Under the pieces are notes generated by a model. The model saw nothing but the letters and a program-made list of their open reading frames with translations, made no database searches and was not told where the DNA came from. Shown piece after piece: positions 1 through 64,000 of a stretch of 64,000 nt of DNA. Numbering within the stretch: the first letter of the stretch is position 1; each line of letters opens with the position of its first letter. A program made the translations under genes and the position numbers. Source of the DNA: Nonomuraea angiospora (GTDB lineage: Bacteria > Actinomycetota > Actinomycetes > Streptosporangiales > Streptosporangiaceae); assembly GCF_014873145.1 (NCBI RefSeq), contig NZ_JADBEK010000001.1, forward strand, positions 3,534,001-3,598,000, in the 5' to 3' direction.

Positions 1-771
1 CTCCAGGCGGCGCTGAGCGAGCGCCTGGCGGCCGGACCGGGCGGTCTGACCAGCTCACAGGCCGAACGGGCCAGATACGCCCTGTCCGACCTCCTGGACG
101 ACCTCTCGGGGGCCACGGACCCGGGCGAGCGGACGTTCATCCGGTGGCAGGTGGCGCAGGAGACCGCCAGGATGGCGCTCGGGCTGGGGCGCAGGTGGCA
201 GGGGAGCGGCAAGTGGCTGCTGCGCGAGCTGCGCGCCCACGACCCGGAGCTGGCGCAGGCGCTGCTCGGGGCCGTCGACGACTCGGCACGGCTGGCCGCC
301 GTCGCCTCGGACGTCCTGGAACGCGCTGGAGGGCGTCTCTGGGAGGGCTACAGGGCGGAGGGGGACCCGTTCCACCAGCCGCTGCGTCACGTGCCCTCTG
401 GGGAGCTCTCGGGCGAAACGGCTCAGAGCTCCGGCATGCGCCGGCTCGCGGCGATCAGCGGGGACACGGCCGGGTCCGCCCGCCTCTGGATGGGCCAAAC
501 CCACGTCGCGCCCGCCACCCGCTCGTCCGACCACCACCACGGGGCCTCGGAGACGGCCATCTACGTGGTCAGCGGCACGCCGTCGTTCGTGTTCCTGGAG
601 GGCGGGGATGAGGTGCGGCTGGACACCAAGCCCGGCGACTACGTCTTCGTGCCGCCGTACGTGCCGCATCGCGAGGAGAATCCGGACCCGTCGCAGGAGG
701 CCGTGGTCGTCATCGCCCGCAGCACCCAGGAGGCGATCGTCGTCAACCTCCCCGACCTCCGCCCCCGCTGA
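1..771 (+). CDS. Partial protein: helical domain joined to a C-terminal cupin
   Basis: The window opens inside this reading frame, so the true start is not visible. The last 125 or so residues form a single cupin barrel: an SSDHHHG metal-binding motif, a glycine/proline turn (KPGDYVFVPP) and PHREENP near the end, as in small metal-binding cupins that bind or isomerise small molecules. The preceding 130 residues are alpha-helical (RTFIRWQVAQETARMALGLG) and resemble the C-terminal helical part of some nucleotidyltransferases; I hold that loosely. No stop separates the two parts. A GTG at 391 just before the cupin could instead start a separate cupin protein, although no clear ribosome site precedes it. 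The substrate is unknown. It converges on relA across a strong hairpin. Confidence 0.6.
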   Translation, partial: LQAALSERLAAGPGGLTSSQAERARYALSDLLDDLSGATDPGERTFIRWQVAQETARMALGLGRRWQGSGKWLLRELRAHDPELAQALLGAVDDSARLAAVASDVLERAGGRLWEGYRAEGDPFHQPLRHVPSGELSGETAQSSGMRRLAAISGDTAGSARLWMGQTHVAPATRSSDHHHGASETAIYVVSGTPSFVFLEGGDEVRLDTKPGDYVFVPPYVPHREENPDPSQEAVVVIARSTQEAIVVNLPDLRPR

Positions 772-783
772 CCCACCGCCCGG

Positions 784-804
784 CCGCCGGGGCCCGCCCG
801 GCGG
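784..804. terminator. Bidirectional hairpin between the cupin gene and relA
   Basis: A perfect 8-bp inverted repeat (CCGCCGGG at 784-791 with CCCGGCGG at 797-804, 5-nt loop) lies in the 36-nt gap between two convergent genes. There is no T-tract, which is usual for GC-rich actinomycete terminators. Confidence 0.5.
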
Positions 805-807
805 CGG

Positions 808-3099
808 TCAGCTGCCGGCGCCGCTGACGCGGTAGACGTCGAACACGCCCTGGATGCTGCGCACCGCCTTGAGCACGTGCCCCAGGTGCTTGGGATCGCC
901 CATCTCGAACGTGAACTTGCTGATCGCCACCCGGTCCCGCGATGTCGTGACCGACGCGCTCAGGATGTTGACGTGCTGGTCGGAGAGCGTGCGCGTGACG
1001 TCGGACAGCAGGCGCGGCCGATCCAGCGCCTCCACCTGGATCGCGACCAGGAACACGCTGTCGTCGCTGGGCGACCAGCTGACCTCCACGAGCCGGTCGG
1101 GCTGCTCCTTGAGCTGCTGCACGTTGGTGCAGTCGGCGCGGTGCACCGACACCCCGTGCCCCCGCGTGACGAACCCGACGATCTCGTCGCCGGGCACCGG
1201 GGTGCAGCACTTCGACAGGCGTACCCACACGTCGGCGTCGCCCGCCACGACCACGCCCGCGCCGCCACCGCCACGGGGGCGGCCGCGCAGCCGGGTGGGC
1301 AGCGAGGTCTCGGCGATGTCCTCCTCGGCGCTGTCGACGCCGCCGATCGAGGCCACCAGCTTCTGCACAACGGCCTGCGCCGCGATGTGCCCCTCCCCCA
1401 CGGCCGCGTAGAGCGCGGAGACGTCGGGGTAGCGCAGGTCGCGGGCGAGCGCCAGCAGCGCCTCGCCGGACATCAGCCGCTGCAGCGGCAGGCCCTGCTT
1501 GCGCATGGCCCGCCCGATGGCCTCCTTGCCCGCCTCGATCGCGGTCTCGCGGCGCTCCTTGGAGAACCACTGCCGGATCTTGTTGCGGGCCCGGCCCGAC
1601 TTGACGAACTTGAGCCAGTCGCGCGACGGCCCGGCGTCCGGCGACTTGGAGGTGAAGATCTCGACCGTGTCGCCGTTGCCGAGCCGCGACTCCAGCGGCA
1701 CCAGCCGCCCGTTGACCCGGGCGCCGATGCAGCGGTGACCCACCTCGGTGTGCACGGCGTACGCGAAGTCGACCGGCGTGGCCCCCTCGGGCAGCGCGAT
1801 GACCTGCCCCTTCGGGGTGAACACGTAGACCTCGGACACCGACAGGTCGAACCGCAGCGACTCCAGGAACTCGCCCGGGTCGGAGGTCTCCTTCTGCCAG
1901 TCGAGGAGCTGGCGCAACCAGGCCATGTCGCTGCCCGGCTTGACCTTGCCGGTGGGGCCGGGGCTGCCGACCTCCTCCTTGTACTTCCAGTGCGCGGCCA
2001 CGCCGTACTCGGCCCTGTGGTGCATCGCGTGGGTGCGGATCTGCAGCTCCACCGGCTTGCCCTCGGGACCGATCACCGTCGTGTGCAGCGACTGGTACAT
2101 GTTGAACTTGGGCATCGCGATGTAGTCCTTGAACCGCCCCGGCACCGGGTTCCACCGGGCGTGGATGGTGCCGAGCGCGGCGTAGCAGTCGCGCACGCTG
2201 TCGACGAGGACGCGGATGCCCACCAGGTCGTAGATGTCGTCGAAGGCCACGTCGCGGGCGATCATCTTCTGGTAGACCGAGTAGTAGTGCTTCGGCCGGC
2301 CCTTGACGACGGCGCGGATCTTGGCCTCGCGCAGGTCGCCGGAGACCTTCTCGATGACCTCCTGCAGGAACAGGTCGCGGCGCGGCGCCCGCTCCGACAC
2401 CATGCGCGCGATCTCGTCGTAGCGCTTGGGGTAGAGCATGGCGAAGGCCAGGTCTTCCAGCTCCCACTTGATCGTGTTCATGCCCAGGCGGTGGGCCAGC
2501 GGGGCGAAGATCTCCAGCGTCTCGCGCGACTTCTGGTGACGCTTGTGCTCGGGGAGGTAGCGCATGGTGCGCATGTTGTGGAGCCGGTCGGCGAGCTTGA
2601 TGATCAGCACGCGGATGTCGCGCGACATGGCGACGACCATCTTGCGCACGGTCTCGGCCTGCGCGGCGTCGCCGAACTTCACCTTGTCCAGCTTGGTCAC
2701 GCCGTCGACCAGGGACCCGATGGTGTCGCCGAAGTCGCCGCGCAGCTCGTCGAGGCTGTAGGCGGTGTCCTCCACCGTGTCGTGGAGCAGCGCGGCGCAC
2801 AGGGTCTCGTCGTCGGTGCCGAGCTCGGCCAGGATCGTGGCCACGGCCAGCGGGTGGGTGATGTACGGGTCGCCGGACTTCCGCTTCTGGTCGCGGTGGT
2901 GGTAGGCGGCGACGTCGTACGCACGCTCGATCAGGCGCAGGTCGGCCTTGGGGTGGGTGGCGCGGACCGTGCGGAACAACGGCTCCAGCACCGGATTCAT
3001 GGCCCCACCCCCAAACCGCCTTCGACGCACCGCTGGAACACCGGACGCCTCGGCGTTGCCGGAGTCGGTTACGTCGGGCACGACCACATCACGGGGCAC
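808..3099 (-). CDS. relA: Bifunctional (p)ppGpp synthetase/hydrolase RelA/SpoT
   Basis: This 763-residue enzyme makes and degrades the alarmone (p)ppGpp in response to amino-acid starvation. All Rel domains are visible in order: an HD hydrolase domain (THPLAV, then LLHDTVEDT near residue 104), the synthetase domain ([20 protein letters not shown]), a TGS domain ([19 protein letters not shown]), and a C-terminal ACT domain preceded by the conserved [13 protein letters not shown] segment. Both active sites look intact, so both reactions are expected. The GTG at 3099 is preferred because GAGGAG lies 5 nt upstream; an ATG at 3000 would remove 33 weakly conserved residues. It follows apt on the same strand, the usual actinobacterial order. 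Confidence 0.97.
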
Positions 3100-3187
3100 A
3101 CAGACTCCTCACGCAATGGCTCCTCACGTTCGAGTCCAGATCCCTCAGTGTATCCAGGCGGCGAACCTGGGCCGTCGCGGGCCGGGC

Positions 3188-3706
3188 TCAGACGATCACG
3201 AGGGAGTGCAGGTCCACTCCCGTAAGCCGCTCACGTCCCCTGAGAAAGGCCAGTTCCATGAGCACGGCGATGCCGACGACCTCGGCGCCGGCCCTCTTCA
3301 CCAGCTCCACGGCCGCCTTCGCGGTGCCACCCGTGGCCAGCACGTCGTCGACCACGAGAACGCGGTCGCCGGCTGTGAAGGCGTCACGGTGGACCTCGAT
3401 GGTCGCGGAGCCGTACTCCAGATCGTAGGACTCTTCGAGGGTTTCGGCGGGCAGTTTCCCCTTCTTCCGTACCGGTACGAAACCCGCCCCCGCCCGGTAC
3501 GCCACCGGAGCCGCGAGGATGAACCCGCGCGCCTCGATGCCCACGATCTTGTCCACCTGGTGGAGCCCGGCCAGTTCGTCCACCACGGCCGCCATGGCGA
3601 TCGGGTCGCCCAGCAGCGGGGTGATGTCCTTGAACATCACGCCCGGCTTGGGGTAGTCGGGCACGTCCCTGATCCTGTCCAGGATCAGCGTGCTCAGCTC
3701 GGTCAT
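3188..3706 (-). CDS. apt: Adenine phosphoribosyltransferase
   Basis: Apt salvages adenine by joining it to phosphoribosyl pyrophosphate to give AMP in the cytoplasm. The 172-residue protein has the family start ([15 protein letters not shown]), the [14 protein letters not shown] segment and the PRPP-binding loop [14 protein letters not shown]. The ATG at 3706 is chosen because GAGGAG sits 6 nt upstream and the length then matches the family. The frame stays open to 3772, but those 22 extra residues lack conservation. Apt lies between secF and relA, a syntenic position shared by many actinobacteria. Confidence 0.96.
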
Positions 3707-3775
3707 GGCGTCTCCTCGCATATCGTGCGCCGGCGGTGTGCCGGGCTCCATGATGGTGCATCCTCCGCGCACGCA

Positions 3776-3812
3776 ACGACGCCCCCGACCCCGTGAAGGG
3801 CGAGGGCGTCGT
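3776..3812 (-). terminator. Hairpin downstream of secF
   Basis: A perfect 9-bp inverted repeat (ACGACGCCC at 3776-3784, GGGCGTCGT at 3804-3812) with a 19-nt loop lies 15 nt beyond the secF stop codon, before apt. It has no T-tract. It probably ends or attenuates the yajC-secD-secF transcript. Confidence 0.45.
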
Positions 3813-3826
3813 GACGTGCGCGCTTG

Positions 3827-4822
3827 CTATCCCTTGGCTACGGCTGCGCTTTTGGAACCCTTCGGGCCCTTGCCGCTTCCCGTCGAGGCCAGCCTCCTGG
3901 CGATGGCCTGGTACTTCGGCTCCCGCTCCTTCAGCGTCACCAGCAGCGGCGTGGCGACGCACAGCGAGGAGTACGTACCGACGATCATGCCGACGAACAG
4001 CGCCAGCGACAGGTCCTTCAGCGTGCCCGCGCCGAGCAGCGTGGTGCCGATGAACAGGATCGCCGCCACCGGCAGGATGGCGACCAGCGAGGTGTTCAGC
4101 GACCGGATCAGCGTGTGGTTGAGCGCGTTGTTGGCCGCCATCGAGTACGTCATCTTCGACGTGTGCCCCAGCTTGGCCGTGACCTCCTTGATCATGTCGA
4201 ACACCACGACCGCGTCGTAGAGCGAGTAACCGAGGATGGTCAGGAAGCCCAGCAGCGTCGCCGGCGTGACCTCGAAGCCCGACCAGGCGTAGATGCCGGC
4301 CGTGATGACGAGGTCGTGGATGAGCGCGACGATCGCCGACATGGCCATCTTCGGCTCGAACGCCATCGACAGGTACAGGATGATCGCCAGCATGAACACG
4401 CCCAGGCCGATCCAGGCCTTCTGGGAGACCTCACCGCCCCAGGACGGGCCGATGGCCTGGACGCTGACCTGCCCGACCGGGGTGTTGAAGTCCTTGGCGA
4501 TCTGGGACTGCACCTGCTCCCGGGTGTTCTCCGGCAGGCTCTCGGTGGTCACCCGCCAGCCGCCGGTGCCGGCCGACTGGACGATCGCCTGGTGCGCGCC
4601 CTCGTTGAGGACGGCCTCGCGGACCGTTTGGACGGTGGCCTGCTCGGACTTGAACGAGAAGACCGTACCGCCTCTGAACTCCACGCCCAGGTTGAGCCCG
4701 TTGATCAGCAGACCCGCGATCGAGATGAGCAGCAGAATGCCTGACAGGCTGTACCAAAGTCTCCACTGGCCGACGAAGTCGACATTGATCTCGCCGCGGT
4801 AGAGGCGACGCGCCAGTCCCAT
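3827..4822 (-). CDS. secF: Protein translocase subunit SecF
   Basis: SecF works with SecD and YajC at the cytoplasmic membrane and uses the proton gradient to help draw exported proteins out of SecYEG. The 331-residue protein has one N-terminal membrane helix, the extracytoplasmic P4 domain with the diagnostic LGVEFRGGT motif near residue 45, and five further helices including GYSLYDAVVVFDMIKE. The C-terminal tail is Lys/Gly/Ser rich. The start lies 1 nt from the secD stop, so translation is likely coupled. No residues appear to be missing. Confidence 0.96.
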   Translation of the reverse strand: MGLARRLYRGEINVDFVGQWRLWYSLSGILLLISIAGLLINGLNLGVEFRGGTVFSFKSEQATVQTVREAVLNEGAHQAIVQSAGTGGWRVTTESLPENTREQVQSQIAKDFNTPVGQVSVQAIGPSWGGEVSQKAWIGLGVFMLAIILYLSMAFEPKMAMSAIVALIHDLVITAGIYAWSGFEVTPATLLGFLTILGYSLYDAVVVFDMIKEVTAKLGHTSKMTYSMAANNALNHTLIRSLNTSLVAILPVAAILFIGTTLLGAGTLKDLSLALFVGMIVGTYSSLCVATPLLVTLKEREPKYQAIARRLASTGSGKGPKGSKSAAVAKG

Positions 4823-4823
4823 C

Positions 4824-6641
4824 TCAGGCCTCCTGCGGGGTGGTCGGGCGGCCGGACGAGCCGGCCTCGCTCATGCGCTCGGCGTCGAGGCCGGACAGCG
4901 GATGCCCCTTGGCGAAGAACTTGAGCCGCGCCAGCAGGGCGATGAACGGCTTCGTGAACAGGAACACCACCACGATGTCGATCAGCGTGGTCAGGCCCAT
5001 CGCGAAGGCGAACCCGGCCACACCGCCCACCGCCAGGAAGTAGAGCACGATCGCGGCGATGAACATGACGGCGTCGGCGATCAGGATCGTGCGCCGGGCA
5101 CGGACCCAGGCCACCTCGACGGCCGCGCGGAGCGTCCGGTGGCCCTCCTTCATCTCGTCACGTATGCGTTCGAAGTAGACGATGAAGGAGTCGGCGGTGA
5201 TGCCGATGGAGACCACGAGGCCGATGATGTGCGGCAGCGAGAGCCGGAAGTTGGCGTTGTGGCCGAGCACGACCACCGCCGTGTACGTCAGGATCGTGGC
5301 GACCACGAGGCTCAGCACCGCCACGAGGCCGAGGCCGCGGTAGTAGAGCATCGAGTAGACCACGACGAGCGCGAGGCCGATGAGGCCCGCGACCAGACCG
5401 CCCTGCAGCTGGTCCTGGCCCAGCGTCGAGGAGACCGTGTCGACCGAGCTGCGGTTGAACTTCAGCGGCAGCGCGCCGTACTTGAGCTGGTCGGCCAGCT
5501 GGGTGGCGCTGACCTGGTCGAAGCCGCCGGTGATCTCGGCCCGGCCGCCGGGGATCGGGCTGATGATGTTGGGGGCGGTGATGACGACGCCGTCGAGCAC
5601 GACCGCGACCTTGTTACGTGGCTCCTGCGAGTTGTAGGCGGCCGTGGTGAGCTTGCTCCACTCGGCCGCGCCCTTGCTCTTGAAGTCGAGCTGGACGACC
5701 CACTCGACGGTGCCCTGGCGGACGCCCGCCGAGGCCGTGTCGATGTCGGTGCCGACGACCTTGGCGACGTCGAGGACGTACTTGTAGCTGCCGTCGGTCT
5801 CACAGCCCGCGTACTGCTTCTTCGGGTCGTCCTGGACGCCCTGGCCGCGGTTGGCCGGGTTGGCGCAGTCGAGCTTGTTGAACTGGGCCAGCACCGCCGG
5901 GTCGATGCCCTGGGTGTTGACGCCCGCGTTGGGGTTCTGCGCGGGCGGCGTGCTGGGCTGGCCGGACGGGGCCGCCGTCGGGGTGGCCTTGGCGTTCTGG
6001 CCCTTGTTCTGCTGCTTCTGGGGGGTGTCGGTGGCGCCGGGCTGCGCCGTCGCCGACGCGGCCGGCGTCGGCGCGGTCAGCGCGGACGACAGCGCCTTGC
6101 CCGTCGGGGACACGCTGGGCTGCGGCGTGGAGGCCGCGGGCGCGCCAGACTTGTCCGACCTGGGGGTGGTGGACTTGTCGGACTTGGGGGTGGCGGGCTG
6201 GCTCGCCGAACCCGACGGGCTCGGCGTCGGCGCGTTGGTGGCCAGGTTCTGCGGAACCTGCGTGGCCTCCATGGCCAGCACCTGGCGGAAGCGCAGCTCC
6301 GCGGTGGTGGCGACCAGCTTGATGGCCTCGCTCTGTCCGACACCCGGGATCGAGATGATGATGTTGCTGCCGGACTTGGCGACCTCCGCGTCGGAGATGC
6401 CGGTGCCGTTGACTCGTTCGCGGATGATGTTGACCGCGCGATCGAGGATCTCATCCGGCGGCGCCGCGTTGTTCAGCGTCACCGGGGACAGAGTCACCGT
6501 CGTGCCGCCGGCGAGGTCGAGACCCAGCTTGGGCGTGAACGCCTTCTGCAGGAACATCGTCCCGCCCAGGGCGAGGATGAGCGCCAGCAGCACCAGGAGC
6601 GTTCGCCCCGGTCGGCTGTGGCGGCTGGTCGGTCGGGCCAC
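4824..6641 (-). CDS. secD: Protein translocase subunit SecD with a long Pro/Ser/Thr-rich insert
   Basis: SecD is the larger partner of SecF in the RND-like accessory complex of the Sec translocon. An N-terminal membrane helix is followed by the KLGLDLAGGTTV motif, a large extracytoplasmic P1 region and five C-terminal helices (for example LPHIIGLVVSIGITADSFIV). At 605 residues it is long because residues about 125-245 are a low-complexity Pro/Ser/Thr/Ala/Gln insert. Actinobacterial SecD proteins often carry such an insert, but this one is extreme. The start is GTG at 6641 with only a weak ribosome site; the conserved MARPTSRHSRPGRTLL start supports it. It lies between yajC and secF in one transcription unit. 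Confidence 0.95.
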   Translation of the reverse strand: MARPTSRHSRPGRTLLVLLALILALGGTMFLQKAFTPKLGLDLAGGTTVTLSPVTLNNAAPPDEILDRAVNIIRERVNGTGISDAEVAKSGSNIIISIPGVGQSEAIKLVATTAELRFRQVLAMEATQVPQNLATNAPTPSPSGSASQPATPKSDKSTTPRSDKSGAPAASTPQPSVSPTGKALSSALTAPTPAASATAQPGATDTPQKQQNKGQNAKATPTAAPSGQPSTPPAQNPNAGVNTQGIDPAVLAQFNKLDCANPANRGQGVQDDPKKQYAGCETDGSYKYVLDVAKVVGTDIDTASAGVRQGTVEWVVQLDFKSKGAAEWSKLTTAAYNSQEPRNKVAVVLDGVVITAPNIISPIPGGRAEITGGFDQVSATQLADQLKYGALPLKFNRSSVDTVSSTLGQDQLQGGLVAGLIGLALVVVYSMLYYRGLGLVAVLSLVVATILTYTAVVVLGHNANFRLSLPHIIGLVVSIGITADSFIVYFERIRDEMKEGHRTLRAAVEVAWVRARRTILIADAVMFIAAIVLYFLAVGGVAGFAFAMGLTTLIDIVVVFLFTKPFIALLARLKFFAKGHPLSGLDAERMSEAGSSGRPTTPQEA

Positions 6642-6684
6642 TGGTCGTCAGTTCTTTCAGATAGAGGTTTGTCGCAGAGCTTAG

Positions 6685-7074
6685 TCAGGACTGCTTGGTG
6701 CTGGAGTCCTGGTCATCGTTGCGATCCACGGTGGCCTCGGACTCCTTCTTGCCCTCCTCACCCGGTGCGGCCTCGTCGTCGGAGGACTCGTCCGCCGCGG
6801 GAGCGTCCCCGGGCGTGACCACGCGGCCGATCGCGGCCTTCACCCAGCGGGTCTCGATCCCCGGCGCGACCTCGAGGACCACATCCTCATTGTCCACCGC
6901 CTTCACGGTGCCGAACAGTCCGGTCGTGGTCATGACCCGGGCACCGGGAGCCAGGGAGTTCTGCATTTGGATCGCCTCTTGCTGCCGCTTGCGCTGAGGG
7001 CGGATCAGCAGGAAGTAGAACACCACCACCAGCAGAATCAGCGGCAAGATGCTACCGAGTTGTCCCATGTCCAT
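6685..7074 (-). CDS. yajC: Preprotein translocase accessory subunit YajC
   Basis: YajC is a small single-span membrane protein that associates with SecDF. It has one N-terminal helix (LGSILPLILLVVVFYFLLI), the hallmark RPQRKRQQE, and the small SH3-like domain with GARVMTTTGLFGTV. The C-terminal 45 residues are acidic and disordered. The frame is open from 7101, but GGAAGG is spaced about 9 nt from the ATG at 7074, giving MDMGQLGS, so I start there; an ATG at 7068 is also possible. It is the first gene of the yajC-secD-secF set. Confidence 0.93.
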   Translation of the reverse strand: MDMGQLGSILPLILLVVVFYFLLIRPQRKRQQEAIQMQNSLAPGARVMTTTGLFGTVKAVDNEDVVLEVAPGIETRWVKAAIGRVVTPGDAPAADESSDDEAAPGEEGKKESEATVDRNDDQDSSTKQS

Positions 7075-7211
7075 AAGGGGCGACCTTCCATTGTCGTACA
7101 AGAAGTTGACACCGGCCTCGCGCCGGAAATTCCGTGCGTTGCGTCGGGGCCGCGCCGCTCAGCCCGTCAGCCTACACAGCCAGCCAAGCCACGGAGTGTA
7201 GGCCGTTGTTG

Positions 7212-7239
7212 CGAAACGCGGCAACGAGGCAGCGTTTCG
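7212..7239 (-). terminator. Hairpin downstream of ruvB
   Basis: A perfect 8-bp inverted repeat (CGAAACGC / GCGTTTCG) with a 12-nt loop lies about 50 nt past the ruvB stop. There is no T-run. It could terminate the ruv transcript or belong to the control region of yajC. Confidence 0.4.
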
Positions 7240-7264
7240 GCGCGCGGGGAAGTTCCCATTTTGA

Positions 7265-7280
7265 AACGGTTGCAACCGTT
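7265..7280. promoter_or_regulatory. 16-bp perfect palindrome, possible operator
   Basis: AACGGTTGCAACCGTT is fully self-complementary with no loop, so it suits a dimeric repressor better than a terminator. Its shape is like LacI-family operators, but no LacI-type gene is visible in this window. It lies 7 nt after the ruvB stop and about 190 nt upstream of yajC. Confidence 0.3.
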
Positions 7281-7286
7281 CTGTGA

Positions 7287-8333
7287 TCAGCCGTCTGAGT
7301 CGAATACCGCTGCTCCGAACGCGTCGGGGGGCGGGGTCATGCCGAGGTGGCTCCACGCGGCCGCCGTCGCGACCCGGCCGCGCGGGGTCCTGGCCAGCAG
7401 GCCCTGGCGTACGAGGAACGGCTCGGCCACCACTTCGACGGTCTCCGGCTCCTCCCCCACGGCCACGGCCAGCGTGGACAGGCCGACCGGGCCGCCGCCG
7501 AATTTCTTCAGCAGCACGCCGAGCACCGCCCTGTCGAGCCGGTCGAGCCCTTCGGCGTCGACTTCGTACAGGTTGAGGGCCGCCGCCGCGATTTCCCTAT
7601 TTATCACCCCATCGGCCCTTACGTCCGCGAAATCCCGCACTCGCCTGAGCAACCGGTTCGCGATACGGGGCGTCCCCCGGGACCGCCTGGCGATCTCGTG
7701 CGCCCCGTCCGTGGGCAGGATGACGCCGAGCAGCTTGGCCGACCGGTAGAGCACCTGCTCGAGCTCGCCGACCTCGTAGAAGTCCATGTGCGCGGTGAAC
7801 CCGAACCGGTCGCGCAGCGGCGCGGGCAGCAACCCGGCCCGGGTGGTGGCGCCGACGAGCGTGAACGGCGCGATGTCGAGCGGGATGGCCGTGGCTCCCG
7901 GGCCCTTGCCGACGACGATGTCGACCCTGAAGTCCTCCATGGCGAGATAGAGCATCTCTTCGGCGGGCCTGGCCATCCGGTGGATCTCGTCGATGAACAG
8001 CACCTCGCCCTCGGCGAGCGTGGACAGGATGGCGGCCAGGTCGCCCGCCCGCTCCAGCGCGGGACCGGAGGTGATCCTCAGCGGCGCGTTGAGCTCAGCG
8101 GCGATGATCATGCCCAGCGTGGTCTTGCCGAGCCCGGGCGACCCGCTCATCAGCACGTGGTCGGGCGGCCGCTGCCTGCGCAGGGCGCTCTCGAGCACGA
8201 GGGAGAGCTGCTCGCGCACGCGGCCCTGGCCGATGAACTCGCCGAGCCGCTTGGGCCGCAGCGCCGCCTCGATCTGCAGCTCGTCGCCACCGGCGTCGGA
8301 CGACACCAACTCCCGCTCAAACCCCACACCCAC
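7287..8333 (-). CDS. ruvB: Holliday junction branch-migration helicase RuvB
   Basis: RuvB is the AAA+ motor that, with RuvA, drives branch migration of Holliday junctions during recombinational repair. The 348-residue protein has Walker A GSPGLGKT at residues 64-71, Walker B LFIDEIHR, sensor 1 GATTRAG, an arginine-finger region ([18 protein letters not shown]) and the C-terminal winged helix ([15 protein letters not shown]). The start is a GTG at 8333 behind GAGGGGG. It is separated from ruvA by an unusually long 495-nt repeat-rich gap, where most genomes have near-contact. Confidence 0.97.
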
Positions 8334-8430
8334 ACCCCCTCACACCAGCTCCATCGCCAACCCACCAGGAACCGCTCGCACCAATCCCCGCCACCGGCCA
8401 GGCACCCGAACGCCGCAACGCCACCAGGGG

Positions 8431-8550
8431 CGCGCCCGCACGGCGCGACGTCGCCGAGCCGGCGCACGGACGGCACGACATCGCCCAGCCGACGCACGGA
8501 CGGCACGACATCGCCGAGCCGACGGCCGCACGACGCGACATCACCGCGAC
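8431..8550. repeat. 30-bp tandem repeat, four units
   Basis: Units start at 8431, 8461, 8491 and 8521. The middle two differ at only 2 of 30 positions and share the core GGACGGCACGACATCGCC; the outer two are degenerate (roughly 22-24 of 30 matches). There is no spacer structure, so it is not a CRISPR array. Confidence 0.8.
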
Positions 8551-8583
8551 GCTCGCTCCCGGCGCCTGGCGGGAGCCCACCGC

Positions 8584-8641
8584 GCCGCGACGGCGGGACG
8601 TGGTGCGGCGGAGACCGGCGCAACATGATTGGCGCCCGGCC
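8584..8641. repeat. Dispersed intergenic element, copy A
   Basis: This 58-nt stretch matches 28838-28895 in the same orientation: 35 of the first 40 positions are identical (shared core CCGGCGCAA), and the last nine positions match exactly. Both copies lie in non-coding, tandem-repeat-bearing gaps. Function unknown. Confidence 0.65.
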
Positions 8642-8828
8642 GGGCCACGGTGCCGGGTGCACGACTCGCTCGTCACGGCGAGCAGCCCGTGAGCCTTCAC
8701 AACCGGCCATGACAGACGGGAACCGGCGTCGGCGCGTGCGGTTACCTTGGCCCCGCCGTAAAAACCGGGTTGGAGAACGGCCACCCTGGCGCAAGAGAGC
8801 CCGGCGCGCGGACGGACAGGGCGACCGG

Positions 8829-9449
8829 TCATCGGACGCTCAGGGACTGCAGCGCGGCCTTCAGGAGCGCGGCCACCTGGGGACGGCGCCCGGCGGCGAG
8901 ATCGGCGTCGGCGACCGGCTCCACGGCGGCGACGGCCTCGTCTGCGTCCTTGCTGGAGTAGCCCAGCCCCACCAGCCCCGAGTGGACCTGATCGCGCCAC
9001 GCCGCCACGCGCCGCTCCCCGTTGAGCGCGGCGTTGACCGCCTCCTCCGGCGTGCCGAGCCGGTCCTTCAGCTCCAGCACGATCCGCTGCGCCCCCTTCT
9101 GCCCGATCCCCGGCACCTGCGTGAGCGCCTTGAGGTCGGCGCCGGCCACGGCGACGCGCAGCGCGTTGGGCGTGTGGACGGCGAGCATCGCCAGCGCCAG
9201 CTTGGGCCCGACCCCGCTGGCCGTCTGCAGCAGCTCGAACACGGCCCGCTCGTCGTCCGTGGCGAACCCGTAGAGGGTGAGCGACTCCTCCCGCACCACC
9301 AGCGACGTGGCCAGGCGGGCGTCCTCCCCGACCCGCAGCGTGGCGAGCGTGCCCGGAGTGCAGTGGGTGAGAATGCCGACGCCACCGACCTCGATCACGG
9401 CTCCTTCGGGAGCGATCGCGGTCACCTTGCCCGACACCGACGCGATCAC
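8829..9449 (-). CDS. ruvA: Holliday junction DNA-binding subunit RuvA
   Basis: RuvA forms the tetramer that holds a Holliday junction and loads RuvB. The 206-residue protein shows the N-terminal OB fold, two helix-hairpin-helix motifs (TASGVGPKLALAML and QVPGIGQKGAQRIVLELK) and the C-terminal three-helix domain that touches RuvB (ALVGLGY-type segment SGLVGLGYSSKDADEAV). I start at the GTG at 9449, giving VIASVSGKV as in other RuvA proteins; the open extension to 9512 is poorly conserved. GGAAGG is about 10 nt upstream. Confidence 0.96.
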   Translation of the reverse strand: MIASVSGKVTAIAPEGAVIEVGGVGILTHCTPGTLATLRVGEDARLATSLVVREESLTLYGFATDDERAVFELLQTASGVGPKLALAMLAVHTPNALRVAVAGADLKALTQVPGIGQKGAQRIVLELKDRLGTPEEAVNAALNGERRVAAWRDQVHSGLVGLGYSSKDADEAVAAVEPVADADLAAGRRPQVAALLKAALQSLSVR

Positions 9450-9572
9450 AGCCCACCATCCTTCCACGCCGCCGGGGCCCGCACGCCACCGGCGAGGGTC
9501 ACAGCCCGACATCCTCCCGCATGATCACGGACGACACGCCGCGGGCGCGCGGGCCATCGGCACGGCACGCCA

Positions 9573-9644
9573 CCCCCGAAGCCCCCGAAGCGCCCAAAGC
9601 CTCCGAAGCCCTCGGAGCCCCCAATGCCCCCGAGACCCTCGGAA
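9573..9644. repeat. Degenerate 9-bp tandem repeat between ruvC and ruvA
   Basis: The stretch is built from repeats of CCCGAAGCC and variants (CCCGAAGCG, CCCAAAGCC, TCCGAAGCC). It begins 7 nt after the ruvC stop on the minus strand. The ruvC-ruvA gap is about 200 nt and holds no gene. Confidence 0.6.
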
Positions 9645-9651
9645 CGGATGG

Positions 9652-10182
9652 TCACGGCCTGGTGTCCTTCCGGGTGGCCTTGGCGAGGGCGGCGGCGAGG
9701 CGGTGCTGGGCGCCGCCGCGCCACACGTGGCAGATCGCCAGGGCCAGCGCGTCGGCGGCGTCGGCGGGCTTGGGCATCTCGCTCAGGCGCAGCAGCCGGG
9801 TGACCATGGCGCCGATCTGCTTCTTGTCGGCGGTGCCGCTGCCCGTGATGGCCGCCTTGACCTCGGACGGCGTGTGCAGCGCCACGGGAAGCCCGCGCCT
9901 GGCCGCGCACAGCACGGCGATCCCGGCCGCCTGCGCGGTGCCCATGACGGTGCGTACGTTGTGCTGGCTGAAGACGCGCTCGACCGCCACCGCGTCGGGC
10001 CGTACGTCGTCGAGCCACTGCTCGATGCCGGCCTCGATGCCGACGAGCCGCGCACCGAGCTCCTCGTCGGCTCCGGTGCGCACCACCCCGACGGCCACGA
10101 GCGTCAGCGGCGCGCCCGGCCGCCCCTCGACAGCGCCCAGCCCGCACCGGGTCAGCCCCGGATCGACGCCCATCACCCGCAC
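9652..10182 (-). CDS. ruvC: Crossover junction endodeoxyribonuclease RuvC
   Basis: RuvC resolves Holliday junctions by paired symmetrical cuts, completing the RuvAB reaction. The 176-residue protein has the RNase H-like fold acidic residues: Asp in [11 protein letters not shown], Glu in AVERVF, and the C-terminal Asp pair in [12 protein letters not shown]. The GTG at 10182 is chosen because GAGGGG is about 8 nt upstream and MGVDPG then falls at the family position; a longer frame to 10257 exists. It is first in the ruvC-ruvA-ruvB order. Confidence 0.96.
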
Positions 10183-10300
10183 CGGCCAGCCCCCTCGTCG
10201 CCGAACACCTGTTCGGCACGAGACTTTACCCCGGCCGGGGCGCGTACGCACCGGCAATCGCCCGCACGCCGGGGAAGGAAGCCACAGGCGCGCCCCGGAC

Positions 10301-10356
10301 CAGAAGCCTCGGGTCAGAAGCCTCGGGTCAGAAGCCTCGGGTCAGAAGCCTCGGGT
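10301..10356. repeat. 14-bp tandem repeat at the 3' end of the acetyltransferase gene
   Basis: Four exact copies of CAGAAGCCTCGGGT run from 10301 to 10356, followed by a partial fifth (CAGAAG) that supplies the stop codon and last codons of the minus-strand acetyltransferase gene. Identical copies suggest recent slippage. Confidence 0.9.
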
Positions 10357-11498
10357 CAGAAGTAGTCCAGCATGTACGGCTTGGCGGCGAAGGCCGTGTC
10401 GAGCGCCTCGTCGTAGCGGTCGTCACCGGACATCAGCCCGCTCAACCGCAGCGTCGCCGTCGGCACCCCCGCGTACAGCGCCGAGAACCCGTTCACCGAG
10501 AGCGTGACCCCGGCCCCCTCGACGGGCGTCACCGCACCGGACCCGCCCGCGACCTCCAGCCGCCACGACCCCCCGCCGCCCAGCGGATCGTCCACGGTGA
10601 GCACGGCCTCGCAGCTCACGTACGCCGGAAAGCCCCGCCGCTCGACCGCGGCGGCCACGTCCAGCACCCTGAACATCCACCGCGACTGCCGCACCTCCTC
10701 GCTGGACCGCTCCCGCAGCATCCACAGCACCGGGTCGTCCGGAGCCACGGCGGCCACGACTTTGCGGGCGACGGAGGACGCGCTGCCCACCAGCGACCAG
10801 AGCGCCCGGGCGGTCTCGGCCGAGCCCGCGACCAGGTTCTCCACCTGCATGTCGTCGCCCCGCCACCGGTAGACGACGAAGCCGTCCTCGGCCAGGTAGA
10901 GGAAGTCGTCCTTGTTCTCCAGCCACAGGGACCAGGTGGCCTCGTCCCAGGAGATGGGCCCGCTGGCGCGGGTGGCCGAGTGGACGCGGTGCAGCAGGGA
11001 GACGACCTCGCCCGCGTCATCCGGGCCCATCCTGCGCAGCTTGACCTGCCCGGACGGCCGGATCTGGCGCAGCGCCTCGGCCGGGAGCCGGACCTTGTAC
11101 TGGCCACCGGCGTGCTCGAAGCCGACCGAGCGGTAGATCGGCGTGGTGGCCGGATAAAGCGCCGAGACCGCGTCACCCAGCGCCGCGGCCCGCTCCACGA
11201 CGGCCCGCATGATCAGGCTGCCGACGCCACGGCCCCGGTCCTCGGGATTGACGGTGACGCCCGCGACGCCCGCCATCGGCTGCGGCCTGCCGTGCCACCA
11301 CTGCGTGAACCGCCGCAACCGGGCGGCCGCGGCGAGCCTGGAGCCGTCGAACGCGCCCAGATAGCGGCCCTCGCCGAGCGCCGGGAGCACCGCCCGGCGC
11401 CACTTCTCGTTGTCGCCGGGGGGCAGCGGCCCGAACGAGCGCCTGCGCAGGTCAAGAACGTCGTCGAGGTCTTCAGCGATCAGGTTGCGAATCTCCAC
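10356..11498 (-). CDS. Eis-like GNAT N-acetyltransferase
   Basis: The 380-residue protein has the three-part Eis layout: an N-terminal GNAT domain with the acetyl-CoA loop (GVTVNPEDRGRGVGSLIM), a second GNAT-like domain, and a C-terminal sterol-carrier-like domain (RVLDVAAAVERRGFPAY). It ends in Phe (YMLDYF); in mycobacterial Eis the C-terminal Phe carboxylate serves as base, and the expected acid Tyr lies in PIYRSVGF. Eis enzymes acetylate amines, including aminoglycosides, but family members differ in substrate, so resistance cannot be assumed. The start is GTG at 11498; upstream residues in the same frame come from the overlapping permease region. Its position between ruvC and yebC is unusual. 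Confidence 0.85.
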   Translation of the reverse strand: MEIRNLIAEDLDDVLDLRRRSFGPLPPGDNEKWRRAVLPALGEGRYLGAFDGSRLAAAARLRRFTQWWHGRPQPMAGVAGVTVNPEDRGRGVGSLIMRAVVERAAALGDAVSALYPATTPIYRSVGFEHAGGQYKVRLPAEALRQIRPSGQVKLRRMGPDDAGEVVSLLHRVHSATRASGPISWDEATWSLWLENKDDFLYLAEDGFVVYRWRGDDMQVENLVAGSAETARALWSLVGSASSVARKVVAAVAPDDPVLWMLRERSSEEVRQSRWMFRVLDVAAAVERRGFPAYVSCEAVLTVDDPLGGGGSWRLEVAGGSGAVTPVEGAGVTLSVNGFSALYAGVPTATLRLSGLMSGDDRYDEALDTAFAAKPYMLDYF

Positions 11499-11557
11499 GA
11501 GGATCCAACCTATGGCGGGCCGCGCCGCCGGTCCACTTTGGGCGGCCGGCGTCGCGC

Positions 11558-13234
11558 CTACGCGGCGCCGGCGCGCGCCCGGGAGCGGTTCGTCGTGATG
11601 GCGAGCCTGTCGAGGTAGAGCAGCTGGGCGGCCACGGCGGCGATCAGCGCGACGGCGACGACGAGCAGCGGCGTGGCGGCGCCGACGTCGGGCTTCGCCG
11701 CGGAGAAGGAGCCGAGCTGGGCCATCTGCGCCACCGGCGCGGTGAACAACGCGGGTTTCTGCGCGACCAGCAGCGGCCAGAGCAGGTCCTGGGCGTTCAT
11801 CAGGGCGACGGCTCCGGCGAGGATGCCCGCCATGGGCAGCGACGGGACGAACACGCCGCCGAAGAAGTCCTTGTCGGTGCGCTCGGCCAGCCCCTTGCAC
11901 AGGAGCGTGAGCACGAGCAGGGCCGGGACGCTGACGAGGAGGGGCGGGAAGAGGGCCAGGAAGGTGTCGATGAGGCCCATGTTGCGCATGTTCTGCCAGT
12001 TCGCGACGCCGAGGGGCCCCGTGCCGACGAACAACCACGGCGCGAACACCAGCAGCAGCCACTCGCTCCCCCGCCCCAGCGGCCGCAGGCCGCCGATCCC
12101 GAGCGCGGCCAGGTAGGCGACGCCCACCGAGACGACCGCTCCGCCGATCGCCGGCACCCACGTGTTCACCTGGGAACGCGGGGAACCCGCCTCCGAGGCG
12201 GGCGAGGCGAGCACGCCGTCGATCCACGGCCAGGCGCACACGAGCGCGACGGCGAGGAAGACCACCAGCACCACGATCCCGACGGCCATCCCGACGCCCC
12301 CGGCACCACGCCCGGCGGTCACCTCCGCGGGCGGGGTCGGCGCGGCCGCGCCCGGCTCCGGTACGGTACGCGGCGTCAGCGTGACGCTCAGCCTCGAGGC
12401 CGCCACGACGACCGTCGCGACGATGCCCAGCACGCCGAGGATCACCCCCGTGAGGGTCGCAACGGACGCGCCAGGGCCGAACTCGGCCATCCGGAAGGCG
12501 AAGTCGTACTCCAGCCCCGCGAGCGTCTCTGTGGAGCGCTCAGGGCCTCCCCGGGTGAGCACGAGGCCGAAGGAGAACGTCTGGAGCCCGACCGCGACCG
12601 TGGCGATCGCGACGAGCACGCCCACCGCGAGCATCGCGGGCGCCGCACCGCCGCGAGAGTCCCCAGAAAAGCCCTGCGGGACGGAGCCGGCGCGCAGGGC
12701 GGGCAGGAACGCCATGACCGCCAGCGCGCACACCACCCCGAACGTGCCGGCCGCGACGATCAGCCGGAGCGTTCCAGGCGCGGTCGCGGGATCGCGCAGC
12801 CCTTCGGCCAGCCCCGCCAGGCCGGGCGCGTCCGGCGCCAGCCCGCGCGTCCAGGCCGCCGCCACCCCCACCGGCGAGAACGTGACGATCGCCAGCGACA
12901 GCGCGATCCGCCCGGCCCGCCGCGGCCACGTGCCCGCCCGGTCGAGCGCCACCGCCAGCAGCGGCGCCACCACCACGGCCACCAGCAACGGCATCGCGAC
13001 CAGCGACAGCGTGAACCACGCCGCCCGCCAGAACTCGCCGTCGCCCAGCAGCTTGCCGTAGTTGGCGAACCCCACGTACGTGCTCTCGCGCAGGACGCCG
13101 CCCCTCTGCAGGCTGAGCCAGATCGTCTGGATCGTGGGGAGCACGAGCGAGATCAGCGTGCCGAACAGCGCGGGCACGGCCAGCAGCCAGCCGAGCGCCG
13201 GAGAGGGGGCCTGTGGAGGGGTGGGGGAAGTCAC
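11558..13234 (-). CDS. Fused two-domain sugar-type ABC transporter permease
   Basis: The 558-residue polypeptide is almost entirely membrane-spanning. The first half resembles MalF/UgpA-type permeases (LVLPTIQTIWLSLQRGG, then YVGFANYGKLLGDGEFWRAA). The second half resembles the MalG-type partner (MGLIDTFLALFPPLLVSVPA, then GVFVPSLPMAGILAGAVALM). A Pro/Ala/Gly-rich linker near residue 305 joins them. Sugar importers normally use two separate permeases, so one chain may replace the pair. No binding protein or ATPase is adjacent and I cannot find a clean EAA loop, so transport activity and substrate are open. The start is GTG at 13234. Confidence 0.7.
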   Translation of the reverse strand: MTSPTPPQAPSPALGWLLAVPALFGTLISLVLPTIQTIWLSLQRGGVLRESTYVGFANYGKLLGDGEFWRAAWFTLSLVAMPLLVAVVVAPLLAVALDRAGTWPRRAGRIALSLAIVTFSPVGVAAAWTRGLAPDAPGLAGLAEGLRDPATAPGTLRLIVAAGTFGVVCALAVMAFLPALRAGSVPQGFSGDSRGGAAPAMLAVGVLVAIATVAVGLQTFSFGLVLTRGGPERSTETLAGLEYDFAFRMAEFGPGASVATLTGVILGVLGIVATVVVAASRLSVTLTPRTVPEPGAAAPTPPAEVTAGRGAGGVGMAVGIVVLVVFLAVALVCAWPWIDGVLASPASEAGSPRSQVNTWVPAIGGAVVSVGVAYLAALGIGGLRPLGRGSEWLLLVFAPWLFVGTGPLGVANWQNMRNMGLIDTFLALFPPLLVSVPALLVLTLLCKGLAERTDKDFFGGVFVPSLPMAGILAGAVALMNAQDLLWPLLVAQKPALFTAPVAQMAQLGSFSAAKPDVGAATPLLVVAVALIAAVAAQLLYLDRLAITTNRSRARAGAA

Positions 13235-13336
13235 GTCGCCCGACCCTACGCTGCCCCGCCCCTTCTCGCACCCGAAGAAAGCCCCGGAACCCCCGAAGAA
13301 AACCGGGGCCGGAAACGCGGGGGTGGGCGCGCATGA

Positions 13337-13365
13337 GTAAGGGCCCGGCGTGGCCGAGCCCTTAC
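13337..13365 (-). terminator. Terminator-like hairpin after yebC
   Basis: GTAAGGGC (13337-13344) pairs with GCCCTTAC (13358-13365), with a further GGC/GCC pairing inside. It lies 13 nt past the yebC stop, between yebC and the fused permease, so it probably separates the pdxT-yebC transcript from the inserted genes. Confidence 0.65.
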
Positions 13366-13378
13366 GTCGGAACGACTG

Positions 13379-14131
13379 CTAGTCCAGCGCCGCCAGCACG
13401 TCGTCCGGCACGTCGAAGTTGGCGAAGACGTTCTGGACGTCGTCGCTGTCCTCCAGCGCGTCGATGAGGCGGAACACCTTCTTGGCGCCCTCCTCGTCGA
13501 GCGGCACGCTCATCGTCGGCAGGAAGCTCGACTCGGCCGAGTCGTAGTCGATCCCGGCGTCCTGCAGCGCCTTGCGGACCGGCACCAGGTCACCGGCCTC
13601 GGAGACGACCTCGAACGACTCGCCCAGGTCGTTGACCTCCTCGGCGCCCGCGTCGAGGACGGCCATGAGCACAGTGTCCTCGTCGAGCCCGTTCTGCTTG
13701 GGCACGATCACGACGCCCTTGCGGTTGAACATGTAGGAGACGGACCCGGGGTCGGCCAGCGAGCCGCCGTTGCGGGTCAGCGCGACGCGGACCTCGGAGG
13801 CGGCGCGGTTGCGGTTGTCGGTGAGGCACTCGATGAGCACCGCGACGCCGCCGGGCGCGTAGCCCTCGTACATGATGGTCTGCCAGTCGGCGCCACCGGC
13901 CTCGAGGCCGCCGCCGCGCTTGCGGGCGCGCTCGATGTTGTCGTTGGGCACGGAGTTCTTCTTCGCCTTGAAGATGGCGTCGAAGAGGGTGGGGTTGGCG
14001 TCCGGGTCGGGGCCACCGGTCCGTGCCGCCACCTCGATGTTCTTGATGAGCTTCGCGAACAGCTTGCCGCGCTTGGCGTCGAGCGCGGCCTTCTTGTGCT
14101 TCGTCGTCGCCCATTTGGAGTGGCCGGACAT
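13379..14131 (-). CDS. yebC: YebC/PmpR family translation/transcription factor
   Basis: YebC-family proteins were long annotated as DNA-binding regulators of recombination genes; recent work links several to helping ribosomes through proline-rich stretches. The 250-residue protein has the invariant start [45 protein letters not shown], and [19 protein letters not shown]. The ATG at 14131 fits the family start. It starts 3 nt after the pdxT stop and normally precedes ruvC; here two unrelated genes and a terminator-like hairpin intervene. Confidence 0.96.
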
Positions 14132-14134
14132 TAC

Positions 14135-14713
14135 CTAGAGCTCCCTCACCATGTCTACGAAGTAACGGTGCACGCGCGTGTCCCCGGTCAGCTCGGGGTG
14201 GAACGACGTCGCGAGCAGCGGCCCTTGACGGACCGCGACGATCCTATCCCCAGGCTCGCACCTGCCCAGCACTTCGACGTCGCCGCCGAGGGATTCGACC
14301 CAGGGAGCGCGGATGAACACCGCGTGCACCCGCTCCCCCGCGAAGTCCAGGTCGGACTCGAAGGAGTCGACCTGGCGGCCGAACGCGTTGCGCCTGACCA
14401 CCATGTCGATGCCGCCGATCGTCTGCTGTCCGGCGACGCCGTCCTCGATCCTGTCGGCCAGCATGATCATGCCGGCGCACGAGCCGTAGGCGGGCATGCC
14501 TTCCTTGATCCGCAGCCGCAGCGGCTCCAGCATGTCGAAGGTCTCGGCGAGCTTCCACATGGTGGTCGACTCCCCGCCGGGGATGACCAGGCCGTCGATC
14601 GCGTCCAGCTCGGCGGGCCGGCGCACGGCGGTGGCCGACGCTCCTGCCTCCTGAAGCATGCGCGCATGCTCGCGCACGTCTCCCTGGAGAGCGAGTACAC
14701 CGATCGTGGGCAC
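14135..14713 (-). CDS. pdxT: Pyridoxal 5'-phosphate synthase glutaminase subunit PdxT
   Basis: PdxT hydrolyses glutamine and feeds ammonia to PdxS for PLP synthesis. The 192-residue class I amidotransferase shows [12 protein letters not shown], the oxyanion motif PGGESTT, the catalytic Cys79 in YGSCAGM, and His/Glu in SFHPE. The start is GTG at 14713. Its partner pdxS lies at 19310-20224 on the same strand; the two are usually adjacent, but four genes separate them here. yebC follows 3 nt downstream. Confidence 0.96.
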
Positions 14714-14776
14714 AGTCGATCCTTCCGTCTGGGTGCGGGTTCCGACAATTCAACACCAGGATGGCCTGGGATCTTC

Positions 14777-15637
14777 CTAAAGGGCCACTTTGACATGGAC
14801 GGGCTTGTGGTCGGACAGCGTCACGTCCCGTGCGACGCGGCAGGTCCGCACCGTGCCCTTGGGGGCGAACAGGTAATCGAGCTTTTTACCCTCCCTGGTC
14901 CACCGGCCGGTGCGCCGCGCGCCGCGCTGGTCGCATTCCTGGTACGCGCGGTAGAGCGGCGCGACGGCCCGGCGACCGGCGGCGGCGCCGTATCCGCTGT
15001 CCGGGGGCGCCACGTTGAGGTCTCCGCCGAGGATCGTCCGGTGTCCCGGCTCGGCCGCGATCTCGAGCAGCCGCCTGATCTGCCTGGTCCGGTAGGGGGC
15101 GCCGGGCTGCCGGTCGTCGTCGGCGCGGCCGGAGGACAGGTGGGTGCCGCAGGCGCGCACCTTCCTGGCGGGGACGGTGGCGCAGAGGACGGCGCGCTTG
15201 ACGTACCAGGGCGGGGCGGGCAGCGGGTGGACCTCGAAGGCGGCCCCGTCCTCGGCTGGGTCGCCCGCCACGGCGACCGCGATGCTCTGCGCGCCGCGCG
15301 GGCGGCCGAGGCGGTCGGGGTGGCAGGCGTACGGGGTGCCGTCGTGGGAGGTCAGGCCCCATGAGCCGATGGTCCAGGCGCGGCCGGTGCGCTGTTCGAG
15401 CCAGAGTTCGAGCGTGCCGGCCGCGCCCGTGCAGAACTCCTGCAGGAAGATCACGTCAGGGGGGCCGTTCTTGATCGCGTACCCGCCGATGCTCTGCGCG
15501 AGTTCGAGCGCGCCCGCGCGGTAGAGGGGGCACGCCGCGTTGGTGCCCGCGCAGACGTTCCAGGTCATCACGGACAGCTCGGCCCGTGCGGGCGCCCCGA
15601 GCAGGCCGGCCACGAGTAACAGGACAGGTCCCACCAT
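14777..15637 (-). CDS. Secreted endonuclease/exonuclease/phosphatase-family protein
   Basis: The 286-residue protein starts with a signal peptide (MVGPVLLLVAGLLGAPARA) and then has the DNase I-like fold: WNVCAG, FLQEF for the metal-binding Glu, GTHLSSG, the catalytic GGDLNV, and the terminal SDHKPV motif. Such proteins cleave phosphodiesters in DNA, RNA, lipids or inositol phosphates; the substrate cannot be read from sequence. Six or more cysteines (for example NVCAGTNAAC) suit an exported, disulfide-bonded protein. It lies 12 nt downstream of the MFS gene and may share its transcript. Confidence 0.8.
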   Translation of the reverse strand: MVGPVLLLVAGLLGAPARAELSVMTWNVCAGTNAACPLYRAGALELAQSIGGYAIKNGPPDVIFLQEFCTGAAGTLELWLEQRTGRAWTIGSWGLTSHDGTPYACHPDRLGRPRGAQSIAVAVAGDPAEDGAAFEVHPLPAPPWYVKRAVLCATVPARKVRACGTHLSSGRADDDRQPGAPYRTRQIRRLLEIAAEPGHRTILGGDLNVAPPDSGYGAAAGRRAVAPLYRAYQECDQRGARRTGRWTREGKKLDYLFAPKGTVRTCRVARDVTLSDHKPVHVKVAL

Positions 15638-15649
15638 GTGGGGAAATTA

Positions 15650-16855
15650 TCAACCAGCGGGAGCCACCGCGTCCTGGAGCGTGTGGTCGGCGTCCACCCG
15701 GTTCAGGACGCGCAGGTGGTGGCGCCGGAAGTAGAGGATGGCCATGCCGACGAAGCAGCAGGCGGCGCCCAGCGCGTACGGCACGGCGACGCCGATCTCC
15801 TCGCCCAGCTTGGTGGCGATGAACGGGGCCAGCGCGCCGCCCATCCAGCGCACGAAGTTGTAGCCGGCGGAGGCGACGGGCCTGGGCGCGTCGGAGACCT
15901 CCATGGCCGACTCGGTGAACACGGTGTTGTTGAGGCCGATGGGGATGCCGGACAGCACGGTGAACACGATGATCCCGGTGTGCCCGGACAGCGCGATGCC
16001 GACCTGGAACACTGCCAGCAGCGCCAGCGCCAGGTGCAGCACGTTCACCGAGCCGATCCTGCGCTGCAGCGGCGGCGCGCCGAACACCGAGGCCAGCGCC
16101 ACGCACACGCCCCACCCGAAGAAGACGGCGCCGATGCCGTAGGGCGACATGTGCAGGATGAACGGGGTGAAGGCCAGCACGGTGAAGAACGCGAAGTTGT
16201 AGAAGAGCGCGGTGAAGGCCGTGGTGGACAGGCCGCCGTGGGCGAGCGCCTTGATCGGCGCGGCGAGGCTCGTCCTGGCGGCGGGCTTGGGGGTGGCCCT
16301 GAGCAGGGTGACGATCAGTACGAAGCCGACGGCCATGAGGGTGGCGGTGCCGAAGAACGGGGCCCGCCAGTTCCAGTCGCCGAGCAGGGCGCCCACCAGC
16401 GGGCCGGCGGAGATGCCCAGGCCGAGCGCGGCCTCGTACAGGATGATCGCCGCCTCCGCGCCGCCGCTGGCCGCGCCCACGATGACTGCCAGCGCGGTGG
16501 CCACGAACAGCGCGTTGCCCAGGCCCCAGCCGGCGCGGAAGCCGACGAGCTCGCCGACGCTGGTGGAGGTGCCGGCGAGCGCGGCGAAGACGATGACGAG
16601 GGCGAGCCCGGCCAGCAGCGTCCGCTTGCCGCCGATGCGGCTGGAGACCCAGCCGGTGAGCAGCATCGCCACCGCCGTCACCAGGAAGTAGCTGGTGAAC
16701 AGCAGCGACACCTGGCTGGGCGTGGCCTTCAGACCTTGGGCGATGGAGGGGAGGATGGGGTCGACGAGGCCGATGCCCATGAAGGCCACGACCGCGGCGA
16801 ACGCGGTGGCCCAGACGGACACGGGCTGGCGAAGGATTCCGCCGCCGGATTGCAT
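15650..16855 (-). CDS. MFS drug-efflux-type transporter
   Basis: This 401-residue membrane protein has about 12 hydrophobic segments and the cytoplasmic-loop motif GWVSSRIGGKRTLL between helices 2 and 3, typical of proton-driven major-facilitator exporters. The family motif near helix 5 (LGISAGPLVGALLGDWNWRAPF) supports the DHA-type drug antiporters. AAAGGAG lies 4 nt before the ATG at 16855. The gene follows a marR gene by 28 nt on the same strand, the standard layout for a repressor-controlled efflux pump. The exported compound is unknown. Confidence 0.88.
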   Translation of the reverse strand: MQSGGGILRQPVSVWATAFAAVVAFMGIGLVDPILPSIAQGLKATPSQVSLLFTSYFLVTAVAMLLTGWVSSRIGGKRTLLAGLALVIVFAALAGTSTSVGELVGFRAGWGLGNALFVATALAVIVGAASGGAEAAIILYEAALGLGISAGPLVGALLGDWNWRAPFFGTATLMAVGFVLIVTLLRATPKPAARTSLAAPIKALAHGGLSTTAFTALFYNFAFFTVLAFTPFILHMSPYGIGAVFFGWGVCVALASVFGAPPLQRRIGSVNVLHLALALLAVFQVGIALSGHTGIIVFTVLSGIPIGLNNTVFTESAMEVSDAPRPVASAGYNFVRWMGGALAPFIATKLGEEIGVAVPYALGAACCFVGMAILYFRRHHLRVLNRVDADHTLQDAVAPAG

Positions 16856-16883
16856 GGTGCTCCTTTACCGGGGGTGGGGGGCT

Positions 16884-17312
16884 TTACCGGGGGTTTCGGC
16901 CGAGCTTGGCCAGGACGGGCAGCGCGGCCGCCAGCGTGGCGCGCTCGTCGTCGGTGAGCGCGGCCAGCTCCTGGCTGAGGTGGGCGATCCTGGCCCGCCG
17001 GACGGCCAGCAGCCGCTCGCGGCCCTCGCCGGTCAGCTCGACCGTCCTGACGCGGGCGTCGGCCGGGTCGGAGCCGCGCGCCACCAGGCCGGCGTCCTCC
17101 AGGCGGTTGATCTGCACGGTCATCGTGGGCAGCTGGACGGCGTGCTCCTCGGCCAGCTCGGTCATGCGGCGCGGGCCGGGTTCGAGCGAGCCGAGCACGG
17201 CGTACTGCTGGCTGGTGACGGGCTGGCCGGCGACGGTGCGCCTGAGCAGGAGGACCAGGTGGCGCAGCACCGTGGAGACCTGCTCGGCCAGGCGGGTGGG
17301 GTCGTCCCTCAT
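16884..17312 (-). CDS. MarR-family transcriptional regulator
   Basis: The 142-residue protein has the MarR winged helix: recognition segment MTELAEEHAVQLPTMTVQIN and the wing ARGSDPADARVRTVELTGEG. MarR proteins are dimeric repressors released by small phenolic or drug-like ligands. It probably controls itself and the MFS exporter 28 nt downstream. The ATG at 17312 is used; the frame stays open far upstream through the phoD region, but that part is out-of-frame sequence. A palindrome between the promoter hexamers (17329-17341) is a likely operator. Confidence 0.92.
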   Translation of the reverse strand: MRDDPTRLAEQVSTVLRHLVLLLRRTVAGQPVTSQQYAVLGSLEPGPRRMTELAEEHAVQLPTMTVQINRLEDAGLVARGSDPADARVRTVELTGEGRERLLAVRRARIAHLSQELAALTDDERATLAAALPVLAKLGRNPR

Positions 17313-17353
17313 GCTTAGCCCAACTAACTTAGCCTGGCTAATATTCCGGTCAA
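17313..17353 (-). promoter_or_regulatory. marR promoter with embedded operator
   Basis: On the minus strand TTGACC (17348-17353) and TAAGTT (17326-17331) are spaced 16 nt and make a plausible -35/-10 pair. The 13-nt palindrome TTAGCCAGGCTAA (17329-17341) lies between them and overlaps the -10. A second imperfect copy, TTAGTTGGGCTAA, lies between that palindrome and the ATG. No ribosome site fits between promoter and start, so the transcript may be leaderless or very short-leadered. Confidence 0.55.
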
Positions 17354-17354
17354 G

Positions 17355-17386
17355 AAAAAAGCGGCACCCCGGAACCGGGGTGCCGC
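17355..17386 (-). terminator. Rho-independent terminator of phoD
   Basis: GCGGCACCCCGG and CCGGGGTGCCGC form a perfect 12-bp hairpin (17361-17386), followed on the minus strand by six T residues. It lies 15 nt past the phoD stop. This is the clearest intrinsic terminator in the window. Confidence 0.9.
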
Positions 17387-17401
17387 TCGCCGGAGCGATC
17401 G

Positions 17402-19090
17402 TCAGGGACGCTCGGTCTCCAGGCGGACCGTCTCCTCCACGGTCAGCTGCTGCTGGGCGCGCAGCGTCGGGTCGAGCGGGCGCAGGTACGTCTGCTGCAC
17501 CCCCGGCACCCGGTCCTCCACGACGAACGTGGCCCGCGTGTAGACCTCGGCCCCCGGGGTCTGCACCTTCGGCACCACCCTGAAGTCCGCGGTCAGCTGG
17601 TCGCGCTCGATCTTCGTCAGCACGTAACCGCGCTGGTTGTTGTAGAACTTCAGGTGCGGGTTGATCGTCAGGAACGGGTGCGTGGACGGGTCGGAGTCCG
17701 CGCCGTCGCCGCCCGTCGAGATCGAGGTGGCCACCAGTTCGGAGCCCACCGACGGTCCGGTCGGGTCGTCGTAGTTCAGCTTGAGGTCGCTGGCCCAGTG
17801 GGCGTGCACGTCGCCGGTCAGCACGACGGCGTTGCGCACCTTGGCGTCCACCCAGCCCTGGGTGATGCGCTGCCGGGAGGCGACGTAGCCGTCCCAGGCG
17901 TCCTGACTGGTGATCCTGGCGGGGCCGGCGTTGTTGTCGCGCTGGGCGAAGAAGACCTGCTGGCCGATGATGTCCCACTGCGCGCGGGAGTGGTGGAAGC
18001 CGTCCAGCAGCCAGGACTCCTGCTCGGCCCCCGTGATCGAGCGCGCGGGATCCACGGCGGCCGGGCAGTCGCGGTAGCCGTCGCCGCAGCCCTGGTCGTC
18101 GCGGTACTGGCGGGTGTCGAGCATGTGGAACATGGCCATCCGCCCCCACCGGATCCGCCGGTAGAGCTGCATGTCGATGCCGCGCGGGATGGAGGTGCGG
18201 CGCAGCGGCATGTTCTCGTAGTAGGCGCGGAAGGCGGCCTCGCGCCTGGCCAGGAAGTTCGGCTGGGGGACCTCGGGCTTCTCGGGGATCTCGTCGGCCC
18301 AGTTGTTGTCGACCTCGTGGTCGTCCCACACCACCAGCCACGGCGCGGCCGCGTGCGCGGCCTGCAGGTCGGGGTCGGCCTTGTACTGGGCGTGGCGCTG
18401 GCGGTAGCCGGCCAGCGTCTCGGTCTCGGGGCCCTCGTGGTCACGGACGTTGCCACCGGGGATGGTGTAGGTGTCCTTGGTGTACTCGTACTGGTAGTCG
18501 CCCAGGTGCAGGACGAGGTCCGGGTTGTCCTCGGCCAGCCGGCGGTAGGAGGTGAAGTAGCCGTGCTCGTACTGGGCGCACGAGACGAACGCCATGGCCA
18601 GCGAGCTGCCGTACGACAGCGGGTGCGGCGCGGTGCGGGCCCGCCCGACCGGCGAGACGTACCTGCCGACGCGGAAGCGGTACCAGTAGTCACGGTCGGA
18701 GCCCAGCCGGTCGACCTCGACGTGCACGCTGTGGCCCCACTCGGGCGTGGCCACGCTCACCCCGGAGCGCACGACGCGGCGGCAGCGCTCGTCGGCGTAC
18801 ACCTGCCACTGCACCGGGAACGGCCGCTGCGGCATGCCGCCGAACCCGTCCTCGGCCAGCGGCTCCTGGGCGAGCCTGGTCCACAGGACGAAGCCCTCGT
18901 GGTCGGGATCGCCGCAGGCGACGCCGAGCGTGAAGGGATCGGTACGCAGCTCGCGCGAGGCCGCCTCGACGGCGGGATCGGTGCCGGGATCGGCGCCCGG
19001 ATCAGCGAAGGCGGCGGTCGCGGGGATGGTCACGGCGGCGCCCGCCGCTAACCCTGTGACCAGAAAGTGCCGGCGGTTCAGCTTGGACAC
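17402..19090 (-). CDS. phoD: Tat-exported alkaline phosphatase PhoD
   Basis: PhoD enzymes release phosphate from phosphodiesters and monoesters outside the cell. The 562-residue protein begins with a Tat signal (NRRHFLVTGLAAGAAVTIPA), has the PhoD N-terminal domain, then the metallophosphatase core: LHLGDYQYEY, VVWDDHEVDNNWA, and LTGDVHAHW near the C-terminus. These supply the usual metal ligands. It has its own terminator and a long upstream gap, so it is probably monocistronic. A PHO-box-like sequence lies about 58 nt upstream, suggesting phosphate control, though the match is weak. Confidence 0.93.
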   Translation of the reverse strand: MSKLNRRHFLVTGLAAGAAVTIPATAAFADPGADPGTDPAVEAASRELRTDPFTLGVACGDPDHEGFVLWTRLAQEPLAEDGFGGMPQRPFPVQWQVYADERCRRVVRSGVSVATPEWGHSVHVEVDRLGSDRDYWYRFRVGRYVSPVGRARTAPHPLSYGSSLAMAFVSCAQYEHGYFTSYRRLAEDNPDLVLHLGDYQYEYTKDTYTIPGGNVRDHEGPETETLAGYRQRHAQYKADPDLQAAHAAAPWLVVWDDHEVDNNWADEIPEKPEVPQPNFLARREAAFRAYYENMPLRRTSIPRGIDMQLYRRIRWGRMAMFHMLDTRQYRDDQGCGDGYRDCPAAVDPARSITGAEQESWLLDGFHHSRAQWDIIGQQVFFAQRDNNAGPARITSQDAWDGYVASRQRITQGWVDAKVRNAVVLTGDVHAHWASDLKLNYDDPTGPSVGSELVATSISTGGDGADSDPSTHPFLTINPHLKFYNNQRGYVLTKIERDQLTADFRVVPKVQTPGAEVYTRATFVVEDRVPGVQQTYLRPLDPTLRAQQQLTVEETVRLETERP

Positions 19091-19147
19091 GAGACGCTCC
19101 TGTGACGATCAAGGGTGAGGGGGACGCCAGGTAGCTTTACTGAAGAT

Positions 19148-19165
19148 CATGACTACGTGGTGAAC
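19148..19165 (-). promoter_or_regulatory. Weak candidate PHO box upstream of phoD
   Basis: On the minus strand GTTCACC (19159-19165) matches the actinomycete PhoP unit, and 11 nt downstream AGTCATG matches it only at the central TCAT. The location suits phoD control, but the second unit is poor. Confidence 0.25.
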
Positions 19166-19178
19166 GCCACACAACACC

Positions 19179-19208
19179 AAAAAGGCGACATCCTTCGCGG
19201 ATGCCGCC
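19179..19208 (-). terminator. Terminator of pdxS
   Basis: GGCGACATCC and GGATGCCGCC pair with one mismatch around a 5-nt loop (19184-19208), followed on the minus strand by five T residues. It lies about 100 nt beyond the pdxS stop and before the phoD promoter region. Confidence 0.75.
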
Positions 19209-19309
19209 TCATCTGGCGATTTTCATCGTCACGCTGTGGTGTGCCCCCGCCTGCCGTACGTGATCATGTCACACGGGCGGGCGTGGCGACCTGCAGCGAC
19301 GCGCCGTCC

Positions 19310-20224
19310 CTACCAGCCGCGCTCGGCCAGGCGGTGCGGCTGCGGGATCTCGTCGACGTTGATGCCGACCATGGCCTCGCCCAGGCCACGCGAGACCTTG
19401 GCGATGACGTCGGGGTCGTCGTAGAAGGTCGTGGCCTTGACGATGGCCGCGGCGCGCTTGGCCGGGTCGCCCGACTTGAAGATGCCCGAGCCCACGAACA
19501 CGCCCTCGGCCCCGAGCTGCATCATCATCGCGGCGTCGGCCGGGGTGGCGATGCCGCCCGCGGTGAACAGCACGACCGGCAGCTTGCCGGTCTTGGCGAC
19601 CTCGACGACCAGCTCGTACGGGGCCTGCAGTTCCTTGGCCGCGACGTAGAGCTCGTCCTCGGGCAGCGAGGTGAGGCGCTTGATCTCGGCGCGGATCGTG
19701 CGCATGTGGGTGACGGCGTTGGAGACGTCGCCGGTGCCGGCCTCGCCCTTGGAGCGGATCATGGCCGCGCCCTCGGTGATGCGGCGCATGGCCTCGCCCA
19801 GGTTGGTGGCCCCGCACACGAACGGCACGGTGAACTGCCACTTGTCGATGTGGTTGGCGTAGTCGGCCGGGGTCAGCACCTCCGACTCGTCCACGTAGTC
19901 GACGCCGAGCGCCTGCAGGACCCTGGCCTCGACGAAGTGGCCGATGCGGGCCTTGGCCATCACGGGGATCGACACGGCCTCGATGATGCCGTCGATCATG
20001 TCGGGGTCGCTCATCCTGGAGACCCCGCCCTGGGCGCGGATGTCGGCGGGCACACGCTCGAGGGCCATGACGGCCACCGCGCCGGCGTCTTCGGCGATCT
20101 TGGCCTGCTCGGGGGTGACGACGTCCATGATGACGCCGCCCTTGAGCATCTCGGCCATGCCACGCTTGACACGGGCGGTTCCGGTGACGGGGGTGCTTTC
20201 AGGCGTGCTGGTCGACACGGTCAT
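19310..20224 (-). CDS. pdxS: Pyridoxal 5'-phosphate synthase lyase subunit PdxS
   Basis: PdxS condenses ribose 5-phosphate, glyceraldehyde 3-phosphate and PdxT-supplied ammonia to PLP. The roughly 304-residue TIM barrel contains [20 protein letters not shown], the Lys-bearing [34 protein letters not shown] and [21 protein letters not shown] use the ATG at 20224 (GAGAG about 8 nt upstream); a GTG two codons later has GAGG at 7 nt and is as likely. pdxS stands alone here, away from pdxT. Confidence 0.96.
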
Positions 20225-20338
20225 CCTCACGGCTCTCACGGCTTCGGTAAGTTATCAACCCCATGGTAGGTCCTGAAGGACCCCTCCCCCGACATGCCAA
20301 GATGTCAGGATTTATCGCCATACTTGGACAGAAAGGCG

Positions 20339-21358
20339 CTAGGGGATGACGGGTTTGCGGCTGGCGAGCGCCACCCAGACCTGGCCGGGCGCGAAGTTCA
20401 TCGGCTCGCCGCTCTCCGTGGTGAACGTCGTACCGGTGTCCTCGGATTCCCGCTCCCAGTTCGCCTTGTACGCCTTGCCGTCGCGCAGCACGATCGCCTT
20501 GCCCTTGCCCGTGGTGTGCACGAGCGGCGTGTAGCTCTGGTTCTTGTCGTGGAACTCCGAGCGCTCGGTCTTGGTGTACTGGATGACGATCGTCGGCGCG
20601 CCGAGCTGGCCGCCCTCCGCCGCCATGTCCTTCTTGCCGTCCTGCCAGATCAGCCACTGCTCCTTCTCCGCCGACCAGGCGAAGGTGAAGCGCGCCGCGG
20701 GCCACTTGACGCTGTACGACTTCTTGTCCACGCCGCCCTCGGCCGGGGCCTCGCCGAAGGTGAAGCCGATGTCCTTGGCCTTGCTCGCCTTGGGGGCCTT
20801 GGCGAGGAGGTCCTTGGTGTTGGCGAAGAGGTTGTAGGGGGCGAAGCGGCCCGGCTGGCGGAAGTACGCCCCGGGGTTGCGCGTGTCGCCGACGTCGAAC
20901 AGCGACGCCTTGGCCACGAACGGCAGCATCTTGGTCTGCACGCCCGAGTAGGCGAAGGCCGGCTTGCCGAACTGCGGCGTGATGTGCAGGTCGGAGATGC
21001 GGGCGCTGCGGACGGGGCCCACCTTCGCCGGCACCTTGGAGGAGAAGATCGCCATGAGCCGGGTCAGGCCCGCCTCGACCTGCTCGATGTAGACGATGTC
21101 CGCGCTCTTGAGGCCGAGCTGCGGCTTGCCCGCCGCGGTGTTCTCGATCTTCACCGCGAGCACCGGCTTCAGGCCGTCGTACGGCTTGCCGGTGAACGGG
21201 TGGCCCTCGGGCGCCTCGGTGGGCTCCTCGCTGGGAGCGGCCGTGGCGGCCTGGGGCGCCTTACCCGGGGCGGGCTCCTCCGAGGAGGAGCAGGCCGCGA
21301 CGGGCAGCAGCACCGCCGCGCCGGCCAGTGTGACCGTGATCATCCGGGATAGCCGCAC
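20339..21358 (-). CDS. DUF3048 (YerB-like) lipoprotein
   Basis: The 339-residue protein has a lipoprotein signal with lipobox LPVAAC at residues 18-23, then a Pro/Ala/Glu linker and the two DUF3048 domains. Recognisable segments are PVLAVKIENTAAGKPQLGL, DIVYIEQVEAGLTRLMAIF and VGPVRSARISDL. The domain is common in Gram-positive cell-surface proteins, and its biochemical role is not known. The GTG at 21358 has GAGGAG 7 nt upstream. The gene stands between pdxS and the PIM operon with about 60 nt to the latter. Confidence 0.85.
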   Translation of the reverse strand: MRLSRMITVTLAGAAVLLPVAACSSSEEPAPGKAPQAATAAPSEEPTEAPEGHPFTGKPYDGLKPVLAVKIENTAAGKPQLGLKSADIVYIEQVEAGLTRLMAIFSSKVPAKVGPVRSARISDLHITPQFGKPAFAYSGVQTKMLPFVAKASLFDVGDTRNPGAYFRQPGRFAPYNLFANTKDLLAKAPKASKAKDIGFTFGEAPAEGGVDKKSYSVKWPAARFTFAWSAEKEQWLIWQDGKKDMAAEGGQLGAPTIVIQYTKTERSEFHDKNQSYTPLVHTTGKGKAIVLRDGKAYKANWERESEDTGTTFTTESGEPMNFAPGQVWVALASRKPVIP

Positions 21359-21420
21359 CTGAACACTCCTCGCTTCAGCCCGAAAAACGGGATGAAGCTT
21401 ACTGGCTTCCCCAAATTAGG

Positions 21421-21963
21421 TCATTCAGTTGCCATAGCTGCCGGCGGATTGTCATCGATTTCGAAGAATTCTGGATATTCGGTATGCCCGGCCAGGCGGA
21501 GGGTTCTGGCCAGCCAGCGCCGCTGAGCCGTACGCGTGACCGAAACCGCATTGTTGTAGAAGCGGCGCGAGTAGACGACCTTGGCCACCGCCGTGTCGAG
21601 CTCGTCCAGCAGGTCGGCGCCGCCGGGCGACTCCGCCAGCTTCTCCCTGAACCGCTCCTGGTCCACGACCGCGCGCAGGGTGCCCGACAGGTCGCTCTCG
21701 GCGTGCTCGCGCTCCTCCGGGCCCGCCGTCCTGGCCTCGTGCGCCGCGGCGGCCAGCACCAGGGAGGTCGCGGGGTCGAGCAGGCGCGAGCCGGCCAGCT
21801 CCAGCACCACCGCCCTGCGCCGCATCAGCGCGGCGTCCAGCGACTCCTGGGCCAGCTCCAGCCGGATGTGCAGGCGGTCGAGCCGGCCCGCGCGCCAGGA
21901 GATGTAGACGGCCGTGAGCACCACGACGATGCCCACGACCAGCACGATGATGGTGGATGTCAC
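21421..21963 (-). CDS. LemA-like single-span membrane protein at the end of the PIM operon
   Basis: The 180-residue protein has one N-terminal helix (STIIVLVVGIVVVLTAVYI), then a helical region with LemA-like spacing: RLELAQESLDAALMRRRAVV near the start and SRRFYNNAVSVTRTAQRRW with FFEIDDNPP at the end. LemA proteins form membrane-anchored four-helix bundles of unknown role. The start is a GTG at 21963 inside the pimA stop (GTGA overlap). Mycobacteria carry a small membrane protein at the same position (Rv2609c), so it probably belongs to PIM or envelope metabolism. The LemA assignment is tentative. Confidence 0.7.
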   Translation of the reverse strand: MTSTIIVLVVGIVVVLTAVYISWRAGRLDRLHIRLELAQESLDAALMRRRAVVLELAGSRLLDPATSLVLAAAAHEARTAGPEEREHAESDLSGTLRAVVDQERFREKLAESPGGADLLDELDTAVAKVVYSRRFYNNAVSVTRTAQRRWLARTLRLAGHTEYPEFFEIDDNPPAAMATE

Positions 21964-23090
21964 AGATCTTCCTCCACGCGGCCCGCCCCGCTCGTGGCGA
22001 CCGTCTCGTAGACGCGTACGACGTCCCGCGCGACCGTCGACCAGTCGTACTTCCGCACCGCCACCAGCGCCTCGGCGGCCAGCTTGGCCCGCCGCTCGGG
22101 CGCGTCGAGCAGCGCGGCCGCCTCGCGCGCCAGCGAGCCGGCCTCGCCGTTGGCGAACAGCGCGCCCGCCTGCCCCTCGCCCAGCACCCTGCGGAAGGCC
22201 GGGATGTCGCTGGCCAGCACCGTCGCCCCGGACGCCATGGCCTCGGCCAGCACGATGCCGAAGCTCTCCCCGCGCGTGTTGGGCGCGCAGAAGACGTCGA
22301 CCGAGTGGTAGGCGCGGATCTTGTCGGCCTCGCTCACCATGCCCAGCACGGTCACCCGATCGTGGAACTCCTTCGGCACCCGCTCGTAGACGTCCTTCGC
22401 GTCGCCGGGCCCGGCCAGGAGCAGCTTCAGGCCGGGCCGCTCGGCCGCGAGCTTCCTGAACGCGTCGAGCAGGATCGGCAGGCCCTTGCGCTCCTCGTCC
22501 ATCCGGCCGAGGAAGCCGATCGTGGCGCCGTCGGGCCCCCAGCCGTCGAGCGGCTCCGCCTCGGTGTAGCGGGAGACGGTGACGCCGTTGGGGATCAGCA
22601 CGGCGTCGCCGCCGAACTGCTCGACCAGGCTCTTCCTGGCCGCGTCGGAGACCGCGATGCGGCCCGTCAGCTTCTCCAGCGCGCTGCGCAGTAACGGCTC
22701 GGCCACCGCGATGGCCCGCGAGCGCGTGAACGACGCGTGGAACGTGGCCACGATCGGCCCCCTGGCCGCCCAGCAGGCCAGCACGCCCAGGCTCGGGATC
22801 AGCGGCTCGTGGATGTGCAGCACGTCGAACCCGCCCGTACGCACCCACCGCCGCACCCGCGCGGCCGACAGGAAGCCGAACGACATCCTGGCCACCGACC
22901 CGTTGTACGGCACGGGCACCGCCCGGCCCGCGCCCGTCACGTAGGGGGGCAGCTCGTCGTCGTCGGCGGCCGGCGCGATCACGGAAACCTCGTGCCCCTG
23001 CGCCATCAGCGCCTGGGCCAGGTCGTCGATGTGCTGCTTGACCCCGCCCGGCATGTCCCACGAGTAGGGGCAGACGATGCCGATCCTCAT
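21960..23090 (-). CDS. pimA: Phosphatidylinositol alpha-mannosyltransferase PimA
   Basis: PimA transfers the first mannose from GDP-mannose to phosphatidylinositol on the inner face of the membrane. The 376-residue GT4 enzyme shows the acceptor-site start MRIGIVCPYSWDMPGGVKQH, FHASFTRSRA, and the nucleotide-sugar motif RGESFGIVLAEAMASG with the two Glu residues of the EX7E motif. It starts at an ATG overlapping the upstream acyltransferase stop (ATGA) and ends over the start of the LemA-like gene. Operon position and order match mycobacterial Rv2610c. Confidence 0.93.
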   Translation of the reverse strand: MRIGIVCPYSWDMPGGVKQHIDDLAQALMAQGHEVSVIAPAADDDELPPYVTGAGRAVPVPYNGSVARMSFGFLSAARVRRWVRTGGFDVLHIHEPLIPSLGVLACWAARGPIVATFHASFTRSRAIAVAEPLLRSALEKLTGRIAVSDAARKSLVEQFGGDAVLIPNGVTVSRYTEAEPLDGWGPDGATIGFLGRMDEERKGLPILLDAFRKLAAERPGLKLLLAGPGDAKDVYERVPKEFHDRVTVLGMVSEADKIRAYHSVDVFCAPNTRGESFGIVLAEAMASGATVLASDIPAFRRVLGEGQAGALFANGEAGSLAREAAALLDAPERRAKLAAEALVAVRKYDWSTVARDVVRVYETVATSGAGRVEEDL

Positions 23091-23995
23091 CGGGCGAGGT
23101 CTTCCAGCCAGAGCCGCTGCAACATGTGCCAGTCCTCCGGGTGCTCGGAGATGCCCTTCTCGAACACGTCGGCCAGCCCCTGCGCCACCGCCGCGACCTT
23201 CTCCTGCCGGGTGCCCTCGGCCGGGACCGGGATCTCCTCGTGGATGTGGATGCCCCAGTCGTCGCCCACGTTGTAGACGATGGCCGGGAGCAGCGCGGCC
23301 CCCGTCTGCACGGCCAGCAGCGGCGGCCCGGCGGGGACCTTGGTGGCCGCGCCGAAGAAGCGCACCTCGACGCCGCTCTTGGTCAGGTCGCGCTCGGCGG
23401 GCAGGCACACGACGCCGCCCTTGCGCACGCGGGTGGCCAGCGTGCCGAAGTTGTGCCCGTCGCCGCCGGTCAGCGGCAGCACCTCCATGCCGAGCCCCTC
23501 GCGGAAGGCCACGTACCGGCGGAACAGCGACTCGGGCCTGAGCCGCTCGGCCACGGTCGTGAACGGGTGGCCCACGCCGACCAGCCACGCCCCCGCCTGG
23601 TCCCAGTTGCCCATGTGGGGCAGCGCCAGCACCACGCCCCGCCCGGCCGCCACGGTGGTGTGGACGTGCTCGGCCCCGATGACGTGGCTGCGCCGCACGA
23701 TCTCCTCGACGCTCATCGACGGCAGCCGGAAGATCTCGTGGAAGTAGCGGAAGTACGAGCGCATGCCGGCCCTGCTGAGCTCACGCAGCTCGCGGCCGCC
23801 CACGTCGAGCCCGGTCACCCTGGCCAGGTTGGACTCCAGGCGCAGCACGGACTTGCCCCGCCGGCTCCAGACCCGGTCGGCCAGGAAGCGGAAGACCGCG
23901 GCCGTCGGGCGCTCGGGCAGCAGCGGCACGAGCTTCCAGCCGGCCGCGAACCCCGCGGCCACGACACGATCACCGAAGGACGCCTTGTCGCTCAT
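23087..23995 (-). CDS. Phosphatidylinositol mannoside acyltransferase (LPLAT family)
   Basis: This 302-residue membrane-associated enzyme matches the HtrB/LpxL-like acyltransferases that acylate the mannose of PIM. The catalytic HX4D motif is clear in LALPHMGNWDQAG, and CLPAERDLTKSGVEVRFFG corresponds to the second conserved block. It overlaps pgsA upstream and pimA downstream by 4 nt each (ATGA), so the three are translationally coupled. Position matches mycobacterial Rv2611c (PatA). The acyl chain is not predictable. Confidence 0.9.
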   Translation of the reverse strand: MSDKASFGDRVVAAGFAAGWKLVPLLPERPTAAVFRFLADRVWSRRGKSVLRLESNLARVTGLDVGGRELRELSRAGMRSYFRYFHEIFRLPSMSVEEIVRRSHVIGAEHVHTTVAAGRGVVLALPHMGNWDQAGAWLVGVGHPFTTVAERLRPESLFRRYVAFREGLGMEVLPLTGGDGHNFGTLATRVRKGGVVCLPAERDLTKSGVEVRFFGAATKVPAGPPLLAVQTGAALLPAIVYNVGDDWGIHIHEEIPVPAEGTRQEKVAAVAQGLADVFEKGISEHPEDWHMLQRLWLEDLAR

Positions 23996-24615
23996 CTCTC
24001 CCTCGTCTGCCGATGGACGGCCACCACGCGCTGCCCCACGGTGAACACGCTGGCCGCGGCCAGCAGCCACATGCCCGCGGGAAGAATGTACGGAACGCCG
24101 AGCCCCGCGAAACAGGCCGCGACGAGCGCGACGACCAGCCGCTCCGGCCGCTCGGCCAGCCCCACGTCGGCCGTGAGCCCGAGCCCCTCGGCCCTGGCCT
24201 TGGCGTACGACACCAGGGAGCCCGCGATCAGGCAGACCAGCGTCACGGCGGCCATGAGCGTGTCGTGCCTGGAGATGAAGTAGAGGATCAGCCCGGCGAA
24301 GATGGCCGCGTCGGCCACCCGGTCGAGCGTCGAGTCGAGGAACGCGCCCCAGGTGGAGCCGCCCTTCCCGCCGAGCCTCGCCACCACGCCGTCGAGCAGG
24401 TCGAACAGCACGAAGACGGTGATCACGAGAGCGCCCCAGGTCAGCTGACCCAGGGGGAAGAAGAGCAGGGCGGACACGACCGTGCCGAGGGTGCCGATCG
24501 CCGTGACGGCGTTCGGGCCGATCCCGCGGCCGACGAGGGCCCTGCCCAGCGGGGTGAGTATCCGGGTCATGGCCGGGCGCAGGAGTTTGAGCATCGCGGT
24601 CCGATCGTAGGCCAT
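23992..24615 (-). CDS. pgsA: Phosphatidylinositol phosphate synthase (CDP-alcohol phosphatidyltransferase)
   Basis: The enzyme joins CDP-diacylglycerol and inositol phosphate to make the phosphatidylinositol precursor of PIMs. The roughly 207-residue membrane protein contains the CDP-alcohol motif LLDGVVARLGGKGG with FLDSTLDRVAD, which holds the metal-binding Asp residues, and several membrane helices. I start at the ATG at 24615 (MAYDRTAMLKLL); an ATG seven codons later is possible. It is first in the pgsA-acyltransferase-pimA-LemA operon and diverges from the EF-G-like gene across 145 nt. Confidence 0.92.
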   Translation of the reverse strand: MAYDRTAMLKLLRPAMTRILTPLGRALVGRGIGPNAVTAIGTLGTVVSALLFFPLGQLTWGALVITVFVLFDLLDGVVARLGGKGGSTWGAFLDSTLDRVADAAIFAGLILYFISRHDTLMAAVTLVCLIAGSLVSYAKARAEGLGLTADVGLAERPERLVVALVAACFAGLGVPYILPAGMWLLAAASVFTVGQRVVAVHRQTRER

Positions 24616-24760
24616 GGAACGCCTGACAACTTTCTTTGCCCCACCCCCCTTGTGATATCCGCCACAGGGGTATTTGGTGAACACACCGCGTCCATGCGGT
24701 TTCCAGACACCCTCCGCTGGGGCGCGGTCGTTGGAACATCCGGCGATGCGGGAGGCTGTT

Positions 24761-26902
24761 GTGGCAGAGAAGAACACCGGTGGCGCTGCGGGAGCCGCGG
24801 GCAGGGCACCCACGGCCGACAGGGCGGATGCGATACGCAATGTCGTGCTGGTCGGCCACTCAGGAGCGGGTAAGACGACCCTCGCCGAGCAGCTGCTGGC
24901 CGCGACCGGCACCGTCCAGCGCGCCGGCCGCGTGGAGGACGGCAACACGGTCAGCGACTTCGACGAGGTGGAGGTCCGTCAGCAGCGGTCGGTCAACCTC
25001 GCCGTGGCACCGCTGGTGCACAACGGCATCAAGATCAACCTCCTTGACACCCCCGGTTACGCCGATTTCGTGGGCGACCTGCGCGCGGGGCTGCGCGCGG
25101 CGGACGCCGCGCTGTTCGTGGTCTCCGCCTCCGAGGGGATCGACGGGCTCACCCAGATGCTGTGGGAGGAGTGCTCCCAGGTCGGCATGCCGCGGGCAGT
25201 GGTGATCACCAAGATCGACCACCAGCGGGCCGACTTCGACGAGGTCCTCACGACGTGCCAGGACGTCTTCGGCGACGGCGTCGCGCCCCTTTACCTGCCC
25301 GTCATCACCAACGGCCACGTCAACGGCCTGATCGGGCTGCTGTCGCAGAAGTTCTACAACTACGCCACGGGCACCCGCACGGAGAAGGAGCCGGGGGCGG
25401 AGTACGCGGCGCAGATCGAGGAGCGCCGCGGCGAGCTGATCGAGGGCATCATCCAGGAGAGCGAAGACGAATCGCTCATGGAGCGCTACCTCGAAGGCGA
25501 GCCCATCGACACCAAGGTCCTGGTGGAGGACCTGGAGAAGGCCGTCGCGCGCGGCAGCTTCTATCCCGTGCTGTGCAGCGGGCTCGGCGTCGGCGCGCAG
25601 GAGATCCTCGAGATCATGACCCAGGGCTTCCCGTCGCCCCTCGAACACCCCTTGCCCGAGATCACCGACCTGTCGGGCAAGCCGGTCAAGGGCATCGCCT
25701 GCGACCCCGACGGCCCGCTCGTGGCCGAGGTCGTCAAGACCACCAGCGACCCGTACGTGGGCCGCATCAGCCTCGTACGCGTCTTCTCGGGCACGCTGCG
25801 CCCCGACATGACCGTGCACGTGTCCGGGCACGGCCTGGCCGACCGCGGGCACGAGGACCACGACGTGGACGAGCGCATCGGCACCCTGACCTGCCCGCTG
25901 GGCAAGCAGCAGCGCCCCGCGGCCAAGGGCGTCGCGGGCGACATCGTCGCGGTCGCCAAGCTGTCGCGGGCCGAGACCGGCGACACGCTGTCCGAGGTCG
26001 ACCAGCCGCTCCTGATGACCGCCTGGGCCATGCCCGACCCGCTCCTGCCGGTGGCGATCAGGGCCAAGTCGAAGGCCGACGAGGACAAGCTGTCGCAGGC
26101 CCTGGCCCGGCTGGTGGCCGAGGACCCGACGCTGCGGCTGGAGAACAACGCCGAGACCAGGCAGCTCGTCCTGTGGTGCATGGGCGAGGCGCACACTGAC
26201 GTGCTGCTCGACCGCCTGTCCAAGCGCCACGGCGTCGAGGTCGAGCGGGTCGAGCTGCGGGTGCCGCTGCGCGAGACGTTCGGCGGCAGGTGCCAGGCGA
26301 TGGGCCGCAACGTCAAGCAGACCGGCGGCCACGGCCAGTACGCCATCTGCCACCTCGAGGTCGAGCCGCTGCCGTCGGGCGGCGGGTTCGAGTTCGTGGA
26401 CAAGATCGTGGGCGGCGTGGTGCCGCGGCAGTTCATCCCGTCGGTGGAGAAGGGCGTGCGGGCCCAGATGGAGCGGGGCGTCGTGGCCGGCTACCCGATG
26501 GTGGACGTGCGCGTCACCCTGTACGACGGCAAGGCGCACTCGGTCGACTCCTCCGACATGGCCTTCCAGATCGCCGGCCAGCTCGCGCTGAAAGAGGCGG
26601 CGGCGAAGGTGCCGACGCTGCTGCTGGAGCCGGTGGACGAGCTGTCGGTGCTGGTCGCCGACGACTACGTGGGGTCGGTGATGTCCGACCTGTCGTCGCG
26701 GCGCGGGCGGGTGCTCGGCACGGAGCCCGTCGGCACGGGCCGTACGCTGGTCAAGGCCGAGGTGCCCGAGCTGGAGATCACGCGGTACGCCATCGACCTG
26801 AGATCCATGTCCCACGGCACCGGGACGTTCCAGCGGTCCTTCCTGCGCTACGAGCCCCTGCCGCCGAACCTCGCGAGCAAGGTGGCCGCCACCGCTGACT
26901 GA
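24761..26902 (+). CDS. Elongation factor G-like GTPase (second EF-G type)
   Basis: This 713-residue translational GTPase has all G motifs: G1 VGHSGAGKTTL, G3 DTPGYADFVGDL, G4 written TKID, plus EF-G domains II-V (for example AMGRNVKQTGGHGQYA and GYPMVDVRVTLYDG). It differs from canonical FusA: G4 is TKID rather than NKMD, and the histidine of the switch II DTPGH motif is Tyr here. That His-to-Tyr change argues for a specialised paralog. The GTG at 24761 is preferred because GGGAGG is 5 nt upstream. The role may be ribosome rescue or a condition-specific translocase. It has its own terminator. Confidence 0.88.
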   Translation: MAEKNTGGAAGAAGRAPTADRADAIRNVVLVGHSGAGKTTLAEQLLAATGTVQRAGRVEDGNTVSDFDEVEVRQQRSVNLAVAPLVHNGIKINLLDTPGYADFVGDLRAGLRAADAALFVVSASEGIDGLTQMLWEECSQVGMPRAVVITKIDHQRADFDEVLTTCQDVFGDGVAPLYLPVITNGHVNGLIGLLSQKFYNYATGTRTEKEPGAEYAAQIEERRGELIEGIIQESEDESLMERYLEGEPIDTKVLVEDLEKAVARGSFYPVLCSGLGVGAQEILEIMTQGFPSPLEHPLPEITDLSGKPVKGIACDPDGPLVAEVVKTTSDPYVGRISLVRVFSGTLRPDMTVHVSGHGLADRGHEDHDVDERIGTLTCPLGKQQRPAAKGVAGDIVAVAKLSRAETGDTLSEVDQPLLMTAWAMPDPLLPVAIRAKSKADEDKLSQALARLVAEDPTLRLENNAETRQLVLWCMGEAHTDVLLDRLSKRHGVEVERVELRVPLRETFGGRCQAMGRNVKQTGGHGQYAICHLEVEPLPSGGGFEFVDKIVGGVVPRQFIPSVEKGVRAQMERGVVAGYPMVDVRVTLYDGKAHSVDSSDMAFQIAGQLALKEAAAKVPTLLLEPVDELSVLVADDYVGSVMSDLSSRRGRVLGTEPVGTGRTLVKAEVPELEITRYAIDLRSMSHGTGTFQRSFLRYEPLPPNLASKVAATAD

Positions 26903-26913
26903 GGCTGGACGGA

Positions 26914-26940
26914 GCCGGGAGGGCTTTGCTCCCTCCCGGC
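26914..26940 (+). terminator. Terminator of the EF-G-like gene
   Basis: GCCGGGAGGG and CCCTCCCGGC form a perfect 10-bp stem with a 7-nt loop, 11 nt past the stop codon. No T-run follows directly. Confidence 0.7.
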
Positions 26941-27032
26941 CCAGCAGTTTACCTTTGTCACAGAAGCATCACGAGTCGATTTCTTTTTTTCGTACCGAGC
27001 ATGCCGGAGCAACTGCCACACTGGGTGGCATT

Positions 27033-28604
27033 ATGCGAAACGGACGCCCACTCCTAGCCGCTGCTGCTCTCGCGGTCGTCACCACCTCCGCCGCCTACGT
27101 CTTCGGCCCCGGAGCCGGGGAGAGCCCAGCAGCGAGCAAGAAGAAGACGGCCGTCGCCGCCGCGCCCGACGCACCCGCCGCGGCCTGCAAGGCCGACGCC
27201 CGCTATCCCAAGCGGGAGCTGCGCGGGGTGTGGATCGCCACCACCCAGAACATCGACTGGCCCTCCAAGACGGGCCTGTCGCCCGACCGGCAGCGGGCCG
27301 AGTACGTCAAGATCCTCGACGGCGCCGCCAAGCGCAACCTCAACGCCGTCTTCGTCCAGGTCCGGCCGGCCTCCGACGCTCTCTACAAGTCGTCGCTGGA
27401 GCCCTGGACCCAATATCTGACGGGCACGGCCGGCAAGGACCCCGGCTGGGATCCGCTGCCGTTCCTCATCGACGAGGCACACAAGCGCGGCATGGAGTTC
27501 CACGCCTGGTTCAACCCGTACCGCGCCTCTTACGGCGACAGCACCGCCAAGCTGCCCGCCGGCCATCCGGCGCGCAAGCACCCCGACTGGACGATCAAGT
27601 ACGGCGGCCGCCTCTACTACAACCCCGGCCTGCCCGCCGTCCGCGACCACGTGACCAAGGTCATCACGGACGTGGTGTCCCGTTACGACATCGACGGAGT
27701 GCACTTCGACGACTACTTCTACCCCTACCCGGCGGCGGGGCAGAAGTTCGACGACGGAGCGGCGTTCGCGAAGTACGGCGACGGCAAGAAGCTCGCCGCC
27801 TGGCGGCGCGACAACGTCAACACGCTCGTCGCCCAGGTGGACAAGGCCGTCCACGACACCAAGGGCCACGTCAAGTTCGGGATCAGCCCCTTCGGCATCT
27901 GGCGTAACAAGTCAAACGACCCGACCGGCTCGAACACTTCGGGCATGTCCGCGTACGACTCGATTTATGCGGACGCGCGCGCCTGGATCAAGTCGGGCAC
28001 CGTCGACTACGTGCTCCCGCAGCTCTACTGGCCGCGCGGCCACAAGCTGGCCGACTACGACACGCTGGCGGCCTGGTGGTCCGACGAGGTCAAGGGCACG
28101 GACGTGCAGCTGTACATCGGCCAGGGGCTCTACCGGGTCGGCGCCAAGGACGACCGGGCCTGGACCAAGCCCGGCGAGCTGGCCGCCGAGGTGGGCGTCA
28201 ACCGGGATCACAAGCAGGTGAAGGGCGAGGTCTACTTCAGCGCCAAGAACCTGCTGGACAACCCCCTCGGGTCCGTGGACCGCGTCGCCAAGAACCACTA
28301 CTCCCGGCCCGCCCTGCTGCCCCTGATCAAGGAGCTCGGCGGCTCCGCCCCTCCCGCCCCGGCCGGCCTCAAGGCCACCGGCACCCAGCTGTCCTGGAAG
28401 CCGTCCCAGGGGGCGCGGGCGTACGCGGTGTACCAGGTGCCGAAGTCCGGCAAGGACTGCCACGGCACGGACGCCCGCAACCTGGTCGCCGTCGTGACGA
28501 GCCCGTCGTTCACGGCCGCGCCGGACGCGACCTACGCGGTCACGGCCGTGGACCGCCTGGGCCACGAAAGCAAGACCACCAAGGTCAAGACCCCGGCCCC
28601 CTGA
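27033..28604 (+). CDS. Secreted GHL10-family glycosidase-like protein with C-terminal Fn3-like domain
   Basis: The 523-residue protein starts with a signal peptide (RPLLAAAALAVVTTSAAYVF) and then has the GHL10/DUF187 TIM barrel: ELRGVWIATTQNIDWPSK, FVQVRPASDALYKSSLEPW, FHAWFNPYRASY, DIDGVHFDDYFYPYP, and VDYVLPQLYWPRG. The HFDDYFYP acidic cluster is the probable active site. Bacterial relatives (YngK/YddW-type) are cell-wall or polysaccharide hydrolases of poorly known specificity. The last 90 residues look like a fibronectin-III-type beta domain. The ATG at 27033 is used; the frame begins at 26955 but the signal peptide only fits the later start. Confidence 0.85.
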   Translation: MRNGRPLLAAAALAVVTTSAAYVFGPGAGESPAASKKKTAVAAAPDAPAAACKADARYPKRELRGVWIATTQNIDWPSKTGLSPDRQRAEYVKILDGAAKRNLNAVFVQVRPASDALYKSSLEPWTQYLTGTAGKDPGWDPLPFLIDEAHKRGMEFHAWFNPYRASYGDSTAKLPAGHPARKHPDWTIKYGGRLYYNPGLPAVRDHVTKVITDVVSRYDIDGVHFDDYFYPYPAAGQKFDDGAAFAKYGDGKKLAAWRRDNVNTLVAQVDKAVHDTKGHVKFGISPFGIWRNKSNDPTGSNTSGMSAYDSIYADARAWIKSGTVDYVLPQLYWPRGHKLADYDTLAAWWSDEVKGTDVQLYIGQGLYRVGAKDDRAWTKPGELAAEVGVNRDHKQVKGEVYFSAKNLLDNPLGSVDRVAKNHYSRPALLPLIKELGGSAPPAPAGLKATGTQLSWKPSQGARAYAVYQVPKSGKDCHGTDARNLVAVVTSPSFTAAPDATYAVTAVDRLGHESKTTKVKTPAP

Positions 28605-28692
28605 CGCCTCCACCATCAACCGGCCCCGCCCACGCGGGGCCGCACCACACCGAAGCCCCGCCACGCCGGGGATGCGCCACGCTGGGGACGCG

Positions 28693-28788
28693 CCACCCTG
28701 AGACCGCGCCCCACCGGGGCCGCGCCACCCCGGACCCGCGCCACCCTGAGACCGCGTCCCACCGGGGCCGCGCCACCCCGGACCCGCG
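28693..28788. repeat. 48-bp tandem duplication
   Basis: Two direct copies, 28693-28740 and 28741-28788, are identical except one C/T difference, so the duplication is probably recent. Confidence 0.9.
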
Positions 28789-28837
28789 CGACGCCGGGGA
28801 CTCCCTCAATGCCGCGTCCCCGGCCCCCCGAACAAGC

Positions 28838-28895
28838 GCCGCAACGGCGAGACGTCGTACGGCGGAGCCCGGCGCAAGGCGCACGCCGCCCGGCC
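28838..28895. repeat. Dispersed intergenic element, copy B
   Basis: It matches copy A at 8584-8641 in the same orientation, with 35 of the first 40 nucleotides identical. It lies next to a tandem repeat, as copy A does. Confidence 0.65.
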
Positions 28896-29053
28896 ACCCC
28901 ACCCCAACCGCCCACAAGCGGGAAAAGCTCACCCAAATGAAACGGCGCACGTGATACATGCACCGCATGAGAGGGTAGTCGGGTCCGGTGGCGCCGGAAC
29001 ATGACCTTGCTCTACCGTGCCACGGAACCATTCGATCACGGAAGGTCATCGGA

Positions 29054-31138
29054 ATGAGGCGCGCGCTAGTCGTGCTGGCCGTGCTGGTCGGGCAGGCTCT
29101 GATCGGTCAGGGACTGTTCACCGGCCCGGCCCAGGCCACGAAGGACGCGAGCGCGGGCCGGGTCGCGCTCATCGGCGTGTCCGGCCTGCACTGGAACGAC
29201 ATCACCCAGGCGGACTCCCCCAACCTGTGGGACCTGACCAGGTCCAGCGCGATCGGCTCGCTGTCCATACGTACCGTCGGCGGCGTGACCTGCCCCTACG
29301 ACGGCTGGCTGACCGTGTCGGCGGGCACCAGGTCCGCGGCCGGATACAGCTGCGGCGCGCCCCCCGTGCCCGAGCAGCAGGGCGCGGGCGCGGTCATCCC
29401 CGACTACCGCTACCTCATCGACGTGGCCGGGCAGCGCAACGCGGGCACGCTGGGCGAGTCGCTCAAGGCGGCCGGGCAGTGCTCGATCGCCATCGGCCCC
29501 GGCGCCGCGCTGGGCCTGGCCGACCGGCAGGGCGCGGTCCAGCAGTACCGCTCCTCCCCGCTCCAGGTCAGGACGCCCGACCTCGAACGCTGCCGGATGA
29601 TCGCCATGGACGTGGACGACCTGGTCCGCCCCTACCTGACCAGCGGCAAGCTGCCCAAGGTGCCCGACCAGCTCAGCGCCGCCGAGCGGCGTGACGCGCT
29701 GCGGATGGCCGACGCCAAGGCGGGCGCGCTGCTGTCGATCCTGCCCGCCGACACGACGGTGCTGCTCGCGGGCCTGTCCGACCACGGCTCCGTACCCCAC
29801 CTGCGGGTGGCCGCGCTGCGCGAGCCCGGTGCGCAGGGCCACCTGCTCGGCGCGGCCTCCACCCGCCGCGAGGACATCTCGATCCTGCCCGACCTGACCT
29901 CCACCATCCTGACCAAGCTCGAGGTGCCGGTCCCGAGCACCGTGGTGGGCGTCCCGCTGCAGGTCGGCGGGCCGGGAGCGACGTTCGAACGGCTCCAGCG
30001 GGCCGACGCCACCGCGCAGGCGATCCGCTCGGTCAAGGGCATCTACTTCACGGTCGTGGCCGTGCTGCAGGTGCTGTTCTACCTGGTCGCGTTCCTGCTG
30101 CTGCGCCGTCGCAAGGGCCTGGCACCGGTACGTTTCGCGGCCGTCGCCCTCGCCGCCCTGCCCGTCTCCAGCTACCTGGTCAACCTGCTGCCCTGGTCGA
30201 GCCTGCCGCAGCTGGTGGCCGGGGTGCTCGGGTGGGCGACGGTCGTGACAGCGGTGGCGTTCGCGGGGCCGTGGCGGCGCCGGCCTCTGGGGCCGCTGGC
30301 GGTGGTGGCCGGCATCACCGCGCTCACGCTGGCGGGCGACCTGCTGACCGGTACGACGTTGCAGCTCAACAGCATCATGGGCTACAGCGCGGACGTCGGG
30401 GCCCGCTACTACGGCCTCGGGAACATCCCGTTCGCGCTCCTGGCCACCGGCACCCTGCTGGCCACCACGGTGATCGCGCACCGGTGGCCGGGCAAGGTGG
30501 GGCTGGCCGCGATCGTGGGGCTGGGGACGTTCGCGATGGTGCTCGGCGGGTCCGGGATGGGCAGTGACTTCGGCGGCGTGATCGCGTTCGTGCCGGGCAT
30601 CGCGGTGACCGCGCTGCTGCTGGCGGGCAGGCGGGTCTCGCTGGTGAAGCTGGGCGCGTTCCTGGTGGCCGGCGGGTTGATCGTGATGTCGTTCGCCTGG
30701 CTCAACTACCTGAAGCCGGCGGACGAGCAGACGCACCTGGGCAGGTTCGTGGGGCAGGTGCTGAGCGGGGAGGCGTTCGACGTCATCCTGCGCAAGCTCC
30801 AGGCCATGCTGGCCACCCTGCTCAGCCCCAACCTCATGCCGATCGTGATCGCGGCCGCCGCGTTCCTCGTCTACGCGATCCTGCGGCCCGAACAGGCCTC
30901 GGCCGGGGTGGTGCCGGCCGCGTTCGAGCACTCCCCCGCGCTGCGCGCCGGGCTGATCGGCACGCTCGTGAGCGGCGTGGTCGGGATGCTCGTCAACGAC
31001 TCGGGCGCGGCGGTGCTGTCCATGGCGCTGGCGCTGGCCGTACCCCTGCTGCTGGCCACCGGCATCGGCGCGCTGCGCCGCGACCGCGAGCCGGTGGCGG
31101 GCCGGGTGTCGTCGGACTTAGCGATCGCCACGAAGTAG
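29054..31138 (+). CDS. Large membrane protein with alkaline-phosphatase-like N-terminal ectodomain
   Basis: The 694-residue protein has a signal/anchor at the N-terminus, a roughly 310-residue extracytoplasmic region and about 8-10 membrane helices. The ectodomain start VALIGVSGLHWNDIT, SPNLWDLTRSSAIGSLSIRT and the later LLAGLSDHGS resemble the metal-site layout of alkaline-phosphatase/sulfatase-fold proteins, as found in envelope phosphoglycerol-type transferases, but the match is partial. The C-terminal half (YYGLGNIPFALLATGTLLA; GGSGMGSDFGGV) is conserved in actinomycete membrane proteins of unknown role. GAAGG lies about 9 nt before the ATG at 29054. Confidence 0.75.
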   Translation: MRRALVVLAVLVGQALIGQGLFTGPAQATKDASAGRVALIGVSGLHWNDITQADSPNLWDLTRSSAIGSLSIRTVGGVTCPYDGWLTVSAGTRSAAGYSCGAPPVPEQQGAGAVIPDYRYLIDVAGQRNAGTLGESLKAAGQCSIAIGPGAALGLADRQGAVQQYRSSPLQVRTPDLERCRMIAMDVDDLVRPYLTSGKLPKVPDQLSAAERRDALRMADAKAGALLSILPADTTVLLAGLSDHGSVPHLRVAALREPGAQGHLLGAASTRREDISILPDLTSTILTKLEVPVPSTVVGVPLQVGGPGATFERLQRADATAQAIRSVKGIYFTVVAVLQVLFYLVAFLLLRRRKGLAPVRFAAVALAALPVSSYLVNLLPWSSLPQLVAGVLGWATVVTAVAFAGPWRRRPLGPLAVVAGITALTLAGDLLTGTTLQLNSIMGYSADVGARYYGLGNIPFALLATGTLLATTVIAHRWPGKVGLAAIVGLGTFAMVLGGSGMGSDFGGVIAFVPGIAVTALLLAGRRVSLVKLGAFLVAGGLIVMSFAWLNYLKPADEQTHLGRFVGQVLSGEAFDVILRKLQAMLATLLSPNLMPIVIAAAAFLVYAILRPEQASAGVVPAAFEHSPALRAGLIGTLVSGVVGMLVNDSGAAVLSMALALAVPLLLATGIGALRRDREPVAGRVSSDLAIATK

Positions 31139-31296
31139 CGCCCCCTCGGGGGCGCCCCCCGGCGAAGTGACGCCCTCTCGGACGCGGCACCCGTCCGGCG
31201 GCGCCCTCCCGGGGGCGTTCCTACGGGCGCGGGGCCCTGCCCGGGGCGGTTTGGTCCCGGCGGGCGAGTCTCGGGCGTCGGCGAGCAGCCGTCGGG

Positions 31297-31827
31297 TCAG
31301 TCCCAGGCGTCGGCGAGCAGCTGGCGGGTGTCGCGGAGCAGTTGCGGCAGGACCTTGGTCTGGGCCACGACCGGCATGAAGTTGGTGTCGCCGCCCCACC
31401 TGGGCACCACGTGCTGGTGCAGGTGCGCGGCGATGCCGGCGCCGGCGACGTGTCCGAGGTTCATCCCGACGTTGAAGCCCTGCGCGCCGCTGGCCTTGCG
31501 CAGCGCGCGCAGCGACTTCTGCGTGAACTCCCCCAGCTCGACCAGCTCGGCCGGCACCAGCTCGTCGTAGTCGGACACGTGCCGGTAGGGGACCACCATC
31601 AGGTGGCCGGAGTTGTACGGGTAGAGGTTGAGCACGGCGTAGACCGTCTCGCCCCGGGCGACGATCAGGCCGTCCTCGTCGCTCATCTTGGGGATCGCGT
31701 CGAACGGGCACCCGTCATCGGGGCCGTTGCCCGTCGGTTTGTTCTCGCCCTTGATGTAGGCCATGCGATGCGGGGTCCACAGACGCTGGAAGTTGTCGGG
31801 GGACCCTGCCCCTGCCTGATCGTGCAT
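31297..31827 (-). CDS. HIT-family nucleotide hydrolase/phosphorylase
   Basis: The 176-residue protein has the HIT signature HLHQHVVPRW with three histidines and the segments RLWTPHRMAYI and NLYPYNSGHLMVVPYRHV. It closely resembles mycobacterial Rv2613c, a diadenosine tetraphosphate phosphorylase, so AP4A breakdown is a fair guess. In mycobacteria it lies directly upstream of pgsA, next to thrS; here it is about 7 kb away. I start at the ATG at 31827; an ATG at 31839 is possible. It diverges from the Asp23 gene. Confidence 0.9.
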   Translation of the reverse strand: MHDQAGAGSPDNFQRLWTPHRMAYIKGENKPTGNGPDDGCPFDAIPKMSDEDGLIVARGETVYAVLNLYPYNSGHLMVVPYRHVSDYDELVPAELVELGEFTQKSLRALRKASGAQGFNVGMNLGHVAGAGIAAHLHQHVVPRWGGDTNFMPVVAQTKVLPQLLRDTRQLLADAWD

Positions 31828-31907
31828 ACCTAGCAGCATAGGACCACGGACAAACGGCCCGCTCTTCCGGCACAATCCCAAGCATCGCCTACAGGAAGCC
31901 GCAATGA

Positions 31908-32510
31908 GTGACGCCCTTAGCCGAGCACGACTTAGCCGAGCACGAGCCCCTGCCGACCGTCCACTCCGCCCCGTCCGCCGACACCCCGTCCGCCGACACC
32001 CCGTCCACCGACACCCCGTTCGCCGACACCCCCGGCCCGGCCGCGGCCCCCGCTCCCGACCCGGTCGACGACGTGAGCCCCCCGTCCACCAGCGCACCGC
32101 CCTCGGAGGCGCCCTCCTTCGGCGCCGTCGTCAAGGGTCGGATCAAGGTCGCCGCCCTGGCGGCGCTCGAGGTGACCGGGGTCGCCGACCTGGGCGGTGA
32201 CCTGGCGCGGGCCTTCGAGTCCGTACGCGACCGCATCGGCATCGGCTCCCGGCGCGCCAATCAGGGGGTCAGCGCGCAGATCCAGGACCATACGGTGGCC
32301 GTGAGCGTGACCATCGTGGTGGAGTACGGGCACGTGGTGATGGAGGTCGCCTCCGAGGTCAAGACGAACGTGGCCAGGAACGTCAGCCACATGCTCGGCA
32401 TGCGGGTCGCGGAGGTCAACGTGACGGTCGACGACGTCCGCCTCCCCGGCGAGCCCCGCCGCCCCCTCCGCGACACCTCCCCCGACGACACCCTCCCCTC
32501 CCCCCTCTGA
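31908..32510 (+). CDS. Asp23/Gls24-family envelope stress protein
   Basis: The 200-residue protein has a C-terminal Asp23 domain: KVAALAALEVTGVADLGGDL, then VSVTIVVEYGHVVMEVASEV and VNVTVDDVRLP. Members are small, abundant envelope-associated proteins induced by alkaline or cell-wall stress. The N-terminal 70 residues are disordered and contain four ADTPS-type pentapeptides encoded by 15-bp DNA repeats. The start is a GTG at 31908 with AGGAAG upstream; an ATG four bases earlier opens another frame that lacks the Asp23 domain. Confidence 0.85.
   Translation: MTPLAEHDLAEHEPLPTVHSAPSADTPSADTPSTDTPFADTPGPAAAPAPDPVDDVSPPSTSAPPSEAPSFGAVVKGRIKVAALAALEVTGVADLGGDLARAFESVRDRIGIGSRRANQGVSAQIQDHTVAVSVTIVVEYGHVVMEVASEVKTNVARNVSHMLGMRVAEVNVTVDDVRLPGEPRRPLRDTSPDDTLPSPL
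31971..32030 (+). repeat. 15-bp in-frame tandem repeat, four units
   Basis: CCGTCCGCCGACACC occurs twice exactly, then twice with one change each, encoding PSADT-type pentapeptides in the disordered N-terminus of the Asp23 protein. Copy number could vary between strains. Confidence 0.9.
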
Positions 32511-32582
32511 CACCCGTCCAGGCGCCCGTCGTCACGCCGCTCGCACCTGCGGCCGCCGCGGAGCGCCCTTAGGGTGTGGGCC

Positions 32583-33305
32583 ATGACCGATCAGCTGGAG
32601 CCCATGCCCGACGACTGGCAGCGCGCGCTCGCCATCGTGGCCCACCCCGACGACCTCGAGTACGGGTGTGCCGCCGCCGTCGCCACCTGGACCGACCAGG
32701 GCCGCGAGGTCGCGTACCTGATGGTCTCCAGGGGCGAGGCGGGCATCGACACGCTCGCCCCGGCCGAGGCGGGGCCGGTGCGGGAGCGGGAGGAGCGGGC
32801 CAGCGCGGCCGTCGTCGGGGTGACGAACGTGGAGTTCCTCGACCACGCCGACGGGGTGATCGAGTACGGCGTCGCGCTCAGGAAGGACCTCGCCGCCGCC
32901 ATCCGCAGGCACCGCCCCGAGCTGGTGATCACCCTGAACCCGGACGACACCTGGGGCGGAACGTACTGGAACACCCCCGACCACCGGGCCGTGGGCCGGG
33001 CCGTCCTGGACGCCGCCGGGGACGCGGGAAATAGGTGGATATTTCCGGATACGGAGGCAGAGCCCTGGGACGGCGTCCGCTGGGTCGCCGTCGCGGGCAC
33101 CGACTCCCCCACCCACGCCGTGGACGTCACCGACGGCCTGGAGCGCGGCGTGCGCTCGCTCGTCGAGCACCGCGCCTACATCGAGGCGCTCACCGACCAG
33201 GACCCCGAGTCGTACGCCCGCGACCTCATCGAAGGCTTCGCCCACCAGGCGGCCGAGCGCTTCGGCGGCCGCCCCGCCATCACCTTCCGCCTGTTTCTCC
33301 GTTGA
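32583..33305 (+). CDS. PIG-L/LmbE-family deacetylase
   Basis: The 240-residue protein has the zinc motif AHPDDLEYG near the start and the third ligand in TPDHRAVG. Family members remove acetyl groups from N-acetylglucosamine conjugates; in actinomycetes they include the mycothiol enzymes MshB and Mca and antibiotic tailoring enzymes. This one lacks the extra length of MshB and Mca, so I leave the substrate open. I start at the ATG at 32583 with GGGTGTGGG upstream. It converges on thrS at a long hairpin. Confidence 0.88.
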   Translation: MTDQLEPMPDDWQRALAIVAHPDDLEYGCAAAVATWTDQGREVAYLMVSRGEAGIDTLAPAEAGPVREREERASAAVVGVTNVEFLDHADGVIEYGVALRKDLAAAIRRHRPELVITLNPDDTWGGTYWNTPDHRAVGRAVLDAAGDAGNRWIFPDTEAEPWDGVRWVAVAGTDSPTHAVDVTDGLERGVRSLVEHRAYIEALTDQDPESYARDLIEGFAHQAAERFGGRPAITFRLFLR

Positions 33306-33313
33306 TCCCCCGA

Positions 33314-33357
33314 GAACGGAAGACGGCGGAGCCGAAAGGCCCCGCCGTCTTCCGTTC
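33314..33357. terminator. Strong bidirectional terminator between the deacetylase gene and thrS
   Basis: An inverted repeat of about 20 bp with one mismatch (arms begin GAACGGAAGACGGCGG and end CCGCCGTCTTCCGTTC) closes on a GAAA loop. It fills the gap between convergent genes and would serve both. Confidence 0.9.
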
Positions 33358-33363
33358 TTCGCG

Positions 33364-35328
33364 TCAGACCTGGACGCGCCGCTCCACGGCGTTGACGATC
33401 TCCGCCACGGCCTCCTCGATCGGGACGCCGTTCTTCTGCTCGCCGTTGCGGTAGCGGAACGACACCGCGCCATTGGCGATGTCGTCGTCACCGGCCAGCA
33501 GCATGAAGGGCACCTTGGCCTTCTGCGCGTTGCGGATCTTCTTCTGCATCCGGTCGTCGGAGGCGTCGACCTCGATCCGGATGCCGCGCTCGCGCAGCCT
33601 CTTGGCGACGTCCTGCAGGTAGGACACGTGCGCGTCGGCGATCGGGATGCCCGTGACCTGCACCGGCGCGAGCCAGGGGGGGAAGGCGCCCGCGTAGTGC
33701 TCGGTGAGCACGCCGAGGAAGCGCTCGACGGAGCCGAACAGCGCCCGGTGGATCATGACCGGCGTCTGCCTGCTGCCGTCGGCCGCCTGGTATTCGAGGC
33801 CGAAGCGCTTGGGCTGGTTGAGGTCGAGCTGGATGGTGGACAGCTGCCAGGTGCGCCCGATCGCGTCCTTGGCCTGAACGGAGATCTTCGGGCCGTAGAA
33901 GGCCGCGCCGCCCGGGTCGTCGACCAGCTCCAGCCCCGACTCGGTGGCCACCTGGCGCAGCGCCTCGGTCGCCTCGTCCCACTCGGCGGGCTCGCCGATG
34001 AACTTGTCGGACTCGTCGCGGGTCGACAGCTCCAGGTAGAACTCCGGCAGGCCGAAGTCACGCAGCACGCTGAGCACGAACCTCAGCAGCGACTTGATCT
34101 CATCGGCCATCTGCTCCCGGGTGGTGTAGATGTGCGCGTCGTCCTGCGTCATGCCGCGCACCCGGGTCAGGCCGTGGACCACGCCCGACTTCTCGTAGCG
34201 GTAGACCGAGCCGAACTCGCACAGCCGCAGCGGCAGCTCGCGGTAGGACCGCCCGCGCGCCCTGAAGATCAGGTTGTGCATCGGGCAGTTCATCGGCTTG
34301 ACCCGGTATTCGATGCCCTCCAGCTCGAACGCCGGGAACATGTCGTCGGCATACCACGGCAGGTGCCCCGAGGTCTCGAACAGCGACGACTTGGTGATGT
34401 GCGGGGTGTTGACGAACTCGTAGCCCGCCTCCGCCTGCCGCCGGCGCATGTAGTCTTCCATCTCCTTGCGGATGATCCCGCCCTTGGGATGGAAGATCGG
34501 CAGGCCGCTGCCCAGCTCCGGCGGGAAGCTGAACAGGTCGAGCTCGACCCCCAGCTTGCGGTGGTCGCGCTTCTCGGCCTCCTCCAGCAGCTTGAGGTAG
34601 TCGTCCTGCTTCTCGCGGGACTCCCAGGCGGTGCCGTAGATGCGCTGGAGCTGCGGGTTCTTCTCGCTGCCGCGCCAGTAGGCGCCGCCCGAGCGCATGA
34701 GCTTGAACGCCGGGATCGACCGGGTGGAGGGCACGTGCGGGCCGCGGCACAGGTCCTTCCACTGCAGCTCGCCGGTCTTGGGGTCGAGGTTGTCGTAGAT
34801 GGTGAGCTGCCCGGCCCCGACCTCCACGGACTCCTCGTCCGCCGCGCCGCCCTTGAGCCCGATCAGCTCCAGCTTGTACGGCTCCGCCGCCAGCTCCTCG
34901 CGCGCCTCGTCGTCGGAGACGGGCCGGCGGGAGAACAGCTGCCCCTGCTTGACGATCTCCCGCATGCGCTTCTCGATGCGCTTGAGATCGTCGGGGTGGA
35001 ACGCCTGGGCCACGTCGAAGTCGTAGTAGAACCCGTTGTCCACGGGCGGCCCGATGCCCAGCTTGGCCTCGGGGAACAGCTCCTGCACCGCCTGCGCCAT
35101 GACGTGGGCGGTGGAGTGGCGGACGATGGCCCGGCCGTCCTCGCTGGAGACCTCGACCGGCTCGACCGCGTCACCCTCGGACAGCGGGTGCGCCAGGTCA
35201 CGGAGCTCGCCGTTGACCCGGGCCGCGATGACCGAGCGGCCGTCGGCCTCGAGGGCCTCTCCGGCCGTCGTGCCGGCCGCGACCACACGCTCGGCTCCGG
35301 CGAGGGTGATGCGTAGCTCGGCTGACAC
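33364..35328 (-). CDS. thrS: Threonyl-tRNA synthetase
   Basis: ThrS charges tRNA-Thr and edits mischarged serine. The 654-residue enzyme has an N-terminal TGS domain, the editing domain ([20 protein letters not shown]), the class II catalytic core with the zinc site ([12 protein letters not shown]), motif 3 ([17 protein letters not shown]) and the anticodon-binding domain at the end. I start at the GTG at 35328 because GGGAG is 5-6 nt upstream and VSAELRITL fits a TGS start; the frame is open much further. No T-box leader is evident in the short upstream region. Confidence 0.96.
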
Positions 35329-35393
35329 GGTGACTCCCTTGGATCGCGCCCCGGCGCTCGACACCGGAGCTGCTTCGATGGTGAACACCGATG

Positions 35394-35990
35394 CTATCGC
35401 GGGTGAAACCCCAGGTTTGTCAGCTCCTGCCGGGTCCCGTGGAACACGTTGCGGTCGAGCGGGCTGTGGACGTACTGATGGACGGCCCAGCCGCGCCAGG
35501 GCGGCGGCACCGCGGGCTCGCCGCGCGGCTTGTCGGGGGCGGCGATCCATAACGGGTACTCGCCCAGGCCCGCGCAGTGTCCGCCCCGCGCGAACGCCCG
35601 GAAGGTGTGGACGAACGGCCGTACGCCGCCGTGCCGCTCGACGTGGTGGCACCAGCGGCGCGCGTGGCGGGCGACCTGCTCGGGGCGCAGGCCGTCGTCG
35701 GTCTCCAGGTCGAGGGCCACCAGGTCGCCGGCGCGTAACCCGCCCGCCTCGTCGATCGCGGCCAGGAAGTGGCGCGCCTGCCCGATCGGGTCGCCCCCGG
35801 GCCTGGCGCAGTGGTACGCGCCGCGCACGATCCGGCTCTCGCGCAGGCCGGTCCAGTTGCGTTCGAACAGCTTGTCGATGGAGTCGCCGCCCTCGGTGGC
35901 CCTGGCGAACGCGAAGCTCACCCCGGCCGCCGCGTGGCCGGCCCAGTCGACGGGCCCCTGCCAGTCGGACACATCAACGCCATGCAGCAA
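35394..35990 (-). CDS. GH25 lysozyme-domain protein without signal peptide
   Basis: The 198-residue protein is a single GH25 (Chalaropsis-type) muramidase domain. It begins directly with [16 protein letters not shown], has the active-site acidic pair in [10 protein letters not shown], and ends with VHQY. Such enzymes cut the bond between N-acetylmuramic acid and N-acetylglucosamine in peptidoglycan. No signal peptide, wall-binding domain or holin gene is visible, so either export is non-classical, the substrate is intracellular, or this is a phage- or element-derived enzyme. Confidence 0.87.
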
Positions 35991-36032
35991 GCGATCTTCA
36001 CCCCGCCGGAGAACTATGGAGATGTCTTGGGA

Positions 36033-36932
36033 TCAGCCCTTCGCCGCGCCGATCAGCAGCGCCCGCGTGCGTTCCTTGCTCGCGAACACCGAGCCCACGA
36101 AGTCGGTCACACCGGCTTCCCGCAGCACGTCGAGCTTGGCCAGCACCGCGTCCTCGTCGCCCACGATGGCGACGTCTCCCGGGGTGGCCGCGCCTTCCCT
36201 GTCGAGCATCGCACGATATGAGGGGAGCTGTCCGTAGACGGCGAAGATCTCGTTCGCGCGATCGACGGCGGCGGCGGGGTCGTCGGTGACGCAGATCGGC
36301 AGCGCGCAGACGATCCTGGGCGCCGCGCGGCCCGCCTCGGCGGCGGCCGCGGTGATGGTGGGCGCCACGTGCTGGGCGACCGTCTTGGGGCCGGTCATCC
36401 ACAGGACGGTGCCGTCGGCCACGGTGCCGGCCAGCTTGAGCATGCGCGGGCCGAGCGCGGCGACGAGCACGGGGAAGCCGCCGCCGGGGGTGGTGAGCCG
36501 CAGGTTGGCCTTGAGCGTCTCGCCCTCGTACTTGACGTGCTCGCCCCGGCTGAGCGGCAGCAGGATGTCCAGGTACTCCTTCATGTGCCGGTACGGGCGC
36601 TCGAAGCTCTGGCCGTACATTCCCTCGATGACCATCTGGTGCGACAGGCCGATGCCGAGCGCGAGGCGCCCGCCGAGCGCGGCGTTGGCGGTCATGGCCT
36701 GCTGGGCCAGCACGGCCGGGTGGCGCGGGTAGGTCGGGACGACGGCGGTGCCGAGCTCGATGCCGGGCACCGGGTTCCCGGCGGCGGCCAGGGCGGTGAG
36801 GGCGTCGAGGCCGAAGATGTTGGAGAGCCAGGCCGAGGTGAAGCCGTCCTGCGCGGCCTGGGCGATCTGGGTGCGCAACCCGCCGATCGGGTCATCTCCT
36901 TTGGGCTCTGTCAGGTAATAACCGAATCGCAT
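36033..36932 (-). CDS. Luciferase-like (LLM) F420-type oxidoreductase
   Basis: The 299-residue TIM-barrel protein matches the LLM family that uses coenzyme F420 or FMN. Family marks include the start MRFGYYL, GIELGTAVVPTYPRHP, LGIGLSHQMVIEGMYG, and GGGFPVLVAALGPRML. Actinomycetes use such enzymes for hydride transfer to many substrates, and cofactor choice cannot be settled by eye. The ATG at 36932 is preferred over an open extension to 36995. It diverges from pgm across about 100 nt. Confidence 0.87.
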   Translation of the reverse strand: MRFGYYLTEPKGDDPIGGLRTQIAQAAQDGFTSAWLSNIFGLDALTALAAAGNPVPGIELGTAVVPTYPRHPAVLAQQAMTANAALGGRLALGIGLSHQMVIEGMYGQSFERPYRHMKEYLDILLPLSRGEHVKYEGETLKANLRLTTPGGGFPVLVAALGPRMLKLAGTVADGTVLWMTGPKTVAQHVAPTITAAAAEAGRAAPRIVCALPICVTDDPAAAVDRANEIFAVYGQLPSYRAMLDREGAATPGDVAIVGDEDAVLAKLDVLREAGVTDFVGSVFASKERTRALLIGAAKG

Positions 36933-37030
36933 AGGAACCGAACTCCGTTCTAGTAATCGACGGAACTGTACCTTCCCACGCCCGGCCGCGCCCATCCGCC
37001 GGCCGGAGGCGGATTTGTAAAGTGGCCTAC

Positions 37031-38662
37031 ATGACGCACGAACGCGCAGGACAGCCAGCCCAGCCCGCCGACCTCGTGGCCGTCGACAGGCTCGTGACCT
37101 CCTATTACGCGCTGCATCCCGATCCCGGCGACCCGGGGCAGCGGGTGGCGTTCGGCACGTCGGGGCACCGGGGGTCGTCGCTGAGGACGGCGTTCAACGA
37201 GGACCACATCCTGGCCACCACGCAGGCCATCTGCGAATACCGGCGGATGCAGGGCACCGACGGGCCGCTGTTCCTCGGCGTCGACACGCACGCGCTGTCG
37301 GAGCCCGCGCGGGTGTCCGCGCTGGAGGTCCTGGTCGCCAACGGGGTCCAGGTGCTGATCGACTCCCGCGACGGCTACACGCCGACCCCGTCCGTCTCGC
37401 ACGCCATCCTGCGGCACAACCACGGCCGCACCACCGGGCTCGCCGACGGCATCGTGATCACGCCGTCGCACAACCCGCCGGGCGACGGCGGGTTCAAGTA
37501 CAACCCGCCGCACGGCGGTCCGGCCGACACCGACGCGACCACGTGGATCCAGGACCGCGCCAACCGGCTGCTGGCGAGCGGGCTGGAGAGCGTGCTGCGG
37601 GTCTCCTACACGAAGGCCGTGGAGGCGGCGGGGCGTTACGACTTCCTCGGGATGTACGTGGACGACCTGCCGTCCGTGGTGGACCTGGACGCGATCCGGG
37701 CGGCCGGGGTGCGCATAGGGGCCGATCCGCTGGGCGGGGCGAGCGTGGCGTACTGGGGGGAGATCGCGGAGCGGCACCGGCTCGACCTGACCGTGGTCAA
37801 TCCGCTGGTGGATCCGACGTGGCGGTTCATGACGCTGGACTGGGACGGGAAGATCCGGATGGACTGCTCGTCGCCGTACGCGATGGCCTCTCTCATTGCC
37901 AATCGCGATAAGTACGACATTTCCACCGGAAACGATGCCGACGCCGACCGGCACGGCGTCGTCACCCCCGACGGCGGCCTGCTCAACCCCAACCACTACC
38001 TCGCCGTCGCCGTCTCCTACCTCTACACGCACCGCGACGGCTGGCCCGCGGCCGCCGGGGTGGGCAAGACGATGGTCAGCAGCGGGATCATCGACCGGGT
38101 CGTGGAGTCCATGGGGCGGCGGCTGTACGAGGTGCCGGTCGGGTTCAAGTGGTTCGTCCCGGGACTGCTGGACGGGTCGCTGGGGTTCGGGGGCGAGGAG
38201 AGCGCGGGAGCGTCGTTCCTGCGGCGCGACGGGTCCGTCTGGTCCACGGACAAGGACGGGATCATCCTGGCGCTGCTGGCCTCCGAGATCCAGGCCGTCA
38301 CCGGCAGGTCGCCGAGCGCGCACTACCGGGAGCTGGTCGAGCGGTTCGGGGAGCCCGCGTACGCCCGGGTCGACGCCCCCGCCACGCGCGAGGAGAAGGC
38401 GGTGCTCGGGAAGCTCTCGGCCGCTCAGGTGAAGGCGTCGTCGCTGGCGGGCGAGCCGATCACGGCCGTCCAGACCACGGCGCCCGGCAACGGGGCCGAG
38501 CTCGGCGGGGTGAAGGTCTCGACGGAGAACGCCTGGTTCGCGGCCCGGCCGTCGGGGACGGAGGACGTCTACAAGATCTACGCCGAGTCCTTCCGCGGGC
38601 CCGACCACCTGGCCAAGGTGCAGGAGGAGGCCCGCTCCCTGGTATCCGACGCCCTCGGCTGA
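37031..38662 (+). CDS. pgm: Phosphoglucomutase (alpha-D-glucose specific)
   Basis: Pgm interconverts glucose 1- and 6-phosphate, feeding glycogen, trehalose and nucleotide-sugar synthesis. The 543-residue enzyme has the family start [22 protein letters not shown], the phosphoserine loop [18 protein letters not shown], the metal loop [10 protein letters not shown], the sugar-binding [14 protein letters not shown], and the phosphate-binding [15 protein letters not shown]. The ATG at 37031 gives the standard N-terminus; a GTG three codons upstream is possible. Confidence 0.96.
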
Positions 38663-38669
38663 GCACGCC

Positions 38670-38703
38670 GGCCCCTGGCCGCGCGGGTCAGTGGCCGGGG
38701 GCC
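38670..38703. terminator. Hairpin between pgm and the DUF2786 gene
   Basis: GGCCCCTGGCC (38670-38680) pairs with GGCCGGGGGCC (38693-38703) over 11 bp with one G-U pair. It spans the end of the minus-strand gene and follows pgm by 7 nt, so it can serve both convergent genes. Confidence 0.55.
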
Positions 38704-39380
38704 AGCTCGGGGGCCGTGTCGGTGGTCATTCCGGTACGGCCGAGGTCGGCGCGGCGGCCGGCGGCCACCCCGTCCCGGTAGCCCGTGCCGCTCGTCCTGG
38801 GCACGCTCACCCGGATGTCCGGATAGTGAGCGGCCACCGCCCGTTCGACCTCGGCCCGGCGGTCGGCCAGGACGAGCGCGGCGCCCGTACTGGCCTGCTC
38901 GGCCTGTGACTCGGCCACGCACAGCAGCCGGTACACCTCGTCCGTGAACCCCAGCAGCCACGACCGCCGGTAGGCCCGCACGGCGGTCACGCCGTCGGGC
39001 ACCCGCACCCGCGCCAGCCCGGTCGCCATCTGCAGCAGCAACGACGTGGCCAGCAGGTCGGCCCGCTCCAGATCGGCCGCGAACCCGAACACGTGCACCC
39101 GCTGCCCGCCCTCGCCCCGCCCGATGAGCAGGGGGCGGCAGCGCACGGCCTGCGCGACCAGGCTGACCAGCCGGGCCTTCTCCCTGGCCCAGGGGTTGGG
39201 CAGGGTGACGACCCGGTCGCCGGGCGTCTGCCGGGTGCCCGCTGGGGGGAGCGAGTCGATGCCGTGCTTGGCCATCAACGCCGACGCGGCCGCCATGAAC
39301 GTCGCCCGCTCGTGCTCGTTGTCGGTGCGTTCGGCCTTGGCCAGGAGTTTCCTGACGCGCTCGAGCGTGCGCTCCCGCAA
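38688..39380 (-). CDS. DUF2786 protein
   Basis: The 230-residue protein begins with the DUF2786 segment ERVRKLLAKAERTDNEHERATFMAAASALMAKHG, whose role is unknown, followed by a longer domain found with it in actinobacterial and phage proteins (ARLVSLVAQAVRCRPLL; VHVFGFAADLERADLLATSLL). The start is a TTG at 39380, supported by GAGGAG just upstream. It begins 11 nt after the stop of the next gene, so the two form one unit. DUF2786 genes are frequent in phages and conjugative elements. Confidence 0.75.
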   Translation of the reverse strand: MRERTLERVRKLLAKAERTDNEHERATFMAAASALMAKHGIDSLPPAGTRQTPGDRVVTLPNPWAREKARLVSLVAQAVRCRPLLIGRGEGGQRVHVFGFAADLERADLLATSLLLQMATGLARVRVPDGVTAVRAYRRSWLLGFTDEVYRLLCVAESQAEQASTGAALVLADRRAEVERAVAAHYPDIRVSVPRTSGTGYRDGVAAGRRADLGRTGMTTDTAPELAPGH

Positions 39381-39390
39381 ACGTGCTCCT

Positions 39391-40629
39391 CTAGGACTTG
39401 GTCAGCACCCGCCCGTCGTCCGCGATGGCGGGGAAGGCGCCCGTGTCGACGATGCCGTGCTGCTGGAACAGCGCCTCGATGAGGGCGTGCGCCTGCGGCT
39501 CGAGCTTCCACAGGGCACGATACTCGCGCGCCGTGGCCAGCGAGATGCCGATCTCCTGGGCGATGTCCACCGTACGCGGCACGATGCCCTTGGCGATCTG
39601 CCGGTCCCAGAACGCGCGGGCCTGGCGCATCAGCGCCGCCCGCTGGGCGGTGTCGACGACCTGCGGGGTGGTGTCGAGCACCTCGATGTCCTCGTCCTCC
39701 TCCTCGACGAGCTCGGCCAGCGCGGGCGGCAGCGCCGGGCGGGCGGGCACCGGGTTGCGCTCGGGCTCGGGCTCCCACGGCACGCGGGGGTCGGCGTCGA
39801 TGAGGGCGGTGGTGTTGTAGAGGGCGGCGATCTGGGCCAGCAGCGCCTCCTGGCGGCCCTGGTCGACGGCCAGCCCGGTGTGCTCGACGGCCTGGTCCAT
39901 GGCCTTGTCGAGCTTGGCCAGCGCGGCGCGCATCTTGCGCTCGGAGGCCCCGTTCTCGCGCAGCGCCTTGGCCCGCTTGGCGGCCAGCGCGACCCTGGTC
40001 AGCCGGCGGTGGGCGTCGACCTCGCTCGCCGTACGGTCGCTGACCTCGGCCAGCCCGACCCGGACCAGCAGCCGCTCGGGCGTCAGCCGCCAGTTGATGC
40101 GGCCGGTGCCACGGATGCGGTGCCGCTCGATGGCCATGCCGCGCTCCCACAGCCAGGCGGCGACCAGCGGCGCGGCGAGCCTGAACACCGCCTCGGGCAG
40201 GCTGCGCGCGTCCATGCTGGACAGTACGGCGGTCAGGCAGGTCAGCGCCCACACGGCGATGCCGTCGATGCCGGCGGAGAAGTTCTCGCGCATGTTGCGG
40301 CGGGCCCGCACCGCGCTCGTGATGATCGCGACCTCGATGAACGCGAACAGCAGCAGCCGCAGCGGCCCGTCCAGGCCGAGCACGTCGCCGGAGAAGCGCC
40401 ACATGCCCTGCGCGGACACGCCGGTGGCGATGGAGGCGGCGACGATGGTCAGCACGTCCTCGATGGGACGGTTGGCGACGTACCGGGAGAACAACCAGGC
40501 GGTGGCCCGCCAGACGATCCTGAGCACCAGGAACGCCAGCGCCAGCCCCGCCAGGCTCAGCAACGCGATGACGGCGGTGGCGAGCGGCTTCTCGGTGACG
40601 AAGGCTGCTATTTCCTCAAATGTCGGCAT
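39391..40629 (-). CDS. DUF2637/SpdB-like membrane protein with C-terminal helix-turn-helix
   Basis: The 412-residue protein has about four membrane helices in its first 170 residues (for example ATAVIALLSLAGLALAFLVL and LRLLLFAFIEVAIITSAVRA), a charged helical middle, an acidic linker, and a C-terminal helix-turn-helix-like stretch (TVDIAQEIGISLATAREYRAL). This layout recalls the DUF2637/SpdB proteins of Streptomyces conjugative plasmids, but the match is architectural, not diagnostic. It is followed at 11 nt by the DUF2786 gene. No transfer or integrase gene is nearby. Confidence 0.55.
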   Translation of the reverse strand: MPTFEEIAAFVTEKPLATAVIALLSLAGLALAFLVLRIVWRATAWLFSRYVANRPIEDVLTIVAASIATGVSAQGMWRFSGDVLGLDGPLRLLLFAFIEVAIITSAVRARRNMRENFSAGIDGIAVWALTCLTAVLSSMDARSLPEAVFRLAAPLVAAWLWERGMAIERHRIRGTGRINWRLTPERLLVRVGLAEVSDRTASEVDAHRRLTRVALAAKRAKALRENGASERKMRAALAKLDKAMDQAVEHTGLAVDQGRQEALLAQIAALYNTTALIDADPRVPWEPEPERNPVPARPALPPALAELVEEEDEDIEVLDTTPQVVDTAQRAALMRQARAFWDRQIAKGIVPRTVDIAQEIGISLATAREYRALWKLEPQAHALIEALFQQHGIVDTGAFPAIADDGRVLTKS

Positions 40630-41161
40630 CTGTCACTATCCGTGGGGGCTCAAACTCCGGCTCTATGCGACGAGATCATCGCAGAATGTCGCCATCTTGT
40701 ACGCCAAACGCCATCTGCCGCCCCATTTTGCCCCTGTTTCACTGCAGTTCCGACGTCTCCGCACAAGCCGTCCTCCGGGGGCCCGTCGTGCCGCGCCAGG
40801 CGGGTCGCCCTCCGGATGGCGCGGTCCAACGACGAAACAGCACGCGGAGCGTAACTGCCCCGGCCCCCGAGCGACCCCGAACACCCCACGAACGGCACGC
40901 GGCACGGCGGCCCGAAGCAACGCCCAGCGACGCACGGAACCGAAGCGGCGCACGGGCGAGCGACTTGCGAGCTGGGGCATATGGGACGGCGCGGGCCGGG
41001 GCGGGGCGTGGGACGGCGCGGCCCAGAGCGGAGCGGGGTGGGAGACGCGGCGCGGCGGTGGGAGACGCGGCCAGGAGGTGGTGACGTTGGGGATAGAGGT
41101 GTGGAGTTGGGGGTGGTCGTGGGGCGGGGGCGGGCGCACAATGGGCCGCGAGGAGGGGATG
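40630..41161. other. Long intergenic region, no convincing gene
   Basis: This 532-nt region lies between divergent genes. Its first 150 nt are relatively AT-rich and probably hold the promoter of the minus-strand membrane gene. The rest is G/C-skewed with short direct repeats (GTGGGAGACGCGGC twice near 41040; GGGACGGCGCGG twice near 41000). Open frames on both strands look compositional. Confidence 0.5.
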
Positions 41162-41446
41162 GTGAGCAAGCGATCACGCAGACGCCGCGCTCTTCCCAGC
41201 GGCGCACCCGCCTGGATGCCCGGATACGGCCCCGGCGAGCCGCACTGGCCCGGCGAGAGGGGTTTCCCGTTCGACGACCCGCCGGAGGGTGGCGAGGGCG
41301 GGGTGCGCGAGCCACGCAAGCCCAAGCCCGCCCCGCCGGCGCTGTCGGCGGAGGCCCCGGTGCCCGAGCCGCTCCTGTACGCCCGCGACCGGACCGAGCC
41401 GCCGCCTGATGAGGTGACCGGGGTTCTGGCTGGTCAGGGTGCGTAG
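41162..41446 (+). CDS. Small Pro-rich hypothetical protein
   Basis: A 94-residue frame begins at a GTG 5 nt after AGGAGG, the best ribosome site in this region. The protein starts with a basic run (SKRSRRRRALPSG), then a Trp/Pro/Gly segment (PAWMPGYGPGEPHWPGE) and a Pro/Glu-rich tail. It has no membrane segment and I do not recognise the family. Only the ribosome site and the non-random Trp/Tyr pattern argue that it is real. Confidence 0.45.
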   Translation: MSKRSRRRRALPSGAPAWMPGYGPGEPHWPGERGFPFDDPPEGGEGGVREPRKPKPAPPALSAEAPVPEPLLYARDRTEPPPDEVTGVLAGQGA

Positions 41447-41593
41447 GACGGCCAGGTGAGGGAGGCGGTGGGGGCCGCGAGGGGGAGGGGAAATTCGTCC
41501 TTTCGGAGGGCAACATCCGCCGCTCCGGGTGGCACCATCTATGGAGGGATTTATCCCAAGATGGCGTGATGTATCCCAGCAGGACGGATATCG

Positions 41594-42763
41594 ATGTCAG
41601 ACAATGAGTTCCCCCTCGTCCAGTTCATGCGCGAAGGCTTCGACCCCGTGGGCGAGCTCGGACGGATCCGGGCCGAGCACCCGGTCTTCCCCATGGAGAT
41701 CCCCGGCAGCCAGACCGTCTACCTCGTCACCCGCTGGGAGGACGTACGCGGCGTCCTGAGCGACCACGAACGCTTCAGCAACGACTTCGCCGGGGTCATC
41801 GGCCTGGGCTCCAACCAGGAGGACCCGGGCGGCCTGGGGTTCCGCGACCCGCCCGAGCACACGCGGCTGCGCAAGTACCTGACGCCCGAGTTCACCATGC
41901 ACCGCCTGCGCAGGCTGGAGCCGCGCATCGAGGCGATGGTCGAGGAGCACCTGGACCGCATCGAGGCCAAGGGCTCCCCCGTGGACCTGGTGGAGGAGTT
42001 CGCGCTGCCGATCCCGTCGCTGGTGGTGTGCGAGCTGCTGGGCGTCCCGTACGAGGAGCGCGCCGACTTCGTGAAGATCAGCAAGGACCGGTTCGACTTC
42101 ACGGCCGGGCCGGAGGCGTCGCTGCAGGCGATCAACGACGCCATGGCCTATCTGACCGACCTGGTCGCCCGCGAGCGGCAGAACCCCGGGGAGGGACTGC
42201 TCGGCCAGCTGCTGCGCGAGCACGGTGACGAGCTCGACGACCGTACGCTCGCCAGCATGGCCGACGGGCTGCTGACCGGCGGGCACGACACCAGCACCAG
42301 CATGCTCGCCCTGGGCACCCTGTGGCTGCTGCAGAACCCCGAGCAGGCCGCCAAGGTCCGCGAGGTCGACGGCTACATCAACGACGTCGTCGAAGAGCTG
42401 CTGCGCTACATGACGGTCGTGCAGGTGGCCTTCCCCCGCTTCGCCCGCGACGACCTGGAGCTGCACGGCGTACCGATCAAGAAGGGCGAGATGGTGCTCT
42501 GCTCGCTCACCGGCGCCAACCGCGACCCCGCCCTGGGCGAGGACATGGACCAGGTGCAGCCAGGCAGGGAGACGGCGGGCTCGCACATGGCGTTCGGCCA
42601 CGGCATCCACCGCTGCATCGGCGCGCCGCTGGCGCAGATGGAGATGCGCATCGCCTTCCCCGCGCTGCTGCGCCGCTTCCCGGGGCTGCACGTGGCGGGC
42701 GAGGTGCCGTTCAGGGAACTCGCCATCGTGTACGGGGTCAAAGAGCTACCCGTCGCCTGGTAG
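41594..42763 (+). CDS. Cytochrome P450 (bacterial class I type)
   Basis: The 389-residue soluble P450 has all key motifs: the oxygen-activating I-helix GGHDTST, the K-helix EELLR, and the haem-binding loop AFGHGIHRCIG with the Cys ligand. Its N-terminal half (FRDPPEHTRLRKYLTPEFT) is typical of actinomycete CYP105/107-like enzymes. No ferredoxin or reductase is adjacent, so it must borrow redox partners. AGGA lies about 9 nt before the ATG. A HAD-phosphatase gene follows 18 nt downstream. Substrate unknown. Confidence 0.93.
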   Translation: MSDNEFPLVQFMREGFDPVGELGRIRAEHPVFPMEIPGSQTVYLVTRWEDVRGVLSDHERFSNDFAGVIGLGSNQEDPGGLGFRDPPEHTRLRKYLTPEFTMHRLRRLEPRIEAMVEEHLDRIEAKGSPVDLVEEFALPIPSLVVCELLGVPYEERADFVKISKDRFDFTAGPEASLQAINDAMAYLTDLVARERQNPGEGLLGQLLREHGDELDDRTLASMADGLLTGGHDTSTSMLALGTLWLLQNPEQAAKVREVDGYINDVVEELLRYMTVVQVAFPRFARDDLELHGVPIKKGEMVLCSLTGANRDPALGEDMDQVQPGRETAGSHMAFGHGIHRCIGAPLAQMEMRIAFPALLRRFPGLHVAGEVPFRELAIVYGVKELPVAW

Positions 42764-42781
42764 AGCGGTTACGTTCGCCAT

Positions 42782-43537
42782 GTGAACGAGCCTGTCATCG
42801 ATCTGACCACGATCAGCGCCGTCCTGTTCGACACCGACGGCGTGGTAACCGACACCGCTCGGGGGCACGCGGCCGCCTGGAAGCACGTCTTCGACGCCTT
42901 TCTGCGCGGCCGCTCGACACCGTTCGACATCCGGGACGACTATCTGCGGTACGTGGACGGCCGCCCGCGCCTCGACGGCATCCGTACCTTCCTCGGGGCA
43001 CGCGGCATCACGGTGCCCGAGGGTTCGCCCGACGACGAGCCCGGCGCGGCCACCGTGCACGGGCTCGGCCTGGCCAAGGACCAGGTCTTCATGGCCCAGG
43101 TGGACAAGTACGGGGTGGCCGCGTTCCCGTCCACGGTCTCGCTCCTGCACGAGCTGCGGCAGCGGGGCGCGCGTACGGCGGCCGTCTCCGCCAGCCTGCA
43201 CGGTCGCAAGCTGGTCACGTCGGCCGGTGTGCTGCACCTGTTCGACCTGGTGGTGGACGGCAACGACGCGGCCCTGATGAACCTGCCCGGCAAGCCCGAC
43301 CCCGCCCTCTTCCTGGAGGCGGCGCGCCGGCTGGCGCTGCCCGCCGCCGGGGCCGCGGTGGTGGACGCGGCGCTGCCCGGGGTGGAGGCGGGCGGGAAGG
43401 GCGGGTTCGGGCTGGTCGTCGCGGTGGCCAGGGACGGGGCGGAGGCGGCGGAGCTGCGCGCGGCGGGGGCCGAGGTCGTGGTGTCCGACCTGAGCGAGCT
43501 GGCGGTCCGTGGCAGGGTCCCGCCCACGACGGCGTGA
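42782..43537 (+). CDS. HAD-superfamily phosphatase/phosphomutase (beta-PGM-like)
   Basis: The 251-residue protein has HAD motif I as LFDTDGVVTDT, where the usual first DxD reads DTD, motif II around AAVSAS, and Lys in NLPGKPDPALFLEAARRL. It resembles the hydrolases fused to trehalose/kojibiose phosphorylase systems and beta-phosphoglucomutases. In motif IV the expected DA/DS pair appears as VVDAALPGVEA, where Glu or Asp normally follows DA, so the metal site may be altered. The start is GTG at 42782, 18 nt after the P450. Substrate unknown. Confidence 0.82.
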   Translation: MNEPVIDLTTISAVLFDTDGVVTDTARGHAAAWKHVFDAFLRGRSTPFDIRDDYLRYVDGRPRLDGIRTFLGARGITVPEGSPDDEPGAATVHGLGLAKDQVFMAQVDKYGVAAFPSTVSLLHELRQRGARTAAVSASLHGRKLVTSAGVLHLFDLVVDGNDAALMNLPGKPDPALFLEAARRLALPAAGAAVVDAALPGVEAGGKGGFGLVVAVARDGAEAAELRAAGAEVVVSDLSELAVRGRVPPTTA

Positions 43538-43594
43538 CCCGGGCCAAGTGATCCCGGAGCGCGGGCCGGTGGGAGCGGCTCTACCCTTGACGGC

Positions 43595-43858
43595 GTGACC
43601 GTTCTCATCGACCCGCCCAACTGGCCCGGGCCGCGCGGCCTGATGTGGTCGCACCTGGTCAGCGACCGCTCGCTGGAGGAGCTGCACGACTTCGCCTCGC
43701 GGCTGGGGGTGCCGGAGCGGGCCTTCGACCGGGACCACTACGACGTGCCGGAGACCGTGCACGCCCGGGCGGTGGAGCTGGGGGCCGAGGCGGTCAGCTC
43801 GCGCGAGCTGCTCCTGCGGCTGGTCGCGTCCGGACTGCGCCGCCGTAAGCGCCGCTGA
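43595..43858 (+). CDS. DUF4031 small protein
   Basis: The 87-residue protein is a whole DUF4031 domain (VLIDPPNWPGPRGLMWSHLVSD, AFDRDHYDVPE). The family is widespread in actinobacteria and has no known function. The start is a GTG at 43595. It converges on the HD-domain gene 13 nt downstream. Confidence 0.8.
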   Translation: MTVLIDPPNWPGPRGLMWSHLVSDRSLEELHDFASRLGVPERAFDRDHYDVPETVHARAVELGAEAVSSRELLLRLVASGLRRRKRR

Positions 43859-43871
43859 CCGCGCCCGCAGG

Positions 43872-44576
43872 TCATGGCGTGTCGCGGTCCGACGTGAGCG
43901 ATGCCAGCTCGCGTGTCATGTTCGACCGCGCCCGTTCCTCCCACAGCTCGCGGGCGCGTCCGGTCCGGTAGAGGCGCGGTACGGCCAGCAGGCGGCGCAG
44001 CACCTCGGCCCGTCCCGCCCTGAACAGCTCGTCGGGCACGTGGGCGTACTCCTGCCGGATCCGCCCCGCGTAGTCGTCGTAGCCGGGCAGCCCCAGCACG
44101 GCCAGGTCGGCGTCGCACAGGACGGCGCCGTCGCGGTCGCCGGCGGCCAGCGTGTCGTGGGCGGCGGTGAGGCGTACCAGCCGGGCCACCTCGGCGACCC
44201 GTGCGGCGGGGACCCCGCACCTGGGCAGCCTCGACTGCGCGAGCTGGGCGCTGCGCTCCTCGTCCAGGCCCGGCCGCCCGTCGTAGACGGCGTCGTGGAA
44301 CCAGGCGGCCAGGAGCACGGCGGGCAGGTCGTCCGCCGCGGCCGCGAGCTGGGCGATCCCGGCGAGCACGGCGGCCAGGTGGTCGAGGGTGTGGTAGCGG
44401 CGGTGCGGCTCGGACCAGCGGGCGATCAGCTCCGCCCCCGTGGCGAGGGACGCCGGCGAGTCCCCCGCGAGCACCGCCCAGTCCCGCCCCAGCACCGCCG
44501 GGTCCCCAACCGGCACCGCCCACTCCCGCGCGGGCCCCGCCAAGTCCCCCGCCGGTGCCGTCGAGTCGTCGATCAC
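43872..44576 (-). CDS. HD-domain metal-dependent phosphohydrolase
   Basis: The 234-residue protein has the H...HD...D pattern: RRYHTLDHLAAV, then AAWFHDAVYDG, and later AVLCDADLAVLG. These match the predicted HD-superfamily hydrolases whose substrates are mostly nucleotides but unknown here. The first 45 residues are a Pro/Ala-rich repeat with three GD-rich units (REWAVPVGDPAVLGRDWAVL). I start at the GTG at 44576 with GGTGAG upstream; open sequence above it is antisense to the next gene. Confidence 0.82.
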   Translation of the reverse strand: MIDDSTAPAGDLAGPAREWAVPVGDPAVLGRDWAVLAGDSPASLATGAELIARWSEPHRRYHTLDHLAAVLAGIAQLAAAADDLPAVLLAAWFHDAVYDGRPGLDEERSAQLAQSRLPRCGVPAARVAEVARLVRLTAAHDTLAAGDRDGAVLCDADLAVLGLPGYDDYAGRIRQEYAHVPDELFRAGRAEVLRRLLAVPRLYRTGRARELWEERARSNMTRELASLTSDRDTP

Positions 44577-44669
44577 GGTCTCACCGTACCTTTTGGTAGC
44601 GTCCAAGACATCGACGGGAACGCGAAGGAACCCCGGCGCCTGCCCCGCTGGCGGGAGCTGCGGGCCGTC

Positions 44670-45845
44670 GTGCCCCGGCGTCCGCGGCTGTCCAGGGCGC
44701 GGCGGGTGGCCGACGCCGCCGACATCGCCGATCTCCGGCTGCTCGCCAGGAGACGCGCCCCGCACATGGTGTTCGACTACGTGGACGGCGCGGCCGAGGG
44801 CGAGCTGTCGATGGCCAGGGCGGTGGAGGCGTTCCGGCGGGTGGAGTTCAGCCCGCGGGTCCTGCGCGACGTGTCGCGGGCCCCGACCGCGGTCGAGATC
44901 CTGGGCAGGCGGATCGCGATGCCGGTCGTGCTCGGGCCCACCGGGTTCACCCGGATGATGCACCGCGAGGGCGAGCGGGCCGTGGCCAGGGCGGCCGAGC
45001 GCGCGGGCGTCCCCTACACGCTGTCCACGATGGGCACCACGACGGCCGCCGGCGTGGCCGCCGCCGCGCCCGGCGGGTGGAACTGGTTCCAGCTGTACGT
45101 GGTCCGCGACCGCGCGCGCAACCTGGAGACGCTCGCCCTGGCCCGCGAGGCGGGCATGGACGTGCTGGTCGTGACCGTCGACGTGCCGGTGGCGGGGGCG
45201 CGGCTGCGCGACGTGCGGCACGGCCTGACGGTCCCGCCGTCCCTGCGCTGGCGCAGCGCGCTGCAGGCGCTGCGGCACCCGGCGTGGTGGTTCGACTTCC
45301 TCACCAGCGAGCCGCTGAGGTTCGCCACCATCGAAGGCGCCCCGGACGATCTGCCGGGGCTCACGAACCTGATGTTCGACCCCTCCGTGACCATGGACGA
45401 CCTGGAGTGGATCCGCTCGGCGTGGCAGGGGCGGCTGCTGGTCAAGGGCGTGCAGCGGGTGGACGACGCCAAGGACCTGGCCGCCCTCGGGGTGGACGGC
45501 CTGGTGGTGTCCAACCACGGCGGGCGGCAGCTCGACCGGGCCGCCACGCCGCTGGAGCTGCTGCCCCAGGTCGTGGCCGCCGTGGGGGATCGCACGGAGG
45601 TGTTCCTGGACGGAGGCGTCCGCAACGGGGCCGACGTCGCCGCCGCGGTCGCGCTCGGCGCGCGGGCCTGTTTCATCGGCCGGGCCTACCTGTACGGCCT
45701 GATGGCGGGCGGCGAGATCGGGGTGCGGCGGGCGCTGGAGCTGCTGCGCGCGGAGCTCGTACGCACCCTTCAGCTGCTCGGCGCCGGCGGGATCGACGGG
45801 CTCACCCCCGACATGGTGCGTCTCAGGGTCGGCACCGGCATCTGA
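44670..45845 (+). CDS. FMN-dependent alpha-hydroxy-acid oxidase/dehydrogenase (LldD-like)
   Basis: The enzyme family oxidises 2-hydroxy acids to 2-oxo acids with FMN. Marks of the TIM barrel are VFDYVDGAAEGE, NWFQLYV, LLVKGV, and the active-site SNHGGRQLD with catalytic His and Arg, followed by FLDGGVRNGADV. The start is uncertain. Homologous N-terminal sequence (RRLPRWRELRAVV) continues upstream of the GTG at 44670 to about 44625, but no ATG, GTG or TTG lies in frame there, so a CTG or other rare start after AAGGAA is possible. It diverges from the HD-domain gene. Confidence 0.85.
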   Translation: MPRRPRLSRARRVADAADIADLRLLARRRAPHMVFDYVDGAAEGELSMARAVEAFRRVEFSPRVLRDVSRAPTAVEILGRRIAMPVVLGPTGFTRMMHREGERAVARAAERAGVPYTLSTMGTTTAAGVAAAAPGGWNWFQLYVVRDRARNLETLALAREAGMDVLVVTVDVPVAGARLRDVRHGLTVPPSLRWRSALQALRHPAWWFDFLTSEPLRFATIEGAPDDLPGLTNLMFDPSVTMDDLEWIRSAWQGRLLVKGVQRVDDAKDLAALGVDGLVVSNHGGRQLDRAATPLELLPQVVAAVGDRTEVFLDGGVRNGADVAAAVALGARACFIGRAYLYGLMAGGEIGVRRALELLRAELVRTLQLLGAGGIDGLTPDMVRLRVGTGI

Positions 45846-45950
45846 CCAATGCCCGGCATTTATTGACAGAACGGACACGTATTTCGCCACCTGGGTTGCC
45901 GCTCTGCTCCTTCACACGGGGACGACGTTCCCACCGGAAAGGAGATCGGA

Positions 45951-46370
45951 ATGGCAACCGGAGAATTCCAGGTGATGAAAGTACCGGCCGAGCAGCTCGC
46001 CGGCGTTCTCCACGGCCAGGTTGTCGATCCCGGCGCGCAACCCACGAACGTCGTGCACCGCAACGAGGGCTGGACCGTGGACGTGAGCTGGGAGGTCGCC
46101 GGCGAGCTCATCGACTGGCTGGCGGGCCGCTGGAACTTGGAGATCATCGCCGACCTGCTGGGCGGCGGTGAGACCAGGCACCCCTCACCCCCTGTCGAAC
46201 TGACCTTCACGCCTGGCTCGGGCAGGTACACCGCTTCCGTCCCGATGCGGGGTCAGCTCTCGCCCGGCACCTATGACCTGGTGGTCAACCTCACCACCAC
46301 GACCGCCGCCGGCACCGCGGGGGCGCTCGGCGGTTTCGTGGTGATCAGCAAGATTGTGGTCAAGGAATGA
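45951..46370 (+). CDS. Hypothetical beta-rich protein
   Basis: This 139-residue protein has AAGGAG well placed before its ATG and so looks real, but I do not recognise the family. It has no signal peptide. Alternating hydrophobic strands in the second half (SPPVELTFTPGSGRY; GTYDLVVNLTTTT) suggest a beta-sandwich, and the Trp-rich WTVDVSWEVAGELIDWLAGRW is distinctive. Its stop overlaps the start of the next gene by 4 nt (ATGA), so the two are probably made together. Confidence 0.65.
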   Translation: MATGEFQVMKVPAEQLAGVLHGQVVDPGAQPTNVVHRNEGWTVDVSWEVAGELIDWLAGRWNLEIIADLLGGGETRHPSPPVELTFTPGSGRYTASVPMRGQLSPGTYDLVVNLTTTTAAGTAGALGGFVVISKIVVKE

Positions 46371-46735
46371 GGGCCGCCGCCCCGGGCGGCCCGCCCGGGG
46401 CGGCCGTGGACGGAGCCGCCATGTCTCTGGTGCTCAACCCCGTGTGGTGGGATCACGGCCGGTCCGGTCCCGCGGCGATGGGCGCGCTGATCGCCACCGA
46501 TCGCCTGCTGTCCTACGTGACGAACGAGGAGACGGTCTTCACCCTGGCCCGCGCCGACATCCGGGCGAGCTGGCGGCCCCTGCGCGTCGACCTCACGTGC
46601 GCCGGGCGCCGCTTCCGGCTGCGCTTCCTGCCGCCGGGGGCCCTGCCGCGGCCGACCGGCGTCCTGCAAGCCCGCCGTAAGTCACGCGCCCTACGCTCCT
46701 GGCTGGCGGCCACGGGGGAAAGACCGGCCGCCTGA
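46367..46735 (+). CDS. Hypothetical protein, possible PH-like (GRAM/bPH) domain
   Basis: The 122-residue protein starts inside the previous stop codon. ATDRLLSYVTNEETVFTLAR with the following DIRASWRPLRVDLTCAGRRF and LRFLPPG has the strand pattern of small PH/GRAM-like domains, which bind lipids or proteins, but this is a pattern judgement only. The N-terminal 18 residues are Gly/Pro/Ala-rich; a start at the internal ATG (46421) is also possible. Confidence 0.55.
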   Translation: MRAAAPGGPPGAAVDGAAMSLVLNPVWWDHGRSGPAAMGALIATDRLLSYVTNEETVFTLARADIRASWRPLRVDLTCAGRRFRLRFLPPGALPRPTGVLQARRKSRALRSWLAATGERPAA

Positions 46736-46794
46736 CGTATCTGACGCCGCTGGAGACGCTCTTGTCTCCTTGAGGCGAACCAACGGGAGATCCC

Positions 46795-48045
46795 ATGTCC
46801 GACACTCCGATGACCGCGGACGACGTGCTGCGCATCGCCGCTTACAAGGACCGGAGCCCGGCACTCGAAGCGATGGTCATCGCCTACAGCTACCACCGCG
46901 TCGCCGGGGACCTCGCCCAGCACCTGGGCAAGGACGCGAACAACTGGTACTGCTACGCCACCTGGACCTCCAAGGCCATCGGAGAGAGCCTCGACCTGAG
47001 CCCCGACTCTCCGTTCATCCTGGACTTCGGCCGCAGGATGCGGGTGCCCCACCGGTTCAGAAGGGTGTTCAGGGCGTTCCTGCTCACCCTGCTCGGGCCC
47101 AGCTACCAGCTCGGGCTCGCGCTCGCCAACCGGGCCATCTTCCTGGAGACCGCCAGCCTCGCGGTCAACCTGTGGAACGACTCGCCCGACCGTTTCCTCA
47201 AGGTCAGCCCGGAGTCGGACCTGACGCCGAGCCCGCCGGCGTTCCTGACGGACCTGCTGGCCGAGGCCGACCCCCGCTATCTCAAGGACGCCGCGCAGCT
47301 CCTGGTCGAGGCCAAGCGGACCGCCGACCCCGAGGCCCGCGCCGAGCTGATGTTCGGCGCCTGCGTGGCGCTGTCCGCCTACGAGCAGGCCCGCGCGCAG
47401 AAGGCCCTCGAGCTGGTGCTCTACCGGCCGGTCCGGTGGCTGACGCGGGTGTCGTGGCGCTCGCTGCGCTCGCTGGTGACCCGGCGCCGCTTCCCGAGGT
47501 TCCGCCTGTACGCCGCGCGGCACGAGGACCAGCCGTGGCTGACGCGCTGGCTGGAGGGCAAGTGGTCCTCGCTCTACACCCGCCACCTGTTCGCCGTGCA
47601 GACCCCGCTCAGCGACATCAAGGTGGGCCGGCCGCTCACCGCGCCGGAGGGCGTGGACCTGGACGAGGTCTGGGCGCCGATCCAGAACGAGAAGGTCCGC
47701 AAGCTGGCCGAGGAGTTCATCACGGCCGACCGGGAGGCGTCCACGGCCGGAGTGGCCGACTGGGTGTCCTACCGCGACCGCATGCGCTTCATCGTCAGCT
47801 ATTTCCGCGTCTACCAGCACGTGAGCGCGCTCTACGACGTGCCCTTCGCCAAGGACGTCGCCGACGGCCTCGCCCGGGAGATGGAGCTCGGGCTGGTGCC
47901 GCAGGCCGTCAACATGATGCTCACCCGGGGCGGCCGCAGGATCTACGAGTATCCGGCGGAGAGCGACCCGGACGTGTTCGAGATGGCGCACTTCGACTTC
48001 GAGCCGTTCCTGGAGGCGATCCGGCTCGACCCGTCGATGAAGTGA
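46795..48045 (+). CDS. Hypothetical 416-residue helical protein
   Basis: The ATG at 46795 follows GGGAG at about 6 nt. The protein is mostly alpha-helical, with conserved-looking aromatic stretches DANNWYCYATWTSKAIGESL and SYQLGLALANRAIFLETASL in the first third and EMAHFDFEPFLEAIRLDPS at the end. There is no signal peptide and no convincing membrane helix. I do not recognise a family. It precedes the sigma/Crp/oxygenase/cyclase set on the plus strand and may be functionally tied to it. Confidence 0.7.
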   Translation: MSDTPMTADDVLRIAAYKDRSPALEAMVIAYSYHRVAGDLAQHLGKDANNWYCYATWTSKAIGESLDLSPDSPFILDFGRRMRVPHRFRRVFRAFLLTLLGPSYQLGLALANRAIFLETASLAVNLWNDSPDRFLKVSPESDLTPSPPAFLTDLLAEADPRYLKDAAQLLVEAKRTADPEARAELMFGACVALSAYEQARAQKALELVLYRPVRWLTRVSWRSLRSLVTRRRFPRFRLYAARHEDQPWLTRWLEGKWSSLYTRHLFAVQTPLSDIKVGRPLTAPEGVDLDEVWAPIQNEKVRKLAEEFITADREASTAGVADWVSYRDRMRFIVSYFRVYQHVSALYDVPFAKDVADGLAREMELGLVPQAVNMMLTRGGRRIYEYPAESDPDVFEMAHFDFEPFLEAIRLDPSMK

Positions 48046-48046
48046 G

Positions 48047-48619
48047 TCAGTCGAGGAAGTCCCTGGTGATCTCGCGGGCCTGCAGGAGCCCGCGGAGCTT
48101 CGCGAACGTGCGGGCTCGGGTGGGCCCGATGCTCCCGACCGGCCTGCCCAGCCTGCGCGCCACGTCCACGTAGTGCGGCTCGGAGGTTTCCGTGAGCGCT
48201 CTGAACAGGACCCGCTGCGCCGCCGGCAGCTCCTCGACCAGCTCGTCGAGCGTGCCGGCCAGCCAGATCCTGGCCAGCTCCCTGTCCACGTCGTCCGTGC
48301 TGCCCAGCGTGTCGAGGTCAGGGGTGCAGATCTCCTTCGTCCGCTTGGTGAGCTTCAGGCACTCGCGGAAGGCGATGGTGGCCAGCCAGCCCGCCATGCG
48401 CTGGCCGTCCGCCACGCTCCTGAGGTTCTGCCAGGCCAGCAGCCAGGTCGTCTGGAGCACGTCCTGGGCGTCCTCGTGGCTGAGCCTGAACCGGCGGATT
48501 CGGGTCTTGAGCATGGGGCTGAACTCCTCGATCAGCCGCTCCCAGGCCATGGCGTCGCCGTCCTGGGCGGCCGATACGAGGGTGGCGGTATCGGGCCGTT
48601 CGATGGTGTCCACGTACAT
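48047..48619 (-). CDS. ECF-type sigma-70 family factor
   Basis: The 190-residue protein has sigma region 2 (MAWERLIEEFSPMLKTRI; LSHEDAQDVLQTTWLLAW) and region 4 (LPAAQRVLFRALTETS; YVDVARRLGRPVGSIGPTRA), the ECF layout. No anti-sigma gene is next to it. The ATG at 48619 has AGGGAG 6 nt upstream; the frame continues to 48676 without conservation. It diverges from the crp-like gene, and the region between contains CRP-type palindromes that could control both. Its 3' end abuts the convergent hypothetical gene by 1 nt. Confidence 0.85.
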   Translation of the reverse strand: MYVDTIERPDTATLVSAAQDGDAMAWERLIEEFSPMLKTRIRRFRLSHEDAQDVLQTTWLLAWQNLRSVADGQRMAGWLATIAFRECLKLTKRTKEICTPDLDTLGSTDDVDRELARIWLAGTLDELVEELPAAQRVLFRALTETSEPHYVDVARRLGRPVGSIGPTRARTFAKLRGLLQAREITRDFLD

Positions 48620-48713
48620 GTCGATCTCCCTGCCGGGCCGGGCACTCGGGGGGTCGCCATCACCGCCCGGCCTCACAACGGTGCGCCGAGTGATCGCCAG
48701 GGGCTGTCTCGCA

Positions 48714-48743
48714 CGTGACAGTCACGATGTGTTCCTCATCACA
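48714..48743. promoter_or_regulatory. CRP-type operator pair upstream of the crp-like gene
   Basis: TGTGTTCCTCATCACA (48728-48743) matches the CRP/GlxR consensus TGTGA-N6-TCACA at 9 of 10 positions. A perfect 13-nt palindrome, CGTGACAGTCACG (48714-48726), lies immediately beside it. Both are 59-88 nt upstream of the Crp/Fnr start and in the shared region with the divergent sigma gene. Auto- or co-regulation is inference. Confidence 0.6.
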
Positions 48744-48801
48744 ATCGGGACATCCAGGACGGTCGACTGTTCGTGCGCGGGATGCGGCCTAAAGTTCTTG
48801 C

Positions 48802-49503
48802 ATGAGCGGGTTCCCGAGCGATGTCCAGCCGGTGGCCTCCGTGCTGGCGGAGATCCCGCTGTTCCGCGTACTCGGAGAGAGCGGCATCGAGAACACGGCG
48901 CGGGCCGGGATCGCGCGGCGATACCGGGCCGGGCAGATCATCATCCACCAGGGGGATCCGGGAGAGTCCCTCTACGTGGTGCTGGACGGCCTGGTGAAGG
49001 TGGTGTTCACGACCGAGCACGGCGACGAGATCGTGCTCAACATGCTGGGCCGCGGCGACACCTTCGGCGAGCTGGCGCTGCTGGACAACTCGCCGCGCTC
49101 GGCGTCGATCGTGACGGTGCGCCCCGCGTGGGTGTTCGCGCTGCCCAGGGCGCGGCTCCTGGAGCTGATGCGCGAGCATCCCGGGCTGGCCGACGAGTTC
49201 CTTCGCCTGCTCGGCCACATGGTGCGCAGGCTCACCGACCAGGCGGCCGACCTGGCCTTCCTCGACCTGGGCGGGCGGCTGGCCAAGCTGCTGCTGCAAC
49301 TGGCCGACAAGCACGGCCACGACGACGGGGTGGTGGACCTGCCCGGGTTGACGCAGTCCGACCTCGCCGCGCTCATCGGCGCGTCGCGGCCGGCGGTCAA
49401 CCGGGCGCTGCAGTCCCTCGTGGCGAGAAACCTCATCGCCGTCAAAGGCCGGGCGATCACGCTGCTGGACGTCGCCGCCCTGCGGAAACGGGGCGGCCTC
49501 TGA
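48802..49503 (+). CDS. Crp/Fnr-family transcriptional regulator
   Basis: The 233-residue protein has a cyclic-nucleotide-binding beta barrel and a Crp winged helix. The phosphate-binding cassette FGELALLDNSPRSAS (residues 88-102) keeps the Glu and the Arg-Ser pair that hold cAMP in E. coli CRP, so nucleotide binding is plausible. The helix-turn-helix is LTQSDLAALIGASRPAVNRA. There are no Fnr-type N-terminal cysteines. It is followed by the oxygenase (22 nt) and cyclase genes on the same strand, suggesting a local second-messenger loop. Confidence 0.92.
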   Translation: MSGFPSDVQPVASVLAEIPLFRVLGESGIENTARAGIARRYRAGQIIIHQGDPGESLYVVLDGLVKVVFTTEHGDEIVLNMLGRGDTFGELALLDNSPRSASIVTVRPAWVFALPRARLLELMREHPGLADEFLRLLGHMVRRLTDQAADLAFLDLGGRLAKLLLQLADKHGHDDGVVDLPGLTQSDLAALIGASRPAVNRALQSLVARNLIAVKGRAITLLDVAALRKRGGL

Positions 49504-49525
49504 CCGAATCTGGAGTACGGGGTAG

Positions 49526-50809
49526 ATGAACGATCACGAACGCTGGCCGGAGGAGAGATTCCGCCAGCTGCGACAGCAGGCCGACCCGGACATCGACAAG
49601 GTCGTGGCCGGATACCTGGACGACCAGCCCCCGGGAAGCGGGCCCCTGGAGCTGGTGAAGGCGGTGATCCAGGAGCTGGCGGCGGCCAAGCGGGAGGCCA
49701 GGGCGCCGTCGGGCGAGCCGCCCGCCTCCGCGATCTTCGAGGCCATCGACTTCGCCGCGGACCTGCCCGATTGGGGCGACGACCGCGAGCTGCTGGCCAA
49801 GGGGCAGGCCGTCTTCGCCGACTACGGGCTCTACCAGTCGGCCGCGCTCTTCTGCAAGTGCCTGCCCATGGCGTACGTGGAGGTGTCCAGCGCCAAGGTG
49901 CTGGCCGGCGTGTCCCGGCTGGCCACGCACAGCCTCACCCGCCGGGTGGCCGAGACCGGCCAGATGCTGGTCGACGTGATGGGCTTGAAAGCGACCAACA
50001 GCCTGGAGCCGGGCCGCCCCGGGCACACCACGGCGCTCGGCCTGCGGATCCTGCACTCCTTCGTCCGCGCCCTGGTCAACGAGCGGTTCGGTGACCACTG
50101 GGACACCGCGCGGTTCGGCCCTCCGGTCAACCAGGAGCTCCTGCTGGCCACCATCTTCGACTTCTCTGTGGTGACATGGGAGGCTTTGGAGAGTATGGGC
50201 GTGACGCTCTCCGAGGAGCAGCGTGCGGCCCACCTCTACACGTGGAGCGTGTTCGGCCATCTCATGGGCGTGGAGGCCTGCCGTGACCGGCCTCTCACGC
50301 TCGAGGACGTCGAGCCGGTCAGCGAGCGCCTGGGCCGCCTGTACGAGTCCAGCGACGAGGGCCGCCGGCTGATGGCCAGGCTGCTGGAGGAGATGGAGGA
50401 GTTCATGCACCTGGGGTGGCGCAAGCTGCCGCGCAGCCTGGTGCACTGGGTCTTCCGCGACGCCGAGTACGGCGCCGACCGGGTGCCCGAGCTGCTGGGC
50501 GTGCCCAAGCCCGCCTGGTGGTTCACCGCGCTGTTCGCGGCCGGCCGGGCGGCCAACCGGCACGCGGCGCTCGCCGGCCCGGTGGACGGCGTCGTCCGCT
50601 GGCTGGTGCGCAGGCTCGGGCGGCAGATCGTGGTCGCCCTGGTCGACCGCCACTCCGACGGGCAGGCGGCCTTCCGGATCCCCGAGGACCTGGCCGGCGC
50701 CTGGCGGATCAGGCAGTCGCGCACCGCCGTGAAGACGCGCGAGCTGCGCCGCACGGTCCGCCAGAAGGTACGCGCGCCCGCGCGGCGGCTGAAGGAGCGG
50801 CCCACGTGA
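49526..50809 (+). CDS. DUF2236 / MpaB-type oxygenase (rubber-oxygenase-like)
   Basis: The 427-residue protein matches the DUF2236 family, which includes latex-clearing protein Lcp, a b-type haem dioxygenase, and fungal MpaB. Diagnostic segments are SAALFCKCLPMAYVEVSSAK, RRVAETGQMLVDVM, LRILHSFVRAL with the probable haem-ligand His, and NQELLLATIFDFSVV. There is no signal peptide, so unlike Lcp it is cytoplasmic. It sits between the Crp-like regulator and the cyclase, and its stop overlaps the cyclase GTG start. The substrate is unknown; isoprenoid or lipid cleavage is a guess from the family. Confidence 0.85.
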   Translation: MNDHERWPEERFRQLRQQADPDIDKVVAGYLDDQPPGSGPLELVKAVIQELAAAKREARAPSGEPPASAIFEAIDFAADLPDWGDDRELLAKGQAVFADYGLYQSAALFCKCLPMAYVEVSSAKVLAGVSRLATHSLTRRVAETGQMLVDVMGLKATNSLEPGRPGHTTALGLRILHSFVRALVNERFGDHWDTARFGPPVNQELLLATIFDFSVVTWEALESMGVTLSEEQRAAHLYTWSVFGHLMGVEACRDRPLTLEDVEPVSERLGRLYESSDEGRRLMARLLEEMEEFMHLGWRKLPRSLVHWVFRDAEYGADRVPELLGVPKPAWWFTALFAAGRAANRHAALAGPVDGVVRWLVRRLGRQIVVALVDRHSDGQAAFRIPEDLAGAWRIRQSRTAVKTRELRRTVRQKVRAPARRLKERPT

Positions 50810-53800
50810 CCGCTCCGCACCCGCCCGGCACGCTGACCACGGCGACCATCCTGTTCACCGACGTGGTCAGCTCCACCGCCATGCGCATCAGGCTGGGCGA
50901 GGAACGCGCCAACGAGGTCTTCCGCCGCCTCTACCAGCTGCTGCGCTCCGTGGTGACGGCCAGCGGCTCGACGTTCACCAAGAGCCTGGGCGACGGGCTG
51001 ATGGCCGTCTTCGACTCGGCCACGGCCGGGCTCGACGCGGTCATCGCGGTGCAGCAGGCGGTGGCCGACGAGAACGAGCGCGCCCCCGACAAGATCTCCA
51101 TCAGGGCCGCGCTCGCCGCCGGCGACGTGTGCTGGGGCCACGACGACGTCAGCGGGCTGCCGACCGTCGAGGCGGCCCGGCTGGTCGCCATCGCGGAGGG
51201 CGGCCAGGTGCTCTGCACCGACCTGGTGCGGCGGCTGGCGCAGGGGCGCAGCCGGCACGAGTTCAAGGACCTGGGGCGGCTGCCGGGCAAGGGGCTGCGC
51301 GAGCCGCTGCACACGTACGAGCTGCACTGGCAGAGCGCCGACCACCACCAGGTCGCCGGGCTGGCCCCCTGGCTGGAGGACGGTCACGTGCTGCCGTTCG
51401 TCGGCCGGGACGAGCAGCTTCGGGCGCTCGACGGGGAGCTGGCGGCCGCCGAGTTCGGCAGCGGGCTGGTGATCCTCCAGGGCGACTCGGGGGTCGGCAA
51501 GACCCGGCTGGCCTCGGAGGTGGCCCGGCGGGCGCTCAAGCGGCAGTTCACGGTGCTGGCCGGGCGGTGCACGGATCCGGCGCGACGGGCGTACGAGCCG
51601 ATCGCCGGGGCGGTGGAGCGGCTGGCCCGCGCCTCGCCCGCGCTGCTGCTGCGGGCCGGGGTCGACCAGCAGTGCGGCCAGCTCGTCCGCCTGGCGCCCT
51701 CGCTGGCCGCTCCCCCGCTGTCGCTGGAGGTGCCGCCGGCCACCGAGCCCGTGTCGGAGCGCTACCACCTGATGGCGGCGGCCCGCACGCTGATCGAGCG
51801 CCTGACCACCGTACGGCCGGTGCTGCTGGTGATCGACGACCTGCAGTGGGCGACGCTGGAGTCGCTGCAGATGCTCAACGCCCTCATGTGGGACGCCGAG
51901 GCCCTGCCGCTGCTGGTCCTGGCCACCTCCCGGCCCCTGCCGGCCGAGTCGGCCCTGCCGGAGCTGCACAAGCTGACGGCCGACAGCCGCACGATCGAGG
52001 TCCCCTCCTTCGGGCTGGACGAGGTCTCCCACGCGCTGGCGGAGGTGCGCGGCGGCGGCGACTCCGAGCTGCTGCACCGGATCACCGGCGGCAACGCGTT
52101 CCTGGTCAGCGAGGTGGTCAGGGAGCTGGCCGCGGGCAAGGAGCTCGACGGCCTGACCGTGCCCGACTCGGTGACGAGGATGGTCATGGCCCGGCTCTCG
52201 CAGCTCCACCCGGACGCCAGAGACCTGGTCAACCTGCTGGCCGTCGGCGAGCGCATGGAGTCGGCCGAGCTGCGGGCGGGGCTGGGGCTCGACGAGGCCC
52301 GGTTCGTGGCCGCGGTGGAGGAGGCCATGGGCGCGGGCCTGGTCACCATGTCGGACGGCGGGTCCTGCCGGTTCTCCCACGAGCTGACCAGGACCGCCCT
52401 CTACGCCAAGCTGTCCGCGCCGCGGGCGGGGCTGCTGCACGGCAAGGTCGCCGACGCGTTGTGCCAGACCGACCCGCGCGCCATGGAGACCCGCCCGTAC
52501 GTCGTGGCCACCCACCTGCTGGCCGCCGCCGGGCACGGCCGCGACCCGGCCCGGGTCAGCGCGGCGGCGGACGCGGCCGTGCACGCCGCGCAGCACGCGC
52601 TGGCCGGGCTGGCGCACCGCGAGGCGGTCACCTGGTACCAGCGGGTGCTCGACCTGCTGGCGGACTTCCCCGGCGCCACGCTGGAGCGGCGCGCGGAGCT
52701 GCTGGTGGAGTGCGGCCGGGCCATGTGGCTGGCCGGCGACCCCGACGCCAGGCAGACCCTCGTGCGGGCGGCCGACCTGGCCAGGCAGTGCGAGCGCCCC
52801 GACCTGATCGTGATCGCGGCGCTGGGCGGCGACCGCGGCTTCTCCACCATCTCGGCGGCGCCCGACCAGCAGCGCATCGCGCTGCTGACCGAGGCGCGCA
52901 AGCTGGTCGACTCCACCGACCTGAGCACCCGGGCGCTGCTGGCGGCCCAGCTCGCCTCCGAGCTCATCTGGGCGCCCGACGGCGAGCGGCGTTTCGCGCT
53001 GAGCGACGAGGCCGTGGCGCTGGCCCGCAAGTCGGGCGATCCGCGCACGCTCGCCGGCGTGCTGGGGCAGCGCAGCCTGACGATCATCCCCGCCGACCCG
53101 CTGCACCAGCGCCACCGCGACGGCGACGAGATGCTGGAGGCGGCCCGCCGCACGGGGGACGACCTGGCGCTGTTCCACGCGTACGTGCAGCGCACTCCCC
53201 CCGTGCTCGACGGCGGCGACGTGACCAGGGCCGCGATGCTGCTCGACGAGGCCGACGAGCTGGCGCGCCGGCTGGCCCAGCCGCACCTCAACTGGCTGAT
53301 CGGCTACTCCAGGGCCGGCCTGACGCTGATGCAGGGCGACCTGGCGCAGGCCGAGTCGGAGGCGCAGGCGGCCCTGCGGCTCGGCTCGGAGATCGGCCGC
53401 CGCCTGGAGGCCGTGGCCATCTACGCGGAGCAGATCGCCGAGATCCGGCGGTTGCAGGGGCGGCTGTGGGAGCTGCGCGACCGGCTCCGCCGGGCCGCCC
53501 AGGCGCCGCGCGTGGACCCGGTCCACGCGATCCTGCGGTATCTGTGCGAGCTGCCCGACGAGGAGGCCGGGCCCCTGCTCGACCGCATCCTGGCTGACAA
53601 CGGGGCCGTTCCGCCCCGCAACATGGCCCACCGGCCCGCCCTGGACAACCTCGCCGTGGCCGCCTCCCACCTGGGGCGGGCGGAGCTGGCCGGGCAGCTG
53701 TACGGCTCGCTGGCCGCCGACGGGGAGACGTTCGGCCACGGGGCGGTGGCCCACCACTGCGGGCACCACTACCTGGCGCACCTGTGCGTGGCGACGGGCT

Positions 53801-54012
53801 CGCCGCAGCGGGCGGCCGAGCACTTCGAGGCGGCGGCCGAGGTGCACGAGCGGCAGGGGGTGCCGCTCATGCTGGCGGAGTCGCTGCTCGACTGGGCCGA
53901 CCTGCTGGACGGGGGCGAGGTGAGCGGGCCCAAGCCGGCCGACCTGCGCAAGTGGTGCGCCTCGCTGCTGCCGGGGCGCGGCGCGATCCTGCTGGAGCGG
54001 CGGCTGCGCTGA
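50806..54012 (+). CDS. Class III nucleotide cyclase-AAA ATPase-helical repeat protein
   Basis: The 1068-residue protein has three parts: a class III cyclase domain (about 1-170), an ATPase domain (about 195-480; Walker A GDSGVGKT, Walker B VLLVIDDLQWA), and a long TPR-like helical region to the end. There is no LuxR-type DNA-binding domain. The cyclase keeps both metal Asp residues (ILFTDVVSST; SLGDGLMAVF) and the substrate Lys before GDG. The usual transition-state Asn four residues before the Arg in VNxAAR is Val here (TVEAAR), so activity is uncertain. The start is a GTG inside the oxygenase stop, with AAGGAG upstream. Confidence 0.88.
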   Translation: MTAPHPPGTLTTATILFTDVVSSTAMRIRLGEERANEVFRRLYQLLRSVVTASGSTFTKSLGDGLMAVFDSATAGLDAVIAVQQAVADENERAPDKISIRAALAAGDVCWGHDDVSGLPTVEAARLVAIAEGGQVLCTDLVRRLAQGRSRHEFKDLGRLPGKGLREPLHTYELHWQSADHHQVAGLAPWLEDGHVLPFVGRDEQLRALDGELAAAEFGSGLVILQGDSGVGKTRLASEVARRALKRQFTVLAGRCTDPARRAYEPIAGAVERLARASPALLLRAGVDQQCGQLVRLAPSLAAPPLSLEVPPATEPVSERYHLMAAARTLIERLTTVRPVLLVIDDLQWATLESLQMLNALMWDAEALPLLVLATSRPLPAESALPELHKLTADSRTIEVPSFGLDEVSHALAEVRGGGDSELLHRITGGNAFLVSEVVRELAAGKELDGLTVPDSVTRMVMARLSQLHPDARDLVNLLAVGERMESAELRAGLGLDEARFVAAVEEAMGAGLVTMSDGGSCRFSHELTRTALYAKLSAPRAGLLHGKVADALCQTDPRAMETRPYVVATHLLAAAGHGRDPARVSAAADAAVHAAQHALAGLAHREAVTWYQRVLDLLADFPGATLERRAELLVECGRAMWLAGDPDARQTLVRAADLARQCERPDLIVIAALGGDRGFSTISAAPDQQRIALLTEARKLVDSTDLSTRALLAAQLASELIWAPDGERRFALSDEAVALARKSGDPRTLAGVLGQRSLTIIPADPLHQRHRDGDEMLEAARRTGDDLALFHAYVQRTPPVLDGGDVTRAAMLLDEADELARRLAQPHLNWLIGYSRAGLTLMQGDLAQAESEAQAALRLGSEIGRRLEAVAIYAEQIAEIRRLQGRLWELRDRLRRAAQAPRVDPVHAILRYLCELPDEEAGPLLDRILADNGAVPPRNMAHRPALDNLAVAASHLGRAELAGQLYGSLAADGETFGHGAVAHHCGHHYLAHLCVATGSPQRAAEHFEAAAEVHERQGVPLMLAESLLDWADLLDGGEVSGPKPADLRKWCASLLPGRGAILLERRLR

Positions 54013-54038
54013 CCGGCCCCGGCGGGATGCCGCAGGTG

Positions 54039-54782
54039 TCAGCGCAGGTAGGAGGCGCCGTTGAGGTCGAGCACGGCGCCGCTGGCCCACTCGGCGGCCG
54101 GTGAGGCGAGGTAGACGACGGCCGCCGCGATCTCCTCCGGCCGCGCCACCCGCCCGAACGGGCTCTGCGCCCGGATCGCGTCTCCCCCGGGCCCCGTGAG
54201 GTACTCGGTCGTCATGTCCGTCTCGACGAAGCCGGGCGCCACGGCCGCCACCGCGATCCCGCGCGGGGCGAGCGAGACGGCCAGCGACTGGCCCAGCGCG
54301 TTCAGCCCTGCCTTGCTCGCCCCGTACGCGGGGCTGTCCGGCTCGCCGCGGAAGGCGCCGCGCGAGGAGACGTTGATCACGCGGCCGCCGGCGGGCATGT
54401 GCTGGACGGCGCACCAGATGACGTTGGCCGTCCCCACCAGATTGATGTCGAGCGTGCGCCGCCAGGCGTCCTGCCACTCCTCGTACGACAGCTCCGTGAG
54501 GGGATGGTGGAAGTAGGTGGCGGCGTTGTTGACCAGCACCTCGATCCCGCCCAGGGCGCCCGCCGCCGCGTCCACCATGCCGCGCACCGCCTCCGGGTCG
54601 GCCAGGTCGCCCCGCACGATCGTGTGCCCCTGGCCGGGCAGCTCCGCCAGCAGCTCCTGGGCCTCCTTCGCGGAGTCCCGGTGATGGATCGCGACCCGGT
54701 CGCCCTGCGCGGCGAAGGCCGCCGCGACCGCCCGCCCGATACCTCTCGACGCGCCTGTGACAAGAACTCCACGCCCGCTCAT
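54039..54782 (-). CDS. Short-chain dehydrogenase/reductase
   Basis: The 247-residue SDR has the NAD(P) motif VTGASRGIGRA near the start, LVNNAAT, the catalytic Ser in VINVSSRG, the YxxxK motif in AYGASKAGLNAL, and the C-terminal VVYLASPAAEWASG. It resembles FabG-like 3-oxoacyl reductases, but such resemblance does not fix the substrate. The ATG at 54782 is used. It lies 26 nt after the histidine-kinase gene on the same strand and may belong to the same unit. Confidence 0.9.
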   Translation of the reverse strand: MSGRGVLVTGASRGIGRAVAAAFAAQGDRVAIHHRDSAKEAQELLAELPGQGHTIVRGDLADPEAVRGMVDAAAGALGGIEVLVNNAATYFHHPLTELSYEEWQDAWRRTLDINLVGTANVIWCAVQHMPAGGRVINVSSRGAFRGEPDSPAYGASKAGLNALGQSLAVSLAPRGIAVAAVAPGFVETDMTTEYLTGPGGDAIRAQSPFGRVARPEEIAAAVVYLASPAAEWASGAVLDLNGASYLR

Positions 54783-54808
54783 GTCGCCGCACGCTAGCAG
54801 GTGGCCGA

Positions 54809-56068
54809 TCAGAGGCGGCGTTCGGGCTCGCGGGCCGGTGGCGCCCACAGCGGCGGGTCAGCGGGACCGGCGGGCAGGCTGACGGTGAAGGCGGCGCCGG
54901 CGCCCGGGCGGCCGTCCGCGGTGATGGTGCCGTGGTGACCCTCCACCACCTCCCGTACCAGCGCCAGCCCCAGCCCGAAGCCGCCCCCCACGAACCGGGC
55001 GAAAAGGCGTTCGGTGTGCGCGGGGTCGAAGCCCACCCCGTCGTCGCGCACGGTCAGCCGGACCAGGTCGCGCTCCCGGGACAGGGTCACCCAGATGTGG
55101 CCGCCCGCGCGCGTGTGGCCCAGGGCGTTGTCCAGGAGGGCCGAGAGCACGCGGCGCAGCGCGGACTCCACGCCGCGCACCACGTGATCGCCCGGCCCCT
55201 CGCACCGGACCTCGATCGTCACTCCCTTGGCGTCCGCGCGGGCGCTCTCGGCCACGGCCAGTTCGGAGGCCAGCACCTCGAGGTCGACCGGCCCGAACGG
55301 GCGGCGCAACTGCTGGAGCTGGGCCGACTGGAGCAGGTCCTCGACCACCTCGCCCAGTTGCCTGGTGCCGGTCACGAGCTGGTCCACCTCGTCGATGAGC
55401 AGGATCGGGTCCGTGCCGCCCCTCAGCCGGCGGGACAGGAGCTGGGCGCGGGTGTGCAGGCGGGTCAGCGGGCTGCGCAGCTCGTGGCTGACGTCGGCGG
55501 CGAAGCGGCGCTGGCGGGCCAGGGCCTCGCCGAGCGGCGCGATGGCGCGGCGGGAGATGACCTGGCCCACCAGCAGCGCGGCCAGCAGGCCGCCGATCTC
55601 CGCACCGCCGAGCGTGCGCAGCAGCCGCCGGCGTTCGGCGTCCTGGTAGCGCAGGTCCAGTGCCGCCTGGAAGGTGTCGTCGCCGCGCCGCTGGGTGCGG
55701 ATGAGGTACGCGTGCCCGTCCACCCGGACCTCCTCGACCCTGGGCGGCAACCCGGTGGCAACCTGGTCCATGGGCGCGCGTACGGGAAGCGCCCGCGGCG
55801 CGCCCGGGGAGCTCTCCACGGTGCCGTCGGACCTCAGCAGGTAGAGCCAGACGCAGGGAGGAGGGTGGGCGATGGGGGCGCGCTGCACGGCGGCGGTCAG
55901 GTCACGCCGGGCGGAGTCGGCCTGCTGGTGCACCATGACGCAGTAGACCAGCACCCCGGCCAGGGCCAGGACCAGGGAGATCGCGCCGGCCACCTGCGCG
56001 GTGAGGCGCCGGCGGGCCCGCTTCAGCAGCCGCCGTTCGAGCTCCGATCCCCGCCCCGGCGGGCTCAT
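54809..56068 (-). CDS. Sensor histidine kinase
   Basis: The 419-residue membrane kinase has two membrane helices (AISLVLALAGVLVYCVMV; IGGLLAALLVGQVI) around a short extracytoplasmic domain of about 110 residues, the phosphoacceptor box DVSHELRSPLTRLH, and the ATP domain (N box LLDNALGHT, G boxes DDGVGFDP and GFGLGLALVREVV). A short HAMP-like linker precedes the H box. It overlaps the response regulator by 4 nt, so it is the cognate kinase. The signal is unknown. Confidence 0.93.
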   Translation of the reverse strand: MSPPGRGSELERRLLKRARRRLTAQVAGAISLVLALAGVLVYCVMVHQQADSARRDLTAAVQRAPIAHPPPCVWLYLLRSDGTVESSPGAPRALPVRAPMDQVATGLPPRVEEVRVDGHAYLIRTQRRGDDTFQAALDLRYQDAERRRLLRTLGGAEIGGLLAALLVGQVISRRAIAPLGEALARQRRFAADVSHELRSPLTRLHTRAQLLSRRLRGGTDPILLIDEVDQLVTGTRQLGEVVEDLLQSAQLQQLRRPFGPVDLEVLASELAVAESARADAKGVTIEVRCEGPGDHVVRGVESALRRVLSALLDNALGHTRAGGHIWVTLSRERDLVRLTVRDDGVGFDPAHTERLFARFVGGGFGLGLALVREVVEGHHGTITADGRPGAGAAFTVSLPAGPADPPLWAPPAREPERRL

Positions 56069-56742
56069 AACTCACCCAGGCGGTAGCCCACGCCCCGCAC
56101 GGTGTACACGACCCCTGATCCCAGCTTGTTGCGCAGGTAGTAGACGTACGTGTCCACGATCGATTCCTTCTTGGCGCCGTCGAAGACCCGCTGCCGGAGC
56201 GACGTGCGGGTATGCACCTGCCGCGGGCGCGCCGCCAGGGCGCTGAGCAGCCGGCACTCCTGCCCCGACAGCTCGACCTGCTCCCCGCTCGGCAGCCGGA
56301 CGATGTGCGACTCGGAGTCCAGCCAGCCCGCGCCGAGCGGCAGCAGCGTGGCCTGGTCGAGGTTCCTGCGGTGCAGGGCCCGCACCCTGGCCAGCAGCTC
56401 GTCGATCTCGAACGGCTTGACCAGGTAGTCCTCCGCGCCCGCGTCCAGCCCGGCGACCCGGTCGGCGAGCGAGCCGAAGGCGGTCAGCACCAGCACGGGG
56501 GTGGTGACCGCCTGCCGTCGCAGCCGCCGCATGAGGTCGATGCCGTCGAGCGCCGGCAGGCCGCGATCGATGATCAGCACGTCGTACGAGCGGCTCAGCC
56601 CCAGATGCAGCCCGCGCTGCCCCTCCAGAGCCAGATCGACCGTGTACCCCTCCTCGGTGAACAGGTCGACGAGCATGCGCCCCAGTTCGCGGTCATCCTC
56701 GATGACGAGCAGCCGACGGGCTGTACCCGGTGTTCCAGCCAC
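56065..56742 (-). CDS. OmpR-family response regulator
   Basis: The 225-residue protein has a receiver domain with the acidic pair in VIEDD, the phosphoacceptor Asp in VLIIDRGLPALDG, Thr in VLTAFG and Lys in LVKPFE, then a winged-helix output domain (ESIVDTYVYYLRNKL; YTVRGVGYRLGEL). The start is a GTG at 56742 with a weak ribosome site. It overlaps the histidine kinase gene and lies 93 nt downstream of the antiporter gene, so it may be a local regulator of the metabolite operon. Confidence 0.94.
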   Translation of the reverse strand: MAGTPGTARRLLVIEDDRELGRMLVDLFTEEGYTVDLALEGQRGLHLGLSRSYDVLIIDRGLPALDGIDLMRRLRRQAVTTPVLVLTAFGSLADRVAGLDAGAEDYLVKPFEIDELLARVRALHRRNLDQATLLPLGAGWLDSESHIVRLPSGEQVELSGQECRLLSALAARPRQVHTRTSLRQRVFDGAKKESIVDTYVYYLRNKLGSGVVYTVRGVGYRLGEL

Positions 56743-56835
56743 CAGACCACGGTTACACCACGCCCCGGGGGATTACCAGGTCCACTCGGGCATCAGTTGA
56801 TCGAGAACCGGGCGCACCACGGCCTACCTGCGCGA

Positions 56836-58152
56836 TCAGGATGGATTGGACCTGACCAGCTCCGAAACTTCCGCAACCTTGGTCCGCGTCTCGAGGCGCT
56901 CGGGCAGCGCCAGCTTGTAGAGGGGCAGGGCGCCGGCCGTGGTGAGGATGGCCACGAGCACCAGCATCGCGAAGAGCTCCTGGTTGATCATGCCCTGGGC
57001 CAGGCCGATGTTGATGAAGATGAGGATCATCAGGCCGCGGGCGTTCATGAGCGCCCCCACCGCGTACGACTCCCGCCGGCCGAACCCCATCCCCCGCATC
57101 GCCAGCGCGCACCCGAAGTACTTGCCGGCGAACCCGGCGAGCAGGATCAGCCCGAACGCCAGCAGCATGGCGCCGCCCGCGATGCCCCCGAGGTGGGTGT
57201 TCAGCCCCGAGAAGGTGAAGAACGTGGGCAGCAGCAGCGTCGAGACGATCTCCATCATCCGGCCGTGCAGCGCCTCGCGGAACTTGGGGTCGCGGGGCAT
57301 GGCCAGGCCGGCGAGGAAGCCGCCGAAGACCGAGTAGACGCCGATCCAGTCCGTCAGCCAGCCGGCCGTCAGCGGCACGAGGACGACGACGTACATGCCG
57401 GTGGCGCCGAGGCGGCCGGTGCGGGCGACGTTCGCGCCCATGGGGCGCAGCAGGGGCGCCACCACCTTGAGCATCACGACCGCGAACACCGCGGTCAGGC
57501 CGATGGTGGGCAGCGCCCCGGCGGGGCCGGTGCCGAGGTGCATGGCCGACAGGACGGCCAGGATGCACCAGGCCAGGGCGTCGTCGATGGAGGCGGCGAT
57601 GAGGGTGAGCCGGCCGACCTGGGTGTTCTCCAGGCCCCGCTCGTACAGGATCCTGGCCAGCATGGGGAAGGCGGTCAGCGAGAGCGCCCCGCCGACGAAC
57701 AGGGCGAACTGGAAGGGGCTGACGTCCGGCAGCGAGAGCAGGTCGTACAGGAGGAGGCCCGCGCCGAAGCCGAGCAGCAGCGAGGGGACGATCCCGGAGA
57801 CGGCCAGCGCGGACGCCTTGCGGACCTCGCCGGGCGTGCGCCCGCCGTGGTCGAGCCCCGCCCCGACCAGGAACATGTAGAGCGTCAGGCCGATGGTGCT
57901 CAGCACGTACAGGACCGGTCTGACCTCCTTCGGGAACAGGGCCGCCTGCGCGCCGGGGAAGAGCCAGCCGAAGAGCGTCGGCCCGAGGAGCACGCCGGCG
58001 ACCATCTCGCCGAGCACGCGCGGCTGCATCACCAGCTGCGCCAGCCGGCCGCAGATCGCCGCGACGATCAGGATCACGACGAGGGCGGGCAGGACCTTGA
58101 GTATGAGGGCGAGGTTCGGATCGGGAGGCGTGAGGTGGGCCAGTGCGGTCAT
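56836..58152 (-). CDS. CPA2-type cation:proton antiporter
   Basis: The 438-residue protein has about 12 membrane helices and the CPA2 marks: QPRVLGEMVAGVLLGPTLFG, and the ion-binding Asp pair region ASIDDALAW. It lacks a C-terminal RCK/TrkA domain. Such antiporters move Na+ or K+ against H+; several metabolite clusters carry one, sometimes linked to self-protection or export. It overlaps the P450 gene by 4 nt (ATGA) and ends the overlapping gene set. Confidence 0.88.
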   Translation of the reverse strand: MTALAHLTPPDPNLALILKVLPALVVILIVAAICGRLAQLVMQPRVLGEMVAGVLLGPTLFGWLFPGAQAALFPKEVRPVLYVLSTIGLTLYMFLVGAGLDHGGRTPGEVRKASALAVSGIVPSLLLGFGAGLLLYDLLSLPDVSPFQFALFVGGALSLTAFPMLARILYERGLENTQVGRLTLIAASIDDALAWCILAVLSAMHLGTGPAGALPTIGLTAVFAVVMLKVVAPLLRPMGANVARTGRLGATGMYVVVLVPLTAGWLTDWIGVYSVFGGFLAGLAMPRDPKFREALHGRMMEIVSTLLLPTFFTFSGLNTHLGGIAGGAMLLAFGLILLAGFAGKYFGCALAMRGMGFGRRESYAVGALMNARGLMILIFINIGLAQGMINQELFAMLVLVAILTTAGALPLYKLALPERLETRTKVAEVSELVRSNPS

Positions 58153-59480
58153 GTTCGGTTCTCCGCTGGGTGATCGAAGTGGATCTCGCAGAGCCGTTGC
58201 CGGCGGGCGTCCCAGACCATGTACGTGCCGAGGACGAGTTGCACGAGGCTGCGCCAGACGTCCTCCCATCGGTCGCGGGCCCGCATGAGAACGAGCGCGG
58301 CGCGGGGCGGGGACGCGTGCGGCGGGGTGAGCAGGCACGGCCCCCGGTTGGGCAGGGACCGGGTGTGGGCGGCCGAGGAGTGCAGGGAGTAACGGTGCAG
58401 GATCTCCCGGGCCGCGACCCGCATCGCGATCGGCGCCAGCCGCCAGGCCGGGCAGGGGCGGTTGGCGGCGATGCCGAACGGGATGTGGTTGAGCTCTTTG
58501 ACGGGCCGGTCGAAGCGGCCCGGGTCGAAGCGGTCCGGGTCGGCGAACCCGGCGCGGTGGAACTCGGGATAGTTGAAGCAGAGCACCGACCCGGCCGGGA
58601 TCGTGGTGCGCTCATCGAGCGGGATCTCGCCTGTGGTGATGCGGTGGGCGATGCCGAAGAGCGGGTAGAGCCGCAGCGTCTCGGAGATCACCTGGTCGAG
58701 GTAGCGGTCGTCCCCCGTACGGGCCCGCTCCTGCACGCCGGGATGCTGCGCGAGGACCATCAGCAGGTGGGCCATGGCCTCCGACAGCTGGACGACGGCG
58801 GTGTTGAAGAAGGCTCCCTGGAGGTAGAACGCCTGCTCCTGGGGCGACAGGCCGGCGGGGAGCGGGATCCGCACGCGTGACAGGCGGCCGAGCAGGTAGC
58901 GGGTCAGGCGGTGGCGGCGTTCCATGTGCCGCAGGCCGGTGCACTTGAGCGAGGTGACCACGTCGTTCGCGTTGCCCACGATCAGGTCGCGGGCCTCGCG
59001 CGGGCACGGCTCGGCGAACACCAGCTCGTAGGCGAACTCGGCCCACAGCGGCATCGTCAGGTCGCGCAGCCGCACCAGCCCCCGCGCGTCCGCCAGGGTG
59101 CGGGCGGCGCAGCGGCGCGTGAGCTCCTCGGCCTCGTCGCGCGGCACGGCGAGCAGCCCGCGCGTCGCCTTGGCCACCGCGTCGTACCGCTCGCCCGCCT
59201 CCAGGTGCTCCTGGTGCATCTCGGGGCCGGGTGACAGCCAGTACCAGAACAGGTCCGACAGCGCGGCGCCCCTGCTGCGACCGCCGGCGGCCGGGTGCGA
59301 GTAGACCTCCCTGAAGCGGTCGACGCCCACGAGGTCGCCGGGGACCGGGATGCCCTCGTCCCCGTTGATCCGGTTGAAGATGCGTACGCGCAGCGCCACG
59401 ACCCGCGCGGGCAGCCACCGCGGCAGGCTCACCGCCAACAGCGCCAGGATGATCAGCGTGATCAGCCCAATGATCAGCAT
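58149..59480 (-). CDS. Membrane-anchored cytochrome P450 with atypical I-helix
   Basis: The 443-residue protein starts with a hydrophobic anchor (MLIIGLITLIILALLAVSLP), rare for bacterial P450s. The K-helix SETLRLYP, the later PDRFDPGRFD and the haem loop IPFGIAANRPCPAWRLA are present. In the I-helix the usual (A/G)Gx(D/E)T is replaced: aligning back from LAQHP gives TAVVQ, so both the acid and the Thr are absent. It may therefore use a peroxide or an isomerase-type reaction rather than normal oxygen activation. It overlaps the upstream FMN oxidase gene by 7 nt and the antiporter by 4. Confidence 0.85.
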   Translation of the reverse strand: MLIIGLITLIILALLAVSLPRWLPARVVALRVRIFNRINGDEGIPVPGDLVGVDRFREVYSHPAAGGRSRGAALSDLFWYWLSPGPEMHQEHLEAGERYDAVAKATRGLLAVPRDEAEELTRRCAARTLADARGLVRLRDLTMPLWAEFAYELVFAEPCPREARDLIVGNANDVVTSLKCTGLRHMERRHRLTRYLLGRLSRVRIPLPAGLSPQEQAFYLQGAFFNTAVVQLSEAMAHLLMVLAQHPGVQERARTGDDRYLDQVISETLRLYPLFGIAHRITTGEIPLDERTTIPAGSVLCFNYPEFHRAGFADPDRFDPGRFDRPVKELNHIPFGIAANRPCPAWRLAPIAMRVAAREILHRYSLHSSAAHTRSLPNRGPCLLTPPHASPPRAALVLMRARDRWEDVWRSLVQLVLGTYMVWDARRQRLCEIHFDHPAENRT

Positions 59481-60517
59481 GGCCGCCGCACCATGCCCGG
59501 GTCGAGGTCGCCGATCGACGCGCAGCCGCACAGCGTGAGCGCGTGCTCGACCTCCGCGCGCAACCGGCCGAGCACGCGGGCCACTCCCCGCTCGCCGTCC
59601 GCGGCCAGCCCCCAGATCACCGGGCGGCCGACGGCGACCGCCGAGGCGCCGAGCGCCAGCGCCTTCAGCACGTCCGTGCCGCGCCGGATCCCGCCGTCCA
59701 GCAGCACGGGAACGGTTCCGCCGACGGCCGCGGCGATGTCCGGCAGCAGGTCGATCGAGGCGGGAACGGTGTCGAGCTGCCGGCCGCCGTGGTTCGAGAC
59801 CATGATCGCCGAGACGCCGCGGTCGAGCGCGATCCGGGCGTCGCCGGGATGCGTGACGCCCTTGACCACGATCGGCAGCGCGGTCATCTCCCGGAGCCGG
59901 TCGAGGTGCTCCCACGACAGCTCGGGAGACATGAGGATCGGGCGCACCCGGTCGCCGTCGCGCAGGTTCTCGCAGCACAGGTGTTCGGGCAGGTCGTGGA
60001 AGTCGTTGCGCAGGTCCCGCTCGCGCCGGCCGAGCACGGGCGAGTCCACGGTGACGACCAGCGCCTTGCAGCCGGCCGCCTCGGCGCGGCGCACGACGGT
60101 CTCGGTGAAGGCCAGGTCCGGCTGCACGTACAGCTGGAACCAGAGCTCGGCGCCGGGCGCGGCGGCCGCCACCTCCTCGATCGCGACGGTGGCGGCCATG
60201 CTCACGATCATGATCGTCTCGGCCGCGGCGGCCGCGCGGGCGGTGGCCCGCTCGCCCTCCGGGTCGGCGAGGCGGTGGAACGCGGTCGGCGCCACCAGCA
60301 CGGGCATGGAGGCGCGGCCGCCGAGCAGGGTGAGGCCGGTCCGCAGCTTGGCCGCGCCGCGCAGCACCCTGGGCAGCAGGCCGATCCGGGCGAACGCGGC
60401 CTCGTTCGCACGTACGGTGACCTCGTCACCGGCCCCGCCGGCGAAGTAGTCGTAGTGCGCGGGGTCGAGGCGGGCGCGGGCCTCGGCCTCGAACTCGCGC
60501 AGGCTCCACCGCTCCAT
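59474..60517 (-). CDS. FMN-dependent alpha-hydroxy-acid oxidase
   Basis: The 347-residue TIM-barrel flavoprotein carries HYDYFAGGAGDE with the conserved Tyr, PTAFHRLADPEGE, LWFQLYVQPD, IVVKGVTHPGDA and SNHGGRQLDTVP with the catalytic His and Arg. It is a glycolate/lactate-oxidase relative that makes 2-oxo acids. I start at the ATG at 60517 (MERWSLREFE), which overlaps the upstream stop as TGATG. It is the second such enzyme in the window, and likewise lies on the same side as a P450. In this operon it would oxidise a 2-hydroxy intermediate. Confidence 0.92.
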   Translation of the reverse strand: MERWSLREFEAEARARLDPAHYDYFAGGAGDEVTVRANEAAFARIGLLPRVLRGAAKLRTGLTLLGGRASMPVLVAPTAFHRLADPEGERATARAAAAAETIMIVSMAATVAIEEVAAAAPGAELWFQLYVQPDLAFTETVVRRAEAAGCKALVVTVDSPVLGRRERDLRNDFHDLPEHLCCENLRDGDRVRPILMSPELSWEHLDRLREMTALPIVVKGVTHPGDARIALDRGVSAIMVSNHGGRQLDTVPASIDLLPDIAAAVGGTVPVLLDGGIRRGTDVLKALALGASAVAVGRPVIWGLAADGERGVARVLGRLRAEVEHALTLCGCASIGDLDPGMVRRPC

Positions 60518-62076
60518 CAGACCGGTACGGACGTCAGCCGCGCGGCGAAGAAGGCCCGGAGGGGCTCGATGTGGATCTCCTTGGAGGTCCACTCGTTCTC
60601 GAGGTTCTCGGTGATGTGATGGGCGACCGGGGGCCGGCCGGGCACGTGGTGGCGGACGACGGGGTGGAGGTAGTGGCCCTCGTGCGCCCGGGCCGAGTCG
60701 CTCTGGCGGATCCGGCCCACCTCGACGTCGAAGGGGTCGATCTTGTCATGGTCGGGCCCGTAGTCCAGGGTGATCGCGAAGTGGCCGCGGTCGCCGATCG
60801 GCGGGCCCTGCAGGTCGTACGGCAGCTCCTCCAGGTAGCGGGCGGTGTCCCCGTCGGGCACGATGACGTCGGCCAGCAGCCCGAACTGCTGCCACAGCGC
60901 CGAGGTGCGGTTGACCCGGTCGATGACCGCCGCCGCGAGCGCCGACGGGTCGGCGGGCAGGACCCTCGCGGGCCAGGGCACGCCGTGATACCGGGACTCC
61001 AGGACGCGGTGCAGCGCGCGCACGCCGTACCGGAAGCCGTGGATGAAGCCGCTGGTGCCGTGCTTGAAGTCGCGTGACTGGGTGATCGTGCCGGCGAAGT
61101 AGAGGTCCGGCACGTTGACGGACTCGTAGGCCGGGGTGAGCGACGGGAACCTGTCGTTGATCATCAGCTCGGGGCGGCAGTCGTCGCCGAAGATGGAGCC
61201 GTCGAAGCGGAAGCCGGTGCAGAGGATCACGCGGTCGTACGGGATGTCCTTGGTGACCTCGTCGGCCCGGACGAAGGAGACCGTCACCAGGTACGTGCCG
61301 TCCGGCCTGCGCTCGACGCGTTTGACGTCGCCGTCGAGGACCGCGTTCTGGGACTTGAGCTGGTAGCTGTCCAGCAGGCCGTTGTTGACCGCCCGCAGGT
61401 GGCCGACGAAATGGGTGCGCCAGGCCATGCGGACCGAGTGCGGGCCCGCCACGTGGATGACCGCGGCGGTCTCCATCAGGTTGTCGGCCGTCTCGAAGGC
61501 CGAGTTGCCCTTGCCGATGATGAGCACGCGCTGGTTGACGTAGTCGGCCGGGTCGGTGGAGTGGGTGCCGTACAGGTCGGCCGTCTCGATGCCCGCGATG
61601 GGCGGGATGTTGGGCTGGGTGACGCCGGTCGCGACGATGACCCTCTTCGCCTCGTACGTGCGCCCGGTCTCGTCCGTCACCCGGAACGACGGGCCGGGCC
61701 GGTCCACGCGGACCACCCGGGAGTCGTAGGCGACGCGCAGGCCGCGCTTCTGGGCGAAGTCGGCCAGGTAGCGGACCATGTCGTCGGCGTGCGGGAAGTA
61801 CCGGTCGCTGTAGCGGGTGAACAGCAGGTCAGGGTCGCCGGACAGCAGCGAGTTCCAGTCCATCCGGAGGTTGAGCTCGGGGTCGTCCCATCCGGTGTAC
61901 TTCTTGTTGATCGAGATCAGCGTGCGATGGCGCGGGTGGGTGCGGAAGAACTGGCCCGGCGCGGGACCCGCCTCGAGGATCAGGTAGTCCTGCCCCTGCT
62001 CGTGCAGGAAATACCCCAGCTGCAAACCCGCGGGGCCCGCGCCGATCACCAGGTAGTCCAGGGTCTTGTCCGGCAC
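60517..62076 (-). CDS. FOXRED2-like FAD-dependent oxidoreductase
   Basis: The 519-residue flavoprotein has an FAD-binding motif (VIGAGPAGLQLGYFLHEQG), an NADPH motif (IIGKGNSAFETADNL) and an FMO-like motif (YGTHSTDPADY). Several blocks, TLISINKKYTG, DWNSLLSGDPDLLF, VNNGLLDSYQLKS and SGFIHGFRYGVRALHRVLE, strongly recall eukaryotic FOXRED2 (ERFAD). It lacks the ER signal and retention tail. The start is decided by GGAGG 6 nt before the GTG at 62076; the frame opens at 62091. The reaction, perhaps N- or S-oxygenation or amine oxidation, is unknown. Confidence 0.85.
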   Translation of the reverse strand: MPDKTLDYLVIGAGPAGLQLGYFLHEQGQDYLILEAGPAPGQFFRTHPRHRTLISINKKYTGWDDPELNLRMDWNSLLSGDPDLLFTRYSDRYFPHADDMVRYLADFAQKRGLRVAYDSRVVRVDRPGPSFRVTDETGRTYEAKRVIVATGVTQPNIPPIAGIETADLYGTHSTDPADYVNQRVLIIGKGNSAFETADNLMETAAVIHVAGPHSVRMAWRTHFVGHLRAVNNGLLDSYQLKSQNAVLDGDVKRVERRPDGTYLVTVSFVRADEVTKDIPYDRVILCTGFRFDGSIFGDDCRPELMINDRFPSLTPAYESVNVPDLYFAGTITQSRDFKHGTSGFIHGFRYGVRALHRVLESRYHGVPWPARVLPADPSALAAAVIDRVNRTSALWQQFGLLADVIVPDGDTARYLEELPYDLQGPPIGDRGHFAITLDYGPDHDKIDPFDVEVGRIRQSDSARAHEGHYLHPVVRHHVPGRPPVAHHITENLENEWTSKEIHIEPLRAFFAARLTSVPV

Positions 62077-62115
62077 TGAAGCCTCCGTCACAACGAGGTG
62101 ATTGAACGGACAGCC

Positions 62116-63645
62116 TCAGTGTTGGCGGGCAATTCTCAGAATTTGCTCAGAGAGGGCGCGTTTGTCGGGCTTGCCGCTGGTGGCGAGGGGGACGGCGGGC
62201 ACGATCGTGATCGTCCGGGGGACGCTGTCCTCGCCGAGCCGCGCGCGTACCAGCGCCCTCAGCGCGCCCCCGTCCGGGGTCCGGCCCGCGGCCGGGACGA
62301 CGAACGCGTGCACGGCCTCCCCCGTGTCCTCGTCCGGGGCGCCCACCACGTACGCCTCGTCCACGCCGGGGTGGTCGGTCAGCGCGCGCTCGATCGGGCC
62401 CGCGTACACCACCATGGCGTTGACCATGATCACGTCGCGGGAGCGGCCGGCCAGGTGGAGGAAGCCGTCCCCGTCCACGTGGCCGAGGTCGCGGGTGCGC
62501 AGCCAGCCGTCCTTCAGGGTCTGGCGGGTCTCCTCCTCGTCGCCCCAGTAGCCCCGCATCAGGTACGGGCTGCGTACGTGGATCTCGCCCGTCACGCCCG
62601 GGGGCAGCTCGCCGTCGTGCTCGTCGCGCACGCTGATCTCGACCCCGGGATGCGGGCGGCCGACGGACTCCAGCACGCCGGCGGCGATGTCGTCGGGGGT
62701 GAGCATGGCGATGTTGCCCGCCTCGGTCTGGCCGTAGCCCTGGTAGACGACCGGGCCGAGCTTCTCGGCGGCCTCGGCCAGCCGCCGCGCGCTGATGGGC
62801 GACCCCGAGACCATGAGCGCCCGCAAGCTACTCACATCCACCTTGTCCAGAAATTTCAACATCTGGAAGAGCCGGGGCACGGTGATGATCGAGCCGGTGA
62901 TCCGGTGGCGCTCGATCGCGTACGGGAACATCGGCCGCCCGTCGTCCTCCGGGATCACCGCCGTGCCGCCGCCGAGCAGGCACGGCGCCACGAACTCCAT
63001 CACGACCATGCTGGCCAGCGTGCCGAACAGCAGGTACCGCTCGAAGGCCCCGGCCAGCCCGGCCGCGACGGGCGACCACACGCGCGGCTGCCACGCCCAG
63101 TGCTCGCCCAGCGCCCGGTACGTGATCGCGCACCCCTTCGGGCGGCCGGTGCTGCCGCTGGTGAACGTCAGGGCCGCCACGTCGTCGGGGCGGGCGGTCA
63201 CGGTCAGCGGCCGCCCGTCGTCGGGGTGCGCCAGCAGGTCGCCGGCGCCCGTACAGGGACCCAGGGACAGCGTCGGCCGGCCGGGGAGGTGACGCGCCGC
63301 GGCGCGGCGCAGTTCGGGGGTCGCGGTCGCGGGGTCCACGAGCAGGGCGTCGATCCCCATCCCCAGCACGTGGGCGAGCTGCCCCTCCGGATAGCCGGGC
63401 CGGATGCCGACGACCCGGCAGCCCAGCGTGTGCGCGGCCATGTGGGCCGCGAACGCCTCGGGTGTGACGGCCGTGCGCACCGCGACGGCCCGCCCCGGGC
63501 CCAGGCCCGCGGCGCGCATCGCGCCCGCCAGCCGCCGGATCAGCTCCAGCAGCTCGCCCCGGGAGAGCGTCCTGTCGCCGTGCTCGAAGGCCGGGCGGTC
63601 CGGGGCGTCGCGCAGCGCGTCGAGCAGTGGCTGTGGGAAGGGCAT
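62116..63645 (-). CDS. Standalone adenylate-forming ligase (acyl/aryl-CoA synthetase family)
   Basis: The 509-residue ANL enzyme activates a carboxylic acid as AMP ester, then usually passes it to CoA or a carrier protein. The P-loop ALTFTSGSTGRPKG, YQGYGQTEAGNIA, DGWLRTRDLG and the C-terminal catalytic Lys in TSGKPDKRAL are all present. There is no carrier domain in the protein or nearby. GGAGG is 6 nt before the ATG at 63645. It leads the operon and diverges from the sulfotransferase. Substrate unknown. Confidence 0.92.
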   Translation of the reverse strand: MPFPQPLLDALRDAPDRPAFEHGDRTLSRGELLELIRRLAGAMRAAGLGPGRAVAVRTAVTPEAFAAHMAAHTLGCRVVGIRPGYPEGQLAHVLGMGIDALLVDPATATPELRRAAARHLPGRPTLSLGPCTGAGDLLAHPDDGRPLTVTARPDDVAALTFTSGSTGRPKGCAITYRALGEHWAWQPRVWSPVAAGLAGAFERYLLFGTLASMVVMEFVAPCLLGGGTAVIPEDDGRPMFPYAIERHRITGSIITVPRLFQMLKFLDKVDVSSLRALMVSGSPISARRLAEAAEKLGPVVYQGYGQTEAGNIAMLTPDDIAAGVLESVGRPHPGVEISVRDEHDGELPPGVTGEIHVRSPYLMRGYWGDEEETRQTLKDGWLRTRDLGHVDGDGFLHLAGRSRDVIMVNAMVVYAGPIERALTDHPGVDEAYVVGAPDEDTGEAVHAFVVPAAGRTPDGGALRALVRARLGEDSVPRTITIVPAVPLATSGKPDKRALSEQILRIARQH

Positions 63646-63742
63646 GTGCGCCTCCTCCGTGCTTTCATATTTCCGGATTTATCGCGACATTAGACGGCAC
63701 AGATCAGAGACCCATCAGAGACGTGCAGGTGGTGAGCGCGAC
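63646..63742. promoter_or_regulatory. Divergent control region of the ligase operon and sulfotransferase gene
   Basis: This 97-nt gap is the most AT-rich DNA nearby (around 63661-63690), fitting a promoter. ATCAGAGAC occurs twice as a direct repeat, at 63703-63711 and 63714-63722, with an 11-nt period, as at response-regulator sites. Regulation by the OmpR-type regulator at 56065 is possible but unproven. Confidence 0.35.
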
Positions 63743-64000
63743 GTGAAAGTGATCGGCGCGGGCTTCGGGCGCACGGGCACCCGGTCGCTCAAGGCGGCCC
63801 TCGAGATCCTGGGCTTCGGCCCCTGCTACCACATGTCGACGATCATCGCGGAGCCGTACCGCGTCCGGCAGTGGCTCGACGTCGGGGAGGGCCGCTCGCG
63901 CGACTGGGACGCGCTGTTCACCGGCTTCCCGTCGGCGCTCGACTGGCCCGCCTCCGCGTACTGGCGCGAGCTGGCCGAGCACTACCCCGAGGCCAAGGTC
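63743..64000 (+). CDS. Sulfotransferase-family protein, 3' end outside the window
   Basis: Only the first 86 codons are in the window. The start VIGAGFGRTGTRSLKAALEI contains the PAPS-binding loop (GFGRTGTRSLKAAL), followed by LGFGPCYHM and WDALFTGFPSALDWPASAYW, typical of the P-loop sulfotransferases common in actinomycetes. It could add sulfate to the product of the adjacent operon or be unrelated. The start is a GTG at 63743. Confidence 0.8.
   Translation, partial: MKVIGAGFGRTGTRSLKAALEILGFGPCYHMSTIIAEPYRVRQWLDVGEGRSRDWDALFTGFPSALDWPASAYWRELAEHYPEAKV

Follow-up and report, generated by a model that had tools for sequence, protein, structure and literature searches.

A conserved block of five genes, encoding a protein of the U416 family, an ECF-type σ factor, a Crp/Fnr-family regulator, a DUF2236 haem-type protein and a cyclase-STAND protein, was found in the window, i.e. 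the whole 64,000-nucleotide stretch of DNA from Nonomuraea angiospora, a soil actinomycete, that was analysed. Taken as a whole, the locus is best explained as a conserved signalling module, a reading to which we assign a probability of about 0.5. The features of the block are the following.

46795-48045, plus strand: U416 gene, its 416-aa product coming from a family without a name and predicted to be mostly helical; it opens the conserved block
48047-48619, minus strand: ECF-type σ factor gene, convergent with U416 and divergent from the Crp gene
48704-48721, no strand: palindrome CTGTC-N8-GACAG, from the spacer alignment as judged by eye, no function assigned
48728-48743, no strand: putative Crp-type operator TGTGTTCCTCATCACA, following the TGTG-N8-CACA pattern of the spacers
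48767-48795, plus strand: predicted crp promoter with a -35-like CTGTTC, 17 nt and the -10 element TAAAGT, the ATG lying 6 nt further on
48802-49503, plus strand: Crp/Fnr-family regulator gene (cNMP_binding and HTH_Crp_2)
49526-50809, plus strand: gene for a DUF2236 (MPAB/Lcp catalytic) haem-type protein (PF09995)
50806-54012, plus strand: cyclase-STAND gene (Guanylate_cyc and AAA_16, TPR-like C-terminus)

The checked coordinates and domain matches agree with the preliminary description of this DNA, according to which the Crp, DUF2236 and cyclase-AAA genes follow one another on one strand and the ECF σ factor gene diverges from the Crp gene. Its gene list was correct for the genes that it named; the complete block also contains U416, which it had left out. 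The GTGA overlap between the DUF2236 and cyclase genes indeed amounts to 4 nt in the window; 25 other loci were compared, of which 20 share this length and 5 overlap by 1 nt.

In the proposed circuit, the DUF2236 haem protein, U416 or both would perceive a signal, probably redox state, oxygen or some lipophilic ligand, and transmit it to the STAND-type AAA/TPR portion of the cyclase. The cyclase domain, for which residues and selection were computed and activity is presumed, would then produce a cyclic nucleotide, most likely cAMP. Crp would bind this nucleotide in its intact cassette and act at the observed TGTG-N8-CACA site, both the binding and the sign of the effect being assumptions, and would thereby control the ECF gene, its own crp-DUF2236-cyclase operon in a feedback loop, or both; the ECF factor may finally relay the response to unlinked genes. 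The signalling module with its cyclase-to-Crp circuit is the best reading at roughly even odds, not a proof, and the cyclase-to-Crp coupling is its most firmly held step. The locus unites a candidate messenger producer, a presumed receptor and a conserved site of the Crp type, as had been proposed, whereas the role of DUF2236 as the output enzyme did not stand in the same way, since this protein may just as well supply the haem input to the cyclase.

Of 54 Nonomuraea genomes, 31 carried U416 together with the genes for Crp, DUF2236 and cyclase. In all of these 31 the four genes were adjacent on one contig and one strand and kept their order. None of the four was detected at the cut-offs applied in the other 23 genomes, a set that includes one genome of 63% completeness (G521). 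The ECF gene was present in 16/16 records (L037-L052) and 9/9 loci (L008-L016). Synteny of Crp, DUF2236 and cyclase, for which a survey had been suggested earlier, thus recurs in an all-or-none manner within the genus, and the order U416-ECF-Crp-DUF2236 is also found in a second genus. On a midpoint-rooted gyrB tree of 53 genomes, where several inner nodes reach support values of 0.2-0.4 and from which G521 is absent because no gyrB scored above the cut-off, the presence pattern needs 3 changes, compared to a mean of 17.1 and a minimum of 13 in 500 shuffles. The history of the block can be read as a single gain plus two losses of the complete block. Physical linkage by itself would likewise explain adjacency and co-inheritance.

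Outside Nonomuraea, U416, an ECF relative (52%), Crp and the start of DUF2236 were found in Nonomuraea order in G561, from another genus, with the remainder of a DUF2236 gene followed by the cyclase on a separate contig. G115 and G628, which belong to one genus and are without the module Crp, keep the cyclase gene; the absence of a Crp-type site is trivial here, as these genomes lack the ECF-crp segment altogether. In the more distant cases G726 and G723 no relative of the module Crp or ECF was found within the fetched stretch; the contig of G723 ends inside the cyclase and its U416 frame is interrupted, so that pieces were compared. In the sampled class and phylum searches the best first-look candidates per genome (four in some of the searches) were scored, and relatives may be missed at this depth.

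In 5 of the 16 long records the segment from U416 to cyclase was inverted as a unit with the flanks staying in place, and the block ends were set where they are because the inversion takes exactly this segment. A 139-aa gene (45951-46370; 16/16 long records) and an SDR gene (15/16) were rejected as module members, since they keep their positions when the block inverts. Besides the SDR gene, the conserved flanks hold a cytochrome P450 gene. These flanks are relevant to an alternative that we consider unlikely, namely that U416 and a DUF2236 oxygenase form a biosynthetic or detoxifying pair carrying its own local regulators. DUF2236 proteins with known function are oxygenases (Lcp, and MpaB by family name), U416, DUF2236 and cyclase remain together in loci lacking ECF and Crp, and the P450 and SDR genes in the flanks also speak for such a pair. 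However, flanks that stay behind in the inversions are not obviously part of it, neither a transporter nor a further enzyme was found within the block, the catalytic Glu of Lcp is absent, and a 1068-aa cyclase-STAND protein would be unusual as the most constant partner of an oxygenase.

Where several CRP-type sites had been described between the ECF and crp genes, one strong site was confirmed, TGTGTTCCTCATCACA at 48728-48743. The TGTG-N8-CACA pattern occurs 2 times in the 64 kb window versus 0.63 expected, and 10 of 100 shuffles reach 2, so the window alone gives weak evidence; the weight rests on the presence of the pattern in 25/25 distinct ECF-crp spacers, another genus included. The palindrome at 48704-48721 is kept in many spacers, as judged by eye, and differs from the Crp consensus. 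The Streptomyces coelicolor consensus GTG(N)6GNCAC was discarded as evidence because the GC content yields a near-chance count (24 in the window, 20.1 expected); the conserved site does not match it exactly. In all 24 Nonomuraea spacers TA[AG]AGT is followed by the ATG at a fixed distance, an arrangement not found in the G561 spacer, and 48767-48795 is from its sequence the probable crp promoter with a leaderless start. The centre of the Crp-type site lies at -66.5 from this presumed start (-75.5 in 3 spacers), which is out of phase with the class I positions of E. coli, and thus activation is not implied.

The Crp protein scored above the cut-offs for cNMP_binding (98.4 bits) and HTH_Crp_2 (64 bits). 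The nucleotide cassette, described as intact in the preliminary description, is indeed so: G89, E90, R99, S100 and A101 are kept in 29/29 distinct sequences with at least 60% identity and correspond, in our alignment, to G71/E72/R82/S83/A84 of E. coli CRP. All 29 sequences carry Leu at the Thr127 position and Thr at the Ser128 position. Thr127 and Ser128 of CRP contact adenine, and E. coli CRP variants with leucine at position 127 can be active independently of cAMP; this residue therefore counts against the cyclase-to-Crp circuit. Because of the adenine-contact residues and a score of 101.4 for the equivalog PRK11753 (cut-off 266), assignment as CRP proper was rejected and the protein is filed as a Crp/Fnr-family regulator. 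Four further Crp-family matches exist in the genome of the window, and these too count against the circuit, above all against its being insulated. Identity to Crp-family paralogues of G000, G115 and G628 was 31-41%, and the paralogue of the latter two has Thr/Asn at 127/128, like the M. tuberculosis protein. In fold, cassette and type of DNA site the module Crp resembles the actinobacterial Crp/GlxR/Rv3676 proteins (GTG-N8-CAC for GlxR, according to the available text of PMC10033298 and PMC5449483), whereas its position in a cyclase operon and the Leu/Thr pair set it apart.

The 1068-aa cyclase protein comprises a domain of the class III nucleotidyl cyclase type (about 1-178), a STAND-type AAA_16 NTPase (about 195-560) and a TPR-like C-terminus. 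The Guanylate_cyc match was weak (28.5 bits, cut-off 21.9), AAA_16 reached 84.1 bits and TPR_12 remained below its cut-off; identity as a TOMM kinase/cyclase (TIGR03903) was rejected at 98.6 bits against an equivalog score of 705.75. The active-site residues D,K,D,D,V,R are the same in 26/26 distinct sequences at 60% or above, with both metal Asp, the substrate Lys/Asp pair and Arg invariant, and the transition-state Asn is replaced by Val or Ala in every cyclase sequence examined. Within Nonomuraea, median dN/dS was 0.134 for the cyclase domain (92.7% identity) versus 0.295/0.294 for the NOD/TPR parts; the values were 0.27 for Crp, 0.31 for DUF2236, 0.36 for U416 and 0.20 for ECF, each of the 16 comparisons having the window sequence as one member. 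The best solved structure was 3mr7 (1.3e-17), and similarity to Ma1120 of Mycobacterium avium was 3.2e-11. In the available text of PMC4215837, Ma1120 is an active adenylyl cyclase with Lys, Asp, Arg and Ala for Asn, and changing this Ala to Asn led to drastic activity loss. The window protein likewise keeps the Lys/Asp substrate pair and Arg and lacks the Asn; unlike Ma1120, it adds STAND and TPR parts and has Crp, DUF2236 and U416 as neighbours. The strongest purifying selection in the operon, seen within Nonomuraea, and the Ma1120-like residue set disfavour inactivity of the cyclase.

These data have to be weighed against the rather doubtful explanation that the cyclase domain serves a STAND ATPase as a regulatory pseudo-enzyme which binds nucleotides, that Crp responds to cAMP of another origin or needs no nucleotide, and that co-expression is the sole reason why the genes are together. 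The missing Asn, the weak Pfam cyclase score and Leu at Crp position 127 are consistent with it. G115 and G628 keep the gene despite damaged active sites (D,Q,G,G,A,R and D,R,D,E,V,R), so the protein appears to be of use without catalysis. Degeneration of the active site where the module Crp is absent speaks, on the other hand, for the cyclase-to-Crp coupling, although this correlation between Crp and the cyclase residues comes from two genomes of one genus and perhaps one event. In G561, where both Crp and the intact residue set are present, the cyclase domain showed no extra conservation (63% versus 65% and 61%), and the additional constraint is thus confined to Nonomuraea. The activity of Ma1120 without Asn, the selection on the domain within Nonomuraea and the invariant residues in 26 sequences speak against this explanation.

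The DUF2236 protein matched PF09995 with 43.6 bits (cut-off 23) and belongs to the same Pfam family as Lcp of Streptomyces sp. K30 (PDB 5o1l/5o1m; profile 1e-9). Equivalents of Lcp residues R164, T168 and the haem ligand H198 are kept, whereas Glu148 is replaced by Lys and Lys167 by Glu; Lys167 is 59% conserved in Lcps and hence not defining, according to the available text of PMC5522427. Identity as an Lcp rubber oxygenase was rejected on these replacements, the gene neighbours also differ, and such a role is unlikely. The combination Arg-Glu-Thr-His does not mark a special subtype either, as 33 of 36 ordinary relatives, including their Glu at position 167, carry the same residues.

For comparison, 40 of the 44 distant DUF2236 rows, from within the taxonomic order, were taken and the surrounding regions were surveyed with a simple gene caller and a cyclase model built from ten sequences; contig ends shortened three regions. 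In 5/40 regions the caller gave no DUF2236, and tblastn found DUF2236 in 36/40. No class III cyclase, GGDEF, U416 or Crp relative was found in any of the 40 regions, so that the link between DUF2236 and the cyclase is specific and the idea that DUF2236 generally accompanies cyclases was dropped. One of the 40 regions contained an AAA_16-type relative without a cyclase domain.

Another possibility, tentative and of fairly low probability, is that DUF2236 is the sensor itself, a globin-like haem protein gating the cyclase, which would give a split haem-based oxygen, redox or ligand sensor with a messenger and a transcription factor downstream. Lcp has a 3/3 globin fold similar to globin-coupled sensors (available text of PMC5522427), the haem-site residues are kept while the catalytic Glu148 is gone, and the DUF2236 and cyclase genes overlap at start and stop. 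In G726, which falls in the same phylum but not in the same class, the gene of a different second-messenger enzyme (PAS-GGDEF-EAL) is overlapped by a DUF2236 gene that neighbours a U416 relative. However, this GGDEF case is single, DUF2236 evolves faster than the cyclase domain, its predicted structure is unusable (pLDDT 38.6), the haem-site residues are shared with ordinary relatives and are thus no sensor mark, and 0/40 other regions argue against sensing as a general DUF2236 role. A wider idea, quite improbable at present, is that some DUF2236 proteins, paired with U416, are unrecognised separate haem-based input subunits for nucleotide second-messenger enzymes (a STAND-type adenylyl cyclase here, GGDEF-EAL in G726), which here would drive a private cyclic-nucleotide circuit with its own Crp-family regulator.

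One of the closest known parallels is CyaC-CycR-Clr of Sinorhizobium meliloti, for which specific cAMP signalling amid 28 cyclases has been proposed. As in the module, a cyclase is linked to haem/redox sensing and a Crp-like regulator, and the haem-b cyclase CyaC complexes with Clr, which also favours a sensor role of DUF2236; unlike in the module, CyaC is a membrane protein holding the haem itself, its gene neighbours the TetR-type CycR and not a Crp gene, and the available part of this source does not mention DUF2236, ECF or U416 (PMC10463352). How one cyclase addresses one receptor despite a shared diffusible messenger is an old question where class III cyclases are many, and a cyclase, a Crp-family regulator, a Crp-type site and a σ factor in one inherited block offer a tractable test case. 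The module also provides a genetic context for a DUF2236 protein beyond rubber degradation and for the U416 family, and places a STAND cyclase next to a co-inherited transcription factor.

In the anti-phage Pycsar systems, the gene of a class III-type cyclase lies next to one whose product carries a cyclic-nucleotide-binding domain, and the effectors are TIR or membrane proteins. This identity was rejected, as Pfam detected no TIR domain in the five block proteins; the best PADLOC scores were weak and reflect shared domains only (PycC 22.8 bits; PycTIR 43.4 bits, cNMP part only), and, unlike in Pycsar, the nucleotide-binding partner is of the DNA-binding Crp type. A cyclase-Crp-DUF2236 module was not found in the literature searched, which excludes most subscription journals, and the available part of PMC13118837 contains nothing on the locus.

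U416 itself had no match in Pfam, NCBIfam or PADLOC, and a profile comparison (probability 0.2%) dismissed it as a second DUF2236. Its AlphaFold2 model is helical with low confidence (mean pLDDT 60); the best match of the model in PDB had E 0.4 (prob 0.15), that of the profile against PDB sequences was to histones (E 0.042), and for nine family members against Pfam the best E was 0.021, with no match common to more than two. The ECF protein matched Sigma70_r2 (36.7 bits) and TIGR02937 (45.2 bits, cut-off 42.9), with no Pfam match for region 4. Members of the U416 family are thinly scattered across the phylum.

The five genes of the block lie in a genome that forms a single contig of 13.09 Mb; among the named records found, Nonomuraea jabiensis was the closest, its DUF2236 protein matching at 98% (same-genome records possibly being excluded from the search).

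46795-48045, + strand, U416, a 416-aa protein of an unnamed family, without Pfam-type domain match
48047-48619, - strand, ECF sigma factor
48802-49503, + strand, Crp (cNMP_binding and HTH_Crp_2)
49526-50809, + strand, DUF2236 protein (MPAB_Lcp_cat, 43.6 bits)
50806-54012, + strand, cyclase-STAND protein (Guanylate_cyc 28.5 bits, cut-off 21.9; AAA_16 84.1 bits)

The TPR match of the last protein stayed under the cut-off of the domain search. The coordinates and order of the crp, DUF2236 and cyclase genes in the preliminary description were correct, and its central idea, a possible cyclic-nucleotide circuit in this locus, has gained support; that such a circuit would be self-contained, with DUF2236 as its output enzyme, is a hypothesis. 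No description of such a module was found in the literature searched; its components are of known kinds, and what is new is their combination.

Orthologues of Crp, DUF2236 and the cyclase were detected in 31 of 54 Nonomuraea genomes, and the remaining 23 gave no match to any of the three at the cut-offs used (1e-60 for Crp and DUF2236, 1e-100 for the cyclase). Of the 41 genomes with completeness of 90% or more and contamination of 5% or less, 23 were carriers. A U416 profile run on 345 genomes of the order recovered the identical 31 Nonomuraea and nine more genomes (G115, G628, G561, G553 and five weaker matches), so that the Nonomuraea sets for U416, Crp, DUF2236 and the cyclase are the same. 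The proposed module is real: in 31/31 carriers the four genes co-occur on one contig and one strand in the same order, with gaps between matches of 25-70 bp from Crp to DUF2236 and of -1 to 86 bp from DUF2236 to the cyclase. Of 25 loci compared, 20 have a 4-nt overlap of the DUF2236 and cyclase genes, and in the other five it is 1 nt. Wherever enough flank was available, the ECF gene was found as well (16/16 long records, L037-L052, and 9/9 loci, L008-L016). A second DUF2236 copy (73-74%), with a TGA within the match and without other module genes, was seen on a 48 kb contig (L101, G513:C2).

The flanks of the 16 long records all contained a gene for a 139-aa protein without Pfam match (45951-46370 in the window); an SDR gene was present in 15 of them, and P450, HAD and DUF4031 genes were each seen in nine or ten. 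Eleven records share the arrangement of the window, with the 139-aa gene ahead of U416; in the other five (L037, L039, L040, L041, L051) this gene follows the cyclase gene in inverted orientation, and it is the SDR gene that lies ahead of U416. The whole five-gene block (46795-54012) is thus inverted in 5/16 records between the conserved 139-aa gene/P450 side and the SDR side. Since the stretch from U416 to cyclase inverts as a whole and at a single chromosomal site, the unit is bounded by these two genes. A gyrB tree covering 53 of the 54 Nonomuraea genomes required 3 changes in block presence, compared with a mean of 17.1 and a minimum of 13 in 500 shuffled labellings. The pattern is readable as one gain with putative losses in G504 and in G140/G523/G138. 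Whole-block losses fit a functional unit, but they would also result if linked genes were simply deleted together.

Beyond Nonomuraea, G561, an 83% complete genome of another genus, carries U416 (47%), a divergent ECF gene (52%), Crp (65%) and, cut off by a contig end, the start of DUF2236, all arranged as in the window; a second contig holds the remainder of a DUF2236 gene (from residue 102), followed by a cyclase gene (61-62%). A third genus (G115 and G628) has consecutive U416, DUF2236 and cyclase genes without ECF and Crp, and the best Crp-family matches there are paralogues elsewhere in the genome (40-41%).

The phosphate cassette of Crp was intact in 29/29 distinct sequences. At the two C-helix positions that contact adenine in CRP, every one of the 29 module proteins has Leu and Thr, and the G115/G628 paralogue has Thr and Asn. 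Nucleotide binding by the module Crp is likely. The spacer between the ECF and crp genes has invariant TGTG and TCACA in 25/25 distinct sequences (24 Nonomuraea and G561). All 24 Nonomuraea spacers carry a TA[AG]AGT element six nt ahead of the ATG; in the window a -35-like CTGTTC lies 17 nt further upstream. The predicted crp start looks leaderless. From the A of the ATG to the centre of the predicted Crp-type site the distance is 66.5 nt (75.5 in three sequences); this Crp or a paralogue may act there, as an activator or a repressor. A second conserved palindrome, CTGTC-N8-GACAG (48704-48721), lies a few bases to the left of that site.

In the 220 bp upstream of U416 a Crp-type site was found in none of 17 sequences, and TGCAAG-type repeats were conserved. 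Across the 17 aligned regions a TGCAAG...CGCAAG-like repeat is followed by a TACGCT-like -10 (window ~46600-46790); together they suggest a separate promoter for U416, probably under another regulator.

Six cyclase sites (metal Asp 1, Lys, metal Asp 2, substrate Asp, Asn, Arg) read D,K,D,D,V,R in 26/26 distinct sequences of at least 60% identity. Ma1120 of M. avium, an active adenylyl cyclase, has K101, D157 and R168, with Ala164 at the Asn position, where the window cyclase has Val, and changing Ala164 to Asn drastically lowers activity (PMC4215837). Because Ma1120 is active without it, the absent Asn is not decisive. The cyclase domain had the lowest median dN/dS of the block, 0.134, and the highest identity, 92.7%; the other values were 0.295 (NOD), 0.294 (TPR), 0.202 (ECF), 0.273 and 0.274 (Crp), 0.309 (DUF2236) and 0.359 (U416), by a simple counting method on codons of 16 Nonomuraea records against the window, the one sequence common to all comparisons. 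In the distant relatives the domain was the best conserved part in 0/3: cyclase domain, NOD and TPR identities to the window were 63%, 65% and 61% in G561, 47%, 51% and 59% in G115, and 49%, 42% and 58% in G628. The active-site set is intact in G561, which has Crp, and reads D,Q,G,G,A,R in G115 and D,R,D,E,V,R in G628, which lack this Crp. Such covariation of Crp and the cyclase active site supports a coupling of the two but perhaps reflects one evolutionary event. A second cyclase copy in G561 (L108, G561:C516), close to another gene of the Crp family, is broken into an N-terminal and a C-terminal piece with an internal TAG, and has E,R,N,D,V,R at the six positions.

DUF2236 had been proposed as the output enzyme. 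The latex clearing protein Lcp is a haem protein of 3/3 globin fold with crucial Arg164, Thr168 and His198, and a Lys167 conserved to 59% (PMC5522427). The window protein shares the three crucial residues but differs in having Glu at Lys167 and Lys opposite Glu148, and a rubber oxygenase role is unlikely. The same Arg, Glu, Thr and His occur in 33/36 ordinary relatives and therefore point to a haem protein of the DUF2236 family, nothing more special. Of 44 distant DUF2236 matches, 40 were retrieved together with their flanks, and none of these regions showed a class III cyclase, GGDEF, U416 or Crp relative (simple gene caller, cyclase model from ten sequences, three regions truncated by contig ends); the association thus belongs to the module, not to DUF2236 at large. 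In G726 (L178, 10065-15103) a U416 relative neighbours a DUF2236 gene, which shares 4 nt with a PAS-GGDEF-EAL gene, coupling DUF2236 to a gene for a c-di-GMP-type enzyme. Given this single case and the overlap with the cyclase gene, input and output roles for DUF2236 are about equally reasonable.

In a class-wide sample of 394 genomes, a single-sequence U416 search and a DUF2236 profile (1e-40) each matched four, three Nonomuraea plus one other, the distant G377 for U416 and G427 for DUF2236. The U416 profile matched 5 of 396 genomes in a phylum-wide sample (the window's own, G723, G726, G936 and G1037); gene context was examined for G723, G726 and G936. At a contig end of G723, U416 is immediately preceded by a cyclase C-terminus (64% identity); neither a cyclase nor a DUF2236 neighbour was seen in G936. 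The stretches fetched around U416 relatives in G377, G553, G544, G545, G549, G094 and G025 held no module-type DUF2236, Crp or cyclase. In G427 (L136, 3048-12475) the DUF2236 gene follows, by eye, dnaK-grpE-dnaJ-hspR-like genes, and nearby on the opposite strand is a cyclase-AAA gene of separate descent (27%). The U416 relatives (A6; L058, L095-L100, L177, L178) form an unnamed family without Pfam entry match, sparse across the phylum and in varied gene contexts, with motifs such as WxxFxxWxS, DW and EQxRxQ; in G377 (L058) the relative adjoins an ABC transporter and, by eye, lanthipeptide-type genes (LanC/dehydratase-like).
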